64,000 nucleotides of DNA from Microbacterium lushaniae (GTDB taxonomy: Bacteria; Actinomycetota; Actinomycetes; Actinomycetales; Microbacteriaceae). Where the stretch lies: positions 2,852,001 through 2,916,000 of the forward strand of contig NZ_CP044232.1 of NCBI RefSeq assembly GCF_008727775.1, written 5' to 3'. Made by a program: the position numbers and the translations under genes. Position 1 is the first letter of the stretch, and the number at the start of each line of letters is the position of its first letter. The notes beneath the pieces are model-generated. The model did no database searches. It saw only the letters and a program-made list of their open reading frames with translations, and was not told the origin of the DNA. Below, in pieces: positions 1 through 64,000 of the stretch.

Positions 1-1056
1 CCCCGAGTTCGCCTCGATCGCCTCGGCCACCCGCCCCCCGGCGGTGGTGACGGTGTCTTTCGTGCGGTACTCGAATCGCCGGCCGCCGGCCTGCACGAAC
101 TCGAAGTGGCTCAGGAAGAACTCCAGCCGCCGCCGCACCTGCGCCGGCACCGGCACGGCCCGGATGGCCTCCCGCATCCGGGTCTGCTCGTCGGGTGCGA
201 AGACGAGCTCCTCCGGAACGTGCTCCTCGGGCTTCTCCCCCGCCTCCACCCGCGCCACCAGCTCGTCGAAGAACCGGCTGTTGAAGCTCGCGGCCTGGAC
301 GGTGACGTCCATCCGGTCGCGCAGGGCCTGGATGACAGGGAACGTGCCGCCGCCGGCGTCGTCGTTGGCGGTGAAGTACCAGCTCTCCACGCCCGAGGGC
401 GGGGCCGTGCGGTGCATCTGGTCGTGGCTCTCGACGTATCCCTCGGCCACCATCGTCAGCAGCGCCGATTGGGTCTTGGTCGGGATGCGGTTGTACTCGT
501 CGATGATCTTCACCGGCCGGGTGAGCCATTCGCGCCAGGCGATCCCGATCTCGGCGAGACTCGCGGCGTTGACGAGGTCGCGCGGCAACGGGATCCCGAC
601 CAGGTCGCTGATGGTCAGCTGCGGCTGACCCTGCTGCACGCCGCGGCGCACCTCCTCGGCCGATGACCCTGCCAGCACGCCCATCAGCACGGCGACGGTC
701 GTCTTGCCGCGGCCGGGGCCGCCCACCAGGAGACACTTGCCGCCGACGGCGAAGGTGAGCAGCGGAAGCAGCACGTTCGAGGAGAACGACGGCTCGGTGG
801 GGAGGGTCAGCTCCGCACCGGCGTCGCCGAGCGGGAAGGTCACCGGGGCGCCGGTGGAGAACTCCACGTCGTAGTACGGCGAGATGACGGCGCGGTTGAC
901 GATCCAGTAGTAGGTGCGGCGGAGCTTCTCATCCAGCGGCACGTGGGCGTCGGCCTCGGGAGTGCGGAAAAGGTCCTCCGCGGTGAGCTGCGATACCCCG
1001 GCGGATGCTGCGGGGGTCGTCGGTGACTCGGAGACCTTGTGCCAGCGATCCGCCAT
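1..1056 (-). CDS. MoxR-family AAA+ ATPase (C-terminus cut by window edge)
   Basis: An uninterrupted minus-strand frame runs from ATG at 1056 to the window edge, giving 352 residues without a stop. Walker A is GGPGRGKTT at about residues 112-120 and a Walker B-like VKIIDEYNR lies near 182-190, followed by a sensor-like stretch (WYFTANDD). This is the MoxR/CbbQ type of AAA+ ATPase. Such proteins usually work with a von Willebrand-type partner to remodel or load metal into client proteins; the partner would lie outside the window. A TAGGCT -10 box ends six bases before the ATG, suggesting a leaderless transcript separate from the upstream nadR. The family call is firm; the client is unknown. Confidence 0.85.
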   Translation of the reverse strand, partial: MADRWHKVSESPTTPAASAGVSQLTAEDLFRTPEADAHVPLDEKLRRTYYWIVNRAVISPYYDVEFSTGAPVTFPLGDAGAELTLPTEPSFSSNVLLPLLTFAVGGKCLLVGGPGRGKTTVAVLMGVLAGSSAEEVRRGVQQGQPQLTISDLVGIPLPRDLVNAASLAEIGIAWREWLTRPVKIIDEYNRIPTKTQSALLTMVAEGYVESHDQMHRTAPPSGVESWYFTANDDAGGGTFPVIQALRDRMDVTVQAASFNSRFFDELVARVEAGEKPEEHVPEELVFAPDEQTRMREAIRAVPVPAQVRRRLEFFLSHFEFVQAGGRRFEYRTKDTVTTAGGRVAEAIEANSG

Positions 1057-1062
1057 TTCGTC

Positions 1063-1068
1063 AGCCTA
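1063..1068 (-). promoter_or_regulatory. Leaderless-type -10 box for the MoxR-like ATPase
   Basis: On the minus strand TAGGCT is followed by six bases and then the ATG at 1056. The hexamer overlaps the nadR stop codon (TAG at 1068-1066). The same spacing recurs at other genes of this window. No convincing -35 was sought; this is a pattern-based inference. Confidence 0.5.
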
Positions 1069-2136
1069 TCGGCCGGCCCGGCGCTGCAGCGCGAGCTGCT
1101 CGTCCATCGGGCGCCCCTCCAGCGGCGCGGTGAAAGACAGCGCCCGCGCGAGCGCGTCGTGCACCGCGGGGAGCGCCGTGCGCACGCGGGCCGGGACGTC
1201 GCCACCCACCTCCAGCCACGGGACGGGCTGCCCCTGGAGCACCGCACGGAACCTCGCCTGCATGCGGGCGCGGATGTGCTCGCCGTCGCGGGTGCCGTCC
1301 TGGACGAAGGGGATCTCGTCACCGGTGAGCACGTACAGCGCCGGCCGGTGCTCGGCCGCACGCGCGAGGATGCGAGGTGCGGGCGCACCCATGTACCGCT
1401 CATGCCACAGCGCCGTCGCGAGCACATCGGTGTCGCACACGAGCACCGGCGCGGGCGTCTGCCGCAGCGCTGCATCCTCCATCGCGATCTGCCGGTCGAC
1501 GATGAGGTCGAACTCGTCGCCGCGCCAGGGTGCGGCGAGCCCGCCCTCGCGCGTGATCGACAGCTCGCGGCCGTACTCGGGCACCCAGAGCGTGCCCAGT
1601 TCGTCGGCGAGAGCGGCGGCCAACGTCGTGGAACCGGTCGATTCGGCACCGAGCACGACGATGCGCGGGGTCAGGGTCGCACGCACCGCGGGCGCGAGCT
1701 CGTGCCAGTGGGCGGCGAGGTCGGCGCGCACCGCCGCGCCCGACACCGGGTTGCGCACGCGGCCTGGATCCACCTGCACCCATGTCGCCCCCAGGCGTCG
1801 TGCGAGCTCCTCCCCGTAGGCATCCGACGTGAAGACGGCGTCGACGGGCGCATCGAGCGCGCCCGCGATGATCCTCGTGTGGGCATCCCACGCCGTCTCG
1901 GATGCGAAGTCCACAGGCGTGTCGTCGACGAACGCGACGACGTGGGCGGTGGGGTGCTCCTCGCGGATCCACTGCTCCCGCGCCGCGACGGTGACCGATT
2001 CCACGGACGCCCCGATGAGCTCGACGGTCAGCCGATCACACGCGCGCAGGGCCGTGCGGATCAGGTGGGAGTGCCCCGCGTGCAGCGGGTAGAACTTCCC
2101 CACGATGAGGCCGTGGCGAAACCGCCCGTCAGGCAC
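1066..2136 (-). CDS. nadR: NadR-like NMN adenylyltransferase / ribosylnicotinamide kinase
   Basis: Bifunctional NAD salvage enzyme. The N-terminal nucleotidyltransferase domain starts GLIVGKFYPLHAGHSHL with the HxGH signature (HAGH). The C-terminal kinase half begins around residue 170 with GAESTGSTTLA. It would phosphorylate nicotinamide riboside and adenylylate NMN to NAD. It directly follows and slightly overlaps pnuC, the transporter for its substrate, which strongly supports the role. An ATG at 2166 is also in frame but would overlap pnuC by 38 bp. The GTG at 2136 gives an 8-bp overlap and places the HxGH domain close to the N-terminus, so it is preferred. Oddly, the P-loop has Ser where Walker A normally has Lys. 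Confidence 0.85.
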   Translation of the reverse strand: MPDGRFRHGLIVGKFYPLHAGHSHLIRTALRACDRLTVELIGASVESVTVAAREQWIREEHPTAHVVAFVDDTPVDFASETAWDAHTRIIAGALDAPVDAVFTSDAYGEELARRLGATWVQVDPGRVRNPVSGAAVRADLAAHWHELAPAVRATLTPRIVVLGAESTGSTTLAAALADELGTLWVPEYGRELSITREGGLAAPWRGDEFDLIVDRQIAMEDAALRQTPAPVLVCDTDVLATALWHERYMGAPAPRILARAAEHRPALYVLTGDEIPFVQDGTRDGEHIRARMQARFRAVLQGQPVPWLEVGGDVPARVRTALPAVHDALARALSFTAPLEGRPMDEQLALQRRAGR

Positions 2137-2746
2137 GCGCGTCCACCGCACCCGGTGCCGCCGCATCCGCCGCAGCGTCAGAGCCCACCCGTCGCCAGGA
2201 ACGCCACCCGAACACGCACAGCGCGATGAACAGGGCGTACAGGGCGGCGACCACCCACAGGCCGGTGACGACGGACAGTGCGACGAACGCGATGTCCACC
2301 CCGATCCAGACGAACCAGTTCTCCAGCCACTTGCGGTTGAGCATGTACTGCGCCACGAGGCTCGCCGACGTCGTGGCCGCGTCGGCGACGGCGACCTGCG
2401 AATCGGTGAAGGTCGACAGCACCCACGTCAGCAGGGCGGCGCCGGCGACGCCCACGACGACGAGCCACAGGATCGCGCCGCGGGGCGTGCGCGCGATGTA
2501 GTGGCGGTCGTGTTCGACGCCGCGCGTCCATCGCCACCACCCGTGCACGCCGAGGGCGAGGTACACCAGCTGCAGGGCGGCCGCGGCGTACAGGCCGGCG
2601 GGGAGGAAGACGGCGAGGAAGACGACGTTGTTCGCGATGCCCAGCGGGTACGTCCACACGTTCCGGCGCGCAGCCAGGAACACGCACGCGGCGCCGGTGG
2701 CGAACCCGACGATCTGCATCCACTCGGCGAGAATCCACTCGATCAC
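2129..2746 (-). CDS. pnuC: PnuC-type nicotinamide riboside transporter
   Basis: A 205-residue, strongly hydrophobic protein with several predicted membrane helices and the PnuC-like segment NVWTYPLGIANNVVFL followed by ALGVHGWWRW. PnuC proteins facilitate nicotinamide riboside uptake, driven by intracellular phosphorylation. The nadR-like kinase follows in the same direction with overlapping ends, so the two form a vitamin B3 salvage operon. The GTG start lies six bases after a TAGGCT -10 box, as in leaderless actinobacterial genes. Confidence in family and operon role is high. Confidence 0.9.
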   Translation of the reverse strand: MIEWILAEWMQIVGFATGAACVFLAARRNVWTYPLGIANNVVFLAVFLPAGLYAAAALQLVYLALGVHGWWRWTRGVEHDRHYIARTPRGAILWLVVVGVAGAALLTWVLSTFTDSQVAVADAATTSASLVAQYMLNRKWLENWFVWIGVDIAFVALSVVTGLWVVAALYALFIALCVFGWRSWRRVGSDAAADAAAPGAVDARA

Positions 2747-2752
2747 CCGACG

Positions 2753-2758
2753 AGCCTA
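2753..2758 (-). promoter_or_regulatory. Leaderless-type -10 box for pnuC-nadR
   Basis: TAGGCT on the minus strand, six bases upstream of the pnuC GTG at 2746. There is no room for a ribosome binding site between them, so a leaderless mRNA is inferred. Confidence 0.5.
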
Positions 2759-2780
2759 GGGAACCGGCGGCGCCCCGCCG

Positions 2781-3767
2781 TCACACCGACGCGAGCAGCG
2801 CGAGGAGTTCGGGCGGCGCGACCGACGCCCGAAGGCCCGGGTCGATGAGGCGGCGGCATCCGTCGAGCTCGACGGTGAACGGCGCGGATGCGGGTTCGCC
2901 GGCGATCAGCGGATGCGCCACGGCCAGGCGGGTCGCCGAGCTGCGGCACGCGGGTGCGTCCGGGGCCGGGGAAGCCGCCGCGGACACGGCCGCACGGGCG
3001 TCGTCGACTCCGAGCCGGCCGGCCGCGGCGAACGTGCCCTGCCCCTCGGCGCCGGCCTCGTAGCGGCACACGAGGAGCCCGTCGACCTCCCCGGCGGAGG
3101 GCAGCGGAGCGGGCTCCCACGGGATCGTCGCGACCTCCTCGCGCGAGGGTGCGGGCGACGCGCCCATCCCCGCCACGTCCGAGAGGTCCGCCAGCACCAT
3201 GACCCCCGCCTGCGTCGCGCATCCAGCGGCCTCGGCGGCGCGGGACTCGAGGAGCATCGCGGGGGTGAAGGTCTCCTCGGTCAGCCGCAGGCGCTCGATC
3301 GCCGCGTTCACCGCAGCGACCGCACCGGGGGTGGGCTGACCGCATCCGTCCGCCGGGTAGGCGACCCGGATGTAGTGTCCCTGCGCGTCCGCGAGCCACA
3401 ACTCGGGCCCGGCGAATCCGATGGCCGTGCACGCGCCGAGCCACTGCGCCCCGTCGGGCTCGGCCAGCGCCGCCAGCAGCGGCCCGAGGTCGCCGTCGAA
3501 GCGTTCCAGCCGCGCGCCCGACCACGTGCCGGCGTCGTCCTCGTCGGCGGCGTACGGGTCGCACCGGTAGAGGGCGACCGGCTCGAAGCCGTCCGGCACG
3601 GCCCCGGACGCCACCGTGGAGCCGGCGCCGGGGAACGCTTCGGTGCACGCGATCTCCGCGACAGGGGTCGCATCCGGGCGCGGCGCCGGAAACCCGGGGA
3701 CGCCGGCGCAGCCGCTCAGCGCCGTGGCCAGCACGGCTCCGGCCAGCAGCATCCGTGCGCGCCTCAT
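2781..3767 (-). CDS. Putative secreted lipoprotein of unknown function
   Basis: A 328-residue protein with a lipoprotein signal: positively charged MRRAR, hydrophobic core, and lipobox LSGC ending about residue 20. The mature part is acidic, with about eight further cysteines, suggesting an exported disulfide-bonded protein. No catalytic motif was recognised. The ATG at 3767 is preferred over the GTG at 3773 because AGGGGGG lies at proper distance from it. The neighbours (pnuC upstream, divergent aspC) do not suggest a function. Confidence 0.65.
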   Translation of the reverse strand: MRRARMLLAGAVLATALSGCAGVPGFPAPRPDATPVAEIACTEAFPGAGSTVASGAVPDGFEPVALYRCDPYAADEDDAGTWSGARLERFDGDLGPLLAALAEPDGAQWLGACTAIGFAGPELWLADAQGHYIRVAYPADGCGQPTPGAVAAVNAAIERLRLTEETFTPAMLLESRAAEAAGCATQAGVMVLADLSDVAGMGASPAPSREEVATIPWEPAPLPSAGEVDGLLVCRYEAGAEGQGTFAAAGRLGVDDARAAVSAAASPAPDAPACRSSATRLAVAHPLIAGEPASAPFTVELDGCRRLIDPGLRASVAPPELLALLASV

Positions 3768-3846
3768 CGCCACCCCCCTTCACCACACGGTAGGCCACGG
3801 CCCGGCAGCGGCGGGCAACGACCCTGTAACGAACGCCGCGCGCCGG

Positions 3847-3852
3847 TAGGCT
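3847..3852 (+). promoter_or_regulatory. Leaderless-type -10 box for the aminotransferase gene
   Basis: TAGGCT followed by seven bases and the GTG start at 3860. This matches the arrangement at pnuC and the MoxR-like gene. Confidence 0.5.
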
Positions 3853-3859
3853 CGGTGCC

Positions 3860-5059
3860 GTGACATCCCGTGCCCCCCTCTCCCGCAAGCTGTCCGCGAT
3901 CGCCGAGTCCGCCACGCTGAAGGTGGACGCGAAGGCCAAGGCCCTGCAGGCCGCGGGGCGGCCGGTCATCTCCTACGCCGCCGGCGAGCCCGACTTCGCC
4001 ACACCGCAGTTCATCGTGGATGCGGCCGCCGAGGCGCTGGGCGACCCCGCGAACTTCCGCTACACCCCCGCGGTGGGTCTTCCCGTGCTGCGCGAGGCCA
4101 TCGCCGCCAAGACGCTGCGCGACTCCGGCCTGGAGGTCGAGGCGTCGCAGGTCATCGTGACCAACGGCGGCAAGCAGGCGGTGTACCAGGCCTTCCAGAC
4201 CGTGGTGAACCCCGGCGACGAGGTGCTGCTGCCCGCGCCGTACTGGACGACGTACCCCGAGGCGATCGCCCTGGCCGACGGCGTGCCGGTCGAGGTGTTC
4301 GCCGGCGCCGACCAGGAGTACAAGGTCACCGTCGACCAGCTCGAAGCCGCCCGCACCGACCGCACGACCACGCTCGTGTTCGTGTCCCCGTCCAACCCCA
4401 CCGGTGCCGTCTACACGCCGGAGGAGACCAAGGCGATCGGCGACTGGGCGCTCGCGCACGGCCTGTGGGTCATCACCGACGAGATCTACCAGAACCTCGT
4501 GTACGACGGGGCCCACGCCGCATCCATCGTCGAGGCGGTTCCCGACCTCGCCGGCCAGACGATCCTCCTCAACGGCGTCGCCAAGACCTACGCGATGACC
4601 GGATGGCGCGTGGGCTGGATGGTCGGGCCCGCCGACGCGATCAAGGTCGCCGCGAACCTGCAGTCGCACCTGTCCAGCAACGTCAACAACATCGCCCAGC
4701 GCGCGGCTCTGGCGGCACTGAGCGGCCCCCAGGACGAAGCGGAGGGCTTCCGCCTGGCGTTCGACCGGCGCCGGCGGCTCATCGTGTCGGAGCTGGCGAA
4801 GATCCCCGGGGTGAGCGTGCCCGAGCCGCTCGGGGCGTTCTACGTCTACCCCGACGTGACCGGACTCCTCGGCCGCGAGTGGCGCGGCACCACCCCGACG
4901 ACGTCACTGGAACTCGCCGACCTCATCCTGGAGGAGGCCGAGGTGGCCGTCGTGCCCGGCGAGGCCTTCGGCCCGAGCGGCTACCTGCGCCTGTCGTACG
5001 CCCTGGGCGACGACCAGCTGCTCGAGGGCGTCCAGCGCCTCCAGCGCCTCTTCGCCTGA
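3860..5059 (+). CDS. Aspartate aminotransferase-like PLP enzyme (class I)
   Basis: A 399-residue fold-type I aminotransferase. Visible features are the substrate/PLP segment YAAGEPDF near residue 40, [10 protein letters not shown] near 176-185, the cofactor Asp and Tyr in TDEIYQN (about 207-211), the Schiff-base Lys in [13 protein letters not shown] (Lys242), and the carboxylate-binding Arg in YLRLSYA near the C-terminus. This pattern fits actinobacterial AspC/AatA, interconverting aspartate and oxaloacetate, although related aminotransferases share it. Translation starts at GTG directly after a -10 box. It converges on murB, with a long inverted repeat between them. Confidence 0.88.
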
Positions 5060-5089
5060 CCCGCCCGGCCCGTCCGGCCGACCCACCTC

Positions 5090-5160
5090 CGCGAGACTGC
5101 ACGCCCCCGACGAGACCGCGACATAATGTCGCGGTCTCGTCACGTGGATGCAGTCTCGCG
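5090..5160. repeat. Nested inverted-repeat element (type B) between convergent genes
   Basis: Outer arms CGCGAGACTGCA (5090-5101) and TGCAGTCTCGCG (5149-5160) are perfect complements. They enclose a second perfect palindrome with 16-base arms, GACGAGACCGCGACAT (5109-5124) and its complement (5126-5141), separated by one base. It lies between the aspC and murB 3' ends. It could act as a bidirectional terminator or be a REPIN-like mobile repeat; there is no T tract. Confidence 0.8.
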
Positions 5161-5188
5161 GGTGGTGCGGGCGGGGCGGGGCGGGGGG

Positions 5189-6325
5189 TCAGAGCTCGAC
5201 GTTCACGAGCACCGGCTCGGGCTGGAGGAGGAGGCCGAACTCCGACTGCACGCGCTGCTGAACGAACCGCGCGAGCTCGGCGAGCTCGGCGGCGGTGGCC
5301 CCTCCCCGGTTGGTCAGGGCGAGGGTGTGCTTGCTCGACAGGCCGGCCCGCGAGCGCGGCAGGCGGAAGCCCTTACCGAGGCCGGAGTGCTCGATGAGCC
5401 ACGCGGCGCTGATCTTCACCTCCGCCGGGGTGCCGACAGGAGCGGGCACGACCCCGTCGAACTCGGCGAGCGGGATCACCAGCACCGTGTCCAGGTCGGG
5501 CGAGACGGGCCAGCGGGGGCACTCGGCCGGAAGCGTCCGGGCGAAGGCCTCGGAGACGATCGCGTTCTGGAAGAACGATCCGGCGCTCGTGGTGTCGGGG
5601 TCGCCCGGGTCGAGCACCATCCCCTTGCTGCGGCGGATCGCGAGCACGTGCTCGCGCACGTGGCTCAGCGAGACGGCGGCGTCGGGGGCCAGGCGCAGCG
5701 CGGTGCGCAACTGCTCTCCGGCGATCGGGCGCGCGCGGTCGCCGACCTCTTCGAGCTCGAAGGTCACACTGAGGATCGCGGCGGAGCGGGCGGGCACCGA
5801 GCCGTAGTGGTGCTTGAGCACCGAGGTGCGAAAGCCCAGCCCCAGTTCGGATGCGGGCACGACCGACACCTCGCCGGTGTGCTCGTCCAGCAGCTCGACC
5901 TCCACGAGCGTCTGCACGATCTCCTGCCCGTAGGCGCCGATGTTCTGCACGGGCGCGGCCCCGACGGTGCCGGGGATGCCCGACAGCGCCTCGATGCCGG
6001 CCAGCCCCTCGGCGACGGTGTAGGCGACGAGCTCGTCCCAGTCATGTCCGGACTGAACCCGCAGCCGCGCGGTGCCGGGGCGGGATCCGGGCAGCCGTTC
6101 GATGCCGCGGGTGCGCACGAGCACGACGGTGCCGGCGAACGGTTCGTCGCCGACGAAGAGGTTCGAGCCGCCGCCCACCAGGAGCCACGGATCGCCGTCG
6201 TCCCACACGGCCCGAAGGGTGCCGACCAGTTCGTCGGTCGTGGTCGCCTCGACGAGGCGGTGGGGCGCACCCCCGGTGCGCAGCGTCGTCAGGTCCGCGA
6301 GCGGAACAGGTGCGAGTTCGGGCAT
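5189..6325 (-). CDS. murB: UDP-N-acetylenolpyruvoylglucosamine reductase MurB
   Basis: A 378-residue FAD enzyme that reduces UDP-GlcNAc-enolpyruvate to UDP-MurNAc in peptidoglycan precursor synthesis. The FAD-binding region shows LVGGGSNLFV near residue 50 and GTVGAAPVQNIGAYG near 122. The catalytic Ser is in the TTSAGSFFQNA stretch, and a C-terminal EVKISAAWLIEHSGLGKG follows. The length suits the family. It follows the two MaoC-fold genes on the same strand, three bases after the stop of the second, so the three are probably co-transcribed. Confidence 0.95.
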   Translation of the reverse strand: MPELAPVPLADLTTLRTGGAPHRLVEATTTDELVGTLRAVWDDGDPWLLVGGGSNLFVGDEPFAGTVVLVRTRGIERLPGSRPGTARLRVQSGHDWDELVAYTVAEGLAGIEALSGIPGTVGAAPVQNIGAYGQEIVQTLVEVELLDEHTGEVSVVPASELGLGFRTSVLKHHYGSVPARSAAILSVTFELEEVGDRARPIAGEQLRTALRLAPDAAVSLSHVREHVLAIRRSKGMVLDPGDPDTTSAGSFFQNAIVSEAFARTLPAECPRWPVSPDLDTVLVIPLAEFDGVVPAPVGTPAEVKISAAWLIEHSGLGKGFRLPRSRAGLSSKHTLALTNRGGATAAELAELARFVQQRVQSEFGLLLQPEPVLVNVEL

Positions 6326-6328
6326 GGG

Positions 6329-6724
6329 TCAGGCGCGCACGCGCACCTGGGCCTTGCCCAGTACGGTCGTCTCGGCGTGTGTCACGGTGAGGTCGATGCG
6401 CACGACGTCTTCATCGACCGCGCCCACCTTGGCCACGATGTGCAGATCGGCGCCGTTGTCGGGGTGCACCACGACCGGCCGGGTGAAGCGGACGCCGTAC
6501 TCCAGGATGCGTCCGGGATCCCCCAGCCACTCGGCGATCGCGCCGACGGCGATGCCCATCGTCAGCATCCCGTGGGCGAGCACCCCCGGCAGCCCGACCT
6601 CGGCGGCGATGTCGTCGCGGTAGTGGATGGGGTTGAAGTCCCCGGATGCGCCGGCGTAGCGCACGAGCGATTCCCGCGTCAGGTGCACCGTGCGCTCGGC
6701 GACGACCTCGCCCACGGCGCTCAC
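6329..6724 (-). CDS. MaoC-fold (R)-hydratase/dehydratase, HadB-like
   Basis: A 131-residue hotdog-fold protein with the hydratase motif YAGASGDFNPIHYRDD (about residues 23-38), carrying the catalytic Asp and His, and the downstream GVLAHGMLTMGIA. It overlaps the preceding gene by four bases (GTGA), so the GTG at 6724 is the likely start and the two are translationally coupled. HadA/HadB-type pairs form a heterodimeric (3R)-hydroxyacyl-ACP dehydratase in mycobacteria. Here the pair is linked to murB, a familiar actinobacterial arrangement. The exact acyl substrate is not known. Confidence 0.85.
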   Translation of the reverse strand: MSAVGEVVAERTVHLTRESLVRYAGASGDFNPIHYRDDIAAEVGLPGVLAHGMLTMGIAVGAIAEWLGDPGRILEYGVRFTRPVVVHPDNGADLHIVAKVGAVDEDVVRIDLTVTHAETTVLGKAQVRVRA

Positions 6725-7173
6725 GCGGACTCCCCCGATCCGACCAGGAGCACCGTCGTGGCCGTCACCACGTGCGCCCCCGCCGCATCCGTCATCTCCG
6801 TCTCGCTGGTGACCATGGCGTTGCCTCCGACCGAGCGCACCCCGCCCACGGTGAGCGTCGCCGTCAGCTCGTCGCCCGCGACGATGGGACGGGTGTAGCG
6901 GAACCGCTGCTCGGCGTGGACCGTGCGGGACAGCTCGATGCCCGCATCCGGCTCGCCCAGCAGCTGCTGCAGGGTCAGGTCCTGGATGACCATGGCGAAG
7001 GTCGGCGGCGCCACGACGTCGGCGTACCCGAGCGCGCGGGCCGCTTCCGCATCGGTGTGCACGGGCGCGTCGGCGAAGACGGCCCGAGCGAACTCGCGCA
7101 CCTTCTCCCGGCCGACCAGATAGGGGGCGGTCGGCGGGAACGTCCGGCCGACGAGCTGGGGATTAACGGGCAC
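6721..7173 (-). CDS. MaoC-like N-terminal hotdog dehydratase subunit, HadA-like (UPF0336 type)
   Basis: A 150-residue protein starting MPVNPQLVGRTFPPTAPYLV with VGREKVREFARAV, typical of the FAS1-like dehydratase region of UPF0336/HadA. APPTFAMVIQ corresponds to the substrate-binding helix. It lacks the complete Asp/His motif of its partner, as expected for the non-catalytic subunit. The GTG start is six bases after TAGACT, suggesting leaderless expression of the three-gene unit with the HadB-like gene and murB. Confidence 0.83.
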   Translation of the reverse strand: MPVNPQLVGRTFPPTAPYLVGREKVREFARAVFADAPVHTDAEAARALGYADVVAPPTFAMVIQDLTLQQLLGEPDAGIELSRTVHAEQRFRYTRPIVAGDELTATLTVGGVRSVGGNAMVTSETEMTDAAGAHVVTATTVLLVGSGESA

Positions 7174-7179
7174 GTGCCC

Positions 7180-7185
7180 AGTCTA
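7180..7185 (-). promoter_or_regulatory. Leaderless-type -10 box for the MaoC-MaoC-murB unit
   Basis: TAGACT on the minus strand, six bases before the GTG at 7173. Confidence 0.5.
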
Positions 7186-7209
7186 CCGAGGGCGCCGCGG
7201 CGGCTGCCG

Positions 7210-8004
7210 TCAGCGCGTGCGCCCGCGGACCGCCTTCAGCGCCATCTGCACGGCGATGAATACCAGGAACGCCGCGAACAGGATGTTGCCGAGGAACGGG
7301 TCGACGATCGTCGCCAGCCACGCTCCCACCGCCGTCGTCGTGCAGGCGGCGAGCCCGACCAGTCCCGCCGCGGCGAGGTCGACGTTGTGGCGGCGGAGGT
7401 TGCCGATCGTGCCGGAGATGGCGGTGGGGATCATCATGAGCAGCGACGTGCCCTTGGCCTCCAGGTCGCTCGTGCCGAACAGCAGCAGCAGCGCCGGTAC
7501 GACGATGATGCCGCCGCCCACCCCCAGCAGCCCCGCGAGCACGCCGGTGATGAGCCCGAGCACGGCGAGCCCCGACCCGGTGAGCCACGTCAGCTCCAGC
7601 ACGGCGTCGCGGGAGGGGATGACGAAGAAGAGGCTGACGATGACGACGGCGAGGAATCCGACGAACCCCCACCGCAGCGCCGTCTGCGACATGCGCGGCA
7701 GCAGCCAGGTGCCCACCTGCGCTCCGATGACCGCTCCTGCGGCGAGGATGAGCGCCGGGATCCACGCCACCGAGCCGGAGACGGCGTAGGAGATGACACC
7801 CACCGCGGCGGTCGGGACGATCGCGGCGAGCGAGGTCCCAGCGGCGCGGCGCTGGTCGAACCCGAGCAGCAGCACCAGCAGCGGCACGATGACCGTGCCC
7901 CCGCCCACGCCGAACAGGCCGGACAGCAGCCCCGCGAGCAGGCCGATGCCCACGCACGCGAAGATGAAGCGCGCGCCCCGGCGCGGGGGTGCGGATGCGT
8001 TCAT
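7210..8004 (-). CDS. TSUP/TauE-family membrane exporter
   Basis: A 264-residue integral membrane protein with the two-fold internal repeat typical of TauE/SafE (TSUP) permeases. LLSGLFGVGGGTVIVPLL lies near residue 23 and the second copy GLLGVGGGIIVVPALLLL near 140. About eight hydrophobic helices can be seen. Family members export sulfite, sulfonates or related anions; the substrate here cannot be set from sequence. The ATG overlaps the stop of the DUF2510 gene by four bases, so the two are coupled. Confidence 0.85.
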   Translation of the reverse strand: MNASAPPRRGARFIFACVGIGLLAGLLSGLFGVGGGTVIVPLLVLLLGFDQRRAAGTSLAAIVPTAAVGVISYAVSGSVAWIPALILAAGAVIGAQVGTWLLPRMSQTALRWGFVGFLAVVIVSLFFVIPSRDAVLELTWLTGSGLAVLGLITGVLAGLLGVGGGIIVVPALLLLFGTSDLEAKGTSLLMMIPTAISGTIGNLRRHNVDLAAAGLVGLAACTTTAVGAWLATIVDPFLGNILFAAFLVFIAVQMALKAVRGRTR

Positions 8005-8933
8005 TCGGCGTAATCGAGCGCGTCGATCGCCCAGCGGTCCCCGTCCAGCACGACTTCGTAGCGCAGGGCGTCCTGCACCGGCTCGGGCTGGTCCAGCGGC
8101 TGGCCGTCCTGGTCGTACAGCGAGTCGTACGTCTCGAGGGTCACGACCTCGATGAGCTCGTCGTTCACGACAGTGATGTCGGTGACTTCCAGCTCATAGT
8201 CGTCGGTGGACAGCCCGAACGATTCGGCGTCGACGGCGAACGTCTCACAGTCGGCCACGCCGATGCTCTCGCGGTAGGCCTCGGTGGTCGAGCGTTCGTA
8301 GGCGTCGCAGTCCGCGTCGCCCCACGCGTCGTCGTAGAGTTCGACGGCCTCGACGGCCGCGGTCTCCTCGGGGCTGCCCGCGGTCGCCGCCGGGCTGCTC
8401 GTGAGCATTCCGATGATCATGGGGACCAGGATGAGCGCCAGCACGATCAGCAGCAGCACCACCCCGCCCAGGACCACCCACAGGATCCACAGCTTGGATT
8501 TCGGCTTCGGCTGATCCGGCGCCAGGGGTCCGGGCTGCGCCGGCATCCCGGCGGGGTATCCGGGCTGCGGGGCGCCCGGGTACTGCGGGGGGTACGCCGG
8601 ACCGGCAGGCACCGACGGCGCGGCGGTGGCGGCGTCGGGCGCAGATGCGGCGGGGGCGGCGTCGGGCGCGGATGCGGCAGGGGCGCCGGGCTCCGAGAGG
8701 CCGGGTGCGGTCGGGGCATCCGGTGCCGTGGCGGCGTCGACGACGGGCTCCGCGTGAGCATCCGGTGCCGCGGGAGCAGCGACGGACTCCGTGTGGTCGG
8801 CGGGCGCCGCATCCGCCTGCGCGGCCGGGTCGGCAGGTGCCGGCGGCTGCACGTGCTCGGTCCACTGCGCACCGTCCCACCAGCGCAGGGCGCCGTGACC
8901 GTCGTCGTACCATCCGGGGGGTGTCGTGCTCAT
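8001..8933 (-). CDS. DUF2510-domain membrane-anchored protein
   Basis: 310 residues in three parts. An N-terminal DUF2510 module (PPGWYDDGHGALRWWDGAQW, residues 5-24) is followed by a long Ala/Pro/Asp-rich low-complexity linker with repeated APDA units (about 30-150). A single membrane helix near 172-195 leads into a C-terminal extracytoplasmic domain with two cysteines (CDAYERSTTEAYRES and VADCETF). DUF2510 is common in actinobacterial envelope proteins and of unknown role. It is the first gene of a unit with the TSUP exporter. Confidence 0.75.
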   Translation of the reverse strand: MSTTPPGWYDDGHGALRWWDGAQWTEHVQPPAPADPAAQADAAPADHTESVAAPAAPDAHAEPVVDAATAPDAPTAPGLSEPGAPAASAPDAAPAASAPDAATAAPSVPAGPAYPPQYPGAPQPGYPAGMPAQPGPLAPDQPKPKSKLWILWVVLGGVVLLLIVLALILVPMIIGMLTSSPAATAGSPEETAAVEAVELYDDAWGDADCDAYERSTTEAYRESIGVADCETFAVDAESFGLSTDDYELEVTDITVVNDELIEVVTLETYDSLYDQDGQPLDQPEPVQDALRYEVVLDGDRWAIDALDYAE

Positions 8934-9043
8934 GAACCGTCTCGTTTCGGCGGGATGCGGACTATTCCGTTCACCCTATCGCCGCGCCCGCAGCGTGACC
9001 GCCACCCGGGAATGACCCGGGACCACGCCGGGTTGAGCCCGCA

Positions 9044-9366
9044 ATGACTCGTGTGGGAATCATCGGAGCAGGCAACATCGGTTCGACCCGCGCGGGCTCG
9101 CCGCGCGGGGCTACGACGTCGTGATCGCGAACTCGCGCACACCCGACACCCTGTCCCAGCTCGTCTCCGAGCTGGGCGAGCGCGTCACCGCCGCGACCGC
9201 CGAGGAGGCGGCCGCCGCGGGCGAGTTCGTCGGCGAGGCGACGACGTCCGGCCTCCTGCAGGCGCACCTGGCGGGTGCGAAGGTCGCCAAGGCCTTCAAC
9301 CACATCCGCAGCGGCGACATCCTCACCGACGGCGCGCCGGCCGGAACCCCTGGGCGCCGCGCGCTG
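9044..9366 (+). pseudogene. Decayed NADPH-dependent F420 reductase-like gene
   Basis: ATG at 9044 begins MTRVGIIGAGNIGST, the Rossmann start of NADPH:F420 reductase-like proteins. After about 15 codons the reading frame is lost. The homologous continuation (AARGYDVVIANSRTPDTL) is in another frame, as if about four bases were deleted in two places. A further gap joins AAAGEFV directly to TTSGLLQAHL, missing the central NADP domain part. Similarity ends at AFNHIRSGDIL...GTPGRRAL, without the usual C-terminal 60 or so residues. This is a pseudogene with several lesions. Confidence 0.75.
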
Positions 9367-9619
9367 AAGGGGAGGTTCGCGGCCCCCGGCGGCGGAAGCC
9401 ACTGCCGACCGGGGGCCGTCCTCCCCACGGGCCGAGAGACGCGGTGACCCGAACACCGGTCTGCGGCTGATCCGCGGGGGTCGAACACATCGAACGTATC
9501 CCGGCACGCTCGGCCGCCTTCGGCCGTTGACGCGGAGCGGGCGCACCTGATACACGCCCGCGGCGGCGCCGGACGAGAGAGACTGGATGCAGGCCCCTGC
9601 GGCCGATGACGGAGGAACC

Positions 9620-10882
9620 ATGACGATGCCACGCTCGACGGCGCTGCGCCAGACCCGCGCCGACTTCCCGTTCTTCCAGCGGCGCCCGGGACAGGTGTAC
9701 CTCGACTCCGCCGCGACGTCCCAGCCGCCGCGAGTGGTCCTGGATGCCGAGCGCACGTTCACCGAGACCGCCTACGCCGCCGTCCATCGCGGCGCCAGCG
9801 CCGCGACCGGGTCGGCGACCACGGCGTTCGAATCGGCGCGCGCCCGGATCGCGCGGTTCGTCGGCGCCGGCGACGACGAGATCGTGTGGACGGAGAACGC
9901 CACCGACGCCATCAACCTGCTCGCCTGGTCACTCACGGATGCGGCGCACGAGGGCGGCGACGGACCCTGGGTGCTGCATCCCGGTGACGAGATCGTCATC
10001 ACCGAGGCCGAGCACCACGCGAACCTCGTTCCGTGGCAGCGACTGGCCGCGCGCACCGGCGCCGTCCTGCGTGCCGTGCCGGTGGACGATGAGGGGCTGT
10101 GGACGATCGACGCGCTCGCGGGGGTCGTCTCCGATCGCACGCGGCTCATCGCGTTCGCGCACATCTCCAACGTGACCGGGTTCGTGGCCCCGGTCGAGGA
10201 CGTCGTCGCCCTGGCCGCCCGGCACGGCGCACTGACCTTCCTCGACGCCTGTCAGTCGGCGCCGCATCGCCCGCTCGACCTGCACGGACTGGGCGTGGAC
10301 TTCGCCGCCTTCTCCGCGCACAAGATGCTCGGCCCCACCGGTATCGGTGTGCTGTACGGTCGCGCGGCGCTGCTGAACGCGCTGCCTCCGGGGCGCACGG
10401 GTGGTTCGGCGATCACGACCGTCACGCTGGAGTCCGCGGGGTTCCTCCCGGCCCCGCACCGGTTCGAACCGGGCACGCAGCCCGTGGTTCAGGCCGTCGG
10501 CTTCGCCGCGGCGGCGGACTATCTCGCCGGACTGGGCATGCCGGCGGTCGCCGAACGCGAGCATCATCTCGCCCAGGCGCTCGTGGACACCGTCGTCCGG
10601 GTCCCCGGCGTGCGCATCATCGGTCCGGCGGCCGGGGCCGAACGCGCCGCGCTGGTCAGCTTCGTCGTCGACGGCGTGCACCCGCACGACGTCGGGCAGT
10701 TCCTCGACGACCGCGGCGTGACCGTCCGCACCGGCCACCACTGCGCCCAGCCGCTGCACCGCCGGCTCGGCGTGCCGGCCACGACCCGCGCCAGCGCCTA
10801 CGTCTACACCACCGACGACGACATCGCCGCCCTCGGCGAGGCCCTCGCCGAGGTGCGCGGATTCTTCGGAGCCGACCGATGA
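9620..10882 (+). CDS. sufS: Cysteine desulfurase SufS
   Basis: A 420-residue class V aminotransferase-fold enzyme that takes sulfur from cysteine for Fe-S cluster assembly. The PLP Lys lies in FSAHKMLGPTGIG, and the persulfide-carrying Cys is in RTGHHCAQPLH near the C-terminus. A perfect GGAGG (9611-9615) selects the ATG at 9620; an upstream in-frame ATG at 9587 lacks such a site. The stop overlaps the sufU start (ATGA). SufB, SufC and SufD are not in the window. Confidence 0.92.
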   Translation: MTMPRSTALRQTRADFPFFQRRPGQVYLDSAATSQPPRVVLDAERTFTETAYAAVHRGASAATGSATTAFESARARIARFVGAGDDEIVWTENATDAINLLAWSLTDAAHEGGDGPWVLHPGDEIVITEAEHHANLVPWQRLAARTGAVLRAVPVDDEGLWTIDALAGVVSDRTRLIAFAHISNVTGFVAPVEDVVALAARHGALTFLDACQSAPHRPLDLHGLGVDFAAFSAHKMLGPTGIGVLYGRAALLNALPPGRTGGSAITTVTLESAGFLPAPHRFEPGTQPVVQAVGFAAAADYLAGLGMPAVAEREHHLAQALVDTVVRVPGVRIIGPAAGAERAALVSFVVDGVHPHDVGQFLDDRGVTVRTGHHCAQPLHRRLGVPATTRASAYVYTTDDDIAALGEALAEVRGFFGADR

Positions 10883-11313
10883 GCGACCTCAACGACCTGT
10901 ACCGCGAGGTCATCCTCGATCACAGCCGGCGTCCGGTCGGCCGCGGCGACGTGTCGGGGTTCGCCACGACCCACCACGAGCTGAACCCCACGTGCGGGGA
11001 CGAGATCACCCTCGGCGTGGAGATCGCCCCCGACGGCCGCATCAGCGCGCTGGCGTGGGAGGGATCGGGATGCAGCATCTCCACCGCATCCGCCTCGGTC
11101 ATGTCCGATCTCGTGCGCGACGGCACGCGGGAGGAGGCGGCCGGACTGATCGCGGATTTCCGCGCGCTCATGCGCGGCGGAGGCGAGATGGAACCCGCCG
11201 AGAGCCTCGGGGATGCGGCGGCGTTCGCGGGGGTCTCCCGCCTGGTGACGCGCGTGAAGTGCGCGATGCTGCCGTGGGTGGCGCTGGAGGCGTGCCTGCG
11301 CACGGCGCCGTAG
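10879..11313 (+). CDS. sufU: SufU zinc-dependent sulfurtransferase
   Basis: A 144-residue IscU-fold protein with the three conserved cysteines at about 39 (NPTCGDE), 65 (GSGCSISTAS) and 128 (RVKCAMLPW), plus Asp41. In Gram-positive SUF systems SufU accepts the persulfide sulfur from SufS. The start codon overlaps the sufS stop by four bases, so translation is coupled. The length fits the family. Confidence 0.93.
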   Translation: MSDLNDLYREVILDHSRRPVGRGDVSGFATTHHELNPTCGDEITLGVEIAPDGRISALAWEGSGCSISTASASVMSDLVRDGTREEAAGLIADFRALMRGGGEMEPAESLGDAAAFAGVSRLVTRVKCAMLPWVALEACLRTAP

Positions 11314-11353
11314 CGGCGCATCCGGGGCCTGGCTGACGTCGCGGGACCGCGGG

Positions 11354-11381
11354 TTGCACGAACGGCGACCGCCGATATGCT
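11354..11381 (+). promoter_or_regulatory. Promoter of the cysteine leader/cbs-metB unit
   Basis: TTGCAC (11354-11359) and TATGCT (11376-11381) are 16 bases apart and resemble -35 and -10 boxes. The GTG of the leader peptide follows six bases after the -10, so the mRNA would begin at or next to this start codon. Confidence 0.6.
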
Positions 11382-11387
11382 GGTGCC

Positions 11388-11414
11388 GTGCAGACCTGTC
11401 GTTGTTGTCGCTGA
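11388..11414 (+). CDS. Cysteine-codon leader peptide (MQTCRCCR), attenuator for cbs-metB
   Basis: An eight-codon frame starts at GTG and ends with TGA. Three of its eight residues are Cys, two of them adjacent, within C-R-C-C-R. All three Cys codons are TGT although TGC would be expected in this GC-rich genome. It is leaderless and lies 64 bases upstream of cbs. Cys-rich upstream frames in mycobacteria sense cysteine: ribosomes stall when Cys-tRNA is scarce, changing RNA folding and opening downstream translation. GC-rich self-complementary stretches (GCGCGTTCGCGC at 11415 and CGCGCTCCGCGCG further on) lie between the stop and the cbs start, as needed for such a switch. Confidence 0.75.
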   Translation: MQTCRCCR

Positions 11415-11486
11415 GCGCGTTCGCGCCGCCTCCGACGACCTCTGCCCACCCCGCGCTCCGCGCGACCCACTGAAGGAATGCACCCC

Positions 11487-12869
11487 GTGCGCTACGCCTC
11501 GAGCGTGACCGCCCTCATCGGCGACACCCCCCTCGTCCGTCTCAACCGTGTGACCGACGGCATCGCCGCCACCGTGCTGGCGAAGATCGAGTTCGTCAAC
11601 CCCGGCGGATCGTCCAAGGACCGCATCGCGGCCAACATCATCGACGCCGCCGAACGCAGCGGCGCCCTCCGCCCTGGGGGAACGATCGTGGAGCCGACGA
11701 GCGGCAACACAGGTGTGGGCCTGGCGCTGTTCGCGCAGCAGCGCGGCTACCGCTGCGTGTTCGTCGTGCCCGACAAAGTCTCCGACGACAAGCGGGCGGT
11801 CCTGCGCGCGTACGGCGCCGAGGTCGTCGTCGCGCCCACCGCCGTGGCACCGGAGGACCCGCGCTCGTACTACAGCGTCTCCCGCCGCATCGTCGAGGAG
11901 ACCCCGGGCGCGTTCATGCCCAACCAGTACGACAACCCCAACGGCCCCCGCAGCCACTACGAGAGCACGGGCCCGGAGATCTGGCGCGACACCGACGGGG
12001 CGATCACCCACTTCGTCACCGGCGTCGGAACGGGCGGCACCATCAGCGGCACGGGGCGCTACCTCAAGCAGGTCTCCGGCGGCGCCGTGCGCATCGTGGG
12101 TGCAGATCCGGAGGGTTCGGTGTACTCCGGCGGCACGGGTCGGCCCTACTTCGTCGAGGGCGTCGGTGAGGATTTCTGGCCCGGCGCGTACGACCCCACC
12201 GTGGTCGATGCGGTCGAGGCCGTCAGCGACGCCGAGTCGTTCGCGATGACGCGCCGCCTCGCCCGCGAGGAAGGGCTCCTCGTCGGCGGTTCCAGCGGGA
12301 TGGCCGTGGTCGCGGCACTGCGGGTGGCGCGGGGCCTGCCCGCCGATGCGGTGGTCGTCGTGATCCTCCCCGACAGCGGCCGCGGATACCTCGCCAAGGT
12401 CTTCTCCGACCCGTGGATGCAGACGCACGGGTTCGCGGTGGATGCTCCGTCCTCCGGCCCCACGGTTTCCGATCTGCTCGCCGAGCGCGGCGAGCGCGCG
12501 CTGCCGGTGGTCGCGGCATCCGCCACTGCCGGTGACGCGCTGGAGGCGCTCGGCCGCGCGGGCGTGGACGTTGCCCCCGTGGCATCCGCCGCCGATCCCG
12601 TGCTCGGCGAGGTCTCCGGGGCCGTGCACGCCGCGACCCTGCGCTCGGCCTCCCCCGGGACGCCCGTCGCCGACCTCGCGGGCGACCCGCTCCCGCTCGT
12701 GGGTGTGGGGGCGCCGGCGGCTGAGGCGCTCGAGCTGATCGCTGCCTCCGGTGCCGTGCTCGTGGCATCCGCCGGTCGCCCGGTCGCCGTACTCACGACC
12801 GCCGATCTCCCAGGCTCCCCCGCCACCACGCCCACGCCCACGCCCGCCTCCGAAGGAGCCTCCTCGTGA
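11487..12869 (+). CDS. cbs: Cystathionine beta-synthase
   Basis: A PLP fold-type II enzyme joining homocysteine and serine (or acetylserine) to cystathionine. The PLP Lys is in NPGGSSKDRIA (about residue 44), the phosphate loop is GVGTGGTISGT, and the substrate loop is EPTSGNTG. About 320 catalytic residues are followed by a degraded regulatory region of about 140 residues resembling a CBS-domain pair, rich in Ala. GTG at 11487 is preferred: AAGGA at 11473-11477 lies nine bases before it, whereas it abuts the in-frame ATG at 11478. The stop overlaps the metB start (GTGA). Expression is probably set by the upstream cysteine leader. Confidence 0.9.
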   Translation: MRYASSVTALIGDTPLVRLNRVTDGIAATVLAKIEFVNPGGSSKDRIAANIIDAAERSGALRPGGTIVEPTSGNTGVGLALFAQQRGYRCVFVVPDKVSDDKRAVLRAYGAEVVVAPTAVAPEDPRSYYSVSRRIVEETPGAFMPNQYDNPNGPRSHYESTGPEIWRDTDGAITHFVTGVGTGGTISGTGRYLKQVSGGAVRIVGADPEGSVYSGGTGRPYFVEGVGEDFWPGAYDPTVVDAVEAVSDAESFAMTRRLAREEGLLVGGSSGMAVVAALRVARGLPADAVVVVILPDSGRGYLAKVFSDPWMQTHGFAVDAPSSGPTVSDLLAERGERALPVVAASATAGDALEALGRAGVDVAPVASAADPVLGEVSGAVHAATLRSASPGTPVADLAGDPLPLVGVGAPAAEALELIAASGAVLVASAGRPVAVLTTADLPGSPATTPTPTPASEGASS

Positions 12870-14071
12870 CCGCCGATTCCGCCGCACGTCCCTCCGACCA
12901 CCCGGCTTCCGACGGGCTTTCCTCCGACGGCCTGGCCTTCGACAGCCTCGCCGTGCACGCCGGGCAGTCGGCCGATCCCGGCACCGGCGCGGTCATCCCG
13001 CCCGTGCACTTCTCCACCACCTATGTGCAGGACGGCATCGGCAACCTGCGCGCCGGCTACGAGTACGGCCGCAGCGGAAACCCCACGCGCACGGCGCTCG
13101 AAGAGCAAGTGGCCGCGCTCGAGGGCGGTCGGCACGGCGTGTCGTTCGCCTCCGGACTCGCCGCCGAAGACGCGCTGCTGCGCGCGGCCCTGCGGCCGGG
13201 CGACGAGGTGCTCCTCGGCAATGACGTCTATGGCGGCACGTACCGGCTCCTCTCCCGCATCCTCGGGCCGTGGGGCGTGTCGCTGCGGGTCGTGGACATG
13301 AGCGACCTCGAGGCCGTCGCGGCGGCGATCGCCGTGCGCGCGCCGCAGATCCTGTGGGTGGAGACCCCGAGCAACCCCCTCCTGCGCGTGACCGACATCG
13401 CCGGGCTCGCGCGCCTCGGCCACGAGGCCGGCGCGCTCGTGGTGGTGGACAACACCTTCGCCTCCCCCGCACTGCAGCGCCCCCTCGCCCACGGCGCCGA
13501 CGTCGTCGTGCACTCCACGACGAAGTACCTCGGCGGCCACTCCGACGTCGTCGGCGGCGCACTGGTGCTGAACGACGATGCCCTCGCCGAGCAGGTGCGC
13601 TTCCTGCAGTTCGCCGCGGGCGCGGTGTCGGGACCCATGGACGCGTGGCTGACCTCCCGCGGCATCAAGACCCTCGGGCTGCGGATGCAGCGGCACAGCG
13701 AGAACGCCCTCGCCCTCGCGCGCTTCCTCCACGAGGACGACCGTGTCGATCGCGTGTACTACCCGGGTCTCCCCACGCATCCGGGCCATGACATCGCCGC
13801 AGCCCAGATGTCGGCGTTCGGCGGCATCGTCTCCGTCGCACTCGCCGACGCCGCATCCGCCCGCCGTTTCGCGGAATCCACGCGCCTGTTCCAGCTCGCC
13901 GAGTCGCTCGGCGGGGTGGAATCGCTCGTGAACCACCCCGACGAGATGACGCACGCGTCGGTGCGCGGCACCGAGCTGGCCGTGCCCGCGGAGGTCGTCC
14001 GCCTGTCGGTCGGCATCGAGTCGCTCGACGACCTCCGCGCCGACCTCGACCAGGCGCTTTCCGCCCGCTGA
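12866..14071 (+). CDS. metB: Cystathionine gamma-synthase/lyase (MetB/MetC family)
   Basis: A 401-residue Cys/Met-metabolism PLP enzyme. The family signatures are AVHAGQSADPGTGAVIPPVH, YEYGRSGNPTRTALE and the Schiff-base Lys in VVHSTTKYLGGHSD. The first 25 or so residues form a Ser/Ala/Asp-rich extension. As the partner of cbs it most likely acts as cystathionine gamma-lyase, finishing the methionine-to-cysteine route, though gamma-synthase activity cannot be excluded by sequence. GTG start, coupled to cbs, with AAGGAG 12 bases upstream. Confidence 0.9.
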   Translation: MTADSAARPSDHPASDGLSSDGLAFDSLAVHAGQSADPGTGAVIPPVHFSTTYVQDGIGNLRAGYEYGRSGNPTRTALEEQVAALEGGRHGVSFASGLAAEDALLRAALRPGDEVLLGNDVYGGTYRLLSRILGPWGVSLRVVDMSDLEAVAAAIAVRAPQILWVETPSNPLLRVTDIAGLARLGHEAGALVVVDNTFASPALQRPLAHGADVVVHSTTKYLGGHSDVVGGALVLNDDALAEQVRFLQFAAGAVSGPMDAWLTSRGIKTLGLRMQRHSENALALARFLHEDDRVDRVYYPGLPTHPGHDIAAAQMSAFGGIVSVALADAASARRFAESTRLFQLAESLGGVESLVNHPDEMTHASVRGTELAVPAEVVRLSVGIESLDDLRADLDQALSAR

Positions 14072-14145
14072 TCCGCCCTCCCTGGGCCGCGTTCCCCGGC
14101 ACCCGCCCGGCCTCGGCGGCGTCGAGTCACCTCGAGCCTCCGTTC

Positions 14146-14215
14146 AAAACTCAGGAGACACGCCGCGCCGCAGCACCCCAACCCCGCCGCCACCCCCGGA
14201 TCTCCTGAGTTCTGC
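14146..14215. repeat. Inverted-repeat element type A, copy 1
   Basis: Left end AAAACTCAGGAGACACGCCG (14146-14165) and right end CCGGATCTCCTGAGTTCTGC (14196-14215) contain perfect 11-base inverted arms AACTCAGGAGA / TCTCCTGAGTT, 42 bases apart. A second copy with identical ends and spacing lies at 29473-29542. This one sits between convergent metB and the phosphoketolase gene. Confidence 0.88.
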
Positions 14216-14229
14216 GCACGGCGGCGGCG

Positions 14230-16596
14230 TCAGGCGAGCGCCGCGCCCCACCGCCACTCGGCGACGGCGGGGTCGTCCTCCCCGTGCTCGCGCGTGTAGG
14301 CGCGAGCGCGGGCGCGACGGTCCAGGAGGTCCTGCCGCAGCCCGGCGTAGCGGGTCGCGCCCCCGGGCACGCGGTCGAGCACGTCGATCGCGAGCTGGAA
14401 GCGGTCGAGGTCGTTGAGCATCACCATGTCGAACGGAGTGGTGGTGGTCCCGCGCTCCTTGTACCCGCGCACGTGGAGATCGTCGTGCCCGTGCCGGCGG
14501 TAGGTGAGGCGGTGCACGAGCCACGGATAGCCGTGGAAGGCGAAGATCGTCGGCACGTCGGGCGGGAAATAGCCGTCGAAATCGGCGTCGCTCAGACCGT
14601 GCGGATGCTGATCCTCCGACTGAAGGCGCATGAGGTCGACGACGTTGACGACCCGGGTGGACAGATCGGGCGCGTACTGGGCCAGGAGCGCGGCCGCGGC
14701 GACGGTCTCGTGCGTGGGGACATCCCCGGCCGCCGCGAGCACCACGTCGGGAGCTCGCCCCTCCGTCTCCGTCCCCGCCCACGCGAAGGTGCCCAGCCCG
14801 CGGCGGCAGTGCGCGATCGCCTCGTCCATGCCCAGCCACTGCGGCGAGGGCTGCTTGCCGGCGACCACGACGTTGATGTAGTCGACCGAGCGCAGACAGT
14901 GGTCGTACGTGCTCAGCAGCGTGTTGGCGTCGAAGGGCAGGTACACCCGCACGATCTCGGCGCTCTTGTTCATCGCGACGTCCAGGAATCCCGGATCCTG
15001 ATGCGTGAAGCCGTTGTGGTCCTGGCGCCAGACGTGGCTGGACAGCAGATAGTTGAAACTCGCGATCGGCGCACGCCACTCCAGCGGCCGCGACGCCTCC
15101 AGCCACTTGGCGTGCTGGTTGAACATCGAATCGACGATGTGCACGAACGCCTCGTAGCTGTTGAACACCCCGTGCCGCCCGGTGAGGAGATACCCCTCGA
15201 GCCACCCCTGGCACTGGTGCTCGCTGAGGACCTCCATCACCCGCCCCGCACGGGCGAGGTGCTCGTCCAGCGGTGAGAACTCCGCGTTCCACTGCTTGTC
15301 GGTGGCGTCGTAGACGGCCGGCGCGATCCGGTTGGAGGCGGTCTCGTCGGGCCCGAACAGCCGGAAGGTGTGCGGATTGCGCCGGATGACCTCGGCGAAG
15401 AAGCGCCCCAGCACGGCGGTGGCCTGGCCGTCCTCGGCCCCCGGCGCGCCGACCGGCACGGCGAAGTCGCGGAAGTCGGGCAGGTCGAGGTCGGTTCGGA
15501 TGGTGCCGCCGTTGGCGTACGGCGTGGCCGACATCCGCCGCGGGCCCTCGGGCGCGAGCGCGACGGTGTCCGGCAGGGGCGTCCCGTCGTCGTCGAACAG
15601 CTCCTCCGGCCGGTACGACCGGAGCCACTCCTCGAGCTGGCGGAGGTGCTCGTCGGTATCGCGCGCGGAGGGCAGCGGCACCTGGTGCGCGCGCCAGGTG
15701 CCCTCCACCGGCAGCCCGTCGACCTGCTTCGGCCCGGTCCACCCCTTCGGCGAGCGCAGGATGATCATGGGCCAGATCGCGCGCTCGGTGGACCCGTCCT
15801 CCCGCGCGGCGCGCTGGATGTCGCGGATGCGGTCCAGCGCCGCATCCAGTGCCTCGGCGAAGACCCGGTGCACGTGGTCCGGCTCGTCGCCGGCCTCGAA
15901 CGACACGAGGATGGGCTCGTGCCCGTACCCGCGCATCAGGCTCAGCAGCTCGTCGTCGGGGATGCGGGCCAGGAGCGTCGGGTTGGCGATCTTCCAGCCG
16001 TTGAGGTGCAGGATCGGCAGCACCGCCCCGTCGGTGGCAGGGTCGATGAACTTGTTGCCGTGCCATCCGGTCGCCAGCGGCCCCGTCTCGGCCTCACCGT
16101 CGCCCACGACGCAGAAGACCGTCAGGTCGGGGTTGTCGAAGGCCGCTCCGTAGGCGTGGCTGAGCGAGTACCCCAGCTCACCGCCCTCGTGGATGGAGCC
16201 CGGAGTCTCGGGCGCGGCATGGCTGGGGATGCCGCCGGGGAAGGAGAACTGGCGGAACAACCGCCGCATCCCTTCCTCATCCCGCGTGATCCGCGGATAC
16301 ACCTCGGTGTACGTGCCGTCCAACCACCCGCACGCCACGACGCCGGGCCCGCCGTGACCGGGCCCGGCGACGTACAGCGCGTCGAGGTCGCGCTCGCGGA
16401 TCGCACGGTTGGCGTGGGCGTAGACGAGGGTGAGCCCGGGAACGGTGCCGAAGTGACCGAGCAGCCGAGGTTTCACGTGCTCCCGCGTCAGCGGCTGGCG
16501 CAGGAGCGGATTGTCCAGGAGATAGATCTGCCCGACGCTGAGGTAGTTGGCCGCCCGCCACCACGCATGCAGGCGCCGCAGGGTCTCGTCGTCCAT
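14230..16596 (-). CDS. xfp: Xylulose-5-phosphate/fructose-6-phosphate phosphoketolase
   Basis: A 788-residue ThDP enzyme splitting xylulose-5-P (and often fructose-6-P) with phosphate into acetyl-P and a shorter sugar phosphate. It starts with the family region [18 protein letters not shown] and has GPGHGGPG near residue 79. The ThDP/Mg site is [20 protein letters not shown], and [16 protein letters not shown] follows. The C-terminal third has the family's [15 protein letters not shown] and [18 protein letters not shown]. The length is standard. It stands alone, converging on metB across a type A repeat. Confidence 0.94.
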
Positions 16597-16605
16597 GGGG
16601 TGAAC

Positions 16606-17496
16606 CTAGTGCACGGGCGAGCCCCCGGTCACGGCGATCGTCTCACCCAGGATGTAGCTGGCCTCCTGCGACGCGAGGAACACGAACGCGGGGGCGAGTT
16701 CCACCGGCTGCGCGGCGCGGCCGATCGGGGTCTGCGCGCCGAACTCCTCGATCTTCTCGTTCGGGACGAACGCCGGCTGCAGCGGTGTCCACACCGGCCC
16801 CGGCGCCACACCGTTGACCCGGATGCCGCGTTCGATGAGCTGCTGCGACAGCGCCCGGGTCCAGTTGGCGATGCCGGCCTTGGACACGGCGTACTCCGCG
16901 AGCGAGGGCGAGGGCTGGAAGCCCTGGATGCTGGAGGTGGTGATGATGGCCGCGCCGGGCTTCAGGTGCGGGGATGCCGCCTTCGTCAGCCAGAACAGCG
17001 GGTAGATGTTCGTCTTCACGACATGGTCGAGGGTCTTGGTCTCGAAGTCGTCGATGCTGTCGACGGTGGGCATGGTGCCCGCGTTGATGACCAGGATGTC
17101 GAGGCCGCCGAGTCCGGCGACGGTCTTCTCCACGATGTCGACGTTGGTCTGCTCGTCCTGCAGATCGCCGGGCAGGAGCACGGCGGTGCGCCCCTCCTTC
17201 TCGACCAGCGCGGCCACTTCCTCCGCCTGCGCCTGCTCTTCCGGCAGGTAGCTCAGGGCGACGTCGGCGCCTTCGCGGGCGTAGGCGATCGCGATCGCGC
17301 GCCCGATGCCGGAGTCGGCGCCGGTGACGAGCGCCTTGCGTCCGGGCAGCCGGCCGAAACCGATGTAGGTGGTCTCGCCGTGGTCGGGGGCCGGATCCAT
17401 CTGGTGGATGTCGCCCGGTCCCGACTGCTGCTGCGGGGGGAACGGCGGGCGCGGGTACTGCGTCGTGGGGTCCTGTGCGGTGTACATGTCGGCCAT
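16606..17496 (-). CDS. Short-chain dehydrogenase/reductase, YghA-like
   Basis: A 296-residue SDR with an extended Pro/Gln-rich N-terminus (MADMYTAQDPTTQYPRPPFP). It has the NAD(P) motif TGADSGIGRAIA, catalytic Ser in TTSSIQGF and YAVSKAG (Tyr/Lys), and a C-terminal GETIAVTGG. This architecture matches YghA and general-stress SDRs of unknown physiological substrate. ATG at 17496 is preferred over the GTG at 17520. It sits in a stress-flavoured group with dps. Confidence 0.85.
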   Translation of the reverse strand: MADMYTAQDPTTQYPRPPFPPQQQSGPGDIHQMDPAPDHGETTYIGFGRLPGRKALVTGADSGIGRAIAIAYAREGADVALSYLPEEQAQAEEVAALVEKEGRTAVLLPGDLQDEQTNVDIVEKTVAGLGGLDILVINAGTMPTVDSIDDFETKTLDHVVKTNIYPLFWLTKAASPHLKPGAAIITTSSIQGFQPSPSLAEYAVSKAGIANWTRALSQQLIERGIRVNGVAPGPVWTPLQPAFVPNEKIEEFGAQTPIGRAAQPVELAPAFVFLASQEASYILGETIAVTGGSPVH

Positions 17497-17559
17497 GCCC
17501 GCCACGGTAGGAGCCCCCACCGACCCGCCCGCCGGGGTTGCGGCGGGCGGGCCCGGCGG

Positions 17560-18138
17560 CTATGCGTTGCGCGTGGAGGGCGTGCGGTTCTCGGCGCTGA
17601 CCATCCAGGAGAGCTGCTCGAGCCGCTCCAGGACGGCGTGCAGGATGTCGGCGCTGGTCGGGTCTTCCTCGTCGACGTCGTCGTGCACCTCGCGGCACAT
17701 CGAGGTGACGGCATCCAGGCGCTCGGTGATGAGATCGATGACCTCGGCGGTGTCGATCTCACCCTGCGGGAACTCCGGAAGGCTGGTCGTCTCGGCGACG
17801 GTGTCGCTGCGGCCGTCGGGCAGCGCGTGGAGGGAGCGCATGCGCTCGGCGACGGTGTCGCTGAATTCCCGTGCGGATTCGATGACTTCGTCCAGCTGCA
17901 GGTGGGTGTCGCGGAAGTTCCTGCCCACGACGTTCCAGTGCGCCTGCTTGCCCTGGATCGACAGCTCGATGAGGTCGACGAGCACCTTCTGGAGGTTCTC
18001 GCTCAGCTCCGCGGATGCGGTGAAGCCGCTCTCGGCGTTCTCCTCTTTCGTCAGGCCAGCCCCGGCTCCGCCGCGTGCCGGCCGGCGGCGGTTGCGGGTG
18101 GGGGCGCTCTTGGTGTCTTTGTCGTTCTTCGTGGCCAT
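17560..18138 (-). CDS. dps: Dps-family ferritin-like DNA-protection protein
   Basis: 192 residues. The first 30 are Lys/Arg-rich and disordered (RNRRRPARGG), suited to DNA binding. A Dps four-helix domain follows, with ferroxidase-site residues in GKQAHWNVVGRNFRDTHLQLDEV and the helix ARE.SDTVAERM. Dps oxidises Fe(II) with peroxide, stores iron and compacts DNA. TTCTCCTTG just upstream on the plus strand reads CAAGGAGAA on the coding strand, a clear ribosome binding site for ATG 18138. Confidence 0.92.
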   Translation of the reverse strand: MATKNDKDTKSAPTRNRRRPARGGAGAGLTKEENAESGFTASAELSENLQKVLVDLIELSIQGKQAHWNVVGRNFRDTHLQLDEVIESAREFSDTVAERMRSLHALPDGRSDTVAETTSLPEFPQGEIDTAEVIDLITERLDAVTSMCREVHDDVDEEDPTSADILHAVLERLEQLSWMVSAENRTPSTRNA

Positions 18139-18198
18139 TGTGTTCTCCTTGCACTCAGGACCGAGACGAGAGCGACGCTAGCGCGACGCTCACCGCGC

Positions 18199-18225
18199 GG
18201 GCCGGGGCTTGTCGCTCCCCGGCCC
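18199..18225 (-). terminator. Stem-loop downstream of the GNAT gene
   Basis: A nine-base perfect stem GGGCCGGGG / CCCCGGCCC with a nine-base loop. It lies between the GNAT gene stop and the dps start. There is no strong T tract, so termination efficiency is uncertain. Confidence 0.5.
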
Positions 18226-18272
18226 CGTTGCTATGCGCGCCTGCGCGCGGCCGACATCGGTGAGCAGGCGCG

Positions 18273-18767
18273 TCAGGGCACGAGGCTCTTGCGGAGGAAG
18301 ATCTGGTCTTCGCCCGTCTCGCCGCCGGCACGCTCGGTCTCGCGATAGCCCTCTCGCGTGTACAGCCGGAGGTTGGCTTCGCTCAGCCGCCCCGTGAACA
18401 GCTCCGCCTCGCGGGCCCCGGCCTCCCGGCCACGCTCCTCCACGGCGTGCAGGATGAGGGACCCCAGCCCGGCGCCCTGCATGTCGGGCGCCACGGCGAT
18501 CCGGCCGATCAGCAGCAGGTCGCCGTCGCGCTGCGCGCGTGCCGCCGCGACGATGCGCGAGCCGTCCAGCGCGACGCATCCGAGGTTCTCCACCAGCTCG
18601 GCTTCGAGTTCGGGGAGGGTCTGCGTCAGAGGCGGCGTGTCGACGTCGCCGTAGATGAGGGCCTCCGACACGAATGCGGCGCGCTGCAGAGTCAGCACTT
18701 CGCCGGCGTCGGCCGTTTCGATGGGGCGGACCCGAGCCTGCGGCTCAGAGGACCGCGACGATGCCAC
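18273..18767 (-). CDS. GNAT-family N-acetyltransferase
   Basis: 164 residues with the GNAT fold. Motif A is seen as GRIAVAPDMQGAGLGSLIL (acetyl-CoA pyrophosphate loop QGAGLG near residue 97), and motif B as LYTREGYRETERAGG. The substrate is unknown. The ATG lies inside the 3' end of a tiny upstream frame (23-bp overlap), so the two are probably translationally coupled. A stem-loop follows the gene. Confidence 0.82.
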   Translation of the reverse strand: MASSRSSEPQARVRPIETADAGEVLTLQRAAFVSEALIYGDVDTPPLTQTLPELEAELVENLGCVALDGSRIVAAARAQRDGDLLLIGRIAVAPDMQGAGLGSLILHAVEERGREAGAREAELFTGRLSEANLRLYTREGYRETERAGGETGEDQIFLRKSLVP

Positions 18768-18855
18768 GTGCGCTCAGCTCTGCCATCAGTTCCTCTTCGA
18801 AGATGTCGGCCTCGTCGCGAAGGTCGGCGTCGGCGGCGGTGCTCCCCTCGTCCAT
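18745..18855 (-). CDS. Tiny acidic protein overlapping the GNAT gene start
   Basis: 36 codons from ATG 18855, preceded by a perfect AGGAGG seven bases upstream. The product is strongly acidic (MDEGSTAADADLRDEADIFE...). It ends 23 bases inside the GNAT coding sequence in another frame. It could be a real small protein or mainly a translational-coupling leader; the strong ribosome binding site argues it is translated. Confidence 0.5.
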   Translation of the reverse strand: MDEGSTAADADLRDEADIFEEELMAELSARGIVAVL

Positions 18856-18900
18856 GGTGTCCTCCTGTGTGGAAATCTCTTCCTTCCAGTGAACACGCGA

Positions 18901-18938
18901 CAGCGCCCCGGCGAAGAGCGTTGACAACCGGGGCGCTG
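18901..18938. terminator. Stem-loop between the SRPBCC gene and the tiny acidic protein
   Basis: An eleven-base perfect stem CAGCGCCCCGG (18901-18911) / CCGGGGCGCTG (18928-18938) with a 16-base loop, just after the SRPBCC gene stop. A probable intrinsic terminator, though it lacks a long T run. Confidence 0.6.
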
Positions 18939-18953
18939 CTCGTTAGCGAGAGG

Positions 18954-19409
18954 TCAGCGAGGCACGTCCTCGCGCCACTGGCCGGTCTCGACGCCGCGGC
19001 TCTCGATGAACTCCTTGAAGTTCTTGAGGTCCTTCTTGACCGCGTGCTGGCCGACGCCGACGAGCGAGCCGACCTTCTCCAGCAGGCCTTCCGGCTCCCA
19101 GTCGATCTGCACCGTGACACGCGTGGAGGTGTCGGAGAGCTTGTGGAAGGTCACCACGCCCGCGTGCTCGGTCTCTCCGCCGACGCTGCGCCATGCGACG
19201 CGCTCGTCGGGATGCTGCTCGGTGACCTCTGCGTCGAACTCGCGTTCGACGCCGCCGACCTTCACCTTCCAGTGGAGGTGGGTGTCGTCGCGCTGCTGGA
19301 TCGACTCGACCTCATCCAGGAAGGAGGGGAAGGTCTCGAACTGGGTCCACTGGTTGTATGCCGTGCGCACGGGCACATCGACGTCGATGGTCTCGATGAT
19401 CTGAACCAT
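18954..19409 (-). CDS. SRPBCC-family protein (polyketide cyclase/dehydrase-like)
   Basis: A 151-residue Bet v 1-like lipid-binding fold. It has ETIDVDVPVRTAYNQWTQFETFPSFL at the N-terminus, a central WRSVGGETEHAGVVTF, and a C-terminal amphipathic helix LEKVGSLVGVGQHAVKKDL. Such proteins bind hydrophobic ligands or act in cyclase reactions; none can be named here. ATG 19409 is chosen because GAGGAGTGAC precedes it; an upstream in-frame ATG has no such site. Confidence 0.82.
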   Translation of the reverse strand: MVQIIETIDVDVPVRTAYNQWTQFETFPSFLDEVESIQQRDDTHLHWKVKVGGVEREFDAEVTEQHPDERVAWRSVGGETEHAGVVTFHKLSDTSTRVTVQIDWEPEGLLEKVGSLVGVGQHAVKKDLKNFKEFIESRGVETGQWREDVPR

Positions 19410-19517
19410 GTCACTCCTCGTGTGGTTTGGTGTCCCCACCCCACCCCACGCACCCCGGGAAAGGGGAGGGATTGACAAGAGGCTGATGCGCGCTCGCCCC
19501 GCCGGGACGGACCCGAC

Positions 19518-21302
19518 TCAGCGCCCCGCGGCGTAGCCCGACGCGCCGCGCGGATTCGCCGCCGCGGAGAGGATGCCGCCGGTGCCGCGGCCGACCGAGG
19601 ACAGGCGGCCGAGCGACCAGTCGTCGACGACCGTGACGACGTGGCCGCGGGCGCGCAGATCGCCCACGACGTCGGCGCCCAGGCGGCCTTCGACCACCAC
19701 GCCCAGCGGTTCCCACGCCCGCGGCCAGAAGGAGCTGGGCAGGTGGGTCGTGTGGAAGGTCGGAGCGTCGATCGCCGACTGCGCGGAGAATCCGCCGAGG
19801 ATGCGGCGCAGCAGGTAGGGCAGCTGCCACTGGTCCTGCTGATCGCCGCCGGGTGTCCCGAGAGCCTCGATCACCTCTCCGCCTCGCTGCAGGAGGGTGG
19901 GCGACAACGTCGTGCGGGGGCGGGCGCCGGGCCGCAGCGCCGCCGGGGCCGCCTCGTCCAGCCACGTCATCTGCAGCCGAGTGCCGGCGGCCAGCCCGAG
20001 GCCCGGCACCGCCGGGGAGGACTGCAGCCACCCGCCGGACGGCGTGATGCTCGCGATGTTGCCCGCCGCATCCACGACGTCCAGGTGACACGTGTCGCCG
20101 CGCGTCTCCCCGTCCGCACGCACGGTCGGCTCTCCGACGCTGCCGCCGGCGCTTGGCGCATCCGACACGAGCGGGGGCACGAACGGCTCGCGACCGGGCA
20201 CGGCACCCGGGCGCCACTGGGGGCTGGCGGCATCCGTGATGAGCGCGGCACGCTCGCGCGCGTACGCGTCGCTGAGGAGCACCCCCAGCACCTCGCGCGC
20301 ATCCTCGCCGTAGTACGCGTCGCGGTCGGCGAAGGCGAGCTTGAGGGCCTCGATGATGACGTGCGCGCCGCGCGCGGTGGCGGGGTCGAGCTCGTCGTCG
20401 GGGAAGGTCGACAGGATCGCGAGCGCCTGCAGCAGCACCGGTCCCGAGCCCCACGCCGGCGCCTTGACGACGTCGACGCCCCGGAACCGGTAGGTCACCG
20501 GCTCCTCCCACTCGGCGTCGTACCCGCGCATGTCTTCGGGCGCCAGCACTCCCGCGTACTCTCCGCCGTCGGAGTGGCGGTGCGGCCGGCCGAGGAACGC
20601 GGTGAGTCCGCGCGCGACGGATCCTTCGCGCCATTCGCGCAGCACCGCGTCGAGGCGGTCGGTGCGGGAGGAGCCGGATGCTGCGGCCAGCCGGCGCAGC
20701 GCACCGGCCCACTCGGGGTTGCGGAACGTCTCCCCCGCCTCGGGGACGCGCCCGCCCGGCATCCACAGCGCCGCCGAGGTGGGCCAGTGCGCGCGGAACA
20801 GCTCGGCCACAGCATCCACCGTCCGCGCCCATGCCGGGGCGACGGGCACGCCGCCTTCGGCGTATTCGACGGCGTAGGCGGCGACATCGGCGAATTCCCA
20901 CGTGCCGTGTTCGCGCAGCAGGAGCAGCAGCGCGGGGAAGGCTCCCGGGATCGCCGCGGCCAGGCCGCCGGCGCCCGGGACGGCGTCCAGTCCGAGGGCC
21001 CGGTAATGCGCGATCGTCGCCGCTGCCGGGGCGGCCCCCTGGCCGGAGAGCACCCGCGGCGACCGCCCGCCGGGTGCGACCAGACCGACGAGGTCGCCGG
21101 CCGGGCCGTTCAGGTGCGGTTCGGCGACCTGCAGCACGAGGCATCCCGCCACCGCGGCGTCGAACGCGTTGCCGCCGCGTTCGAGCACGCTCTGCGCCGC
21201 GCCGGTGGCGAGCCAGTGCGTGGAGGCCGTCATCCCGAAGGAGCCGGTCAGGGTCGGGCGCGTCGTGAAGGCCGGGGGCGGAGCCCAGGGGGAAGGCGAC
21301 AT
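19518..21302 (-). CDS. ggt: Gamma-glutamyltransferase family protein
   Basis: 594 residues of Ntn-hydrolase fold. The large-subunit region has VLERGGNAFDAAVAGCLVLQVAEPH and GPAGDL. The autocleavage/nucleophile Thr lies in RGDTCHLDVVDAAGNIASITPSGGW, where Cys follows the Thr instead of the usual second Thr. The C-terminal DQQDQWQLPYLLRR region fits the subfamily. There is no signal peptide, so it appears cytosolic. The family hydrolyses or transfers gamma-glutamyl groups; some members are acylases. ATG 21302 starts at the conserved region. Confidence 0.85.
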   Translation of the reverse strand: MSPSPWAPPPAFTTRPTLTGSFGMTASTHWLATGAAQSVLERGGNAFDAAVAGCLVLQVAEPHLNGPAGDLVGLVAPGGRSPRVLSGQGAAPAAATIAHYRALGLDAVPGAGGLAAAIPGAFPALLLLLREHGTWEFADVAAYAVEYAEGGVPVAPAWARTVDAVAELFRAHWPTSAALWMPGGRVPEAGETFRNPEWAGALRRLAAASGSSRTDRLDAVLREWREGSVARGLTAFLGRPHRHSDGGEYAGVLAPEDMRGYDAEWEEPVTYRFRGVDVVKAPAWGSGPVLLQALAILSTFPDDELDPATARGAHVIIEALKLAFADRDAYYGEDAREVLGVLLSDAYARERAALITDAASPQWRPGAVPGREPFVPPLVSDAPSAGGSVGEPTVRADGETRGDTCHLDVVDAAGNIASITPSGGWLQSSPAVPGLGLAAGTRLQMTWLDEAAPAALRPGARPRTTLSPTLLQRGGEVIEALGTPGGDQQDQWQLPYLLRRILGGFSAQSAIDAPTFHTTHLPSSFWPRAWEPLGVVVEGRLGADVVGDLRARGHVVTVVDDWSLGRLSSVGRGTGGILSAAANPRGASGYAAGR

Positions 21303-21388
21303 CGTCCCATTGTCACCTCTCCCCCGGATCGCGGCGCGTGGCCCCGCCCACTCCTCGCCGCCCGGGCGCAGAATCGGCCGGCTGTGCC

Positions 21389-21434
21389 TTGCTACTCCGC
21401 GACCCGAGGCAGTAGTTTTTCGGTATGCCGAAAA
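21389..21434 (+). promoter_or_regulatory. Promoter with operator-like palindrome for the metal ABC transporter
   Basis: A -35-like TTGCTA (21389-21394) and -10-like TAGTTT (21413-21418) are 18 bases apart. The ATG at 21425 follows the -10 by six bases. A perfect palindrome TTTTCGG-tatg-CCGAAAA (21417-21434) covers the end of the -10, the expected start point and the ATG. This fits repression by a metal-sensing DtxR/MntR or Fur-family protein, inferred from symmetry and gene content. Confidence 0.65.
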
Positions 21435-22354
21435 GTCTTCGTGGGACGGTGACACTCGTGTCGCTGGTGGCGCTCGCGGCTGGGCTTCTCACCGGATGCG
21501 TCACCGCTTCGGCCACCCCCGGCGAAGGGGATCGCCCCCGTGTCCTGACGACGTTCACGGTCCTGGCCGACATGGCCCGCAACGTCGCGGGCGAGCACCT
21601 CGAGGTCGAGTCGATCACGAAGGTCGGCGCCGAGATCCACGGCTACGAACCCACCCCCGGTGACATCGCCAAGGCCGCCGAGGCCGACCTCATCCTGGAC
21701 AACGGCATGAACCTGGAGGCGTGGTTCGCGCAGTTCGTGGAGTCGGCCGATGTGCCCCACGTCGTCGTGTCGGAGGGGGTCGACGTGATCGACATCGCCG
21801 GCGACGCGTACGACGGTCGGCCGAATCCGCACGCGTGGATGAGCCCGGTCAACGCGCAGCGGTACGTCGACAACATGGTCGACGCCTTCAGCGATCTCGC
21901 GCCCGAGCACGCCGACGACTTCGCCGCCAACGCAGCGGCGTACACCGCCGAGCTCCAGCAGATCCATGAAGAGCTCGTGAGCGAACTGGCCGCACTGCCG
22001 CAGAACCAGCGCGCTCTCGTGACGTGCGAAGGCGCGTTCTCCTACCTGGCGCGCGACGCCGGTCTCACCGAGGCCTACATCTGGCCCGTCAACGCCGAGC
22101 AGCAGGCCACGCCCCAGCAGATCGCCGCGACGATCGAGTTCGTCGGCGACAACGACGTGCCCGCCGTCTTCTGCGAGTCCACCGTGTCGGACAAGCCCAT
22201 GCAGCAGGTCGTGGATGCCACGGGCGCCGAGTTCGGCGGCGTGCTCTACGTCGACTCGCTCTCCGAGGCGGATGGCCCGGTGCCCACCTACCTGGACCTC
22301 CTCCGCCACGACACCGCGACGATCATGACGGCCCTCACCGGCGGCGCGCGGTGA
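21425..22354 (+). CDS. Metal ABC transporter substrate-binding lipoprotein (Mn/Zn type)
   Basis: 309 residues with a lipoprotein signal (MPKSLRG..., lipobox LLTGC, Cys24 or so). This is the cluster A-I metal-binding fold. Metal-ligand regions are IHGYEPTPGDI (first His), NPHAWMSP (second His), CEGAFSYLARD (Glu) and the Asp of YVDSLSEADG. Typical proteins bind Mn(II), Zn(II) or Fe(II). The ATPase and permease genes follow with overlapping starts. The ATG is kept because an alternative GTG at 21449 would remove the basic n-region. Confidence 0.9.
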   Translation: MPKSLRGTVTLVSLVALAAGLLTGCVTASATPGEGDRPRVLTTFTVLADMARNVAGEHLEVESITKVGAEIHGYEPTPGDIAKAAEADLILDNGMNLEAWFAQFVESADVPHVVVSEGVDVIDIAGDAYDGRPNPHAWMSPVNAQRYVDNMVDAFSDLAPEHADDFAANAAAYTAELQQIHEELVSELAALPQNQRALVTCEGAFSYLARDAGLTEAYIWPVNAEQQATPQQIAATIEFVGDNDVPAVFCESTVSDKPMQQVVDATGAEFGGVLYVDSLSEADGPVPTYLDLLRHDTATIMTALTGGAR

Positions 22355-23091
22355 CACCGGCGATCACCGTCGAGGGCGTGACGGTGCGCTACGGCGACGT
22401 CGTGGCGCTGAGGGATGTGTCCCTCGAGCTCTCACCCGGGCGGGTGACGGGCCTGATCGGCATGAACGGTTCGGGCAAGTCGACGCTGCTGAAGACCGTC
22501 CTCGGGCTCATCCGCCCCGACTCCGGCGCCGCGCAGGTCCTGGGCGTTGCTCCCGCGGTGGCACGGCGGAAGGGCCTCATCGCGTCGGTGCCGCAGAGCG
22601 AAGACGTCGACTGGGCCTTCCCCGTCTCGGTGCGCGACGTCGTGCTGATGGGTCGGTACGGGCGGCTCGGCCCGACCCGGCGCCCGCGAGCGGCCGATCA
22701 CGCCGCCGTGGACGAGGCCCTCGCGCGCGTGGACCTGACCGACCTCGCCGACCGGCAGATCGGCCGGCTCTCCGGGGGTCAGCGCAAACGCGCGTTCGTG
22801 GCGCGCGGCATCGCGCAGGATGCGGCGGTCCTGCTGCTGGACGAGCCGTTCGCGGGGGTCGACAAGACCTCCGAGGCCACGATCGTCCGCCTGCTGCGAG
22901 AGCTCGCCGCAGACGGGCGCACCGTCCTCGTCTCCACGCACGATCTTGCCGCCCTGCCCTCCCTGGCCGACGACGCGGTCGTCCTGCTGCAGCGCATCGT
23001 GTTCCGCGGCGCCGTCGCCGAGGCTCTCCTGCCCGAGAACCTGGCGCGCGCCTTCGGGCTGGACGCACCCCTCGAAGGGGGCGCGCGATGA
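22351..23091 (+). CDS. Metal ABC transporter ATP-binding protein
   Basis: 246 residues with Walker A GMNGSGKST, Q-loop SVPQSEDVDWAFPVSVRDVV, signature LSGGQRKRA, Walker B AVLLLDEPFAGVD and H-loop VSTHD. It belongs with the MntB/ZnuC/SitB group. The GTG start overlaps the binding-protein stop (GTGA), and its stop overlaps the permease start (ATGA). It powers import for the upstream binding protein. Confidence 0.93.
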   Translation: MTPAITVEGVTVRYGDVVALRDVSLELSPGRVTGLIGMNGSGKSTLLKTVLGLIRPDSGAAQVLGVAPAVARRKGLIASVPQSEDVDWAFPVSVRDVVLMGRYGRLGPTRRPRAADHAAVDEALARVDLTDLADRQIGRLSGGQRKRAFVARGIAQDAAVLLLDEPFAGVDKTSEATIVRLLRELAADGRTVLVSTHDLAALPSLADDAVVLLQRIVFRGAVAEALLPENLARAFGLDAPLEGGAR

Positions 23092-23963
23092 ACGTGCTGG
23101 ACGTGCTCCTGGAACCCCTGCAGTACGAGTTCATGACCCGCGCCATCCTCACCACGGTGATCGCCGCGGTCGTGTGCGCCATGCTCTCGTGCTGGCTGGT
23201 CCTCATCGGGTGGTCGCTCATGGGCGACGCCGTGTCGCACGCGGTACTCCCCGGTGTCGTGCTCGCCTACGTCGTGGGCGCGCCGTTCGCACTGGGGGCG
23301 GTCGTCTTCGGTCTGCTCGCGGTCGCCCTGATCGGCGTCATCCGTGACACCAGTCGCGTGAAGGAAGACGCCGCGATCGGGATCGTGTTCACGACGCTGT
23401 TCGCCCTGGGGCTCGTGCTCATCTCGATCACTCCGAGCCAGACCGACCTCAACCACATCATCTTCGGCAACATCCTCGGGGTCTCCGCGGCCGATCTCGT
23501 CCAGATCGCGGTGCTCGCGCTGGTCGCGTTCGTCGTGCTGGTGGTCAAGCGGCGCGATCTGACGCTCTACGCGTTCGACCCCGCCCACGCGTTCGCGATC
23601 GGGCTGTCGCCCCGGATGCTGGGGGCGCTCCTCCTCGGGGTCCTGGCCCTCACCGCCGTCGTCGCCCTGCAGGTCGTGGGCGTCATCCTGGTCGTGGCGA
23701 TGCTGATCATCCCGGGCGCGACGGCGTATCTGCTCACCGACCGCTTCGGCCGCATGCTCGTCATCGCGCCGGTGATCTCGGCGCTGTCGTCGGTGGTGGG
23801 CATCTACCTGAGCTACTGGCTGGATGCCTCGTCGGCAGGGCTCGTCGTCCTCGTGCAGGGCGCGGTCTTCACCGCGGTCTACCTGTTCAGCCCCCGTCAG
23901 GGAGTGCTGGGCCGGCGCCTGCGCCGACGCGGAAAAACTCAGCCGGCCACGACAGCGGGCTAA
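23088..23963 (+). CDS. Metal ABC transporter permease (ABC-3 family)
   Basis: 291 residues with about eight membrane helices. ABC-3 family signs are LIGWSLMGDAVSHAVLPGVVLAY near residue 43, IIFGNILGVSAADL near 123, and VGVILVVAMLIIPGATAYLL near 200. A basic tail RRLRRRGK ends the protein. It forms the membrane channel for the Mn/Zn-type importer; the ATG overlaps the ATPase stop by four bases. Confidence 0.92.
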   Translation: MNVLDVLLEPLQYEFMTRAILTTVIAAVVCAMLSCWLVLIGWSLMGDAVSHAVLPGVVLAYVVGAPFALGAVVFGLLAVALIGVIRDTSRVKEDAAIGIVFTTLFALGLVLISITPSQTDLNHIIFGNILGVSAADLVQIAVLALVAFVVLVVKRRDLTLYAFDPAHAFAIGLSPRMLGALLLGVLALTAVVALQVVGVILVVAMLIIPGATAYLLTDRFGRMLVIAPVISALSSVVGIYLSYWLDASSAGLVVLVQGAVFTAVYLFSPRQGVLGRRLRRRGKTQPATTAG

Positions 23964-23976
23964 GCCGCCCCGAGGC

Positions 23977-24117
23977 TCACGCGTCGTCGGCGTCGTCCCC
24001 GGTCACGTCGCTGGTGATGGTGTGTTCGCGCTTCACGTCTTTGACGATGTCGGTCTTCAGATCGTCCGCCGGGTTCTCATCGCCGGGCGAGAGGGGCGGC
24101 ACGGGGGTGCTCATCAT
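23977..24117 (-). CDS. Small acidic hypothetical protein
   Basis: 46 residues (MMSTPVPPLSPGDENPADDL...), Asp-rich and likely disordered, with no membrane segment. AAAGGAGT stands about seven bases before the tandem ATGs at 24117/24114, supporting translation. It converges on the metal permease. Function is unknown. Confidence 0.5.
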   Translation of the reverse strand: MMSTPVPPLSPGDENPADDLKTDIVKDVKREHTITSDVTGDDADDA

Positions 24118-24404
24118 GTCGGGACTCCTTTCACGCACCACCAGCGTAGGCATCGTCCACCGCGCCCGCCGGGGGTTGCGCCACTGACCCCCGGCGTCTA
24201 GGCGTCCGCGGTGCTCGCCCGCTTCCCGCGGCGCGTGGACCGCGCTGTCCTCAACGGATGGGGCACTGGCGCATGTCGCGCCTTTTCGCGAAGGTGGGGT
24301 TCGGGCGTCGCCTGACAGAATCACCGGGGGCGGGTGTGACCCTTGCGGTCTGCTTCACACACCCGAGGGATCCGCTTCCGATCCGGCACGAAGCGGAGGA
24401 CCGC

Positions 24405-24740
24405 GTGGGCAAGTTCCTGTTCGAAGGTCAGCTCAAAGCCGACTTCGACGACCGGCTGCTCGCGCATCTGCAGGTCGTCATCGGCGCCAAACTCCGGCGC
24501 GGGGAGTCCTTCCACTTCACGTGGAAGGACGACCCGAGCATCGGCGACGGCAGAACGTCGATCTGGGTGCACCCGCACAGCGTCATCACCTACAAGTTCT
24601 ACGGCGGCCGCCTGCCCGTCCTCAATCGCGCGTGGGTCGACGCGCTCATGTTCACCGCCAACTCACCGCGCGGGCTGTACGTCGTGCCGGAACCGCCGGC
24701 GAACGCGGGAGGGGAGCAGGAGACCGATGAAGCGCATTGA
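24405..24740 (+). CDS. DUF7882-type small protein
   Basis: 111 residues starting MGKFLFEGQLKADFDDRLLA with HLQVVIGAKLRRGESFHFTW, GRTSIWVHP, and NRAWVDALMFTANSPRGL. This layout matches the Microbacteriaceae DUF7882 family, which databases have at times mislabelled as ATP-dependent DNA ligase; no ligase motif is present. The GTG at 24405 is set by GGAGGA ending four bases before it. The next small frame overlaps its 3' end by 14 bp. Confidence 0.75.
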   Translation: MGKFLFEGQLKADFDDRLLAHLQVVIGAKLRRGESFHFTWKDDPSIGDGRTSIWVHPHSVITYKFYGGRLPVLNRAWVDALMFTANSPRGLYVVPEPPANAGGEQETDEAH

Positions 24741-24951
24741 CATCGCCTACGGCGGCCAGGCGTACTCGGTCGGCAACACCGACATCGACGAGCTCCGCGC
24801 GCAGATCCTTCGCGCGGCGCGGGATGCCGCTCCCTTCTGGCTCGAGGTGAACTCCGGCGAAGGGCAGCCACGCCCCACCTTCCTGCTCATCACCGCCGGA
24901 GTGGATGTCGCTCTCACGCCGGTGCCGGGGGACGACGGCATCCTCCCGTAG
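24727..24951 (+). CDS. Small hypothetical protein coupled to the DUF7882 gene
   Basis: 74 residues (MKRIDIAYGGQAYSVGNTDI...), overlapping the previous gene by 14 bp. GGAGGGGAGCAGGAG upstream of the ATG could serve as ribosome binding site. The pattern of alternating hydrophobic residues (FWLEVNSG, TFLLITAGVDVALTPV) suggests a small beta-rich domain. Function is not known. Confidence 0.65.
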   Translation: MKRIDIAYGGQAYSVGNTDIDELRAQILRAARDAAPFWLEVNSGEGQPRPTFLLITAGVDVALTPVPGDDGILP

Positions 24952-24956
24952 GTGCG

Positions 24957-25313
24957 TCAGATGCCCTCGTAGTCCGACCACTCCCCCGCAGGCGGGTCGT
25001 CCTGCTCTGTCACGACCGCGCCAGTGCCGGGTGTGCCATAGCGGCGAAGGTTGCGCGTCTTCTCCCGCAGCTGGTCGACGAGTTTCTCGTCGACCAGCTC
25101 TTCGTGAGCGACCTGGGCTGAGCTGCTGATCAGCTGGCTGGCGGGACCCACCAGAATGTCCGAGCGTCCGGGCTCCCCTGCCTCATCGATGGTCGGGATC
25201 TCCACGGTGGCGGCGGAACCGACCTGGGCCAGCGCCTGCGCGTAGTCGAGGAGGGCGCGCGCGATGTCGGTCCCGGTGAGGATGGAATCTCCGGCGTAGT
25301 GAATCCTGTCCAT
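24957..25313 (-). CDS. Hypothetical protein, 118 aa
   Basis: A soluble protein beginning MDRIHYAGDSILTGTDIARALLDYAQALA, followed by an acidic middle and a charged helix EELVDEKLVDQLREKTRNLRR. No domain was recognised. It converges on the DUF7882 pair with only five bases between stops. It may belong to the same lineage-specific set of small proteins. Confidence 0.6.
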   Translation of the reverse strand: MDRIHYAGDSILTGTDIARALLDYAQALAQVGSAATVEIPTIDEAGEPGRSDILVGPASQLISSSAQVAHEELVDEKLVDQLREKTRNLRRYGTPGTGAVVTEQDDPPAGEWSDYEGI

Positions 25314-25436
25314 CCCCCACTTCTATCCGGAGCGGGGAGATTTCCACTGACCCTTTTGATCTGCGCCTGAATGGGCTACGGAGTCGCTGCGGAGGTCGCG
25401 CGGGCGGGAACGCGTCGGGCGACCGGTCAGCCGCCC

Positions 25437-27092
25437 TCAGGTGACGCGGATGAGGGTGCGATGCCATCCCGTCGAACCGTCCGGTGCCACCGGGGTGCGC
25501 TCCCCGATCTGCACGTCGCCGTTCTTGTCGGTCGCGCGCACGACGATGTTGTGCGCGCCCGGGGTGGCGTCCCATTCGAAGAACCACTGCACCCACGTGT
25601 CATCGCTGATGGGGTTCGACAGGGTCGCCGTCTGCCAGCGTCCGTCGTCGATGCTCACGTCGACCTGCTCGATGCCCACCGTCTGCGCCCAGGCGACGCC
25701 CGCGAGCGCGGTGCGCCCCGCAGGCACGGGCTCGCCGGTGCGAGGAGTGTCCAGTCGCGAGGAGAACCTGATGGGCGCTTTCGCGCTGTAGCCGCGGGGG
25801 GTCCAGTACGCTTCATCCGCGTCGAAGGTGGTGACCTTCAGTTCGGTCAGCCACTTCGTCGCCGACACGTAGCCGTACAGCCCGGGGACCACCATGCGCA
25901 CGGGGAATCCGTGCTCCAGCGGCAGCGGTTCACCGTTCATCCCGACGGCCAGGATGGCATCCAGGCCGTCGTCGGTGAGGGACGGCAGCGGCGTGCTGGC
26001 GGTGAAGCCGTCGACGCTGCGCGAGAGCACCATGTCGGCCCCGGCGAGGGGCCGCGCCTTCCTGAGCACGTCGCGGACCGGAACTCCGAGCCACATCGCG
26101 TTGCCCACGAGAGGGCCGCCGACCTCGTTGGAGACGCACGTCAGGGTGATGGCGTACTCGTCCAGCCCCATTCCCACGAGGTCGTCGAAGGTGAGCTCGA
26201 CCCGCTGCTCCACCATCCCGTCGATCACCAGGCGCCACGTGGCCGGGTCAACGGACGGCACCGTCAGCGCCGTGTCGACGCGGTAGAAGTCCGCGTTCGG
26301 CGTGAACAACGGCGAGATCCCCGGGACGTCGAGCTCGGCACCGGCGGGAACCGTCACGGAGGACTTCGGCGCAGGAAGACGCAGGGCTTTGCGGACGGCG
26401 GCGAATGACGACGACGTCGCGTCGATCAGCGCGCGCGCACCGATGCCCACGATGAGCGCGGATGCGCCGGCGATCGCGGTGACGCGGAGGAACGCCCGCC
26501 GGTCGACGGAGGGCGATGCGGTGGCGCCCTTCGCGTGGACCGTCGGCCGCTCAGCGGGGTCGCCGTCGCGAGCCGGCGACGGCGACCCGCGCTCGTCGGG
26601 CACCGCGTCGACTGCTGCGGCGGCCCAGCGGCGCACCCGGGCCACCAGCCACCACAGTGTGACGCCGCCGGCGGCCGTTCCGCCCAGAGCGGGGAGGGCT
26701 GCTGCGGGGCCTGCTTCGGCTCGGGTGAGGGCGGCGGCGAGGGAGAGCCCACCGGCGATCACGACCACCGCCACACCCAGCGGCGGCCGGATGAATTGCA
26801 GCACGCCCGCGACAGCGGCGGCGGCCAGCACGGCGAGGGCGAGACCCACGAGCAGCGCGATCTTGTCGTACTCCCCGAAGGTCGAGATCGCCAACTCCTT
26901 CAGCGGCTGCGGCACCGCGTCGATCACGACGGATCCGAGGGCCAGCAGCGGGCTGGCCTCCCGTGACGCGACGAGTGCCACGAGCTCTGCCGCGGCGAGG
27001 AAGACTCCCGCGCTCACGATTCCCCCGATGGCGGCCCAGCCCCAGAACCTGCGCCGCATCCCCGTCACCTTCGCCACAGCCGATCCCTCCAT
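25437..27092 (-). CDS. Membrane-anchored molybdopterin-dependent oxidoreductase (sulfite oxidase fold)
   Basis: 551 residues. An N-terminal membrane part with four to five helices (about residues 12-145) leads through a charged linker to a Tat-like segment (DRRAFLRVTAIAGASALIVG). The Oxidored_molyb domain follows, with the molybdenum-ligating Cys in ITLTCVSNEVGG and then GNAMWLGVPVRDVL, HGFPVRMVVPGLYG and WLTEL. The end is a dimerisation Ig-like domain (DVSIDDGRWQTA, WEWD-like). Related actinobacterial proteins resemble periplasmic sulfoxide reductases. It lies downstream of the fasciclin gene, next to sigK-rskA. ATG 27092 is the first Met before the helices. Confidence 0.85.
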   Translation of the reverse strand: MEGSAVAKVTGMRRRFWGWAAIGGIVSAGVFLAAAELVALVASREASPLLALGSVVIDAVPQPLKELAISTFGEYDKIALLVGLALAVLAAAAVAGVLQFIRPPLGVAVVVIAGGLSLAAALTRAEAGPAAALPALGGTAAGGVTLWWLVARVRRWAAAAVDAVPDERGSPSPARDGDPAERPTVHAKGATASPSVDRRAFLRVTAIAGASALIVGIGARALIDATSSSFAAVRKALRLPAPKSSVTVPAGAELDVPGISPLFTPNADFYRVDTALTVPSVDPATWRLVIDGMVEQRVELTFDDLVGMGLDEYAITLTCVSNEVGGPLVGNAMWLGVPVRDVLRKARPLAGADMVLSRSVDGFTASTPLPSLTDDGLDAILAVGMNGEPLPLEHGFPVRMVVPGLYGYVSATKWLTELKVTTFDADEAYWTPRGYSAKAPIRFSSRLDTPRTGEPVPAGRTALAGVAWAQTVGIEQVDVSIDDGRWQTATLSNPISDDTWVQWFFEWDATPGAHNIVVRATDKNGDVQIGERTPVAPDGSTGWHRTLIRVT

Positions 27093-27176
27093 CGCGCGCC
27101 CGCGCCGCGAATCGTTGCCTGCATTCTCCCTGCCTCCGCCCGTTTCCCACCGGGAGGATTCCTGGTTCGCGAATGC

Positions 27177-27214
27177 GCGGTCGCCGACGCCCCCTCGCAC
27201 GCGTCGGCGACCGC
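27177..27214 (-). terminator. Stem-loop downstream of the fasciclin gene
   Basis: A perfect 14-base stem GCGGTCGCCGACGC (27177-27190) / GCGTCGGCGACCGC (27201-27214) with a ten-base loop. It lies between the fasciclin stop and the molybdoprotein start, so it probably ends or attenuates the fasciclin transcript. Confidence 0.65.
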
Positions 27215-27244
27215 TCTCCCCCGGCCCCCCACCGGGAGCTTTTC

Positions 27245-27901
27245 TCACATCATCGGCGGCATCAGCACCGTGTCGATGAGGTAGACAGTCGCGTTGGCGG
27301 TCTGAACGCCGCCGCAGATCACGGCGGACTCGCCGTTGACCATGATCTCGTCACCGCTGCCGGTGACTTCCAGCTCGGCGCCGTTGACCGTGGCCAGGGT
27401 GCCCTCGACCTCGTCGGGGGCGAGTGCACCGGGAACGACGTGGTACGTCAGGATCGAGGTGAGCAGATCGCTGTCCGTCTTGAGCGTCTCCAACGTGGCC
27501 GCGTCGATCTTCGCGAACGCGTCATCCACCGGCGCGAACACCGTGAACTCGTCGCCGTTGAGCGTGTCGACCAGATCGACGTCCGGATTCAGCTGACCCG
27601 ACACCGCCGCGGTCAACGTCGTCAGCAGGGGGTTGTTCGAGGCGGCGGTGGCCACCGGGTCCTGCGCCATCCCGTCGACCGATCCCGCGCCGTCGGGGAC
27701 CGTCTCGGCGTATTCCGCGCAGCCGGCGCCGACGAGGTTCGCGGCCGGGTCCATCTCCTCGGTCTGCATGGTCTCCTCCGACGAGGGCGCAGAAGAGGAC
27801 TCCTCCGACATGTCTCCGCTCGAGGTCGAACACGCGCTCAGGGCGAAGACGGCGGCCACGGCCACCGGCACGCCGAGCAGATACAGCTTCTTGCGGGACA
27901 T
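27245..27901 (-). CDS. Fasciclin-domain lipoprotein (MPT83/MPB70-like)
   Basis: 218 residues. The signal [20 protein letters not shown] ends in lipobox LSAC, then comes a Ser/Glu-rich spacer. One FAS1 domain follows, with H1 motif [14 protein letters not shown] and H2-like [15 protein letters not shown], and the C-terminal [11 protein letters not shown]. In mycobacteria MPT83/MPT70 are the main SigK targets. Here the gene is divergent from sigK and has a SigK-like promoter. It probably sits on the outer face of the cell membrane, in adhesion or stress response. Confidence 0.88.
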
Positions 27902-27978
27902 CTTGTTCTCCTGATCTGGCGACGCCGAGGCGCCGCCGTGTCGGTGCTGCTGCAGCCGCTCAAGCGGGCTACACGGAC

Positions 27979-28006
27979 TCTTCGGAACGGGCCGCAGATC
28001 GGATGG
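27979..28006 (-). promoter_or_regulatory. SigK-type promoter for the fasciclin gene
   Basis: On the minus strand CCATCC (28006-28001) is followed after exactly 16 bases by CGAAGA (27984-27979). The mycobacterial SigK consensus as I recall it is CCATCC-N16/17-CGAATA. The site points at the fasciclin gene and lies in the intergenic space shared with sigK. Confidence 0.7.
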
Positions 28007-28077
28007 GGCGACGTGCCGGCCCGGTTCGGATCATCCGGTTCCGCGCGGAGAGCAACCCTCAGCCGGTGTCCTGGGGC

Positions 28078-28677
28078 ATGCTGGGTGCTGTGGTGATCGA
28101 CGGGGCGGAGGTGTCCGACGGCGGGGACGCCGTCGATCACGTCGGCGCTCTGCTCGTGCGGGTGGCCGACGGCGATCAGGACGCCTTTGCGCGCCTGTAC
28201 GACATGATCTCCGCCCGTGCCTTCGGCCTGATCCTTCGCGTGCTGGTGGATCGGGCGCAGAGCGAGGAGGTGCTGCAGGAGGTGTTTCTGGAGATCTGGC
28301 AATCCGCGGGCCGCTTCGCTCCGGATAAGGGTCAGGGGAGATCGTGGATTCTGACCATCACGCATCGCCGGGCGGTGGACCGCGTGCGGGCGGCGCAGGC
28401 CAGCACCGACCGCGACGTGCGTGCGGGTTTCCGGGACATGGGTGTGGCGCATGACGGCGTCGCGGAGGAAGTCGAGCTGCGGATCGACGCCGGACGGGTC
28501 GCCGACGCACTGGCGACGCTGCCCGAGGCTCAGCGCGACGCGCTCACCCTGGCGTATTTCGGCGGTTACAGTCAGAGCGAAATCGCGGCGCTCGTGGGGT
28601 CGCCCCTCGGCACGGTCAAGACGAGGATGCGGGACGGTCTCTCCCGCCTTCGGGTGACGATGGGGGTGACAACGTGA
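28078..28677 (+). CDS. sigK: ECF RNA polymerase sigma factor SigK
   Basis: 199 residues. Region 2 reads FARLYDMISARAFGLILRVLVDRAQSEEVLQEVFLEIWQ and SWILTITHRRAVDRVR. Region 4 has LPEAQRDALTLAYFGGYSQSEIAALV and the recognition helix GSPLGTVKTRMRDGLSRLR. It resembles mycobacterial SigK. ATG 28078 gives a normal N-terminus, but no strong ribosome binding site is visible and other starts are possible. The rskA gene follows with a four-base overlap. Confidence 0.88.
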   Translation: MLGAVVIDGAEVSDGGDAVDHVGALLVRVADGDQDAFARLYDMISARAFGLILRVLVDRAQSEEVLQEVFLEIWQSAGRFAPDKGQGRSWILTITHRRAVDRVRAAQASTDRDVRAGFRDMGVAHDGVAEEVELRIDAGRVADALATLPEAQRDALTLAYFGGYSQSEIAALVGSPLGTVKTRMRDGLSRLRVTMGVTT

Positions 28678-29435
28678 ACGAGCAGGAATTCGCCGGGCTG
28701 GCCGCCGGCGCTGCAGTGCACGCGCTCTCGCACGAAGACGAGGTGGTGTTCGAGACCGCCCGCCGGCAGCATCCGGAATGGGAGCGGCACGTGACGGCGA
28801 GCGCGGCCACCGCCGCCGCGCTGGCCGATGGCGCCGCCGAGGTCACCCCGCCCCCGCACATCCGCAGCGCCTTGCTGGCCCGGATCGCCGTGACGCCGCA
28901 GGAGTCCCCCGCCGACACGCGCACGGAGGCCGGGGGCGGCGTCCCCGCCACGACAGCCGCACCGCCGCGGCGCGGCGCGTGGCGCGCACGGACCTGGTTC
29001 GCCCTCGCGGCCTCACTCGCCCTGCTGGTAGGCGTCGGCTGGGGTGCGGCGTTCCTCAATCAGCAGCTCAACCCGCCCGCACCCGTGGCCGCGCTCGAGG
29101 AGATCCGGGAGGCGCCCGACGCTCGAACCGAGTCCGCACCGATCGCCGATGGAGGGGAGGCGACGGCGTACTGGTCGCCGACGGTCGGCAAGGCCGTCCT
29201 CATCCTGGAGGGGATTGCACCCGTCGGCGAGGACGAGAGCTACCAGATGTGGCTCATCCGCGACGGGTCCGCCGTATCCGCCGGCCTCGTGCCCGCCGAT
29301 GACGGAGTCGGCCCCGCACTGCTGTCCGGCTCCTTGGAGCCCGGCGACGTGCTGGCGGTCACGCGTGAACCCGCAGGCGGCTCGCCCACCGGCCAGCCCA
29401 CCTCCGATCCGCTCGTCGCCATCGAGACCCCCTGA
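28674..29435 (+). CDS. rskA: Anti-sigma-K factor RskA
   Basis: 253 residues. The N-terminal sigma-binding domain begins MNEQEFAGLAAGAAVHALSH with EWERHVTASAATAAALA. One membrane helix (WFALAASLALLVGVGWGAAF) lies near residues 104-123. The extracytoplasmic RskA_C domain includes YWSPTVGKAVLILEG and YQMWLIRDG. It would hold SigK at the membrane until regulated proteolysis. GTG start overlapping the sigK stop; converges on the NmrA-like gene. Confidence 0.9.
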   Translation: MNEQEFAGLAAGAAVHALSHEDEVVFETARRQHPEWERHVTASAATAAALADGAAEVTPPPHIRSALLARIAVTPQESPADTRTEAGGGVPATTAAPPRRGAWRARTWFALAASLALLVGVGWGAAFLNQQLNPPAPVAALEEIREAPDARTESAPIADGGEATAYWSPTVGKAVLILEGIAPVGEDESYQMWLIRDGSAVSAGLVPADDGVGPALLSGSLEPGDVLAVTREPAGGSPTGQPTSDPLVAIETP

Positions 29436-29472
29436 CGCGTCCGGTCGAGCCGGTCACCCTCCCGCCCTGCGC

Positions 29473-29542
29473 AAAACTCAGGAGACACGCCGAGCGGGGG
29501 TGCTGCGGCGGCGGCCGGAGGCCCGGATCTCCTGAGTTCTGC
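29473..29542. repeat. Inverted-repeat element type A, copy 2
   Basis: Ends AAAACTCAGGAGACACGCCG (29473-29492) and CCGGATCTCCTGAGTTCTGC (29523-29542) are identical to copy 1 at 14146-14215, with the same total length. The core is largely inverted relative to copy 1 (GGGGTGCTGCGG here, CCGCAGCACCCC there). It lies between convergent rskA and the NmrA-like gene. Confidence 0.88.
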
Positions 29543-29591
29543 ACGGGAGAGGTGGCCCGGAGCGGGCGCGATCCGCGGGTCCACACCCGGG

Positions 29592-30449
29592 TCAGGCCAA
29601 CAGGGCGTCGATGGTCGACGCGATCTCCGTGGAGACGTGGACGGCCCGGTCGCCGCGCGGCGCAAGCAGTCCTTGCTCGTCGGCGCGGTACAGCTCCGCC
29701 AGGCTTTGGGCGATGTGCGGGCGGAAGCCCGCCTCCATCAACGCGCCCGGCCACGCCTCCTCCGGGACGGTGGCGACGTGCAGCTCGCGGCCCAGCGCCG
29801 CGCCGAGGAGCCCGGCGACCGTCCGCTCGGAGTACACCGGACCCAGCACGTCGACCACCTCGCTGCGGATGGGCGGGTGCAGCAGCGCGTCGGCGACCAC
29901 CGCGCCGATGTCGCGCGTGGCCGCCATCGAGTGGGCGGTATCGGCGGAGGAGGCGAAGACCGGGTAGACGCCGGTCTCGCGGGCCACATCGATCACGTCG
30001 CCGACCTTCTCCTGGAAGTGCCCCGACCGCAGTGCGGTCACTGTGGTCCCGGTCTCCAGGAGCGCGCGCTCCATCCGGTGCAGCCCGCGGATGGGCCCCG
30101 TGCCCTCGGCGAGATCCGCGCCGCCGGAGGAGAGCATCACCACATGCGGCACGCGCTCGTCGGCGACCGCGCCGGCGACGGAGGCGATCAGCTCGTCGGC
30201 GTGCGCGTCCAGGTCGTCGGCATTCAGGTCGAAGGGGAGCAGGACGAACAGACCGGAGCATCCTCGCAGCGCTGCTCCCAGTGCCGCCCGGTCGGTGAGC
30301 GCGGCCACGGCGGCCTCGGCTCCGCGCGCGACCCATCGCTCCGCGTCCGCCTGTCGCCGCACCACGACGCGGACGTCGGCGTGCGCATCGGTCAGCTCCC
30401 GCGCCGCGGCCGACCCGACGCGTCCGGTTGCTCCTGCAATGACGTACAT
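29592..30449 (-). CDS. NmrA-like NAD(P)-binding protein
   Basis: 285 residues with an N-terminal Rossmann motif VIAGATGRVGSAAAREL and an atypical-SDR/NmrA layout (FVLLPFDLNADDLDAH, HVVMLSSGGADLAEG, TALRSGHFQEKV). Such proteins are redox sensors or quinone/isoflavone-type reductases. ATG 30449 has GAGAGGA about seven bases upstream. It is divergent from an AraC regulator, which is its probable controller. Confidence 0.83.
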   Translation of the reverse strand: MYVIAGATGRVGSAAARELTDAHADVRVVVRRQADAERWVARGAEAAVAALTDRAALGAALRGCSGLFVLLPFDLNADDLDAHADELIASVAGAVADERVPHVVMLSSGGADLAEGTGPIRGLHRMERALLETGTTVTALRSGHFQEKVGDVIDVARETGVYPVFASSADTAHSMAATRDIGAVVADALLHPPIRSEVVDVLGPVYSERTVAGLLGAALGRELHVATVPEEAWPGALMEAGFRPHIAQSLAELYRADEQGLLAPRGDRAVHVSTEIASTIDALLA

Positions 30450-30604
30450 GGTGGATCCTCTCTGTAGGGGTGATGCTCCGAAGCTACGGATCTGCCCCCG
30501 GATGCTCCATGCCAGAAGTGCCGCGATTCTTGCTCGATCGTCCAGCCCCTCGAGGCCGTCGGGAGTAACCTCTTCCGCAATCACGTCGACCGGGGGTGAG
30601 CCCG

Positions 30605-31564
30605 ATGGATCGAGCACGGCTCGCACGACTGCTCCACACCGTCCAGATGCGCAGCACGTTCTACTGCCATGCCGAACTGGCCGAGCCGTGGGCGCTGGAG
30701 ATGCCCGCCATCGAAGACTCCGTCAGCTTCCATGTGGTGACGAACGGATCCTGCTGGCTGCGGCTCACCGGCTCCGCACCGCTCGAACTGCGCCGAGGCG
30801 ACCTCGCGCTCGTGCCGCATGGGCGCGGTCACGACCTGGCGAGCTCTCCCGCAGCGGGCCCCGCCCTGCGTGTGGACCGGCTTCCGCAGGAGTACATCGG
30901 CGAGCAGTACTCGACCCTGCGGCACGGCGGCACCGGCGAGGCGTCGCAGCTGATCTGCGGCATCGTCTCCTTCGACGCCCCCGCCGCTCGAGAGCTCATG
31001 CGCGCGCTCCCCGCCGTCGTGACAGTGCGCGGCGATGAGCTTGAGGCCGGATCCTCCGTCCACGACACGCTGCGCACGATGGCGCGGGAGCTGTCGCATC
31101 CTCAGATCGGCGGCGAGACGGTGGCCACGCGCCTGGCGGACGTGCTGGTGCTCCAGGCCATCCGGGCATGGATCGCCGGCGAGGGCGGGTCGGCGACCGG
31201 GTGGATGCACGCGGTGCAGGACGAGCGGATCGGCCGGGCACTGGAGGCCATCCACGACGATCCGGGGCGACGGTGGAATCTGCAGCTGCTCGCGCACGCG
31301 GCCACCATGTCGCGCTCGGCCTTCAGCGCGCGCTTCACCGAACTCACCGGGGAGGCGCCGATCGCCTACCTGGCGCGGTGGCGGATGGCGCTGGCGCAGT
31401 CGCGCCTGGCGGAGGGCGACACGACCGTCGCCGCCCTCGCCGACGAGCTCGGATACCGCTCGGAGGCGGCGTTCCACCGGGCTTTCACCCGCATCGTCGG
31501 GCGAACCCCCGGCTCCATCCGGCGGCGAAGCCGGCTCCGCACCGAGATGGCAGCGCCGTCTTGA
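30605..31564 (+). CDS. AraC-family transcriptional regulator with cupin sensor
   Basis: 319 residues. The N-terminal AraC-type cupin (HVVTNGSCWLRL, LRRGDLALVPHGRGHDL) precedes the C-terminal double HTH: WNLQLLAHAATMSRSAFSARFTELTG and VAALADELGYRSEAAFHRAFTRIVG. ATG 30605 has GGGGGTGAG upstream; GTG 30596 is also possible. The 155-bp gap to the divergent NmrA-like gene is likely its control region. Relatives often regulate an adjacent oxidoreductase gene. Confidence 0.88.
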   Translation: MDRARLARLLHTVQMRSTFYCHAELAEPWALEMPAIEDSVSFHVVTNGSCWLRLTGSAPLELRRGDLALVPHGRGHDLASSPAAGPALRVDRLPQEYIGEQYSTLRHGGTGEASQLICGIVSFDAPAARELMRALPAVVTVRGDELEAGSSVHDTLRTMARELSHPQIGGETVATRLADVLVLQAIRAWIAGEGGSATGWMHAVQDERIGRALEAIHDDPGRRWNLQLLAHAATMSRSAFSARFTELTGEAPIAYLARWRMALAQSRLAEGDTTVAALADELGYRSEAAFHRAFTRIVGRTPGSIRRRSRLRTEMAAPS

Positions 31565-31604
31565 CCCTCACGTAGCGTCATCCTCGAGCCTGGTCGTCGT
31601 GGAC

Positions 31605-32477
31605 ATGACGGCGAACCTGATGCGACCGGGCGATGGCGGCGCGATGGCGACCGACCCGGTCATCGGCGAGGTGAACCATCCCGTCGCGCGCCGTGTCCGC
31701 GACGTCCTCCACCGCTCGACGGCCCGACGCCGCACGTTCGTCATCGACGACGAGGAGAACATCATCCAGGCGCTGCGCAGCGGAGTGCGCCTGGACAGCG
31801 TCTACGGCACGGCCGACCAGCAGTCCCGGCAAGCGTCCCTTGCCGCAGCAGGGCTCCCGGATGTTCCGTTCCACGTGCTCGCCGACGGCGTCGTGTCGGC
31901 CCTGTTCGGTACGGAGAAGCGGTCGCGGATGTTCGCGCTGGCGCGGACGCCCCCATCCGCCGGACTCGCCGACATGATCGCCCGACCGGGCGACATCGTC
32001 GTGCTCGACGGAGTCCGCCTCATGGGCAACATCGGCGCGGTGATCCGCTCGGCCTGCGCGTTCGATGCCGCCGGGGTGGTGCTCCTGGACGGCGGAATCA
32101 CGACCATCGTGGACCGACGGCTGGTGCGGGCCAGCCGCGGCATGGTGTTCGCGTTACCGGTGGTGCCGGCCGACGCCCGCGAGCTTCAGGGGTGCCTCGA
32201 CCGGGCGGGCATCCCCCTCGCGAGCCTCAGCGCCCGCGCACCCGCTCCCCTCAGCGAGGCCGCGCTCGTCGATCGCCGCCTCGCCCTCCTGATCGGGAGC
32301 GAGAAGCACGGGGCGTCCGCCCACATGGAGGAGTGCGCGGCGCTTCACTTCCGCGTCCCGGTGAACCCCGCGGTGGAGTCCCTCAACGTCTCCGTCGCGG
32401 CTGCCATCGCGCTCTACGAGCGGCGGGCCCGGATGAGTGCGCCCCCGACGAGGAAGACGACGGCCGCGACCGGCTGA
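31605..32477 (+). CDS. TsnR/NshR-like 23S rRNA 2'-O-methyltransferase (SPOUT)
   Basis: About 290 residues. An N-terminal L30e-like RNA-binding part (TFVIDDEENIIQALRSGVRL, FHVLADGVVSALF) is followed by the SPOUT knot. Its motifs are VLDGVRLMGNIGAVIRSACAF, the TIVDRRLVRASRGMVFALPVV stretch, LLIGSEKHGAS and ESLNVSVAAAIALYERR. The whole pattern follows thiostrepton-resistance methyltransferases, which modify A1067. In-frame starts at 31605, 31620 and 31644 (MATDPVIGEVN) cannot be separated; none has a strong ribosome binding site. Its 3' end overlaps the convergent gene by 64 bp. Confidence 0.82.
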   Translation: MTANLMRPGDGGAMATDPVIGEVNHPVARRVRDVLHRSTARRRTFVIDDEENIIQALRSGVRLDSVYGTADQQSRQASLAAAGLPDVPFHVLADGVVSALFGTEKRSRMFALARTPPSAGLADMIARPGDIVVLDGVRLMGNIGAVIRSACAFDAAGVVLLDGGITTIVDRRLVRASRGMVFALPVVPADARELQGCLDRAGIPLASLSARAPAPLSEAALVDRRLALLIGSEKHGASAHMEECAALHFRVPVNPAVESLNVSVAAAIALYERRARMSAPPTRKTTAATG

Positions 32478-32743
32478 GCGGCGATCCATACCGGTCCGCT
32501 CAGGGGGAGCGGATAGACGGGGTTCCACACGACGGCGATCGCCACGAAGACCGGCACCCACCACCAGTGCCGGGCCTGCACGGCGAACCACGCCACGATC
32601 AGCGCCAGGATGGCGGTGGTGAGGAGCACGAAAAGCGTCCACCCGGCGCCGAACAGCAGTGGTGCCAGGAAGAGGACGATCGCCGCGAGCAACGACGGGA
32701 CGAAGGCGTTGCGCTGGGCCGCTGCCGGCGAGGGTTGCGCCAT
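32414..32743 (-). CDS. Small integral membrane protein (DUF6804-like)
   Basis: 109 residues with four predicted helices (FVPSLLAAIVLFLAPLLFG, LFVLLTTAILALIVAWF, WWWVPVFVAIAVVW, VWIAAQPVAAVVFLVGG) and little soluble sequence. The loop WNPVYPLPLSGPVW resembles DUF6804 proteins, an assignment made from memory. The last 64 bp overlap the end of the methyltransferase gene in antisense. Function is unknown. Confidence 0.65.
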   Translation of the reverse strand: MAQPSPAAAQRNAFVPSLLAAIVLFLAPLLFGAGWTLFVLLTTAILALIVAWFAVQARHWWWVPVFVAIAVVWNPVYPLPLSGPVWIAAQPVAAVVFLVGGALIRARRS

Positions 32744-32886
32744 ACACCCAGCCTCCCACGGATGCGCCACCTCCGACGCCATGCGGCGGCAGGCCGAAAG
32801 ACCCGGGCCGGCTCGCCTGTCATTGCCGGTCTGCGTCGCCGATGACTAGCGTCGGCCACACACCATCCCATCGAAGCGAGGACCCC

Positions 32887-33384
32887 ATGGCCGACCTGAT
32901 CGTGATTGCGTTCGACACCGAGCCGGACGCGGAAGCCGCGTACAACAGGATTCAGGAACTCCAGAACGACCTCGTCGTCGAACTCGCGGGCCTGGCGCTG
33001 GTGAAAGTGGACGGAGACGGCAAGACCCGGGTGGAGTATCCCGGCTCCGCGGCCCGGTTCGGGCTCGGCACCGCCAGCGGCGCCCTGTTCGGGACGCTCG
33101 TCGGGATTCTCTTCTTCGTCCCCGTCGTCGGCCTTGTGTTCGGCGGTCTCCTCGGCGCCCTCTTCGCCGCGATGGACAAGTCGGGCCTGGACGCGGAGTT
33201 CCGCCAGCGTGTGCAGAACACCGTGACCGCCGGCAAGTCGGCCGTCATCCTGTACGCGACCAAGCTGACGGCGGACAAGTTCGCCGCTGCGCTGGCGCCG
33301 TACCACGGGACCGTCGTGCAGACCTCGCTCTCCCACGACCAGGAGCGCGAACTCGTCCACGACCTCAGCGCCACCTCGGCATAG
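32887..33384 (+). CDS. DUF1269-family membrane protein
   Basis: 165 residues. The N-terminal segment ADLIVIAFDTEPDAEAAYNRI and VDGDGKTRVEYPG fit DUF1269. A Gly-rich hydrophobic hairpin GALFGTLVGILFFVPVVGLVFGGLLGALF (about 60-90) follows, then FRQRVQNTVTAGKSAVILYATKLTADK. The protein is probably membrane associated, of unknown role. GCGAGGA lies about six bases before the ATG. Confidence 0.83.
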   Translation: MADLIVIAFDTEPDAEAAYNRIQELQNDLVVELAGLALVKVDGDGKTRVEYPGSAARFGLGTASGALFGTLVGILFFVPVVGLVFGGLLGALFAAMDKSGLDAEFRQRVQNTVTAGKSAVILYATKLTADKFAAALAPYHGTVVQTSLSHDQERELVHDLSATSA

Positions 33385-33456
33385 TCGTCGCACTGCCGGC
33401 CCGCGGGATCGGACCGGAACGTCGGGCCCGCCGCGACGCCGACGAGAAACGAAGAA

Positions 33457-33480
33457 CCCCCGGGGAATCCCCCGGGGGTT
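33457..33480. terminator. Bidirectional stem-loop after tRNA-Met and the DUF1269 gene
   Basis: A ten-base stem ACCCCCGGGG / CCCCGGGGGT with a four-base loop. On the minus strand it is followed by TTCTTCGTTT, so it mainly serves the tRNA transcript. Confidence 0.75.
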
Positions 33481-33487
33481 CTGGCGG

Positions 33488-33561
33488 TAGCAGGAGCGGG
33501 GCTTGAACCCGCGACCTCACGATTATGAGTCGTGCGCTCTCACCAACTGAGCTACCCTGCC
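33488..33561 (-). tRNA. tRNA-Met (anticodon CAU)
   Basis: A full cloverleaf on the minus strand. Acceptor GGCAGGG pairs with TCCTGCT with G-U ends, the D arm is GCTCAGTTGGTGAGAGC, the anticodon stem-loop is ACGACTCATAATCGT, and the T arm is CGCGGGTTCAAGCCCCGC. CCA is not encoded. CAU could in principle be elongator Met or modified Ile; the G-U first pair, and the absence of three G-C pairs in the anticodon stem, argue against initiator tRNA. Confidence 0.92.
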
Positions 33562-33585
33562 GCGACGCATCCGTCGGATGCTTCG

Positions 33586-33657
33586 AGCCCCGAGTCAGGA
33601 TTGAACTGACGACCCCTTCCTTACCATGGAAGTGCTCTGCCACTGAGCTATCGGGGC
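33586..33657 (-). tRNA. tRNA-Thr (anticodon GGU)
   Basis: Acceptor GCCCCGA / TCGGGGC, D arm GCTCAGTGGCAGAGC, anticodon arm CTTCCATGGTAAGGAAG with GGU at positions 34-36, T arm GTCAGTTCAATCCTGAC. 72 nt without encoded CCA. It lies 24 nt upstream of tRNA-Met on the same strand, so the two are co-transcribed. Confidence 0.95.
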
Positions 33658-33721
33658 GTACCCGGAGTGATCCGGGCAACTCAACGAGAATACCAGAGCC
33701 CTGGGCCTCGCCTCACGCAGG

Positions 33722-35065
33722 TCACCCGCCGGCGTGCTCGCGGAGCCACGGGAGCGGGTCGATCGCCGTCGTTCCGCCGGCGAGGAGCTCGAAGTGCGTG
33801 TGCGCACCGAAGGAGCGTCCGGTGTCGCCGGTGCGCCCGAGGAAGGTCCCCACGCTGACCTGCTGGCCGGGGGTGACCTGGAGCGAGCCGTACTGCATGT
33901 GCGCGTAGCGGCTGGAGATCATCTCACCGTCGATGACGTGGTCGATGACGACGGTCACGCCGAAAGCTCCGCCCGATTCGGTCGCGATGCGCACCGTGCC
34001 GTCGGCGATGGCCTGGATGGGCGCGCCGGCACCGGGTACGAAGTCCAGGCCCTCGTGCAGACGGCCCGAGCGCATACCGAAGCCGTAGGTCATGGGCACG
34101 CCGACCGCGAACGGCCACTGGATGGCCGAGTTGGGGTTGTTGACGAAGAAGCTGGAGAAGTTCGAGATGCCCGACTCGGCGGCGATCTCGGCGATCGTCG
34201 CGGTGCGGTAGTTCTCGTTGCGCACGACGCCCTGGTTCTGCACGTCGGCGGGGGCGACGTAGGCCTGGATGGCCTCCTCCTCGGCGTCCACGTCGCCCGG
34301 CGTGAGCACACTGAGGGCAGCGGTGCCGCCTTGGGCTGCCGCGACCGCCTCGACGGGCGTGGTCATTCCGACGGTGAGCAGGCCGACGACGCCGATGACG
34401 CCGATGGAGAAGGATGCAGCGGCCATCCGCTTGAATCCTGCACCGCGTCGGGCGGGTTCCCGCGCGGCAGCAGGTGCGAGATCGCCCTCGTCCCGCGCCG
34501 CAGCGGCGACCTGCACGGGCGTCTCCCCCGTGAAGGCGAACAGCCGGGCGGCCGCCTCGAACGCATCGAGTTCGGACTCGTCGAACAGGGGTGCGCCCTC
34601 GTCGGCCACAGGGCGGTCGTCCGCCTCGGACGAGGTGGAGTTCACCCGGCCGAAGGCGGTGTCCCCAGCCGGAGCGGCACGGCCTGCCCGGATCTGCGGC
34701 AGGTCGATCGGCGAGGTGGGGAGCGTGGCGGGTGCGGCGTCGATGGCGGCGGCGGTCTCGACGACGACGGGCACATCGGCGGGAAGGGCGGGGAGCGCGA
34801 GCGCTTCGGGCGCGAGGTCGGGCAGGTCTTCGACGGCGACCTCGGGTGCGACGTTCGCGGCCGCGAGCCGACCGCGCGCCTCGCGGCGCGTCAGCGGGGC
34901 CGCAGCAGGCGCCGGGAGGGCTTGAGCCTGTCGCCGCAGCTCGGCTCTGGTGACGGCGAGGTTTTCGTCCGCACGCACGTGGGACGTGTGGCCGGACCGC
35001 CGAGGGAGGGCGGGCGCAGCCAGGCGAGGGTCGGTCAAGACGAGGAGGCTTCCGGGTCGTGTCAC
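33722..35065 (-). CDS. M23-family cell-wall peptidase with membrane anchor
   Basis: 447 residues. A long Ala/Pro-rich cytoplasmic part (about 1-215) precedes one membrane helix (MAAASFSIGVIGVVGLLTVGM). A linker and a C-terminal LytM/M23 domain follow, with zinc-ligand motifs GRLHEGLDFVPG (HxxxD) and GAHTHFELL (HxH); SSRYAHM lies between. It should cleave peptidoglycan peptides or activate amidases. The GTG at 35065 is the longest start; shorter ones (VRADENL...) are possible. Directly repeated GTAAC-like sites lie upstream. Confidence 0.85.
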   Translation of the reverse strand: MTRPGSLLVLTDPRLAAPALPRRSGHTSHVRADENLAVTRAELRRQAQALPAPAAAPLTRREARGRLAAANVAPEVAVEDLPDLAPEALALPALPADVPVVVETAAAIDAAPATLPTSPIDLPQIRAGRAAPAGDTAFGRVNSTSSEADDRPVADEGAPLFDESELDAFEAAARLFAFTGETPVQVAAAARDEGDLAPAAAREPARRGAGFKRMAAASFSIGVIGVVGLLTVGMTTPVEAVAAAQGGTAALSVLTPGDVDAEEEAIQAYVAPADVQNQGVVRNENYRTATIAEIAAESGISNFSSFFVNNPNSAIQWPFAVGVPMTYGFGMRSGRLHEGLDFVPGAGAPIQAIADGTVRIATESGGAFGVTVVIDHVIDGEMISSRYAHMQYGSLQVTPGQQVSVGTFLGRTGDTGRSFGAHTHFELLAGGTTAIDPLPWLREHAGG

Positions 35066-35124
35066 GGGGGCGCGACGGTGTACAGCGATTCGGGTTGGGC
35101 CACCCCCGCCATTCGGGCGACGAA

Positions 35125-35142
35125 GGTAACGATCAGGTAAAC
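35125..35142. promoter_or_regulatory. Candidate MtrA-type direct repeat upstream of the M23 gene
   Basis: GGTAACGATCAGGTAAAC carries GTAAC and GTAAAC 11 bases apart, one helical turn. MtrA of corynebacteria and mycobacteria binds loosely conserved GTAAC-type direct repeats near cell-wall peptidase genes. The match is short, so this is a hypothesis. Confidence 0.4.
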
Positions 35143-35193
35143 ACTACATCGCGAGGTCTGGGAATGCCATGTGCGCGCTCCCACCGCCGCGGG

Positions 35194-35988
35194 TCAGTCG
35201 TCCAGCAGCGCGGAGAGCCGCTCGAAGAGGCCGGGTGCGGCGGCGATCGTCATGCGCCGCCCGGGGCGGCCGCCGGGCGAGCCGGACACCACGCCACCCG
35301 CCTCGCGCACCAGGAGCGCGCCGGCCGCGTGGTCCCACGGCTGCAGCCCACGCTCGTAATACGCGTCCAACCGTCCGGCGGCAACGCTTGCCAGATCCAG
35401 GGATGCCGCGCCCCCGCGCCGCAGATCCCGCGCGATGGGCATCACCCGGCGGATCTGATCGAGAGTCCCCTCGTGCGTGGCCGGGTCGTAGCCGAATCCG
35501 GTGCCGATGAGGGCGCCCGCGGGGCCGGCATCGGCGTTGACCTGCAGCCGCCGGTCGCCCAGCCACGCGCCGCTGCCCCGGGCGGCGCGGAAGAGCTCGC
35601 CGGTCGGCGGGCAGTACACCACCCCCGCCAGCGCGGTCCAGCTCTCCGGGTCCGGGTCACCGGCGACCGCGGCGATGCTGACGGCATAGGCGGGCTGCCC
35701 GTAGGCGTAGTTGACGGTGCCGTCGATGGGATCGACCACCCACGTGATCTCCGCCTCGCGCTGCCCGGCACCCGACTCCTCGCCCAGGAACCCGTCGGCC
35801 GGCCGTGCGGCGCTCAGGCGTGCGCGGATCAGGTCTTCCACCTCGCGATCGGCGTCGGTCACGATGTCGGCGAGCGCCGACTTGGTGGCGGCGATCGTGA
35901 CGCCCTCCGCGCGGCGCCGGTGCGCCAGGGCGCCGGCCTCCCGCGCGATCTCGGTGGCGATGTCGAGCAGGTCGTCGGCGGGGGTCAT
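35194..35988 (-). CDS. Inositol monophosphatase family protein
   Basis: 264 residues with all three metal-site motifs: LGEESGAG (about 69-76), VVDPIDGTVNYAYG (about 84-97) and QPWDHAAGALLVREAGG (about 217-233). The family includes myo-inositol-1-phosphatase, histidinol phosphatase (HisN) and CysQ; context does not decide which. The gene is upstream of, and in the same direction as, the M23 peptidase, but 128 bp separate them. Confidence 0.9.
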   Translation of the reverse strand: MTPADDLLDIATEIAREAGALAHRRRAEGVTIAATKSALADIVTDADREVEDLIRARLSAARPADGFLGEESGAGQREAEITWVVDPIDGTVNYAYGQPAYAVSIAAVAGDPDPESWTALAGVVYCPPTGELFRAARGSGAWLGDRRLQVNADAGPAGALIGTGFGYDPATHEGTLDQIRRVMPIARDLRRGGAASLDLASVAAGRLDAYYERGLQPWDHAAGALLVREAGGVVSGSPGGRPGRRMTIAAAPGLFERLSALLDD

Positions 35989-36063
35989 TCCCCCACGCTA
36001 CTGGCGCGACTGCGGCCGCTCCGCGCATACCAGAATTCACCCTTCCGCTCCGCCCTTCTTTCT

Positions 36064-36083
36064 GTAAAGTGTGAGAGCTTTAC
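36064..36083. promoter_or_regulatory. Candidate operator upstream of the MFS-hydrolase-LacI unit
   Basis: Inverted repeat GTAAAG-N8-CTTTAC, 106 bp before the MFS start. It could bind the LacI-family protein encoded at the end of this block, but it lacks the central CG pair typical of LacI operators. Confidence 0.4.
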
Positions 36084-36189
36084 TTTCGCTCGCCGCTCCG
36101 CTGCGACGGAGGGGCCCGGCGATGAGCCACGAGGCGAGCGCTCCCTTCGCGCGGCGCTCACCCGCGAGCATTTCGATGAGGAGCCGCCG

Positions 36190-37518
36190 ATGTCACCGAA
36201 CCCGCCGCGGGAGGACAACGCCCGCGCGGGCGCGAACCCCGCCTCGGAAGCGATCCTGGCGGAGCCGGTGGCGGATGCGGGCAGTGACGAGGTGCCCGGC
36301 TCCCCCCAGGGTCGCAGCTTCCTGTTCTTCTTCGTACTCGCCTGGTTCGGGCTGAGCCTGGCGACCGGGACGATCGGCGGGGCGGCGATCCCCAAGGTCT
36401 TCGCCTTCCTGGACGACGACACCAAAGGGCTGAATCTCTCGATCACGGCGGCCATCGGCGGAATCGTCGTCATGGTCATCACTCCGCTGTTCGGGCGGTT
36501 CAGCGATCGCACGATGTCGGCGCTGGGAAAGCGCCGGCCCTGGATCCTCGGCGGCGCGCTCGCGGGAACGGTCGGCGTGGTCGTGCTGGCCTTCTCCGGC
36601 TCGGTCTGGATGGTCGTGCTCGGATGGATCATCGTGCAGTGCGGGTTCGGCGCCGCCAACGCCGCCGTGCACGCACTGCTGGCCGATCAGATCCCCAAGC
36701 GCATCCGGGCGAGGGTCGCGGCGGTGGCCAGTGCCTCCGCGGGCCTCGCGCTCATCGTCGGCGCATCGCTCATCGCCGCGCTGCCCAACGGAGCGCAGTG
36801 GTCGTGGTTCATCGTTCCCGGAGCCCTCGGCGCGCTCTTCAGCGCGCTGCTGTTCTTCGGGCTGCGCGACATCGTCCGCACCGAGCGTCCGGCTCCCTGG
36901 AAGTGGTCGGACGTCGTGGCGACGTACTGGCTCGACCCGGTCCGCTACCGCGACTTCTTCTGGGCGTGGTCGTGCCGGCTTCTGGTGACGATGTCGATCG
37001 TCTCGGTGTCGACCTACCTCCTGTTCTTCATCATCGATCACCTCGGCGTACCGGCTGAGGAGGCATCCGGCGTGCAGGCGATCACCCTGATCATCTTCAC
37101 CGTCGGCAACATCATCATGACGATCCTGTTCGGGTGGATCTCCGATCGCACCGGCCGGCGCAAGGCGATCGTGTGGGCATCGTGCGTGCTGTCGGCGGCC
37201 GGTCTGCTCGTTGCCATCGCCGCCCCCGACATCACGATGTTCATGGTCGGCATCCTCATCGTCGGCGCCGCGCAGGGCGCGTACGTGTCCGTCGACATCG
37301 CCCTCATGACCGAGGTGCTGCCCACGTTCGAGGAGGCCGGGAAAGACCTCGGCATCGTCGCGCTGTCCTACCAGCTGCCACAGCTGCTCGTTCCCGTCGT
37401 CGCCGTGCCGCTGCTGGCGATCGGCGGTGGAGAGAACTACACGGCGCTCTACGTCGCCGCGATCGTCTTCGCCGTTCTCGGGGGACTCTCGGTGCTGCCG
37501 ATCAAGAGCGTGCGGTGA
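36190..37518 (+). CDS. MFS transporter
   Basis: 442 residues with about 12 membrane helices. A soluble N-terminus of about 35 residues is followed by FLFFFVLAWFGLSLATG. The cytoplasmic signature FGRFSDRTMSALGKRRPWILGG lies after helix 2, and the matching FGWISDRTGRRKAIVWA in the second half. The layout recalls sugar-type MFS carriers but the substrate is unknown. AGGAG lies six bases before ATG 36190. The next hydrolase start overlaps its stop (GTGA). Confidence 0.85.
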   Translation: MSPNPPREDNARAGANPASEAILAEPVADAGSDEVPGSPQGRSFLFFFVLAWFGLSLATGTIGGAAIPKVFAFLDDDTKGLNLSITAAIGGIVVMVITPLFGRFSDRTMSALGKRRPWILGGALAGTVGVVVLAFSGSVWMVVLGWIIVQCGFGAANAAVHALLADQIPKRIRARVAAVASASAGLALIVGASLIAALPNGAQWSWFIVPGALGALFSALLFFGLRDIVRTERPAPWKWSDVVATYWLDPVRYRDFFWAWSCRLLVTMSIVSVSTYLLFFIIDHLGVPAEEASGVQAITLIIFTVGNIIMTILFGWISDRTGRRKAIVWASCVLSAAGLLVAIAAPDITMFMVGILIVGAAQGAYVSVDIALMTEVLPTFEEAGKDLGIVALSYQLPQLLVPVVAVPLLAIGGGENYTALYVAAIVFAVLGGLSVLPIKSVR

Positions 37519-38540
37519 CCGACACGGATCGTCCCCACGCGGCCGTGATCGCATCGATCGTGGCCCGCGGACTCCCGCGGCTCGCACCCGGCGGAGGGCC
37601 GCTGCCCGAACCCGCACCGGCCGACCCGTCTGCCCGGCCGGAGTGGGAAGCCGAGGTGGCCCTCCGACGCGCCCGCCATGACGCGGCCGCACTGGCGGCG
37701 AGCGCCTACTACGACGCCGTCCTGGAGGATTCGCTCGGCGCCGATCCCCTGGGCGCGGACGAGCGGCCCGTCCAGACCTCGTGGGCGAGTGCGCCGGTGC
37801 CCGGCGGCACCGTCGGCCTGCGCGTCTATCGCCCGGCCGGCGAGGGGCGACTGCCGGTGGTCGCCCTCGTGCACGGTGGCGCCTACTGGATGGGCGGGGG
37901 CGCGGCAGGGTGGCACCTGAACGACACCCTCAGCCGGGAGCTCGCCGGACGCCTGCCGGCCGTGGTCGTGGGCATCGACCATCGCCTGGCTCCGGAGCAT
38001 CCCTACCCGATCCCCGCCGACGACGTGGCCGCGGCGATCTCGTGGATCGTCGGCCACGCCGCCGAGCTGGGAGCGGATGCGGCGCGCCTCGTGCTGTTCG
38101 GGATCAGCTCGGGAGGCAACCTCGCCGCCGCCGCAGCGCATCGCGCCCTCGACGGGGAGCTGCCGCCTCCGGTGGCGGTGGTGCTGCAGTGTCCGTCGGT
38201 GGACCTGAGCCTCGGGTCGGGCCGATTCCAGGCCGACGAGGAGAGCATCGCCGACGCACGACGGATCGTCGCGCTGTACACGGCAGGCGCCGATCCGGAG
38301 GAACCCGGCGTCTCCCCCGCCCGCCGATCCGATCTGAGCGGCTCCAGCCCCACGCTCGTCATCACCGGCGACTACGACCCACTCGCTCCGGACGCGCTGG
38401 CGTACGCGGATCGACTCGAGCAGGCCGGGGTCGCCGTCGCGCGGCACCGCTATCCGATGACCCACACCGTCGCGACGCCGGAGGTGTTCCGCCGCATGCA
38501 CGACGAAACGCTCGCCTGGCTGGGAAGGGTGCTGGCATGA
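37515..38540 (+). CDS. Alpha/beta hydrolase, HSL-type esterase (1)
   Basis: 341 residues. The oxyanion motif is VALVHGGAYWMGGG, the nucleophile elbow LFGISSGGN (Ser), followed by the Asp in TGDYDPLAPDAL and the His in YPMTHTVATP. HRLAPEHPYP is typical of hormone-sensitive-lipase-type esterases. GTG start overlapping the transporter stop, and its own stop overlaps the CocE gene. It probably hydrolyses an ester imported by the adjacent carrier. Confidence 0.87.
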   Translation: MTDTDRPHAAVIASIVARGLPRLAPGGGPLPEPAPADPSARPEWEAEVALRRARHDAAALAASAYYDAVLEDSLGADPLGADERPVQTSWASAPVPGGTVGLRVYRPAGEGRLPVVALVHGGAYWMGGGAAGWHLNDTLSRELAGRLPAVVVGIDHRLAPEHPYPIPADDVAAAISWIVGHAAELGADAARLVLFGISSGGNLAAAAAHRALDGELPPPVAVVLQCPSVDLSLGSGRFQADEESIADARRIVALYTAGADPEEPGVSPARRSDLSGSSPTLVITGDYDPLAPDALAYADRLEQAGVAVARHRYPMTHTVATPEVFRRMHDETLAWLGRVLA

Positions 38541-40219
38541 GCGGAGCGTCATCGTCGAGCGCGCCGCCGGCCCTCGTGGATGCTCCGCGCCTGAGGAGGG
38601 CGGCACGCTCGGAGTACCGGCGGCTCGAAGCGGCGACCGGGATGCCGCCGCGAACCCATACGGGCGTCCGCGTGCAGCGCGATCTCCGCGTACCCGCCAC
38701 CGATGGCGCGGCGCTGCTCACCGACCACTGGTTCGCTGAGGACGCCGGGGAGGCGACGATCCTGATCCGCACGCCCTATGGCCGGCGCGGCATGGCAGCC
38801 GTCGCGACGTTCTTCGCCGAGCGCGGGCACCACGTCGTGATCCAGAGCGTCCGCGGGACGTTCGGTTCGGGCGGGTGGTTCTACCCGCTGCGGCACGAGG
38901 CAGCCGACGGCCAGGCGACGATGGCGTGGCTGCGGGCCCAGCCGTGGTCGACCGGGCCGGTCATCTCGTGGGGGTTCAGCTACGCGGGAACGACCCAGTG
39001 GGCACTGTGCGAGGGCCCCCACCGCCCCGATGCCCTCATCGTGGGGCTGTCGGCCCGGAGCATCGATCGCGCCATGATCTACGCCGGCGGCGGCTTCAGT
39101 ATGGAGACGGCCGTGACATGGGCCTACGCCCTCGACATGCAGGAGCGACCGCTCATCGTGCGGCTGTGGAAGCTCCTGCGCGCAAAGAGCCGCATCTCCC
39201 GGGGCAGCCTCGCGGTGCCCCCCGAGACGGCCGTGCGCGTCGCGACGGGCGCGCGGGCGGGGTTCTTCCCCGACTGGCTCGCGCACAGCGGCCCCGACGA
39301 CGCGTGGTGGCAGCCGATGCGCTTCGCGAGCGACGCGCGGGCCGTGCCGACGGTGACGGTGATCGCCGGCTGGCACGATCTCTTCCTCGCCGGCGGAGTC
39401 GGCGATTATCAGGCGCTGCACGCTGCCGGCCGTCCGGTGCGCCTCATCGTCGGCGACTGGACCCATGACGGACCGGATGCCGGCGTCCACGCCGTCCGCG
39501 AGGCCCTGCGCCGTCTGAGCGATCCGGTGGCGCTGGCGACCGAGTCGCCGGTGCGCGTCGAGGTGGGCGGTGACGGCGGATGGCGCGATCTTGCGGCCTG
39601 GCCCCCGCTGACCACCGGCGACCGGTGGCTGCTCGCGCCGGGTGACCGCCTCGACCCCGTCACGGCCACGCATGCCGGCAGCAGCGAGGACACCGTCGCT
39701 TACACGTATGATCCCGCCCACCCCACGCCCCAGGGCGGAGGGCGCTCCCTCAATCCGTTCACGTCCGGCCGGCGCGACCAGCGGGACCGGGAGAGGCGGG
39801 CGGATGTGCTCGTCTTCACCGGCACCCCGCTCCCCCACGACACCGTGATCGCGGGAGAGGCGACCGTCGACCTCACGTTCACCTCGACGAACCCCCGCGT
39901 CGACTTCTTCCTCAGGCTGTGCGACGTCGACGTGCAAGGACGCGCCCGCACGATCACCGACGTGTACCGGCGCATGGACGCCGTCGGTGCCGTCTCCGAC
40001 CGACGAAGCGTGCGCCTCACGCTCTCCCCCACCGCATACCGCGTCGCCGCCGGCCACCGGCTGCGCCTCCAGGTGTCGTCGGGCGCGCATCCGCTGCATC
40101 TGCGCAACTCCGGCACCGCCGATCCGCTGCACGACTTCGGCCGGCTCGTCCCCAGCGCGCAGAGGATCGTCCTGGGCGGGGCACGTCCCTCGCAGCTGAC
40201 CGTCCCCGTGGCCGAATGA
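38537..40219 (+). CDS. CocE/NonD-family hydrolase
   Basis: 560 residues of X-Pro dipeptidyl-peptidase/cocaine esterase type. The N-terminal alpha/beta domain has LIRTPYGRRGM, QSVRGTFGSGG, the nucleophile elbow WGFSYAGTTQW, Asp in AGWHDLFLAG and His in VGDWTHDGPD. The C-terminal jelly-roll X-Pro_C domain includes FFLRLCDVDVQGRARTITDVYRR and LRLQVSSGAHP. ATG overlaps the previous stop by four bases. The substrate class is acyl esters or amides; the exact one is unknown. Confidence 0.88.
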   Translation: MSGASSSSAPPALVDAPRLRRAARSEYRRLEAATGMPPRTHTGVRVQRDLRVPATDGAALLTDHWFAEDAGEATILIRTPYGRRGMAAVATFFAERGHHVVIQSVRGTFGSGGWFYPLRHEAADGQATMAWLRAQPWSTGPVISWGFSYAGTTQWALCEGPHRPDALIVGLSARSIDRAMIYAGGGFSMETAVTWAYALDMQERPLIVRLWKLLRAKSRISRGSLAVPPETAVRVATGARAGFFPDWLAHSGPDDAWWQPMRFASDARAVPTVTVIAGWHDLFLAGGVGDYQALHAAGRPVRLIVGDWTHDGPDAGVHAVREALRRLSDPVALATESPVRVEVGGDGGWRDLAAWPPLTTGDRWLLAPGDRLDPVTATHAGSSEDTVAYTYDPAHPTPQGGGRSLNPFTSGRRDQRDRERRADVLVFTGTPLPHDTVIAGEATVDLTFTSTNPRVDFFLRLCDVDVQGRARTITDVYRRMDAVGAVSDRRSVRLTLSPTAYRVAAGHRLRLQVSSGAHPLHLRNSGTADPLHDFGRLVPSAQRIVLGGARPSQLTVPVAE

Positions 40220-40283
40220 GCCCCTCATGCCTCGCTCGCACCCGATCACCGAGCCCACAGACCGCACCCGAGGAGAACGCCGC

Positions 40284-41330
40284 ATGATCGACTTCGACAG
40301 TCTGGAGCCCGGCATCCGAGCCTGGCTGGCCCGCATCGACGATCTGCAGGCGGGGTTGCCCCCGGCCGCCCCGGGGGATTTCCCCGCCCGGCGCGAACGC
40401 GATCGGCGGCTCTCCGACGCCCTGGCGGCAGAGTTCGCGGCTCCCGTCGACCCGCGGGCCGAGATCACCGACGTCGAGTTCCCGGGCGCCGACGGCCATG
40501 CGCCGCTCTCCGCCCGCCGCATCCGGCCCCGTCACACCAGCGGGCCGCTGCCCACCCAGCTCTTCCTGCACGGCGGCGGTTTCGTCGCCGGCACCGCCCG
40601 CGAGCTCCTCAACGACGCGGTGCTGTCGGAGCGGTCTGCCGCAGCCGGGGTGCAGATCATCGCGCTGGACTATCGCCTGGCCCCCGAGCATCCGTATCCG
40701 GCCGCCGTCGACGACGCTCTCTCCCTCCTGGCCGCGCTGTACGCGGCTGCCGACCACTGGGACGTCGACCCCTGGCGGCTCGGGATCGGCGGCACGTCGG
40801 CGGGCGGGCACATCGCGGCCGTCACGGCGTTGCGGATGCGCGACGCGCGCCGCGCGCGCCCGGCAGGCCCGTCGCTCGCGCACATGCTGCTGGAGGTGCC
40901 GGCGCTGGATCTGTCGGTGGACTGGCCGTCGATGCGCGCGTTCGCCCGGCCGGCGGAGCTTCAGGGCGCGCTCGCGCTCGCGGCGGCGTATCGCGGCATC
41001 GAGGATCCCGGGCCCTACCTCAACCCGGCCCGAGTCGCCGACCTGTCGGGCCTTCCGCGCACGCTCGTCATGACCGCCCAGTTCGACGCGCTGAGGGATG
41101 CGGCCGAAGCCTTCGTGCACCGGATCACCCATGCCGGCGTGGACGGGCGGCTCCGACGCGGCGCGGGGCAGCTGCACGGCACGCCCGGCCTCACAGCGGC
41201 CGTCGCCTCGTCGCGGGCATGGCAGGAGGCGGCGATCGAAGAGTTGCGGGCGGGACTGGCCGGGTTCGACGCCGCCCCCACCGCGGAAGAGGGGTCCTCT
41301 GCTGCCGCCGACGCGTCGCCGTTACGATGA
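40284..41330 (+). CDS. Alpha/beta hydrolase, HSL-type esterase (2)
   Basis: 348 residues. Oxyanion motif LFLHGGGFVAGTA, DYRLAPEHPYP, nucleophile elbow GIGGTSAGGH, Asp in AQFDALRDAAEAF and His in GQLHGTPGL. AGGAG lies about eight bases upstream of ATG 40284; an in-frame ATG at 40227 lacks this. It is a paralogue in type, not close in sequence, of the first esterase of the block and lies before the lacI-type gene. Confidence 0.87.
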   Translation: MIDFDSLEPGIRAWLARIDDLQAGLPPAAPGDFPARRERDRRLSDALAAEFAAPVDPRAEITDVEFPGADGHAPLSARRIRPRHTSGPLPTQLFLHGGGFVAGTARELLNDAVLSERSAAAGVQIIALDYRLAPEHPYPAAVDDALSLLAALYAAADHWDVDPWRLGIGGTSAGGHIAAVTALRMRDARRARPAGPSLAHMLLEVPALDLSVDWPSMRAFARPAELQGALALAAAYRGIEDPGPYLNPARVADLSGLPRTLVMTAQFDALRDAAEAFVHRITHAGVDGRLRRGAGQLHGTPGLTAAVASSRAWQEAAIEELRAGLAGFDAAPTAEEGSSAAADASPLR

Positions 41331-41362
41331 AGTCCCCGCGGATCGAAAGGTCACGATGAGTC

Positions 41363-42442
41363 ATGCCGACTGACATCGAACCGCCCGACGAGCGGCGCGC
41401 ATCCGAGAACGTCACGATCTACGAGGTCGCCGCACGATCCGGTGTCAGCATCGCCACGGTGTCGCACGCGCTGAACCGTCCGGAGCGCGTCGCCCCCACC
41501 ACGCGCCGGCGGATCCTCGAGACGGCGGAAGAACTGGGGTTCGTCCCGCGCGGCCGCGGCAAAGCCGTGCGGACGCTGCGCCGCATCGCCGTCGTGGCGC
41601 CTTTCACGGCGCATCCGACCTACCTGCAGCGGCTCCTGGGAGTGCTGGGCGAGGCCGAGGCCGACACCGATGTGATGGTGATCGACTTCGCCGCGACCGA
41701 CCAACCGACGATCGACCGCGTCGTCGGACGGGGGCCTGTGGACGGCCTCATCATCATGGGCGCCGAACCGACGGCCCGCCTGGCGGCGGAACTGGATGGC
41801 AGCGGAGTACCCGTCGTCCTGCTCGATCGCCCTTCGCAGCAGTACACGAGCGTCACCGTCGACGACGCGCGGGGCGGCGCGCTGGTGGCCGACCACATGC
41901 TCGCCCAGGGGGTGCGGGAGGTGGCCTGGGTGAGTCCGGTACCGCGCTCCAGCGAATATGTCACCAACGGCGAGCTCCGCCTCCAGGGCTTCGCGCAGCG
42001 ACTGCGCGAGGCCGGCGTCGACCGGAAGCTCGCCTTCGTCGTGTGCGACGACAGTTTCGAGGGCGGACGGGCCGCGGCCGCCGAACTCCTCGCGGCGAAG
42101 AACCGGCCCGACGGCGTCTTCGCCCTGCACGATGTCATCGCCGCGGGTGTGGTGTCAGGGCTCCGGGACGCCGGCGTTCGCGTACCCGAAGACGTCCGCG
42201 TCGCCGGCTACGACGATGTCGACGTCGCCGAGCTGTTCTCCTTGACGACGGTGCGTCAGCCTTTCAGCGAAAGCGGGATCGCGGCCGTCGAGGCGCTGCG
42301 CGCGCTCCGGGCCCATCCGCGCCGGCCGGTTGCGCACATCAGCCTGCTTCCCGAGCTGGTCGTCCGCGGCTCGACCGCGACGACCAGCCCGGAAGCGGCG
42401 GATCAGCGCGGCGCCGGCGGCGGGGGCGGGAACCCGTCGTAG
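41363..42442 (+). CDS. LacI-family transcriptional regulator
   Basis: 359 residues. HTH and hinge: VTIYEVAARSGVSIATVSHALNRPERVAPTTRRRIL. The periplasmic-binding-like sensor has LDRPSQQYTSVTVDDARGGALVADH, a C-terminal GVFALHDVIAAGV, RVAGYDDVDVAELFSLTTVRQPF. It closes the MFS-hydrolase block in the same direction, 32 bp after the last hydrolase, so it is the natural candidate regulator. The last 40 bp overlap the end of the convergent membrane-protein gene. Confidence 0.9.
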   Translation: MPTDIEPPDERRASENVTIYEVAARSGVSIATVSHALNRPERVAPTTRRRILETAEELGFVPRGRGKAVRTLRRIAVVAPFTAHPTYLQRLLGVLGEAEADTDVMVIDFAATDQPTIDRVVGRGPVDGLIIMGAEPTARLAAELDGSGVPVVLLDRPSQQYTSVTVDDARGGALVADHMLAQGVREVAWVSPVPRSSEYVTNGELRLQGFAQRLREAGVDRKLAFVVCDDSFEGGRAAAAELLAAKNRPDGVFALHDVIAAGVVSGLRDAGVRVPEDVRVAGYDDVDVAELFSLTTVRQPFSESGIAAVEALRALRAHPRRPVAHISLLPELVVRGSTATTSPEAADQRGAGGGGGNPS

Positions 42443-43443
42443 CCGGGCTGCGGAGCACCCGGGTAGCCGGGTTGCTGCGGCGCACCAGGGTACCCCTGCT
42501 GCTGCTGCTGCTGCTGCTGCTCGGCAGGCGGGTACGCCTGCGGCTGTTCGGCCGGCGGGTACGCCTGCGCGGCGGACGGGACTGCCTCGGGGGCGCCGAC
42601 CGAAGCGAGACCGGGCTGCTGCGGGTAGGTCGGGTAACCGGTGTAGTACGCGTTCCAGTCGGGAGAACCGTCGGGCATCATCGGCAGCGGCGTGACACCG
42701 TCGGCGAAGGTGGGCCACGGCAGAAGCGCCGGCTGCTCCGGCGCATACGCGGCGCCACCCTGCCCGGGGAGTGCGCCGTAGGCGGCAGGTTCGGGCCGCG
42801 GGGCCTTGGGTGCGAACAGTGCGTTCATGAGCGGGATCAGCGCCGTGCCGACGGCCGCGAGGATCGTGATGGCCACCACGATGCGCCAGTACAGGTCACG
42901 GAAGTCGATGAACTCGTGGAACGTCAGCGGCAGCACGAGCATGACGGCGAGAGCGGCGACGAGGGCGACGGTGATGCCCGCGAGCGTCTGCGTGAACGGC
43001 GTGACGTGGCGCGCGAGGGACTTGATGTAAAGACGCACGTGCAGCAGAGCGAGCTGGAGCACGAGGATCACGGCGAGGAAGGACACGAACCGCGTGAAGC
43101 CCTCGAAGCCGTATTCCTCTGTCGGCATCCAGATGAGGAACGCCCCGACCAGGAGCGCCACCACCCACGTGATCATGCTCGTCAGCGCGAACCACGCGGG
43201 CCGGCGCTCCGAGAGATGCACATCGAGGATCGCCACTGCGGCGAACGCGGCCAGCAGCAGGATCGTCAGGAACGCCCGACCGATGATGTCGCTCTCGGGC
43301 CCGATGAGCACCCAGACCACGCACACGATCGCTGCGGCGATGAGTGCACCGATGGCGACCCAGATCGCCATCCTGAGCAGACCGCGACTGCGGTCGCGGG
43401 AGGGCGGAACGGCCTGAGGCGGATGCTGCGGGGCGTCGGTCAT
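42403..43443 (-). CDS. Membrane protein with Pro/Gln/Tyr-rich repeat tail
   Basis: 346 residues. Five to six membrane helices (about residues 22-210) with conserved-looking loops but no known family. The cytosolic or external tail of about 130 residues is low complexity, with two YPPAEQ units, eight glutamines in a row, and repeated YPGAPQ. Such tails often mediate protein-protein contacts. ATG 43443 gives a charged start MTDAPQHPP. It lies between the LacI gene and putA; function is unknown. Confidence 0.65.
   Translation of the reverse strand: MTDAPQHPPQAVPPSRDRSRGLLRMAIWVAIGALIAAAIVCVVWVLIGPESDIIGRAFLTILLLAAFAAVAILDVHLSERRPAWFALTSMITWVVALLVGAFLIWMPTEEYGFEGFTRFVSFLAVILVLQLALLHVRLYIKSLARHVTPFTQTLAGITVALVAALAVMLVLPLTFHEFIDFRDLYWRIVVAITILAAVGTALIPLMNALFAPKAPRPEPAAYGALPGQGGAAYAPEQPALLPWPTFADGVTPLPMMPDGSPDWNAYYTGYPTYPQQPGLASVGAPEAVPSAAQAYPPAEQPQAYPPAEQQQQQQQQGYPGAPQQPGYPGAPQPGYDGFPPPPPAPR
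42495..42522. repeat. Trinucleotide repeat (polyglutamine tract)
   Basis: A run of about eight GCT/GTG-type triplets (CAG on the coding strand) encodes Gln8 in the tail of the membrane protein. Its length could vary between strains without frameshift. Confidence 0.7.
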
Positions 43444-43529
43444 GAGAATCCTCTCGTGGCAGGTTCGCTCCATCCTGGCATGCGCGCGCGCTGGCGCCCG
43501 GCTGCGTCGGACCGGCTGGGGAAGATCCG

Positions 43530-46500
43530 CTATTGTTCGCGACCCGGGAAGCCGCCGCCGTCCGCAGCTGCCGCAGCTGCCGCAGCGACGGCGTACCGGC
43601 GCGGGGTCCCGAACCGATGGGCGGTGATCGACACCGCCTGCTCACGCAGGAACGGCAGCATCTCCACCCTGCCCGCGCTCGTGGCCGGCCCCCCGTAGAG
43701 GGCGACCGCCGGAGACCCGTCCGTCGCCGCCGCGACGTCGAGGGGCGATCCGCCCAGCAGCCGGATGCGGCCGCCTCGGCGAGCGATGCCGGCCAGCCGA
43801 CGCGCCCAGGCCGCGGAGCCCTCGGTGTGCGCGGCGACCCCGAGCCCTTCCAGCCAGGCCCGCACCGCCGGTGAGGGGTCGGTCGCGGTGCTGACGGTGA
43901 GGTCGGCGCCCGCGCGCGCGCCGGCGGCGACCACGCGCACCAGCGACTGCCACGGCGCATCCTCGAGCCGCACCGTCACCGCAACGGCGGCGTAGCGGAG
44001 GACGTTCTGCTCCACCGCGAGCCCGGAGATGTCGCGGGCGAGTCCGAACTCCTCGCGCCACGCCCGTTCATCCGTCGCCAGGGCGGCGGACAGCCAGGCC
44101 CGGTCATCTTGGGGCACAGCCGCGAGCGCCGTCGTGGCGAAGGCGTCGAGGCGGCCGCCTGCGGAGGGCGCTGCATCCGTCCACGTTCCGAATCCGAAGA
44201 GGTAGCTCGGGCCGCCGGCCTTGGTCCCGGCCCCCACGGCCGACTTCTTCCAGCCACCGAAGGGCTGCCGCTGCACGATCGCGCCCGTGGTGCCGCGGTT
44301 GACGTAGGCGTTGCCCGCCTCGACGGTGCGCAGCCACGTCGCGATCTCCGCCTCATCCAGCGAGTGCAGGCCCGAGGTCAGCCCGTAGTCGATGGCGTTG
44401 ACGAGCGCGACGGCTTCTTCGAGCGTCGCTGCGGACATGACTCCCAGCACCGGCCCGAAGTACTCCGTGAGATGGAACTCGCTTCCCGGCTGCACGCCCA
44501 CCCGGATGCCCGGGGTCCACAGCGCGCCCTCCTCGTCCAGGCGACGCGGTTGCACGAGCCAGCGCTGACCGGGCTCGAGCGTCGTGAGCGCGCGCAGCAG
44601 CTTTCCCTCGGCCGGGCCGATGAGCGGTCCGATGCGGCTGGCGGGGTGCCACGGCATCCCCACGTCCATCGAGGTGACCGCATCCACGAGCTGCTGGCGG
44701 AAGCGGTCGGAGGTCGCGACCGAACCCACCAGGATCACGAGCGAGGCCGCGGAGCACTTCTGGCCGGCATGGCCGAACGCCGAGAACGCGACGTCTCTGG
44801 CGGCGACGTCGAGATCGGCGCTGGGGGTGACGATGATGGCGTTCTTGCCGCTGGTCTCGGCCAGCAACGGCAGATCCGGCCGGAAGGAGCGGAACAGCGC
44901 CGCCGTCTCGTACGCGCCGGTGAGGACGACGCGCTGCACCGCCGGGTGCGCGATGAGCCGTCGCCCGAGCTCCCGGTCTTCCAGCTGCACGTACCGCAGC
45001 ACCTCGCGCGGGACACCCGCCTCCCACAGCGCCTCCACCATGACCGCCCCCGCCCGGCGCGACTGGCCGGCGGGCTTGATGACGACGGCGCTTCCGGCGG
45101 CGAGGGCGGCCAGGGTGGAGCCGGCCGGGATGGCGACGGGGAAGTTCCACGGCGGGGTGACGACGGTCAGCGCCACCGGGGCGAATTCGGCACCGTCCAC
45201 CTGGCCGAGGCGTCTGCCCTGCTCGGCGTAGTAATGCGCGAAGTCGACCGCCTCCGACACCTCCGGATCGCTCTGCTCGACGACCTTGCCGCACTCGGCG
45301 CCCATGACCTCGATGAGGTCGGCGCGGCGGGCCTCGAGCACGTCGCCGGCGCGATGGAGGATCTCGGCGCGTGCATCGGCGCCCAGGGCGCGCCATGCCT
45401 CGCCGGCGGCGGATGCGCCCTCGAGGATGGCCTCGAGCTCGGAGGCCCCGGTGACCACGTGCGCGGCCGCCGTCTCCGCGCCCAGGCGGGACGACGTCAT
45501 CCGGTCGACGATGCCGGCGGCCCACTCCCGGTTCGACGCGATCGACGGATCGGAATCCGCCGCGTTGCGGAATCCGTCACGCGGCGCCGGCTCGGCCGGA
45601 GCGCGGCGGTCCTGCACGCGTCGGGGCTCGGGCACGCCGGCGGGCATGTCGGCGAGAGCGGCGAGGAAGCGGTCGCGTTCGCGGGCGAACAGGCCCGCGT
45701 CGGCGTCGAGGTCGAACACGGCCGACATGAAGTTCTCCCCCGACGCTCCCTCCTCCAGGCGCCGGATGAGATAGGCGATCGCGACATCGAACTCCTGCGG
45801 GTGCACGACCGGGGTGTACAGCAGGATCGAGCCGACCGTGCGCCGAACGACGGCGGCCTGAGCGGTGGCCATCCCCAGCAGCATCTCCACGTCGATGCCG
45901 CCGGTCACGCCGCGGCGCTCGGCCAGCAGCCACGCCAGGGCGATGTCGAAGAGGTTGTGCCCGGCGACCCCGATGCGCACGTGCGGGGTGTGCTCGGGGC
46001 GCAGTGCGTAATCGAGCACCGCCTTGTACGACGCATCCGTCGCCTGTTTGGTGGGCCAGGTGGCCAGGGGCCAGTCGTGTACGTCGGCGTCCACCCGCTC
46101 CATGGGGAGGTTGGCGCCCTTGACCACTCGCACCTTGATGGGTGCACCGCCGGCGGCGACCCGCTCCGTCGCCCACTCCTGGAGCCGCATCATCGCGCCC
46201 AGCGCGTCGGGGAGGTACGCCTGCAGGACGATGCCCGCCTCGAGGCCGTGGAACTCCGCTTCGCCCAGGACCCTCATGAACACCGCGAGGGTGAGGTCGA
46301 GGTCTTTGTACTCCTCCATGTCGAGGTTGACGAACTTGCCGCCCTCCGCGGCCAGCCGGTACAGCGGCCGCAGCGCGTCGACGGCGTCGGTCACGGCATC
46401 CTCGAACGCCCACGGTGTGTGCGGGGCCACCGTCGACGACACCTTGATCGAGACGTAGTCGACGTCGTCGCGGGCGAGCAGGCGGCGCGTGCCCTCCAGC

Positions 46501-47003
46501 CGCCGCGCGGCCTCGCGCTTGCCCAGGATGGCCTCGCCGAGGAGGTTGACGTTCAAGCGGATGCCGCTGTCCGCAGCCCCGCGGATGCGCGTGATCGAGC
46601 GCCCCAGGCGGCGGTCGGTGGCGTCGACGATGAGGTGACGGACCATTGCGCGCAGCGCGCGGCGGGCGACGGGGACGACCACCGCCGGCAGCACGGGGGC
46701 AGCCAGCGCGCCCACGCGGATCGCGGCCTTGAGGTACCACGGCAGGAAGGCCGGGATGAGGGGCGTGAGGGCGGCGAGGTTGCGGGCTGCCACGCGCAGA
46801 TCCTCCGGGCGCACGACACCGTCGACGAAGCCGACGGTGAAGTCCAGCCCGCGCGGGTCACGCAGCACCCCGGCCAGGCGCTGGGCGGAGACATCGGCCG
46901 GCTCCGAGCGGCTGACTTCGAGCCATTCGCGCACGAGCGCGATGGCCTCCTCGGCGAGATCGGCCGGGGCGACGGCGCGAAGGGGAGAATCGGCGAGCGA
47001 CAT
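43530..47003 (-). CDS. putA: Bifunctional proline dehydrogenase / P5C dehydrogenase PutA
   Basis: 1157 residues. The FAD proline dehydrogenase barrel covers about 150-440 (VSIKVSSTVAPH, VNLDMEEYKDLDLTLAVF, VRVVKGANLPMERVD, RIGVAGHNLFDIALA). The aldehyde dehydrogenase domain covers about 510-990 with WNFPVAIPAG, LAETSGKNAI (Glu) and GHAGQKCSAASLVI (catalytic Cys), ending RQPFGGWKKSAVG. About 150 C-terminal residues are ALDH-superfamily-like. There is no RHH DNA-binding domain, so it does not self-repress. It oxidises proline to glutamate. AGGAGG lies six bases before ATG 47003. Confidence 0.95.
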   Translation of the reverse strand: MSLADSPLRAVAPADLAEEAIALVREWLEVSRSEPADVSAQRLAGVLRDPRGLDFTVGFVDGVVRPEDLRVAARNLAALTPLIPAFLPWYLKAAIRVGALAAPVLPAVVVPVARRALRAMVRHLIVDATDRRLGRSITRIRGAADSGIRLNVNLLGEAILGKREAARRLEGTRRLLARDDVDYVSIKVSSTVAPHTPWAFEDAVTDAVDALRPLYRLAAEGGKFVNLDMEEYKDLDLTLAVFMRVLGEAEFHGLEAGIVLQAYLPDALGAMMRLQEWATERVAAGGAPIKVRVVKGANLPMERVDADVHDWPLATWPTKQATDASYKAVLDYALRPEHTPHVRIGVAGHNLFDIALAWLLAERRGVTGGIDVEMLLGMATAQAAVVRRTVGSILLYTPVVHPQEFDVAIAYLIRRLEEGASGENFMSAVFDLDADAGLFARERDRFLAALADMPAGVPEPRRVQDRRAPAEPAPRDGFRNAADSDPSIASNREWAAGIVDRMTSSRLGAETAAAHVVTGASELEAILEGASAAGEAWRALGADARAEILHRAGDVLEARRADLIEVMGAECGKVVEQSDPEVSEAVDFAHYYAEQGRRLGQVDGAEFAPVALTVVTPPWNFPVAIPAGSTLAALAAGSAVVIKPAGQSRRAGAVMVEALWEAGVPREVLRYVQLEDRELGRRLIAHPAVQRVVLTGAYETAALFRSFRPDLPLLAETSGKNAIIVTPSADLDVAARDVAFSAFGHAGQKCSAASLVILVGSVATSDRFRQQLVDAVTSMDVGMPWHPASRIGPLIGPAEGKLLRALTTLEPGQRWLVQPRRLDEEGALWTPGIRVGVQPGSEFHLTEYFGPVLGVMSAATLEEAVALVNAIDYGLTSGLHSLDEAEIATWLRTVEAGNAYVNRGTTGAIVQRQPFGGWKKSAVGAGTKAGGPSYLFGFGTWTDAAPSAGGRLDAFATTALAAVPQDDRAWLSAALATDERAWREEFGLARDISGLAVEQNVLRYAAVAVTVRLEDAPWQSLVRVVAAGARAGADLTVSTATDPSPAVRAWLEGLGVAAHTEGSAAWARRLAGIARRGGRIRLLGGSPLDVAAATDGSPAVALYGGPATSAGRVEMLPFLREQAVSITAHRFGTPRRYAVAAAAAAAADGGGFPGREQ

Positions 47004-47041
47004 GCGGGCCTCCTGGGGATGAGCCCAGTCTCGTCGGCGCA

Positions 47042-47095
47042 ACCGTTCGAGAGAAGCGATGGATTACGATCGGTACCGTTCGACACAAGCGATGG
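47042..47095. promoter_or_regulatory. Tandem 21-bp operator-like repeats between putA and its LysR gene
   Basis: ACCGTTCGAGAGAAGCGATGG (47042-47062) and the same sequence with two changes (47075-47095) lie in direct orientation, 33 bp apart, about three helical turns. They fill the divergent gap between putA and the lysR-type gene and are the obvious candidate regulator sites. The palindrome CGGTACCG lies between them. Confidence 0.7.
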
Positions 47096-48055
47096 GTGGC
47101 TGGAGTGTTCGATCTGCGGCGGTTGCGCCTGCTGTACGAGCTGTCGGTGCGCGGCACCCTTGCCGCCGTGGCCGAGGCCCTCGCCTACAGCCCGTCGACG
47201 ATCTCGCAGCAGCTGGCGCAGCTCGAACGCGAGGCAGGAGTGCCGCTTCTCGAACCCGACGGGCGCCGCGTGCGGCTCACGGCACACGGCGAAGCACTCG
47301 CCGCCCACGCCGCCGTCATGCTCGAGGCGGACGAGCAGGCGCGCGCAGAGCTCGAGCGCCTGCAGCCGGCGCACGCTCCCGTCCGGCTCGCCGCGATGCA
47401 GTCAGCCACCCACGGACTGGTTCCCGTCGCCCTGCGGTCGCTGAGCGTGGCAGCGCCGGAGCTCCGCGTGGAGGTTGTCGAGCTGGCTCCGGAAGAGGGC
47501 CTGTTCGAGCTGGCCGCGCGCGGCTTCGATCTGGTCGTGGCCGAGCAGTACCCCGGGCACACTCGGGAGCACCGCGCCGGCATCGAACGCACGCTGCTGG
47601 GGCGCGACGCGATCCGCCTCGCCGTCGCCCCGGACGAGGCGACGACCGATCTGGCCGCGCTCGCGGATCGCGCATGGGTCATGGAGCCGCGGGGCACGGC
47701 AGCCCGGCAGTGGGCCACCCAGCAGTGCCGGGCCGCCGGCTTCGAGCCCGACGTGCGGTTCGAGCTGGCCGACCTCACCGCCCACGTGCGACTGATCGCA
47801 GCCGGAGTGGCGGTGGGGATGATCCCCGACCTCGTGTTCGCTGCCTCACCTCCGCCCGTCCGGCTCGTCGACCTTCCCGGTGAGCCCCGCCGTGACATCT
47901 TCACCGCGGTGCGCCGCGGCTCGCGGGGGCGACCGGGCATCCAGGCGGTTCAAGCCGCGCTCGCCGATGCCTTCGCCGTCACCCCCGGGGTCAGACCGCC
48001 GCCGCCGGGGAGTGGCGCTGCCACGGGTGTCAGTGGCCGTGTTCCCTGGCCATGA
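47096..48055 (+). CDS. LysR-family regulator, probably of putA
   Basis: 319 residues with an N-terminal winged HTH (LRRLRLLYELSVRGTLAAVAEALAYSPSTISQQLAQLEREAGVPLLE) and a LysR substrate-binding domain (PELRVEVVELAPEEGLFELAARGFDLVVAEQY). It is divergent from putA with two direct repeats between them, so it probably controls proline catabolism in response to an effector. GTG 47096 or GTG 47105 (VFDLRRLR) may be the start. The last 26 bp overlap the convergent ThDP enzyme gene. Confidence 0.87.
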   Translation: MAGVFDLRRLRLLYELSVRGTLAAVAEALAYSPSTISQQLAQLEREAGVPLLEPDGRRVRLTAHGEALAAHAAVMLEADEQARAELERLQPAHAPVRLAAMQSATHGLVPVALRSLSVAAPELRVEVVELAPEEGLFELAARGFDLVVAEQYPGHTREHRAGIERTLLGRDAIRLAVAPDEATTDLAALADRAWVMEPRGTAARQWATQQCRAAGFEPDVRFELADLTAHVRLIAAGVAVGMIPDLVFAASPPPVRLVDLPGEPRRDIFTAVRRGSRGRPGIQAVQAALADAFAVTPGVRPPPPGSGAATGVSGRVPWP

Positions 48056-49682
48056 GCCAGGAGGCGCGCCCGCTGATCTTCGCGTCGATGACCAGCGGAC
48101 GGTCTCGGCCTGACTCGAGCCATGCGGTCACGCCGCCGAGGTCGTCGAGGGATCGCACCGTGATGGCGTCGCATCCGTAGCCTCGGGCGATGGCGGCGAT
48201 GTCGGTGTCGGGGAAGCGGACGATCTCCTGCTCACGCGGGGTGGAATCCGGGAAGAGGTGGATCTCGGCGCCGTAGGCACTGTCGTTGTACGCGACGATC
48301 ACCATGCCGAGGCCGAGCCGCACCGCGGTCTCGAGCTCCACGGCGCCCATCAGCAGCGACCCGTCGCCGGTGCCCAGGACCGGCATCCGGTCGGGTCGCG
48401 CGACGGCGGCGCCGATCACGCTGGCCAGGCCCAGGCCGATCGACTGGAACGACAGCGGCAGGACGTAGCCCTCATCGTCCGGCACGCGGAAGTGCGCACC
48501 GGGGTAGGCGTTGACGTTGCCGCCGTCGACGACGACGACCCGCTCGGAGGGCAGCATCGCATCCAGGGCGTTCGTCAGCGCAGCCGGATCCACCAGCCCG
48601 GGCTCGTCGACCTCGGGGATCTCCTGGTCTACCCAGTAGCGCGCAGCGCGGATGCGCTCGGCGACGTCCGGCGTGCGGTATCCCGCGCCGGTCCTGGCCG
48701 TCGCATCCAGCGCCTCGCGTGCCGCGCGGGCCACGGCACCGGCGTCGCCGACGATGCCGAGATCGACGAGCCGGTGCTTGCCGATCGCCTCCACGCGGTC
48801 ATCGACCTGCACGACCTTCGCCGTGTCGAGGAGCGTGCCGCCGCGTGTCGTCCAGTTGTTCAGGGCGACGCCGAAAGCGACGATGAGGTCGGCCTCGCGG
48901 ACGAGCTCCGCCGCACTGTCCGTCGCGAACCCGCCGACGATGTCCAGCGCCCACTCGTCGCCCTCGAAGATGCCGCGTCCGCCGCCGGAAGCGATGAGCA
49001 CGGCGCCCGCTGCCGCCGCGAGTTCGCGGATGACGCCCTTGGCCGCCCGCGCTCCTCGGCCGCCGATGATCACGGGGCGCTCGGCGCCGGCGAGCAGCTG
49101 GGCGAGCTCCGCCGCATCCGCCTGCGAGATCGCCGGCTTGGGGACGCGGAGGTTGGAAGCCGGACGGTCGCCGGGGTACGCGATCTCCTGGTCCTGGATG
49201 TCGATCGGCAGCGACAGGACGACCGTGGTGCGCTCGATCTGGGCGACCCGGAAGGCCCGCGCCGCATCCGCCAGTGCCGTCTCGGCGGAGTGAAGACGCA
49301 TCGGGGTCGCTCCCAGCGCCTGCACCGCCGCGTCCTGGTCGATGTGGAAGTTGGACGTGACGTCGCCCACCGCCGTGTCGGCTGCCAGCACGAGCAGCGG
49401 GGTGTGGCACTTGGCGGCCTCGGTGATCCCGGTCAGGGCGTTGGTCAGCCCGCAGCCCTGGTGCAGGCTCAGCGCGCTGACCTCGCCGGTGATGCGGGAG
49501 TAGGCGTCGGCCATCGAGGCGGCGCCGGCCTCGTGGCGGGAGGCCACGAAGCTCGCACCGGATTCGATGAGCGCATTGGTCACGCGGAAGTTCCCGCTGC
49601 CCACCACCCCGAACACCTGCGAAATGCCCAGCTCGGCGAACATGCGGCCGAGCGCATCGGAAACCCTCATCATCTGCGTCAC
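48030..49682 (-). CDS. Thiamine-diphosphate-dependent enzyme (acetolactate synthase-like)
   Basis: 550 residues in the usual three domains: Pyr domain with the catalytic Glu in VASRHEAGAASMADAYSRITG, a central domain (PVIIGGRGARAAKG), and PP domain with the ThDP/Mg motif GTGDGSLLMGAVELETAV...AYNDSAYG. This group includes acetolactate synthases, benzoylformate and oxalyl-CoA decarboxylases. No ilvN-like partner is near, so it is probably a catabolic decarboxylase or carboligase. GTG 49682 or a following ATG starts it. A LysR regulator is divergent. Confidence 0.85.
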   Translation of the reverse strand: MTQMMRVSDALGRMFAELGISQVFGVVGSGNFRVTNALIESGASFVASRHEAGAASMADAYSRITGEVSALSLHQGCGLTNALTGITEAAKCHTPLLVLAADTAVGDVTSNFHIDQDAAVQALGATPMRLHSAETALADAARAFRVAQIERTTVVLSLPIDIQDQEIAYPGDRPASNLRVPKPAISQADAAELAQLLAGAERPVIIGGRGARAAKGVIRELAAAAGAVLIASGGGRGIFEGDEWALDIVGGFATDSAAELVREADLIVAFGVALNNWTTRGGTLLDTAKVVQVDDRVEAIGKHRLVDLGIVGDAGAVARAAREALDATARTGAGYRTPDVAERIRAARYWVDQEIPEVDEPGLVDPAALTNALDAMLPSERVVVVDGGNVNAYPGAHFRVPDDEGYVLPLSFQSIGLGLASVIGAAVARPDRMPVLGTGDGSLLMGAVELETAVRLGLGMVIVAYNDSAYGAEIHLFPDSTPREQEIVRFPDTDIAAIARGYGCDAITVRSLDDLGGVTAWLESGRDRPLVIDAKISGRASWLMAREHGH

Positions 49683-49775
49683 TGCACTGAATCCTTTTCT
49701 CAGATCGTCGGTGACCTGGTCTCTACGCTAGAGAGCACTCCGATGTTCGTCAAATGAATAGAAGACATCTCCCTT

Positions 49776-50702
49776 ATGCCTGTGGTGAATAATAGCGAAG
49801 TGGCCGCGAGTATCGATCTCAACCTTCTCCGCACGTTCGTCGAGGTCTTCCGTGCGGGGAACCTGACCGCGGCCGCCGAGTCGCTGCGGGTGTCGCAGCC
49901 GGCTGTCAGTCACGCGCTGCGTCGCCTGCGCGCGCATTTCGACGACCCGCTGTTCGTCCGAACGGGGTCGGGAGTGCGTCCCACCCGGCGCGCGCACGAC
50001 CTGTACGCCGAGATCAGCGGACCGATGTCCCACCTGCTCGCCAGCACGGAGGACGGCACGCGCTTTGACCCCGACACGTCGCACCGCCGGTTCCGGATCG
50101 CGCTCACCGACCTGGGCGAGGCCCGGCTGCTCCCGCGCATCCTGGTCGCGACGGGAGCCGCAGGATCGGGGATCTCGATCGAGGTCGTGACGCTGGACAT
50201 CGACACCGTCACGCGGGACATCGTCTCGGGCGACATCGACGCGGCGATCACCAGTTCGCCCGTCTCCGGCCCGGTCGATCAGGAGGTCCTCTTCCAGGAC
50301 CGCTACGGCTGCCTGGTGCCGAGCGACCTGGACGACGACGACGGACGCATCAGGGTCGAAGACCTCCGGCGCCTGCCCGAGGCCCGCGTGGGGGCCTCGG
50401 CCGGTCACCGCGCCATCACCGACGCCGTCACGACGATCGGCGCCGGCGTGCTCTCTCCGGTGGCGCACGTGGAGGTCACCCGGTTCACCGCGTTGCCCTG
50501 GATCGTCGCCCACTGCGGGTTCGTCGCGATCGTGCCCGTCGACGCGTTCCGCACGCTCACTGTCCCGACCGGGGCGAAGCTGCTGGAGCTGCCCTTCCCC
50601 TCCCCCACGACCTCCGTGCATCTCGTGTCGCACCAGGACGCCGGCGCAGCGACGGCGACGGCGTGGTTCCTCGACACCATCCGCTCCACGCTGGCGGCAT
50701 GA
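49776..50702 (+). CDS. LysR-family regulator, probably of the ThDP enzyme
   Basis: 308 residues with HTH LNLLRTFVEVFRAGNLTAAAESLRVSQPAVSHALRRLRAHFDDPLFVR and a substrate-binding domain with RFRIALTDLGEARLLPRIL. The layout is closer to NodD/LinR-like LysR proteins. The 93-bp divergent gap with the ThDP enzyme gene makes it the likely regulator. A strong stem-loop follows the stop. Confidence 0.88.
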   Translation: MPVVNNSEVAASIDLNLLRTFVEVFRAGNLTAAAESLRVSQPAVSHALRRLRAHFDDPLFVRTGSGVRPTRRAHDLYAEISGPMSHLLASTEDGTRFDPDTSHRRFRIALTDLGEARLLPRILVATGAAGSGISIEVVTLDIDTVTRDIVSGDIDAAITSSPVSGPVDQEVLFQDRYGCLVPSDLDDDDGRIRVEDLRRLPEARVGASAGHRAITDAVTTIGAGVLSPVAHVEVTRFTALPWIVAHCGFVAIVPVDAFRTLTVPTGAKLLELPFPSPTTSVHLVSHQDAGAATATAWFLDTIRSTLAA

Positions 50703-50704
50703 GG

Positions 50705-50733
50705 AAAGCCCCGGGCCTGGGACCCGGGGCTTT
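50705..50733. terminator. Bidirectional terminator between the LysR gene and tRNA-Tyr
   Basis: A perfect 11-base stem AAAGCCCCGGG / CCCGGGGCTTT with a seven-base loop. The T-rich end on one strand and A-rich start on the other suit termination of both the LysR transcript and the minus-strand tRNA. Confidence 0.85.
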
Positions 50734-50744
50734 GCTGTCTTCGG

Positions 50745-50826
50745 TGGCGAGTGAGGGATTCGAACCCCCGAATGCTGAGCAGTCTGATTTACAGTCAGAT
50801 CCCTTTGGCCGCTTGGGTAACTCGCC
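50745..50826 (-). tRNA. tRNA-Tyr (anticodon GUA)
   Basis: 82 nt on the minus strand. Acceptor GGCGAGT / ACTCGCC, anticodon arm TCTGACTGTAAATCAGA with GUA, a long variable arm CTGCTCAGCATTC as expected for class II tRNA-Tyr, T arm GGGGGTTCGAATCCCTC. No encoded CCA. Confidence 0.95.
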
Positions 50827-50920
50827 GGGTGCGCATCCGCCCGGCTTGTGCAGTCGACCGGAGGCGCGATCCCCCATATTACCTCCCCGCGACCGGCGCA
50901 CCGAATCACCAGATCAACCC

Positions 50921-51000
50921 GCCGAAATCAGGCGAATCGCCCAGATCAGGACGGATGCAGCGCACAGCGTCCTGATTCCGGCGATTCTCCTGATTTCGGC
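50921..51000. repeat. Large inverted-repeat element (type C) at the PfkB gene 3' end
   Basis: Arms 50921-50952 (starting GCCGAAATCAGG) and 50969-51000 (ending CCTGATTTCGGC) match at 28 of 32 positions, with a 16-base loop. Each arm itself holds two ATCAGG units. It lies just after the PfkB gene stop on the minus strand and could act as its terminator, or be another REPIN-like repeat. Confidence 0.8.
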
Positions 51001-51027
51001 AGCCGCGGCGGGGCGGCCGGACGGGTG

Positions 51028-51945
51028 TCAGGTGCCGATGCGGTCCATGTCGCGGCCCTCGAGCGCACTCGGGACGCGCAGGAGCGCGCCCTCGAATCGG
51101 CACGTGGCCGCCGCGACGTCCATGGCGCGCTCGAGCACGGCGCCCCATTCGTCCGCGCCGGCGGGCATGCCGTCCTGCAGCAGCGCGACGGTCGCAGCCA
51201 GCACGGCGTCACCGGCGCCCATCGTGTCGACGATGCGCCCCGGCATGGCTGAGATCGGACGCGACACCGTGTCGGCCCCCGCGTCGATTGCGGCACCGCC
51301 CGCGCCGTACGTGGCCAGCACAGCGGCCACCCCGAGGTCGGCGATGCGGGGACGCAGCAGATCCAGCGACTCGCCGTACAGCAGCGTCGCATCGTCCTCG
51401 CCGATCTTCACCAGCACGGCGCCGGCGCAGACCCGCTCGAACCCGCGCACGAACTCCGCCCGGTCGTGCAGCATCCCCGCCCGCGGATTCGGGTCCACCG
51501 CGAGGGCGACGGATGCGGCGGCCAGCGCGTCGGCGAAGTCATCCGTCTGGGCGCGATCGTCGAACGGGAAGCAGCTGACGACCACCATCGCGGCATCCGC
51601 GAAAGCCGCGCGCTCGGCATCGCCGAAGCGGATGCGGCGCTTCTGGGCGGCTTCGTTGAAGACGTACTCCGGCTCGCCCGACGGCGAGCGCGTGCTGACC
51701 GCACGGGACGTGCCGAAGGGCGACGGCGTCGCGAGCAGCTCGACGCCGTAGTCCTGGAGGTAGGCGCGGATCCGTCCGCCGGGTTCGTCATCACCGACCA
51801 TCGCGACGAGCGTCGTGGGAACCCCCAGGCGCGACAGCCCGACGGCGACGTTGAGCGCCGCTCCGCCGACGAACTCGCGAACGCCCTTGTCGTCGCGCAG
51901 CTCGTCGATGAGGGCATCGCCGACCACGACCACCCGGCCGCTCAC
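51028..51945 (-). CDS. PfkB-family carbohydrate kinase
   Basis: 305 residues of ribokinase fold. N-terminal VVVGDALIDEL and FVGGAALNVAVGLSRLG (Gly-Gly signature) precede the C-terminal PfkB motif DTMGAGDAVLAATVALL with the catalytic Asp. The family phosphorylates fructose, ribose, fructose-1-P or similar. It follows an FBP-protein gene with a GTGA overlap and lies downstream of malEFG, so its sugar may come from that transporter, which is an inference. Confidence 0.88.
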   Translation of the reverse strand: MSGRVVVVGDALIDELRDDKGVREFVGGAALNVAVGLSRLGVPTTLVAMVGDDEPGGRIRAYLQDYGVELLATPSPFGTSRAVSTRSPSGEPEYVFNEAAQKRRIRFGDAERAAFADAAMVVVSCFPFDDRAQTDDFADALAAASVALAVDPNPRAGMLHDRAEFVRGFERVCAGAVLVKIGEDDATLLYGESLDLLRPRIADLGVAAVLATYGAGGAAIDAGADTVSRPISAMPGRIVDTMGAGDAVLAATVALLQDGMPAGADEWGAVLERAMDVAAATCRFEGALLRVPSALEGRDMDRIGT

Positions 51946-52436
51946 GCGTGCGCGCTTTCGAGCACGCGCTCCACGAACGCCTCGGTGCGCCGGCGGGTGC
52001 CGTCGATCTTCAGGTCCACGCTCGCGCGCACCTCGTTCGGCGCGAGCGGCATCGCCAGCCGCACCGTCTCGTGGCACGACAGGTCGGCGCACATGTACGT
52101 GCCGACGCTGTCACCCGCCTCACCGGCGTGACCGGCTTTGCGCGCGGTGAACAGGGCGACCTGGTCACCGGGCTGCATCGTGTGACACAGGTTGCACAGC
52201 GCCGAGCGCGCGCGAGAGGAGCCTTCCGCCGCACGCAGGACGACTCCCAGCGGTCGGCCGTCACGCTCGGTCACCAGATAGCCCCGGCCCCGCGTCCGCG
52301 GGTCGCGCCACGCGAAGAAGTCCAGGTGGTCCCAATCTGTCAGCAGGAAATCATCGGGCATCGCGACGATCCGCCGATCGTCGCCGGCGGCGTTGACGAA
52401 CGACTCGCGCACTTCTTCCTCGGTCAGAGGACGCAT
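51942..52436 (-). CDS. FBP-domain protein (EF-G-binding, FusB-like zinc finger)
   Basis: 164 residues beginning MRPLTEEEVRESFVNAAGDDRR. The C-terminal treble-clef zinc finger has CNLCHTMQPGD and a second Cys pair in CADLSCHET. This is the FBP_C family whose staphylococcal members (FusB/FusC) bind EF-G and cause fusidic acid resistance; actinobacterial proteins of the type are widespread and not proven resistance factors. Its stop overlaps the PfkB start, so the two are coupled. Confidence 0.85.
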   Translation of the reverse strand: MRPLTEEEVRESFVNAAGDDRRIVAMPDDFLLTDWDHLDFFAWRDPRTRGRGYLVTERDGRPLGVVLRAAEGSSRARSALCNLCHTMQPGDQVALFTARKAGHAGEAGDSVGTYMCADLSCHETVRLAMPLAPNEVRASVDLKIDGTRRRTEAFVERVLESAHA

Positions 52437-52498
52437 GGCATCACCTCGCCTCCAGTCTACGAAGACGCCCCGGCCCCGCAGGCCGACGCCGGGCCCTC

Positions 52499-53476
52499 CT
52501 ACTTGACGCTTCCCGCCGTGAGGCCGCCGACGATGTAACGCTGCAGCGCGAGGAACAGCGCCATCGGCAGGATCGCGGAGAGGACCGCACCGGCGGCGAA
52601 GAGGCTCCAGTTGGCCGCGGTCTCCTCCGACACCAGCCGGTACAGGCCGACGGCGAGGGTCTGCTTGTCGGTGTCGACGAGCACCACGGATGCGATCACG
52701 AAGTCGTTGAGCGTGGCGATGAACGACAGCAGCCCCACCACGGCGAGGATCGGCGCCACCAGGCGCAGGATGATCGTGAAGAAGATGCGGGCGTGCCCCG
52801 CGCCGTCGATCTTGGCCGCCTCGTCGATCGACATCGGAACGGTGTTGAAGAACCCGTACATCAGATACGTGTTCACCCCCAGCGCGCCGCCGAGGTAGAC
52901 CATGATGAGGCCCACCTGGGTGTTCAGGCCGATCGCCGGGAAGATGTCGGCGATCGTCGACATGAGCAGGAAGATCGCGACGAAGGCGAGCAGCTGCGGG
53001 AACATCTGCACCAGGAGCAGGCTGAGCAGTCCGATGCGACGCCCGGTGAACCGCATCCGCGAGAAGGAGTACGCCGCCAGCGCGCCGAGGAAGACGGTGC
53101 CGATCGCGGTGGCCAGCCCGATCACCATCGAGTTCACGAACCAGGCCGCGAACGGCTGCGTGGGGTTTTCGAACAGGCGCGTGAAGCTCTCCAGGCTGAA
53201 CGTGCGGAACAGCCCGTTCGCCGTCAGCAGGGTCCCGCCCGGGTTCAGCGCCGCCGACAGGACGTACAGCAGGGGGAAGGCGCAGAACACCAGCATCACG
53301 ATGCCGATCAGGTGGCGCCATCCGGTCTGACGGAACCACACGCCGAACGGGCGACGCGGCGTCCGGGCACCGCGGCGCCCGGAGTCGTCGGCGCGCCCCG
53401 CTGCGGCGTCTTCACTCAGCGCGCGGGCCACCTCCGGTCCGGTGCCGCCGGTCAACGCAGTCGAATCCAGCGCCAT
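52499..53476 (-). CDS. malG: Maltose-type ABC transporter permease MalG
   Basis: 325 residues with six membrane helices after a soluble, Ala-rich N-terminus of about 50. The EAA loop reads DEAAKIDGAGHARIFFTIILRLVAP, which contacts the ATPase. The C-terminus YIVGGLTAGSVK is typical of MalG. It follows malF with one base between stop and start. The ATPase (MsiK-like in actinobacteria) is not in the window. Confidence 0.93.
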   Translation of the reverse strand: MALDSTALTGGTGPEVARALSEDAAAGRADDSGRRGARTPRRPFGVWFRQTGWRHLIGIVMLVFCAFPLLYVLSAALNPGGTLLTANGLFRTFSLESFTRLFENPTQPFAAWFVNSMVIGLATAIGTVFLGALAAYSFSRMRFTGRRIGLLSLLLVQMFPQLLAFVAIFLLMSTIADIFPAIGLNTQVGLIMVYLGGALGVNTYLMYGFFNTVPMSIDEAAKIDGAGHARIFFTIILRLVAPILAVVGLLSFIATLNDFVIASVVLVDTDKQTLAVGLYRLVSEETAANWSLFAAGAVLSAILPMALFLALQRYIVGGLTAGSVK

Positions 53477-53477
53477 G

Positions 53478-55106
53478 TCAGTTCAGCTCCTCGAGTGCCT
53501 TGGTCTGGCGGAACGAGATGTAGGAGATGACTCCCACCAGGACGAAGATGATGATCGAGAACGCGCTGGCGAGCCCGAAGTCGCGCAGCTGCCCGACGAA
53601 CGCGACCTTGTAGACCATCGAGATCAGGATGTCGGTGGCGCCGGCGTTGATCGAGGCGTCGGCGAATCGGGGGCCGCCGCCGGTGAGCATGTAGATCAGG
53701 TTGAAGTTGTTGAAGTTGAAGGCGAAGGACGAGATCAGAAGCGGAGCGACCGACACCAGCAGCAGCGGGAACTTGATGTACCGGAAGATCTGCCACACGC
53801 TGGCCCCGTCGACCCTGCCGGCCTCGGTGACGTCGTCGGGAATGGACTGCAGCGCGCCCGTGGTCACCAGGAACATGTAGGGGAAGCCGAGCCACAGGTT
53901 CACGATCAGGATCGCGATCTTCGCCAGCAAGGGGTCCTGCAGCCACGGGATGGAGGCGCCGCCCAAGAGCACCTGGTTGATGAAGCCGAAGTCCTGGTTG
54001 AACAGCCCCGCCCACACCAGCGCCGACAGGAAGGCCGGGAACGCGTACGGCAGGATCATGATGACGCGGTAGTACTTGCGGCTCTTCATCCGCGGATCGT
54101 TGAAGACGATCGCCAGGAACAGTCCGAGCACGAAGGTCGTCGCCACCGAGAGGAAGGCGAACACGAACGTCCAGATCGCCACGGCGATGAACGGGCCGCG
54201 GATGGATTCCTCCGTGAAGGCGCGGACGAAGTTGTCGACGCCGACCGTGACCACCCATCCCGGGAGGAGCTCGGTGCCGTCATCGGCGGTGAAGGCACCG
54301 GTCCCGATGTCGCGGTACACCACGCCGGTGCGACTGTCGGTCATCGTGTCGGCGTCGGGATCCCATTGCAGGCTCGACGTGAACAGGTAGGCGCTGGAGC
54401 CGTCGGTGGTGCGCAGGTACCCGTCGTTGGGATCGTCGGACACCGGCACCGCGATGGCCCCGATCTCCTTCTGATTCGCGATCACCTGGGCGAACTGGAG
54501 GGTGTTGTATCCCTCGGCCGCGATCGCCTTGCCGCCGCTGAACTCGGCGTCGACCGGCTCGAGCGGCGCCTCACTGTTGCCGACCTCGGCGTCGCCGGTC
54601 TCGGGGTCGGTCACCAGCAGCGAGAACACGCCGTTCTGCTCGACCACCGTGATGGGGTACGTCGCGGAGTCCTCCAGCCGCGATTGCGACTGCAGCAGGA
54701 GCGCGTTGACCGCGTCGTCCTTGCTCGAATTGTGCCCCGACCCGTAGTTGGTGAAGGCGATGTAGACCGTGTACCCGATCACGAAGATCTGGAAGACCAG
54801 GAGGAAGATCAGGCCCGGCGTCAGGTACTTCGCCGGAAGCAGGCCCGGCGTCAGGTACACGACGTTGACGGCGACCGTCACGAGCGCCACGATGCCCGCG
54901 ATCACCCACTGATCGGACGCGGCGAGCACCATCGTGGCGTAGACCGCCGCGGCGTCGATGATCGCCAGCGCGGCGGTCTTCACCAGCCACACCTTCCACC
55001 CCGCCGATGCCGCTTCGGCGTAGCGCTCGGCGCGACGGTGGCGCTTGTCGGTGGCCGGGTCCCGGCGCTCGGTGGGCAGGTCGGTCTCGACCGGGGGGAG
55101 GGTCAT
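53478..55106 (-). CDS. malF: Maltose-type ABC transporter permease MalF
   Basis: 542 residues, long like MalF. N-terminal helices (to about 125) precede an extracytoplasmic insert of about 130 residues comparable to the P2 domain of E. coli MalF. The transmembrane core has the EAA loop TEAGRVDGASVWQIFRYIKFPLL and a C-terminal FRQTKALEELN. It pairs with MalG to form the channel for maltose/maltodextrin-like sugars. Confidence 0.93.
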   Translation of the reverse strand: MTLPPVETDLPTERRDPATDKRHRRAERYAEAASAGWKVWLVKTAALAIIDAAAVYATMVLAASDQWVIAGIVALVTVAVNVVYLTPGLLPAKYLTPGLIFLLVFQIFVIGYTVYIAFTNYGSGHNSSKDDAVNALLLQSQSRLEDSATYPITVVEQNGVFSLLVTDPETGDAEVGNSEAPLEPVDAEFSGGKAIAAEGYNTLQFAQVIANQKEIGAIAVPVSDDPNDGYLRTTDGSSAYLFTSSLQWDPDADTMTDSRTGVVYRDIGTGAFTADDGTELLPGWVVTVGVDNFVRAFTEESIRGPFIAVAIWTFVFAFLSVATTFVLGLFLAIVFNDPRMKSRKYYRVIMILPYAFPAFLSALVWAGLFNQDFGFINQVLLGGASIPWLQDPLLAKIAILIVNLWLGFPYMFLVTTGALQSIPDDVTEAGRVDGASVWQIFRYIKFPLLLVSVAPLLISSFAFNFNNFNLIYMLTGGGPRFADASINAGATDILISMVYKVAFVGQLRDFGLASAFSIIIFVLVGVISYISFRQTKALEELN

Positions 55107-55141
55107 CCTCGGGGCCTTCTCATTCGTCGGAACGTGGGGTG

Positions 55142-55173
55142 CGGATGGGGCGGCCCGGAGACCGCCCCATCCG
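55142..55173 (-). terminator. Stem-loop between malE and malF
   Basis: A perfect 12-base stem CGGATGGGGCGG / CCGCCCCATCCG with an eight-base loop. A structure here typically lets malE mRNA exceed malFG mRNA by partial termination or by blocking decay. Confidence 0.65.
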
Positions 55174-55196
55174 TGTGGCGGGAGAGACGCGTGGTC

Positions 55197-56435
55197 TCAG
55201 CCGCCGATGTTGCCCTGGATGTCCTCCGCCATCTTCGTCCAGGTGGCGGCGGGGTCTTCACCCTTGAGGATGGCGACCTCGGCCACGCCCCAGAACTCCC
55301 ACACGGCGCCCATCTCGGGGATGCTCGGCATCGGCGCACCTTCGGCGCCCACTGCACCGAACCCGGCGATGATCGGGTCGCTCGCGGCCTTCTCGTAGGC
55401 CGCGGTGAGGGCCGGCGGGCGGTCGCCCGCCTCGTACAGCGCCGTCTGGACCGGCTCGGTGGCCAGGTAGTTCACGAGGAACTCGTTGGCTGCGAGGGCG
55501 TTGTCCGACTTGGCGTTGAGGTAGAAGCCCTGCACGCCCACGAACGGCTTGGCCGTCTGGCCGCCGGCGGAGGGGATCGGGTCGATGGCGACGTTGATGC
55601 CCTTCGCCTCGGCGTCGGCGACGTTCCACGGGCCGGTGAGGATGAACGGCGTCTGGCCCGAGTTGAAGGCCTCCTTGGACAGGTCCTGCGTGAGGTTGAG
55701 GTTGATCGTGCCGGCCGCGCCCTGCTGGCCGAGCCACGACGCGAACGCCAGTCCGCTCTCGTCGCCGATGGTCAGCTGCGAGCCGTCGTAGCTGCCGTCG
55801 GCGTTCTGCGCGAAGACGGAGTTCCCGAAGGACGTCTCGAACGGGTACAGGTGGTACGGGTCGGCGTTGGCCGGGTCGAGGCCGACGACGAACGGGTACT
55901 GCACGCCTGCCGCGGTGCCCTTGGCGATCATGTCGTCGAACGTCGTGGGCGCCTCGGGGGCGAGGTCGACGTTGCGCATGAGGGCGAGGTTCTCGGTCGC
56001 GTACGGCAGGCCGTAGACGTTGCCATCGTTGGTGAAGGCCTGGATGGCGACCTCCTGGAACTCCGCGGCCTTGTCGCCGAGCTCGATCGGGGCGACCAGA
56101 CCGTCCTGGACGAAGCCGCCCAGCCAGTCGTGCGCGCCGACGGTGATGTCGGGGCCCTTGCCCGTGGGCACCTGAGCGGCGAAGTCGGCCTGGATCTTGG
56201 TGAAGTCGCGCTGGACGAGTTCGACCTCGATGCCCTTCTCCTCCTCGAAGGCGGCCGCGACGTCCTTGAGCGCGTCCACGCGGTTCGCGTCGACCCACAC
56301 GGTCAGCTTCGCCGAGGCGTCGCCCCCGCCACTCGAACCCTCGTCGTCGCCGCCGCCGGCGCATCCGGCGAGGAGCAGGGCGCTCGTCGCGAGGAGTGCG
56401 CCGAAACCGAGCGCTCCCTTGGTGTTCACCTTCAT
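55197..56435 (-). CDS. malE: Maltose/maltodextrin-binding lipoprotein MalE
   Basis: 412 residues. Signal MKVNTKGALGFGALLATSAL with lipobox LLAGC, then a Gly/Ser/Asp spacer. The binding-protein fold has KLTVWVDANRVDALKDVAAAFEEEKGIEV, LPYATENLALMRN, GPWNVADAEAKGINVAIDPIPS and GFYLNAKSDN, close to MalE-type proteins. GAGAGG lies ten bases before ATG 56435. LacI-type operator sequences lie upstream, although no lacI-type gene is adjacent. Confidence 0.92.
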   Translation of the reverse strand: MKVNTKGALGFGALLATSALLLAGCAGGGDDEGSSGGGDASAKLTVWVDANRVDALKDVAAAFEEEKGIEVELVQRDFTKIQADFAAQVPTGKGPDITVGAHDWLGGFVQDGLVAPIELGDKAAEFQEVAIQAFTNDGNVYGLPYATENLALMRNVDLAPEAPTTFDDMIAKGTAAGVQYPFVVGLDPANADPYHLYPFETSFGNSVFAQNADGSYDGSQLTIGDESGLAFASWLGQQGAAGTINLNLTQDLSKEAFNSGQTPFILTGPWNVADAEAKGINVAIDPIPSAGGQTAKPFVGVQGFYLNAKSDNALAANEFLVNYLATEPVQTALYEAGDRPPALTAAYEKAASDPIIAGFGAVGAEGAPMPSIPEMGAVWEFWGVAEVAILKGEDPAATWTKMAEDIQGNIGG

Positions 56436-56508
56436 CGGTGTGTACCTCTCTGTCAGAAGGAGTCCCGCTGTCAGCACATTGGCGGACACCGTTGACCCCG
56501 GCTCGTTA

Positions 56509-56522
56509 TGCAAGCGCTTACA
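56509..56522. promoter_or_regulatory. LacI-type operator upstream of malE (site 1)
   Basis: TGCAAGCGCTTACA is a near-perfect palindrome with the AAGCGCTT core seen in MalR/LacI-family operators. It lies 74 bp upstream of malE. Confidence 0.75.
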
Positions 56523-56596
56523 GTTTGGGTGAGCAGGGGGCCGCGCGCAACGCCGCCGTCTATTCGATATCAAGACGTAATGGACCGGTCGTTCCG

Positions 56597-56608
56597 GAAA
56601 CGCTTGCA
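56597..56608. promoter_or_regulatory. LacI-type operator upstream of malE (site 2)
   Basis: GAAACGCTTGCA shares the half-site CGCTTGCA with site 1, about 87 bp away. It may act with site 1 in looping repression. Confidence 0.5.
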
Positions 56609-56649
56609 CCGTGGAGCGCCGCGCCCACGTCTTCGTGCACCCGCGCGGC

Positions 56650-56655
56650 TAAACT
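56650..56655 (+). promoter_or_regulatory. Leaderless-type -10 box for yajQ
   Basis: TAAACT, six bases before the ATG at 56662; no ribosome binding site fits between them. Confidence 0.55.
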
Positions 56656-56661
56656 CGCGTC

Positions 56662-57150
56662 ATGGCCGACAGCTCATTCGACATCGTCTCCAAGATCGAT
56701 CGGCAGGAAGCCGACAACGCGCTCAACCAGGCCCGCAAGGAGGTCGAGCAGCGCTACGACTTCAAGGGCACGGATTCCTCGATCGAGTGGAGCGGCGAGT
56801 CCATCCTCATCAAGGCGAACTCCGAGGAGCGCGCGAAGGCGGTGCTCGACGTCTTCCAGACCAAGCTCATCAAGCGCGGCATCTCGCTGAAGAGCCTCGA
56901 GTCCGGCGAACCGACCGCCAGCGGCAAGGAGTACCGCATCGTCTCCACGCTGAAGGAGGGCATCTCGCAGGAGGATGCCAAGAAGATCGGCAAGCTGATC
57001 CGCGACCAAGCCCCCAAGACCGTCAAGTCGCAGATCCAGGGCGACGAGCTGCGTGTGCAGTCCAAGAGCCGCGACGACCTCCAGGAGGTCATCCGCATCC
57101 TCAAGGCCGCCGACCTCGACGTCGACCTGCAGTTCATCAACTACCGGTAG
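56662..57150 (+). CDS. yajQ: YajQ-family nucleotide-binding protein
   Basis: 162 residues with the YajQ pattern [33 protein letters not shown] and a second half [19 protein letters not shown]...[18 protein letters not shown], ending [12 protein letters not shown]. YajQ proteins have two ferredoxin-like domains and bind nucleotides; some bind c-di-GMP. It is a single gene divergent from malE, translated from a leaderless-type start. Confidence 0.93.
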
Positions 57151-57200
57151 CGCTCGGCCGTCTTCAGCGCGGACAGCCTGCCCCGAACCGCGGGGTATGC

Positions 57201-58028
57201 CTATCCGACGTCCCTCCAGAAGGCGAGGATCGCGTCCGCCAGCGCGGCCGGCTGCTCGAGAGGGATGAGCGTCCGTGCACCCGTGATCGTGAGCGACCGA
57301 GCGTTCGGCGCCTGCGCGGCGGCACGCTGCGCGTCCTCCGGGCTCCAGTCGCCACGGTCGTCGGAGGCGACGAACAGGCTCGGCACCGCGATGCGCGCGA
57401 GCCGCTCCGTGACATCGCGGCGGTCGATGATGAACGAGCGCAACGCGTAGCTCATGCTCTTACGCGTCGGTCTCGCGAGGCTCTCCATCACCACACGCAG
57501 GATGCGCGTGTCCGTGGCCGAGGCATCCGTCAGCATCGCCGCGACGACGGCCTTCTCCACGGGCCGAATCGGCCCGGCCAGACGCAGCAGTGGATGCAGC
57601 AGGGCGATCTTCCGCCGGAGCTCCACAGGAACCGGCTCGACGGGTGCGCTGATCGCGATGAAGCTCCGCACCACCGACGCATCCGTGGCCAGCTCGTATC
57701 CGACATGACCTCCGAGCGCGTTACCGATCCAGTCCACCGGTCCGACTACGCCGAGCGCCTGAATGGCGTCACGCGCGGCATCGGCGGCTTCGGCGATGGT
57801 GGTGCGGCGCTGCAGAGGTTCGCTGAGCCCGAGCCCCGGCGGGTCGATCAGCACGTACTCGCGCCCCGGAGCGCCGGCCAGCAGGAGTGGCAGCAGACCG
57901 TCCCACGTGTGGCTGTCGACGAACATCGACGACCACAGCACCGTGGGAGCGCCACGGCCGACCCGCCGGACGAACAGGGGGCCGAGGCGCGTGGGCACGC
58001 GCCGAGCGTGCTCGATGAAGATCTCCAC
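57201..58028 (-). CDS. Alpha/beta-hydrolase-fold protein lacking the catalytic Ser and His
   Basis: 275 residues of alpha/beta-hydrolase fold: VLWSSMFVDSHTW, YVLIDPPGLGLSEP, VDWIGNALGGHVGYELA, LFVASDDRGDW and TITGARTLIPLEQP. The nucleophile elbow GxSxG reads GNALGG, so Ala (codon GCG) replaces Ser. The usual His near the end (GHxxPxEQP) is Thr. Only the acid seems kept. The frame is intact, so it may be a binding protein, a regulator or a recently inactivated enzyme. A divergent TetR gene is 23 bp away. Confidence 0.8.
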   Translation of the reverse strand: MEIFIEHARRVPTRLGPLFVRRVGRGAPTVLWSSMFVDSHTWDGLLPLLLAGAPGREYVLIDPPGLGLSEPLQRRTTIAEAADAARDAIQALGVVGPVDWIGNALGGHVGYELATDASVVRSFIAISAPVEPVPVELRRKIALLHPLLRLAGPIRPVEKAVVAAMLTDASATDTRILRVVMESLARPTRKSMSYALRSFIIDRRDVTERLARIAVPSLFVASDDRGDWSPEDAQRAAAQAPNARSLTITGARTLIPLEQPAALADAILAFWRDVG

Positions 58029-58037
58029 AACTTGATG

Positions 58038-58050
58038 TTAGCGTAACTAA
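58038..58050. promoter_or_regulatory. Candidate TetR operator
   Basis: Inverted repeat TTAG-CGTAA-CTAA in the 23-bp gap between the divergent tetR-type gene and the hydrolase-like gene. Too short to be conclusive. Confidence 0.45.
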
Positions 58051-58051
58051 T

Positions 58052-58657
58052 ATGAAAACGCGCACCTACCGTATGTCGGCCCGAGCGGATGCGGCCGAGC
58101 GAACGGCCGAGCGCATCGTGGACGCCATGCTCGCGCGGCTGCGCACCACGCCCTACGAGCGCGTCCGCCTCGAGGACGTCGCCGCCGATGCCGATGTCAC
58201 CGTGCAGACGGTGATCCGCAGGTTCGGCAGCAAGGCCGTGCTCATGACGACGACGGTGGAGCGTGAGCTCGGGCGTATCGCCGCGAAACGTGAGGCGGCG
58301 GCGCGGTCGACGCCGACCGAGACGGTCCGCGCCCTCGTGGAGCACTACGAGGAGTACGGACTGCTCATCCTCAAGACCTACGCGGAGGCGCCCCTCGTAC
58401 CGGGACTTCCGGAGATCGCCGCGCGCGGCCGGGCCTATCACGTGGACTGGTGCCGCCGCACATTCGCCGAGCACCTCCATCCGGGGCTGGACCAGCCGAC
58501 ACGCGCCCGCCGCTCCGCTCAGATCGTCGCGCTCTGCGATGCCACGACATGGCGCGTCCTCCGCGTCGACGGCGACCTCGATGCCGACACCACCGAGCGC
58601 GCACTCACCGAGCTGCTGCTCCCGCTCCTGCACGGAACCGACTCCTCGCGGGGATGA
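58052..58657 (+). CDS. TetR-family transcriptional regulator
   Basis: 201 residues. N-terminal HTH: AERIVDAMLARLRTTPYERVRLEDVAADADVTVQTVIRRFGSKAVLMTT. The C-terminal ligand domain is helical with no recognised ligand signature. It is divergent from the inactive hydrolase-like gene and probably controls it and itself. Confidence 0.88.
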   Translation: MKTRTYRMSARADAAERTAERIVDAMLARLRTTPYERVRLEDVAADADVTVQTVIRRFGSKAVLMTTTVERELGRIAAKREAAARSTPTETVRALVEHYEEYGLLILKTYAEAPLVPGLPEIAARGRAYHVDWCRRTFAEHLHPGLDQPTRARRSAQIVALCDATTWRVLRVDGDLDADTTERALTELLLPLLHGTDSSRG

Positions 58658-58689
58658 GAGCCCGACTGCCGTGCGCGGGGAACTCTCCC

Positions 58690-59517
58690 CTACTTCAACC
58701 CGGCAGTCGCCACGCCCTGGATGAAGTACCTCTGCAGGAAGAGGAACAGGATCAGCACCGGCAGGAGCACCACCACGGCTCCTGCGAGCAGCAGGCCGAA
58801 CTCGGTGGTGTTCGACGCCTGCGAGGCCACGGCCAGCGCGACCGGCAGGGTGAAGGTGCCCTGACTCTGCGCGACGATCAGGGGCCAGAGGAAGGAGTTC
58901 CACGAGCCCAGGAACGACAGGATCGCGATGGTGGCGATCGCAGGCCCCGACAGCGGGAGGAAGATCCCGAAGAACAGGCGCCCCTCCCCCGCGCCATCCA
59001 CTCGGGCCGCCTCCAGGAGTTCGTTGGGCATCGAGTAGGCGAACTGCCGCATGATGAACACCGACAGCGGCGAGACGAGGATCGGCGCGATGATGCCCGC
59101 GAGCGTGTCCACCAGCCCCAGCTGCACGATGATGAGGAACTGCGGGACGAAGATGGCCACGTACGGCACGATCCACGCGAAGATCACGACGGAGAAGATG
59201 AGGTTCTTCCCGCGGAAGTCGAGCTTGGCCAGCGCGTAGCCGGCCATCGAGCTGAGCAGCACGTTCGCCGAGACGGCCACCGCCGAGACGATGGCGCTGT
59301 TGAGGAAGTAGCGCCCGAAGCCCTCCTCCACGAACAGGTCGACGTAGTTCTGCACCGGGAACCCGCGGGGGAACCACGCGCCGGGGTCGGACATGAACTC
59401 GGCCTGGGTCTTGAACGAGCCGAAGATCACCCACACGAACGGCAGCAGGAGCGCGGCGACGACGACGATCGTCGCGGCGTACATGACCGTGGTGGCGAGG
59501 CGGGAGGTCCGGTTCAA
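58690..59517 (-). CDS. Sugar-type ABC transporter permease (MalG/UgpE-like)
   Basis: 275 residues with six membrane helices. The EAA loop is NELLEAARVDGAGEGRLFFGIFLPLSGP, ending YFIQGVATAGLK. The preceding permease stop reads TTGA, so a TTG start at 59517 with GAGGGGGAAG upstream gives a four-base overlap; a later ATG at about 59430 is less likely since it would cut the first helix. It is the last gene of the second transporter in this window. Confidence 0.88.
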   Translation of the reverse strand: MNRTSRLATTVMYAATIVVVAALLLPFVWVIFGSFKTQAEFMSDPGAWFPRGFPVQNYVDLFVEEGFGRYFLNSAIVSAVAVSANVLLSSMAGYALAKLDFRGKNLIFSVVIFAWIVPYVAIFVPQFLIIVQLGLVDTLAGIIAPILVSPLSVFIMRQFAYSMPNELLEAARVDGAGEGRLFFGIFLPLSGPAIATIAILSFLGSWNSFLWPLIVAQSQGTFTLPVALAVASQASNTTEFGLLLAGAVVVLLPVLILFLFLQRYFIQGVATAGLK

Positions 59518-60485
59518 TTCTTCCCCCTCAAGAATCGGAACTGAACGACTGCCACCACCGAAACGAACGCGATCAGGATGAACGATCCCGCCATCGACGC
59601 GGCGGTGTTCCCGAAACCGAACTGCTCGTACACCCACAGCGCGATGGATCGCGTCGAGCCCAGCGGTCCGCCCGCGGTGAGGAGGTACGGCTCTTCGAAG
59701 ATGCTGAGGAACGACACGGTCATGAGCACTGTCACCAGCAGAGTGGTCGGCTGCAGGAGCGGGAGCGTGATCGACCAGAACCTCCGGGGAGCAGAGGCAC
59801 CGTCGACTGCGGCGGCCTCGTACACCGACTCCGGAATCGACTGGAGTCCGGCGAGGAACAGCACCATGCAGGTGCCGACGTTGCGCCACACCCCGAGCAT
59901 GACGATGGCTGCCACTGCCGACGGCGGTTCGCCCAGCCAGTTCAACCCGCCCGTGCCGAGATTCTCCAGCGCCGCGTTGACGGGTCCGCGCGGTGCGAAG
60001 GCGTACTGCCAGATGACGGCGGCGGCGACGATGTTCGTGATGACGGGGAGGTACGCGGCGGCGCGGAAGAACGTGCGCAGGCGCCGGATGCCCCGGTTCA
60101 GCAGCAGCGCGAGAGCCAGGCCGAGGGCGAGGTTCAGCGGCACGCACAGCAGCACGAACATCGCCGTGTTCAGCATCGACCTCTGGAACGCCACATCCGT
60201 CAGCACGTCGACGAAGTTCTCCAGGCCGACGAACTCCACGGCCAGGGGCGTCCGGATGTCGCGAGAGGTGAGATCGGTGAGGCTCATCCCCAGCGCCGCG
60301 AGCACCGGAATCGCCGTGAAGACGGCCGTGACGAGCAGGAACGGCGCGAGGAAGAGCCATGCGGCCCGGGTCTGCGACCTCCGGACGACGCTCGAGCGCG
60401 CCCTGGGGCGGCGGGGTGACCCCCGGGCGCCGGAAGAATGGGACGGCGCCCGCCCTTCCGGCGTGGTGGTCACCGCAGCCGACAT
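59514..60485 (-). CDS. Sugar-type ABC transporter permease (MalF/UgpA-like)
   Basis: 323 residues. A soluble Arg/Ser-rich N-terminus of about 40 precedes six membrane helices. The EAA loop reads YEAAAVDGASAPRRFWSITLPLLQP. The gene starts two bases after the binding-protein stop and overlaps the next permease by four bases. With its neighbours it forms a carbohydrate-type importer whose ATPase is missing, as is common where a shared MsiK-type ATPase is used. Confidence 0.9.
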   Translation of the reverse strand: MSAAVTTTPEGRAPSHSSGARGSPRRPRARSSVVRRSQTRAAWLFLAPFLLVTAVFTAIPVLAALGMSLTDLTSRDIRTPLAVEFVGLENFVDVLTDVAFQRSMLNTAMFVLLCVPLNLALGLALALLLNRGIRRLRTFFRAAAYLPVITNIVAAAVIWQYAFAPRGPVNAALENLGTGGLNWLGEPPSAVAAIVMLGVWRNVGTCMVLFLAGLQSIPESVYEAAAVDGASAPRRFWSITLPLLQPTTLLVTVLMTVSFLSIFEEPYLLTAGGPLGSTRSIALWVYEQFGFGNTAASMAGSFILIAFVSVVAVVQFRFLRGKN

Positions 60486-60487
60486 GT

Positions 60488-61798
60488 CTACCGTCCGACG
60501 CCGATGGACTCGGCTTCGGCCTGCGCGGTGTCCAGCGCCTCCTGGGGAGTTGCTCCACCGCGCACGACACGTTCGATCTGCTCGCCGAGGATCTTGCCGA
60601 CCTGGTTCCACGTCGGCACCGCCGGGATGGGGACGCCGAACTCCATCGCCGCCCGCACCTCATCCAGCGCCTCGTCCTCCGCGATGGCGGGGTCATCCCA
60701 CGCCGATTTGACCGTGGGGAGGTTGCCCATGAGCTCGAACCAGGTCAGCTGGACGTCGGGCTCGGACGCGTACTGCACGAACTTCCAGGCGGCGTCTGCG
60801 TTGTCGGCGTCTTCGGGGACGGCCCAGTTGCCGCCACCGATCGATGCTGCACGGTCGCCGTCGGGCCCGGCCGGGGGGACGAGCGCAGCCATGTTCGCGT
60901 CGAGCCACTCCTGACCGTTCGCATCCTTGATCCAACCGCGCAGCCACGGCCCGTTGAGCACTCCGGCGAGGCGGCCTTCGGTGAGATAGGCCACCGAGTC
61001 CACGGACGTCGGGCCGTCGGGCGACACGAAGCCGTCGGCGAACAACGAGCTGTAGAACTCCAGCGCCTCGACGTTCTCGGGCGAGTTGATGGTCCACGCG
61101 GAGTTGTCGTCGTCGATGATCCCCCCGCCGTTCTGGTGCGCGAACGTATCGAACTGTGCGGCGGTGTACTCATCGAACGGCACGACATAGAACCCGAGCG
61201 GGTAGGCGACCCCGGTGTCCTTGAGCGTCCGGGCGAACTCGCGGAGGTCGTCCCAGTCCTCCGGGGCGTCCACGCCTGCCGCCTCCGCCAGGTCGGCGCG
61301 GTACTGGAACACACGCGCGTAGGTGAACCACGGAACGCCGTACGCGACGTCATCCACCTGACCGGTCTCCCACACCGACTCGAAGAACGCGCTTTCATCG
61401 ACGAGGCCGTCGGGCACCGGCGCGAAGGCCTCGGTCGCGAACAGGGCGGGCTGGTGCTCGGCGAAGACGTAGATGAGGTCGGGCACCGTCCCGGCCGCGA
61501 TGGCCGCCGTCATCTTGGTGACGAAGTCTTCCTCGGGGATCGGCGTCATGTTGATGTCGACGTCCGGATTGTCTTCGATGAACGCGTCGAACAGCTCGGG
61601 CAGTTCTTCGCCCTCGGCTCCGGCGGCCCACAGCTCGATCGCGCCGGTCGCCGGCCCGTCGCTGATTCCCTCCGATCCGCCTGACGACCCCGCGCCGTCT
61701 TCGGCGCGGCCGCATCCGGCGAGGGTGACCGCGGTGATCGCCACCGCGGCACCGAGTCCGACCGCGCGAGACAACCCTGTCCTCGTGGTGCGCATCAT
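60488..61798 (-). CDS. Sugar-type ABC transporter substrate-binding lipoprotein
   Basis: 436 residues. Signal peptide with lipobox TLAGC (about residue 28), then a Gly/Ser-rich spacer. The family 1 extracellular binding-protein fold has AIELWAAGAEGEELPELFDAFIEDNPDVDINMTPI, EDFVTKMTAAIAAGTVPDLIYVF and later GGGNWAVPEDADNADAAWKFVQYAS. Tandem ATGs at 61798/61795 follow AGGAAAGGA. It leads the two permease genes and is divergent from the amidohydrolase gene. Confidence 0.9.
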   Translation of the reverse strand: MMRTTRTGLSRAVGLGAAVAITAVTLAGCGRAEDGAGSSGGSEGISDGPATGAIELWAAGAEGEELPELFDAFIEDNPDVDINMTPIPEEDFVTKMTAAIAAGTVPDLIYVFAEHQPALFATEAFAPVPDGLVDESAFFESVWETGQVDDVAYGVPWFTYARVFQYRADLAEAAGVDAPEDWDDLREFARTLKDTGVAYPLGFYVVPFDEYTAAQFDTFAHQNGGGIIDDDNSAWTINSPENVEALEFYSSLFADGFVSPDGPTSVDSVAYLTEGRLAGVLNGPWLRGWIKDANGQEWLDANMAALVPPAGPDGDRAASIGGGNWAVPEDADNADAAWKFVQYASEPDVQLTWFELMGNLPTVKSAWDDPAIAEDEALDEVRAAMEFGVPIPAVPTWNQVGKILGEQIERVVRGGATPQEALDTAQAEAESIGVGR

Positions 61799-61989
61799 GG
61801 TCGCCGTTCCTTTCCTGGTGCTCAGGTGCAGGGCGGGTGTGCAGCGCTGCGGCCCGTCCTCATGCATTGGATGTTACGTGCGCCGGCGCGCACTGCCGAG
61901 GGGGCACGGCGACGCGATACTGCCGCGCTCGACCACTTCGACGCAGGAGCAGGGAGCCGGCGCTCGCCCTTGATTGCCACGCACGAACA

Positions 61990-62018
61990 TTGACACACGC
62001 CCGGACCTTTGTCTACCT
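61990..62018 (+). promoter_or_regulatory. Probable promoter for the amidohydrolase gene
   Basis: TTGACA (61990-61995) and CTACCT (62013-62018) are 17 bases apart. They precede a 52-base leader and a strong GGGGAGGGGGG site before ATG 62071. The -10 is a poor match. Confidence 0.45.
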
Positions 62019-62070
62019 TTCAGGCATAAGTCCGCAAATGCTGAGACGGATCCGGTGAGGGGAGGGGGTC

Positions 62071-63510
62071 ATGACCACAGTGCTCCGGAACGCGCGGGTG
62101 GGCGGCGGAGACGTCGCCGACGTGCTGGTCGAGGACGGGATCATCACGGAAATCGGTGCGGGCCTGCACCCCTCGGCAGAGGGGGTCGAGCTCGACGGCC
62201 GCATCCTCCTCCCCGGCCTGTGGGACAACCATGTGCACTTCACGCAGTGGGCGATGGTGCAGCAGAGAGTCGATCTGTCGGGGGCGAGGTCCGCCGCAGA
62301 GGCAGCCGCGCTCGTCACCACCGCTCTGGCCTGCAGCGCCGGATCTCCGCTGATCGGGTTCGGGTTCCGCGACGGACTGTGGCCGGATACTCCCACCCGC
62401 ACCACGCTGGATGACGCGGCCGGTCGCCACCCTGTCGTGCTGGTCAGCGCCGACCTTCACACCGCCTGGCTGAACTCGGCTGCCCTCGAGCGGTACGGGC
62501 ATGCAGATCACCCCACCGGTCTCCTGCAGGAGGAGCCGGCGTTCGAAGTCACCCGCCGCATCGGCACGGTTCCCGATGCCACCCTCGATGCATGGGCGGC
62601 CGCTGCGGGCGTGGAGGCCGCGCGGCGGGGTGTCGTCGGTGTCGTCGACCTGGAGATGACATGGAATCTCGACCCCTGGGTCCGGCGCACCACGAACGGG
62701 TTCAGATCACTGCGGGTGGAGTTCGGCGTCTACACGCGAGACCTCGAACGCGCCATCGGGATGGGCCTGCGCACCGGGACGGCGATCAACGATCTGGTCA
62801 CCGTGGGCGGGTACAAAGTACTCACGGACGGTTCGCTCAACACCCGCACGGCTTTCTGCCACGACGAATACCCGGGTCTGGAGGGACAGGCCGATTCCCG
62901 CGGACTGCTCGAAGCACCGCCTGAGCGACTCGTGCCGTTGATGCGGCGCGCGTGGGAGGCCGGGCTCGTCCCCGACGTGCACGCGATCGGCGACAGAGCC
63001 AACACGCTGGCGCTGGACGCCTTCGAGACCCTCGGGATCGGCGGACGCATCGAGCACGCCCAGCTCCTCGACGAGTCCGACTTCGGCCGCTTCGCGAAGC
63101 TCGGTGTCGTGGCCAGCGTGCAGCCCGAGCACGCCATGGACGATCGCGACGTGGCGGATCGGTACTGGGCAGGGAAGACCGCACGCTCCTTCGCGCTGAA
63201 GAGCCTGCTGGATGCCGGTGCTGAGCTGGCGCTCGGTTCTGACGCGCCCGTGGCGCCGCTGGATCCGTGGGTGACGATCGCGGCCGCCGTCGATCGTTCC
63301 CGCGACGGCCGCTCACCGTGGCATCCGGAGCAGGCGATCAGTGTGGAAGCGGCCCTGGCGGCGTCGACGCGCACGCGCGTCGAGGTCGGCCGGCCCGCCG
63401 ACCTGGTCGTCGTCGAACGCGATCCCTTCGCCTGCACCGCGGACGAGCTGCGGTCGATGCCGGTGGCCGCCACCATGCTCGGGGGCCGCTTCACCCATCG
63501 GACGCTGTGA
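62071..63510 (+). CDS. YtcJ-like metal-dependent amidohydrolase
   Basis: 479 residues of amidohydrolase superfamily. The metal-ligand HxH lies in PGLWDNHVHFTQW (about residue 55), a second-site His in VPDVHAIGDRAN and GGRIEHAQLL, and the catalytic Asp in LALGSDAPVAPLDPW. The C-terminal composite beta domain contains GRPADLVVVERDPF. YtcJ/AepA-like hydrolases cleave amide or formyl groups of diverse small molecules. It is divergent from a sugar-type ABC transporter and may process its substrate. The stop is 20 bp inside the convergent reductase gene. Confidence 0.87.
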   Translation: MTTVLRNARVGGGDVADVLVEDGIITEIGAGLHPSAEGVELDGRILLPGLWDNHVHFTQWAMVQQRVDLSGARSAAEAAALVTTALACSAGSPLIGFGFRDGLWPDTPTRTTLDDAAGRHPVVLVSADLHTAWLNSAALERYGHADHPTGLLQEEPAFEVTRRIGTVPDATLDAWAAAAGVEAARRGVVGVVDLEMTWNLDPWVRRTTNGFRSLRVEFGVYTRDLERAIGMGLRTGTAINDLVTVGGYKVLTDGSLNTRTAFCHDEYPGLEGQADSRGLLEAPPERLVPLMRRAWEAGLVPDVHAIGDRANTLALDAFETLGIGGRIEHAQLLDESDFGRFAKLGVVASVQPEHAMDDRDVADRYWAGKTARSFALKSLLDAGAELALGSDAPVAPLDPWVTIAAAVDRSRDGRSPWHPEQAISVEAALAASTRTRVEVGRPADLVVVERDPFACTADELRSMPVAATMLGGRFTHRTL

Positions 63511-64000
63511 CCTGCGCTGCGAGCCGGCGCGACGGCGCCTGCGCCTCGCGTATGTCGAGCCACGCGATCGCCGCGTCGTCCAGGTCGATGTCCAGCGCTG
63601 CCGTGGAGGTTCTCGTCTCGGCGAGCGTGCGCGGCCCGATGAGGGCGAACGTGGGGAACTTCTGCTTCAACACGTAGGCGAGGGCGACCGCGGTCGCGGT
63701 GACACCGAGGTTGTCGGCGAGTTCTCGCGCACGCCGGAGCCTTTCGAAGTTCTGCTCGCTGTAATAGGACTCCACCAGGATCGGATCGGACAGGTCTGCG
63801 GGGTTCGCGCGGCTGAAGAACCCCCGCGCGCCCGAAGCCCAGGCGAACAGCGGGATCTGAGCCTCCTCGAGCCACCGCTTGGACGCACGGTCGGTGACGT
63901 GCCGGCTGCCGGGGAACGGCAGCGCATGCGCTTCGGCGAGCCCGAAGTGGTTGCTCAGCGCCGTGAAGCCCTGCGTGCCGTTGGCCTGCGCGTACGCGTT
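63491..64000 (-). CDS. Aldo/keto reductase (3' part; N-terminus beyond window)
   Basis: 170 C-terminal residues in one frame to the window edge. TALSNHFGLAE, IPLFAWASGARGFFS, FERLRRARELADNLGVTATAVALAYVLKQKFPTFALIGPRTLAETRTS match the NADPH-binding end of aldo/keto reductases. The catalytic Tyr/Lys part is outside. It overlaps the end of the amidohydrolase gene tail to tail by 20 bp. Confidence 0.85.
   Translation of the reverse strand, partial: NAYAQANGTQGFTALSNHFGLAEAHALPFPGSRHVTDRASKRWLEEAQIPLFAWASGARGFFSRANPADLSDPILVESYYSEQNFERLRRARELADNLGVTATAVALAYVLKQKFPTFALIGPRTLAETRTSTAALDIDLDDAAIAWLDIREAQAPSRRLAAQVTASDG

Follow-up and report, generated by a model that had tools for sequence, protein, structure and literature searches.

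Poly-Cys frames of mycobacteria precede sulfate-assimilation genes. Leaderless polycysteine short-ORF attenuators of mycobacteria have reportedly been tested by Canestrari et al. in 2020 (Mol. Microbiol. 114:93). The part of Shell 2015 (PMC4633059) considered here describes conserved Cys-rich leaderless frames in mycobacteria, including a Cys-rich frame before cysA2. The part of Seliverstov et al. 2005 (PMC1262725) considered here predicts Cys leaders for the cys operons of Mycobacterium and Propionibacterium, with no terminators, and places a candidate Cys leader before cbs of Bifidobacterium longum. In the 64-kb stretch of Microbacterium DNA analysed in this study (the window), a short Cys-rich frame precedes cbs and metB. 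We take this frame, with a probability of roughly three in four, to be a cysteine-responsive leader peptide, that is, a ribosome attenuator of cbs-metB.

The cbs-metB locus and its short frame

An earlier note on this DNA had described an eight-codon frame, M-Q-T-C-R-C-C-R, located six bases past a TATGCT box and with TGT as every Cys codon. The frame was confirmed, with a GTG start at 11388-11390, a TGA stop at 11412-11414, TGT in 3/3 Cys codons and a gap of six bases between TATGCT and GTG 11388. The features of the locus are as follows.

11354..11381, + strand: putative promoter, read directly, with TTGCAC at 11354-11359, a 16-base spacer and the -10 box TATGCT at 11376-11381
11388..11414, + strand: leaderless-type short frame GTG CAG ACC TGT CGT TGT TGT CGC TGA, read directly
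11388..11397, + strand: 5' end of the frame, predicted partner of the cbs Shine-Dalgarno (SD) region, from duplex prediction and a comparative swap test
11396..11411, + strand: Cys-codon arm, complementary to the post-stop stretch; the wobble bases of its three Cys codons are U in relatives
11433..11440, + strand: conserved downstream box CGACGACC (CGACGACCCCGACAG in many relatives), proposed partner of the Cys-codon arm
11472..11477, + strand: SD GAAGGA of cbs
11487..12869, + strand: cbs, cystathionine beta-synthase, from TIGR01137 for 11478-12869, with the start set by conservation
12866..14071, + strand: metB-like enzyme of the cystathionine gamma-synthase/lyase family, from NF005871; its start overlaps the cbs end

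The TTGCAC hexamer at 11354-11359 is a weak -35, and a consensus scan of the window region returned no promoter. Terminator-like sites in the window region numbered zero, and the Rfam 15 models gave no match to 11200-11700 up to an E value of 1. The cbs gene (11478-12869) scored 524 bits against NCBIfam TIGR01137 (cut-off 510), and the metB-like gene scored 620 bits against the NF005871 cystathionine gamma-synthase model (cut-off 513). The earlier note correctly placed the frame upstream of cbs; the cbs start that it used, ATG 11478 (63 bases past the leader stop), is probably wrong. Since the proteins of relatives open with V-R-Y-A or M-R-Y-A, which is met here at GTG 11487, the cbs start is probably this GTG, nine bases further on. 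GAAGGA (11472-11477) has a 9-base spacing to GTG 11487.

On the flanks, a sufS-sufU pair occupies 9587-11313, directly upstream of the leader; SufS and SufU each scored above the NCBIfam cut-off, and sufU ends at 11313. On the other side, a 788-aa frame on the minus strand (14230-16596) is convergent with metB and looks phosphoketolase-like by eye.

The chance occurrence of such a frame was assessed with a scan rule of 3-15 codons, an ATG or GTG start and a position 6-7 nt after TANNNT. Three frames in the 64 kb, both strands included, fitted the rule, and only that at 11388-11414 had at least three Cys. Dinucleotide shuffles of the window (n = 100) contained on average 1.48 rule-fitting frames, and none of the 100 yielded one with three Cys. 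Over the 1.13 million strand-bases of the loci fetched from other genomes, 82 frames fitted; 72 were situated within 300 nt before cbs, and 56 of these 72 carried at least three Cys. The 10 frames away from this region had no Cys at all, a control that is small because rule-fitting frames are rare.

Conservation of the leader and descent of cbs

A search with the cbs protein covered 99 genomes of the genus, and the 75 genomes with a best hit of at least 276 bits were taken further; the 24 genomes with weaker hits only (at most 274 bits) stand outside all leader counts. A leader frame at leaderless spacing was present in 55/75 Microbacterium genomes, the window's own included, and absent in 20/75. 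In all the 55 leader genomes, a -10-like TANNNT box precedes the start codon, which is GTG in 55/55, by 6 (43 genomes) or 7 bases (12 genomes); the stop is TGA in 54 and TAA in 1. With the cbs start corrected, the leader stop and the cbs start are 67-100 bases apart. The core peptide L-T-C-R-C-C-R is near-invariant. Under a detection rule that demanded two Cys, at least two Cys, mostly as CRCC, were found in 55/55, and no genome of the leader cbs lineage was without a hit. The first core Cys was kept in 53/55 (Leu in 2), the second in 55/55 and the third in 50/55 (not Cys in 5), while Arg5 was kept in 54/55 and the last Arg was replaced in 4 of 55. Conservation of the frame and of its Cys codons in relatives, the test set beforehand, was thereby found throughout one cbs lineage (55/55). 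Furthermore, the exact 21-base core ACSTGTCGNTGTTGTCGCTGA occurred once per genome in 32/99 genus genomes, all 32 occurrences lying just before cbs as judged by eye. The pattern TGYTGYMGNTRA, tried in the window's own genome, gave 70 matches vs 43 for a control pattern and was discarded as too loose.

The 20 leader-less cbs genes form a second cbs lineage, in which the own start codon of cbs is positioned 6 or 7 bases past a TANNNT box in 20/20 cases (e.g. L003, L008 and L013). A cbs tree built from the protein alone, with one row of only 183 aa and an unsure root, separated the 55 leader rows from the 20 leader-less rows by one branch with a support of 100/100. The groups with and without a leader thus coincide with the two sides of the protein tree, and leader presence characterises one cbs lineage; the 55/20 split does not stand for 75 independent events because one change on the cbs tree suffices. 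As for the neighbouring genes, metB came next after cbs in all 30 genus loci that extended far enough (11/11 leader and 19/19 leader-less loci), and sufS and sufU were located upstream of the leader in 1/55, the window's own locus only. Therefore, the leader belongs to cbs-metB.

The codon choice in the leader was uniform: the core Cys codons of the 55 Microbacterium leaders were TGT in 158/158, a count inflated by the relatedness of the genomes. In the cbs coding sequences of 74 genus loci of both types, the Cys codons were TGC in 60/60 and TGT in none. Some leader peptides have a Pro-Cys-Cys-like C-terminal extension, in which TGC accounted for 11/17 codons and TGT for 6. The Arg5 codons vary among CGC, CGT and CGG, and Thr3 and Leu2 likewise show synonymous variation.

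For the comparison outside the genus, a set of 80 cbs loci, in which L047 has only 96 bases before cbs, left 74 fetched loci once 6 titled Microbacterium were removed. A Cys-rich frame with a 6-7 base spacing and another peptide was found before cbs in 13 of these 74 loci. Their peptides include MLLSLCCR, MVLCTRLCCC, MNISRSCCRR and MLAPLSCCCR, and their Cys codons were TGT in 28 and TGC in 6 cases. Since a Cys-rich frame stands nearly unchanged before two sulfur-metabolism genes in many Microbacterium, the ribosome probably uses the leader frame to detect a shortage of cysteine. The cysteine-leader interpretation of the earlier note is supported.

Neither PF01507 (PAPS reductase) nor PF01077 (sulfite/nitrite reductase) had a match in the window's own genome, and the controls for the two families were positive in 14/14 and 11/14 known genomes, respectively; thus, the formation of cysteine from sulfate by the usual route is probably impossible in this organism. 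Judged from the gene content, its cysteine source would be reduced sulfur, or homocysteine via cbs and metB. Actinobacterial MetB has gamma-lyase activity as well. A cysK-like gene of the same genome is at 1170432-1171325 on the minus strand, and the stretch fetched for it held no poly-Cys leaderless-type frame. Nor did the approximately 5 kb before cysH-like genes, taken from 20 of the 37 genomes that have at least two PF01507 matches, contain such a frame; G013 (one weak PF01507 match) was excluded from this set. We also weighed a tie between the leader and a lost capacity for sulfate reduction, and dismissed it: at least two PF01507 matches were present in 23/55 leader and 5/19 leader-less genomes, in a tally that counted G030, the twentieth leader-less genome, among the remaining 25 genomes, 9 of which had at least two matches.

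Predicted RNA pairing between the frame and the cbs start

The downstream box was CGACGACC in 30 of the 55 leaders, CGCGACC in 12 and a short CGACC in 10, and 3 leaders had none. In the minimum-energy folds, 5 or more bases of the Cys-codon stretch were paired with the post-stop region in 55/55 leaders, 3 or more of the first 12 frame bases were paired close to the cbs start in 49/55, and at least 2 bases of the SD window were paired to the frame in only 28/55. The wobble U of the core Cys codons was predicted to pair with A in 115/158 codons and with G in 4, and to be unpaired in 39. The z-scores of the 55 leader folds averaged -3.0 and were below -2 in 43, with a value of -1.44 for the window's own fold. 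When the post-stop region was shuffled in 50 leaders, the paired bases decreased from 13.9 to 10.2 in the Cys stretch and from 6.0 to 4.2 at the 5' end. The pairing between the Cys-codon arm and the post-stop region reached a mean of -15.1 kcal/mol vs -10.7 kcal/mol for shuffled partners; it is nearly invariant, with little covariation, and 197-703 of 5000 swaps were as good.

The 5' end of the frame gave a different result. In the swap test, the strongest of the pairing evidence, its pairing with the own SD window (mean -10.6 to -10.2 kcal/mol) beat that with swapped partners. Swaps as good as the own pairing amounted to 82/5000 for n = 10 leaders (<75% identity), 6/5000 for n = 20 and 0/5000 for n = 34 and n = 55, where the identity limits lessen the relatedness among leaders without removing it. 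For two control segment pairs the own pairing had no advantage, with 835-3437 and 3119-4643 of 5000 swaps as good. An earlier swap test, with wrong start points and some broken segments, had returned 0/2000 for all 55 leaders and 215/2000 for 11 non-redundant ones, a weaker outcome than in the corrected test. In the window, the predicted duplex joins GUGCA (11388-11392) with UGCAC (11479-11483) and CCU (11395-11397) with AGG (11474-11476). The predicted duplexes differ by species: that of L127 pairs UGUCCUGU with ACAGGACA, and in that of L120 the partner of GUGUUG is a CAACAC immediately ahead of the SD.

The folding energies were then compared with and without a ribosome modelled at the first Cys codon. 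Opening the SD became at least 1 kcal/mol cheaper in 18/55 leaders and dearer in 8, with little change in 29 (Wilcoxon p 0.12). For the window, the opening cost was 2.2 kcal/mol free vs 2.9 kcal/mol stalled, that is, no clear switch. In 50 leaders, the unpaired share of the SD rose on stalling from 0.33 to 0.39 with the native linkers, and the rise was larger with shuffled linkers, from 0.24 to 0.37. RNAalifold on a plain MAFFT alignment reported 0 consensus pairs, perhaps because the SD columns were misaligned. The proposal that complementary stretches downstream switch access to the cbs start, also made in the earlier note, is accordingly only partly supported, the comparative pairing being in its favour. 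Only 18/55 leaders, the window not among them, show the thermodynamic switch clearly, and the switch step is therefore inferred. Likewise, the energy model does not give a clean switch in every leader, so the masking of the cbs SD is put forward as what the comparative test and the mycobacterial precedent would favour.

Proposed control of cbs-metB and related systems

We propose that ribosomes start on the leader frame at the extreme 5' end of the mRNA that carries cbs and metB. Given ample Cys-tRNA, the ribosome would read the eight codons and depart, after which the Cys-codon stretch would pair with the conserved post-stop box and the first codons with the SD region of cbs; with its SD region so paired, cbs would be poorly translated. 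When Cys-tRNA is scarce, the ribosome would stall on the Cys codons and cover both 5' arms, the ribosome-binding site of cbs would be freed, and cbs-metB would make cysteine from homocysteine. The analysis itself establishes the frame, its spacing and conservation, the fixed codons, the gene context and the comparative pairing signal; the transcription start of the leader, its translation, the stalling, the switch and the response to cysteine are inferred.

The same sensor may act through Rho-dependent attenuation, in which Rho would load on the C-rich, G-poor linker once the ribosome has left the frame, and end transcription ahead of cbs, unless blocked by a stalled ribosome. The linker is C-rich in 55/55 leaders, with a mean (C-G)/(C+G) of 0.295 (range, 0.15-0.43), and there is no intrinsic terminator, the longest T-run in the 55 linkers being 5. 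Moreover, Rho has been proposed for cysteine leaders in Actinobacteria in the part of PMC1262725 considered here. The same index for the 80 nt before 19 leader-less cbs averaged -0.044, although this composition is a poor control because several of these regions hold the end of the upstream gene. However, Rho would leave unexplained why the 5' end of the frame tracks the SD region, and we regard this route as unlikely. That the thermodynamic switch is weak in most leaders would also fit a constitutive leader, in which the frame does no more than bring ribosomes close to cbs or shield the mRNA and the Cys codons are incidental. Such a role is improbable, given that the second, first and third Cys codons were kept in 55, 53 and 50 of 55 leaders, in a constant position ahead of an operon of the cysteine pathway, and that Cys-rich frames occur before cbs in other genera too.

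The least probable alternative, to which we give very little credence, is that the signal is not Cys-tRNA and that the LTCRCCR peptide itself causes ribosome arrest or acts as a ligand for metal, heme or redox signals. The retention of Arg5 in 54/55 leaders with CGC, CGT or CGG codons, and the synonymous variation at Thr3 and Leu2, would speak for it; nevertheless, the peptides outside the genus change (CCRR, CCCR, LCCC) and the Cys runs stay. In addition, the free wobble base of Arg5 is looped out internally in the pairing proposed by eye, so RNA pairing would explain Arg5 too. The cysteine-responsive leader peptide therefore remains the preferred reading.

The length of the cbs enzyme differed between the two lineages. 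The protein had 318-385 aa in 40/41 leader genomes with a readable stop, a count that covers 41 because 14/55 leader-type cbs run off the fetched stretch, and 455-488 aa in 19/19 leader-less genomes. The Pfam CBS domain was found in 0/3 leader-type and 3/3 leader-less proteins examined. The window's own cbs is the exception, with 463 aa and a C-terminal CBS match below the Pfam cut-off, and in the tree its protein is set apart from the remaining 54 of leader type. A tentative and rather doubtful reading is that the control of cbs in Microbacterium moved from the protein to the mRNA with the loss of the C-terminal CBS module, UGU being locked by pairing and reading together, since each wobble U both pairs with the downstream box and is read. 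The window would then represent an early stage, as would be expected if the leader was gained before the module was lost. Against this shift, it may be one event in one lineage, on a tree of unsure root. Furthermore, for the 13 cbs found with a leader outside the genus, the match to the query extends to residue 443-454, so that these enzymes look full length, which weakens it.

If the cysteine-responsive reading is right, leaderless-frame cysteine sensing would extend beyond mycobacteria and be tied to the conversion of methionine to cysteine, in a genome that apparently lacks sulfate reduction. The unusually rich set of 55 natural variants, whose paired core is 100% UGU, lends itself to comparing how one RNA stretch can combine a coding role with that of a structural arm.

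Compared with a classical trp-type transcription attenuator, the locus differs in having 0 terminator-like sites between the leader and cbs. The uORFC-8-2 cysS leader of Rhodobacterales, in the part of PMC8632094 considered here, resembles it in placing tandem Cys codons in a stem arm before a cysteine-related gene, but differs in its AUG start, Cys at codons 14-15, dominant UGC and a U-run consistent with an intrinsic terminator. The cbs leader of Bifidobacterium longum, as far as it is described in the part of PMC1262725 considered, is likewise a short frame with Cys codons near the stop and no terminator; that part presents a single cbs case and includes Leifsonia xyli in its genome set with no cbs leader reported for it. 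Among the matches listed from the open-licence literature, no such leader is described in Microbacterium or before its cbs-metB.

The closest likeness is to the mycobacterial attenuators, which share the leaderless-type start, the clustered Cys codons and the position directly before a cysteine-metabolism operon; in the mycobacterial sources, as far as they were covered, stalling is likewise proposed to free the downstream ribosome-binding site. Unlike them, the present leader occurs in another order of Actinobacteria, stands before cbs-metB, and has eight codons with the near-invariant LTCRCCR, and none was found before the cysH-like genes (approximately 5 kb, 20/37 relatives with at least two PF01507 matches). 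The leader of Microbacterium cbs-metB is new, while the kind of switch is already known from mycobacteria.
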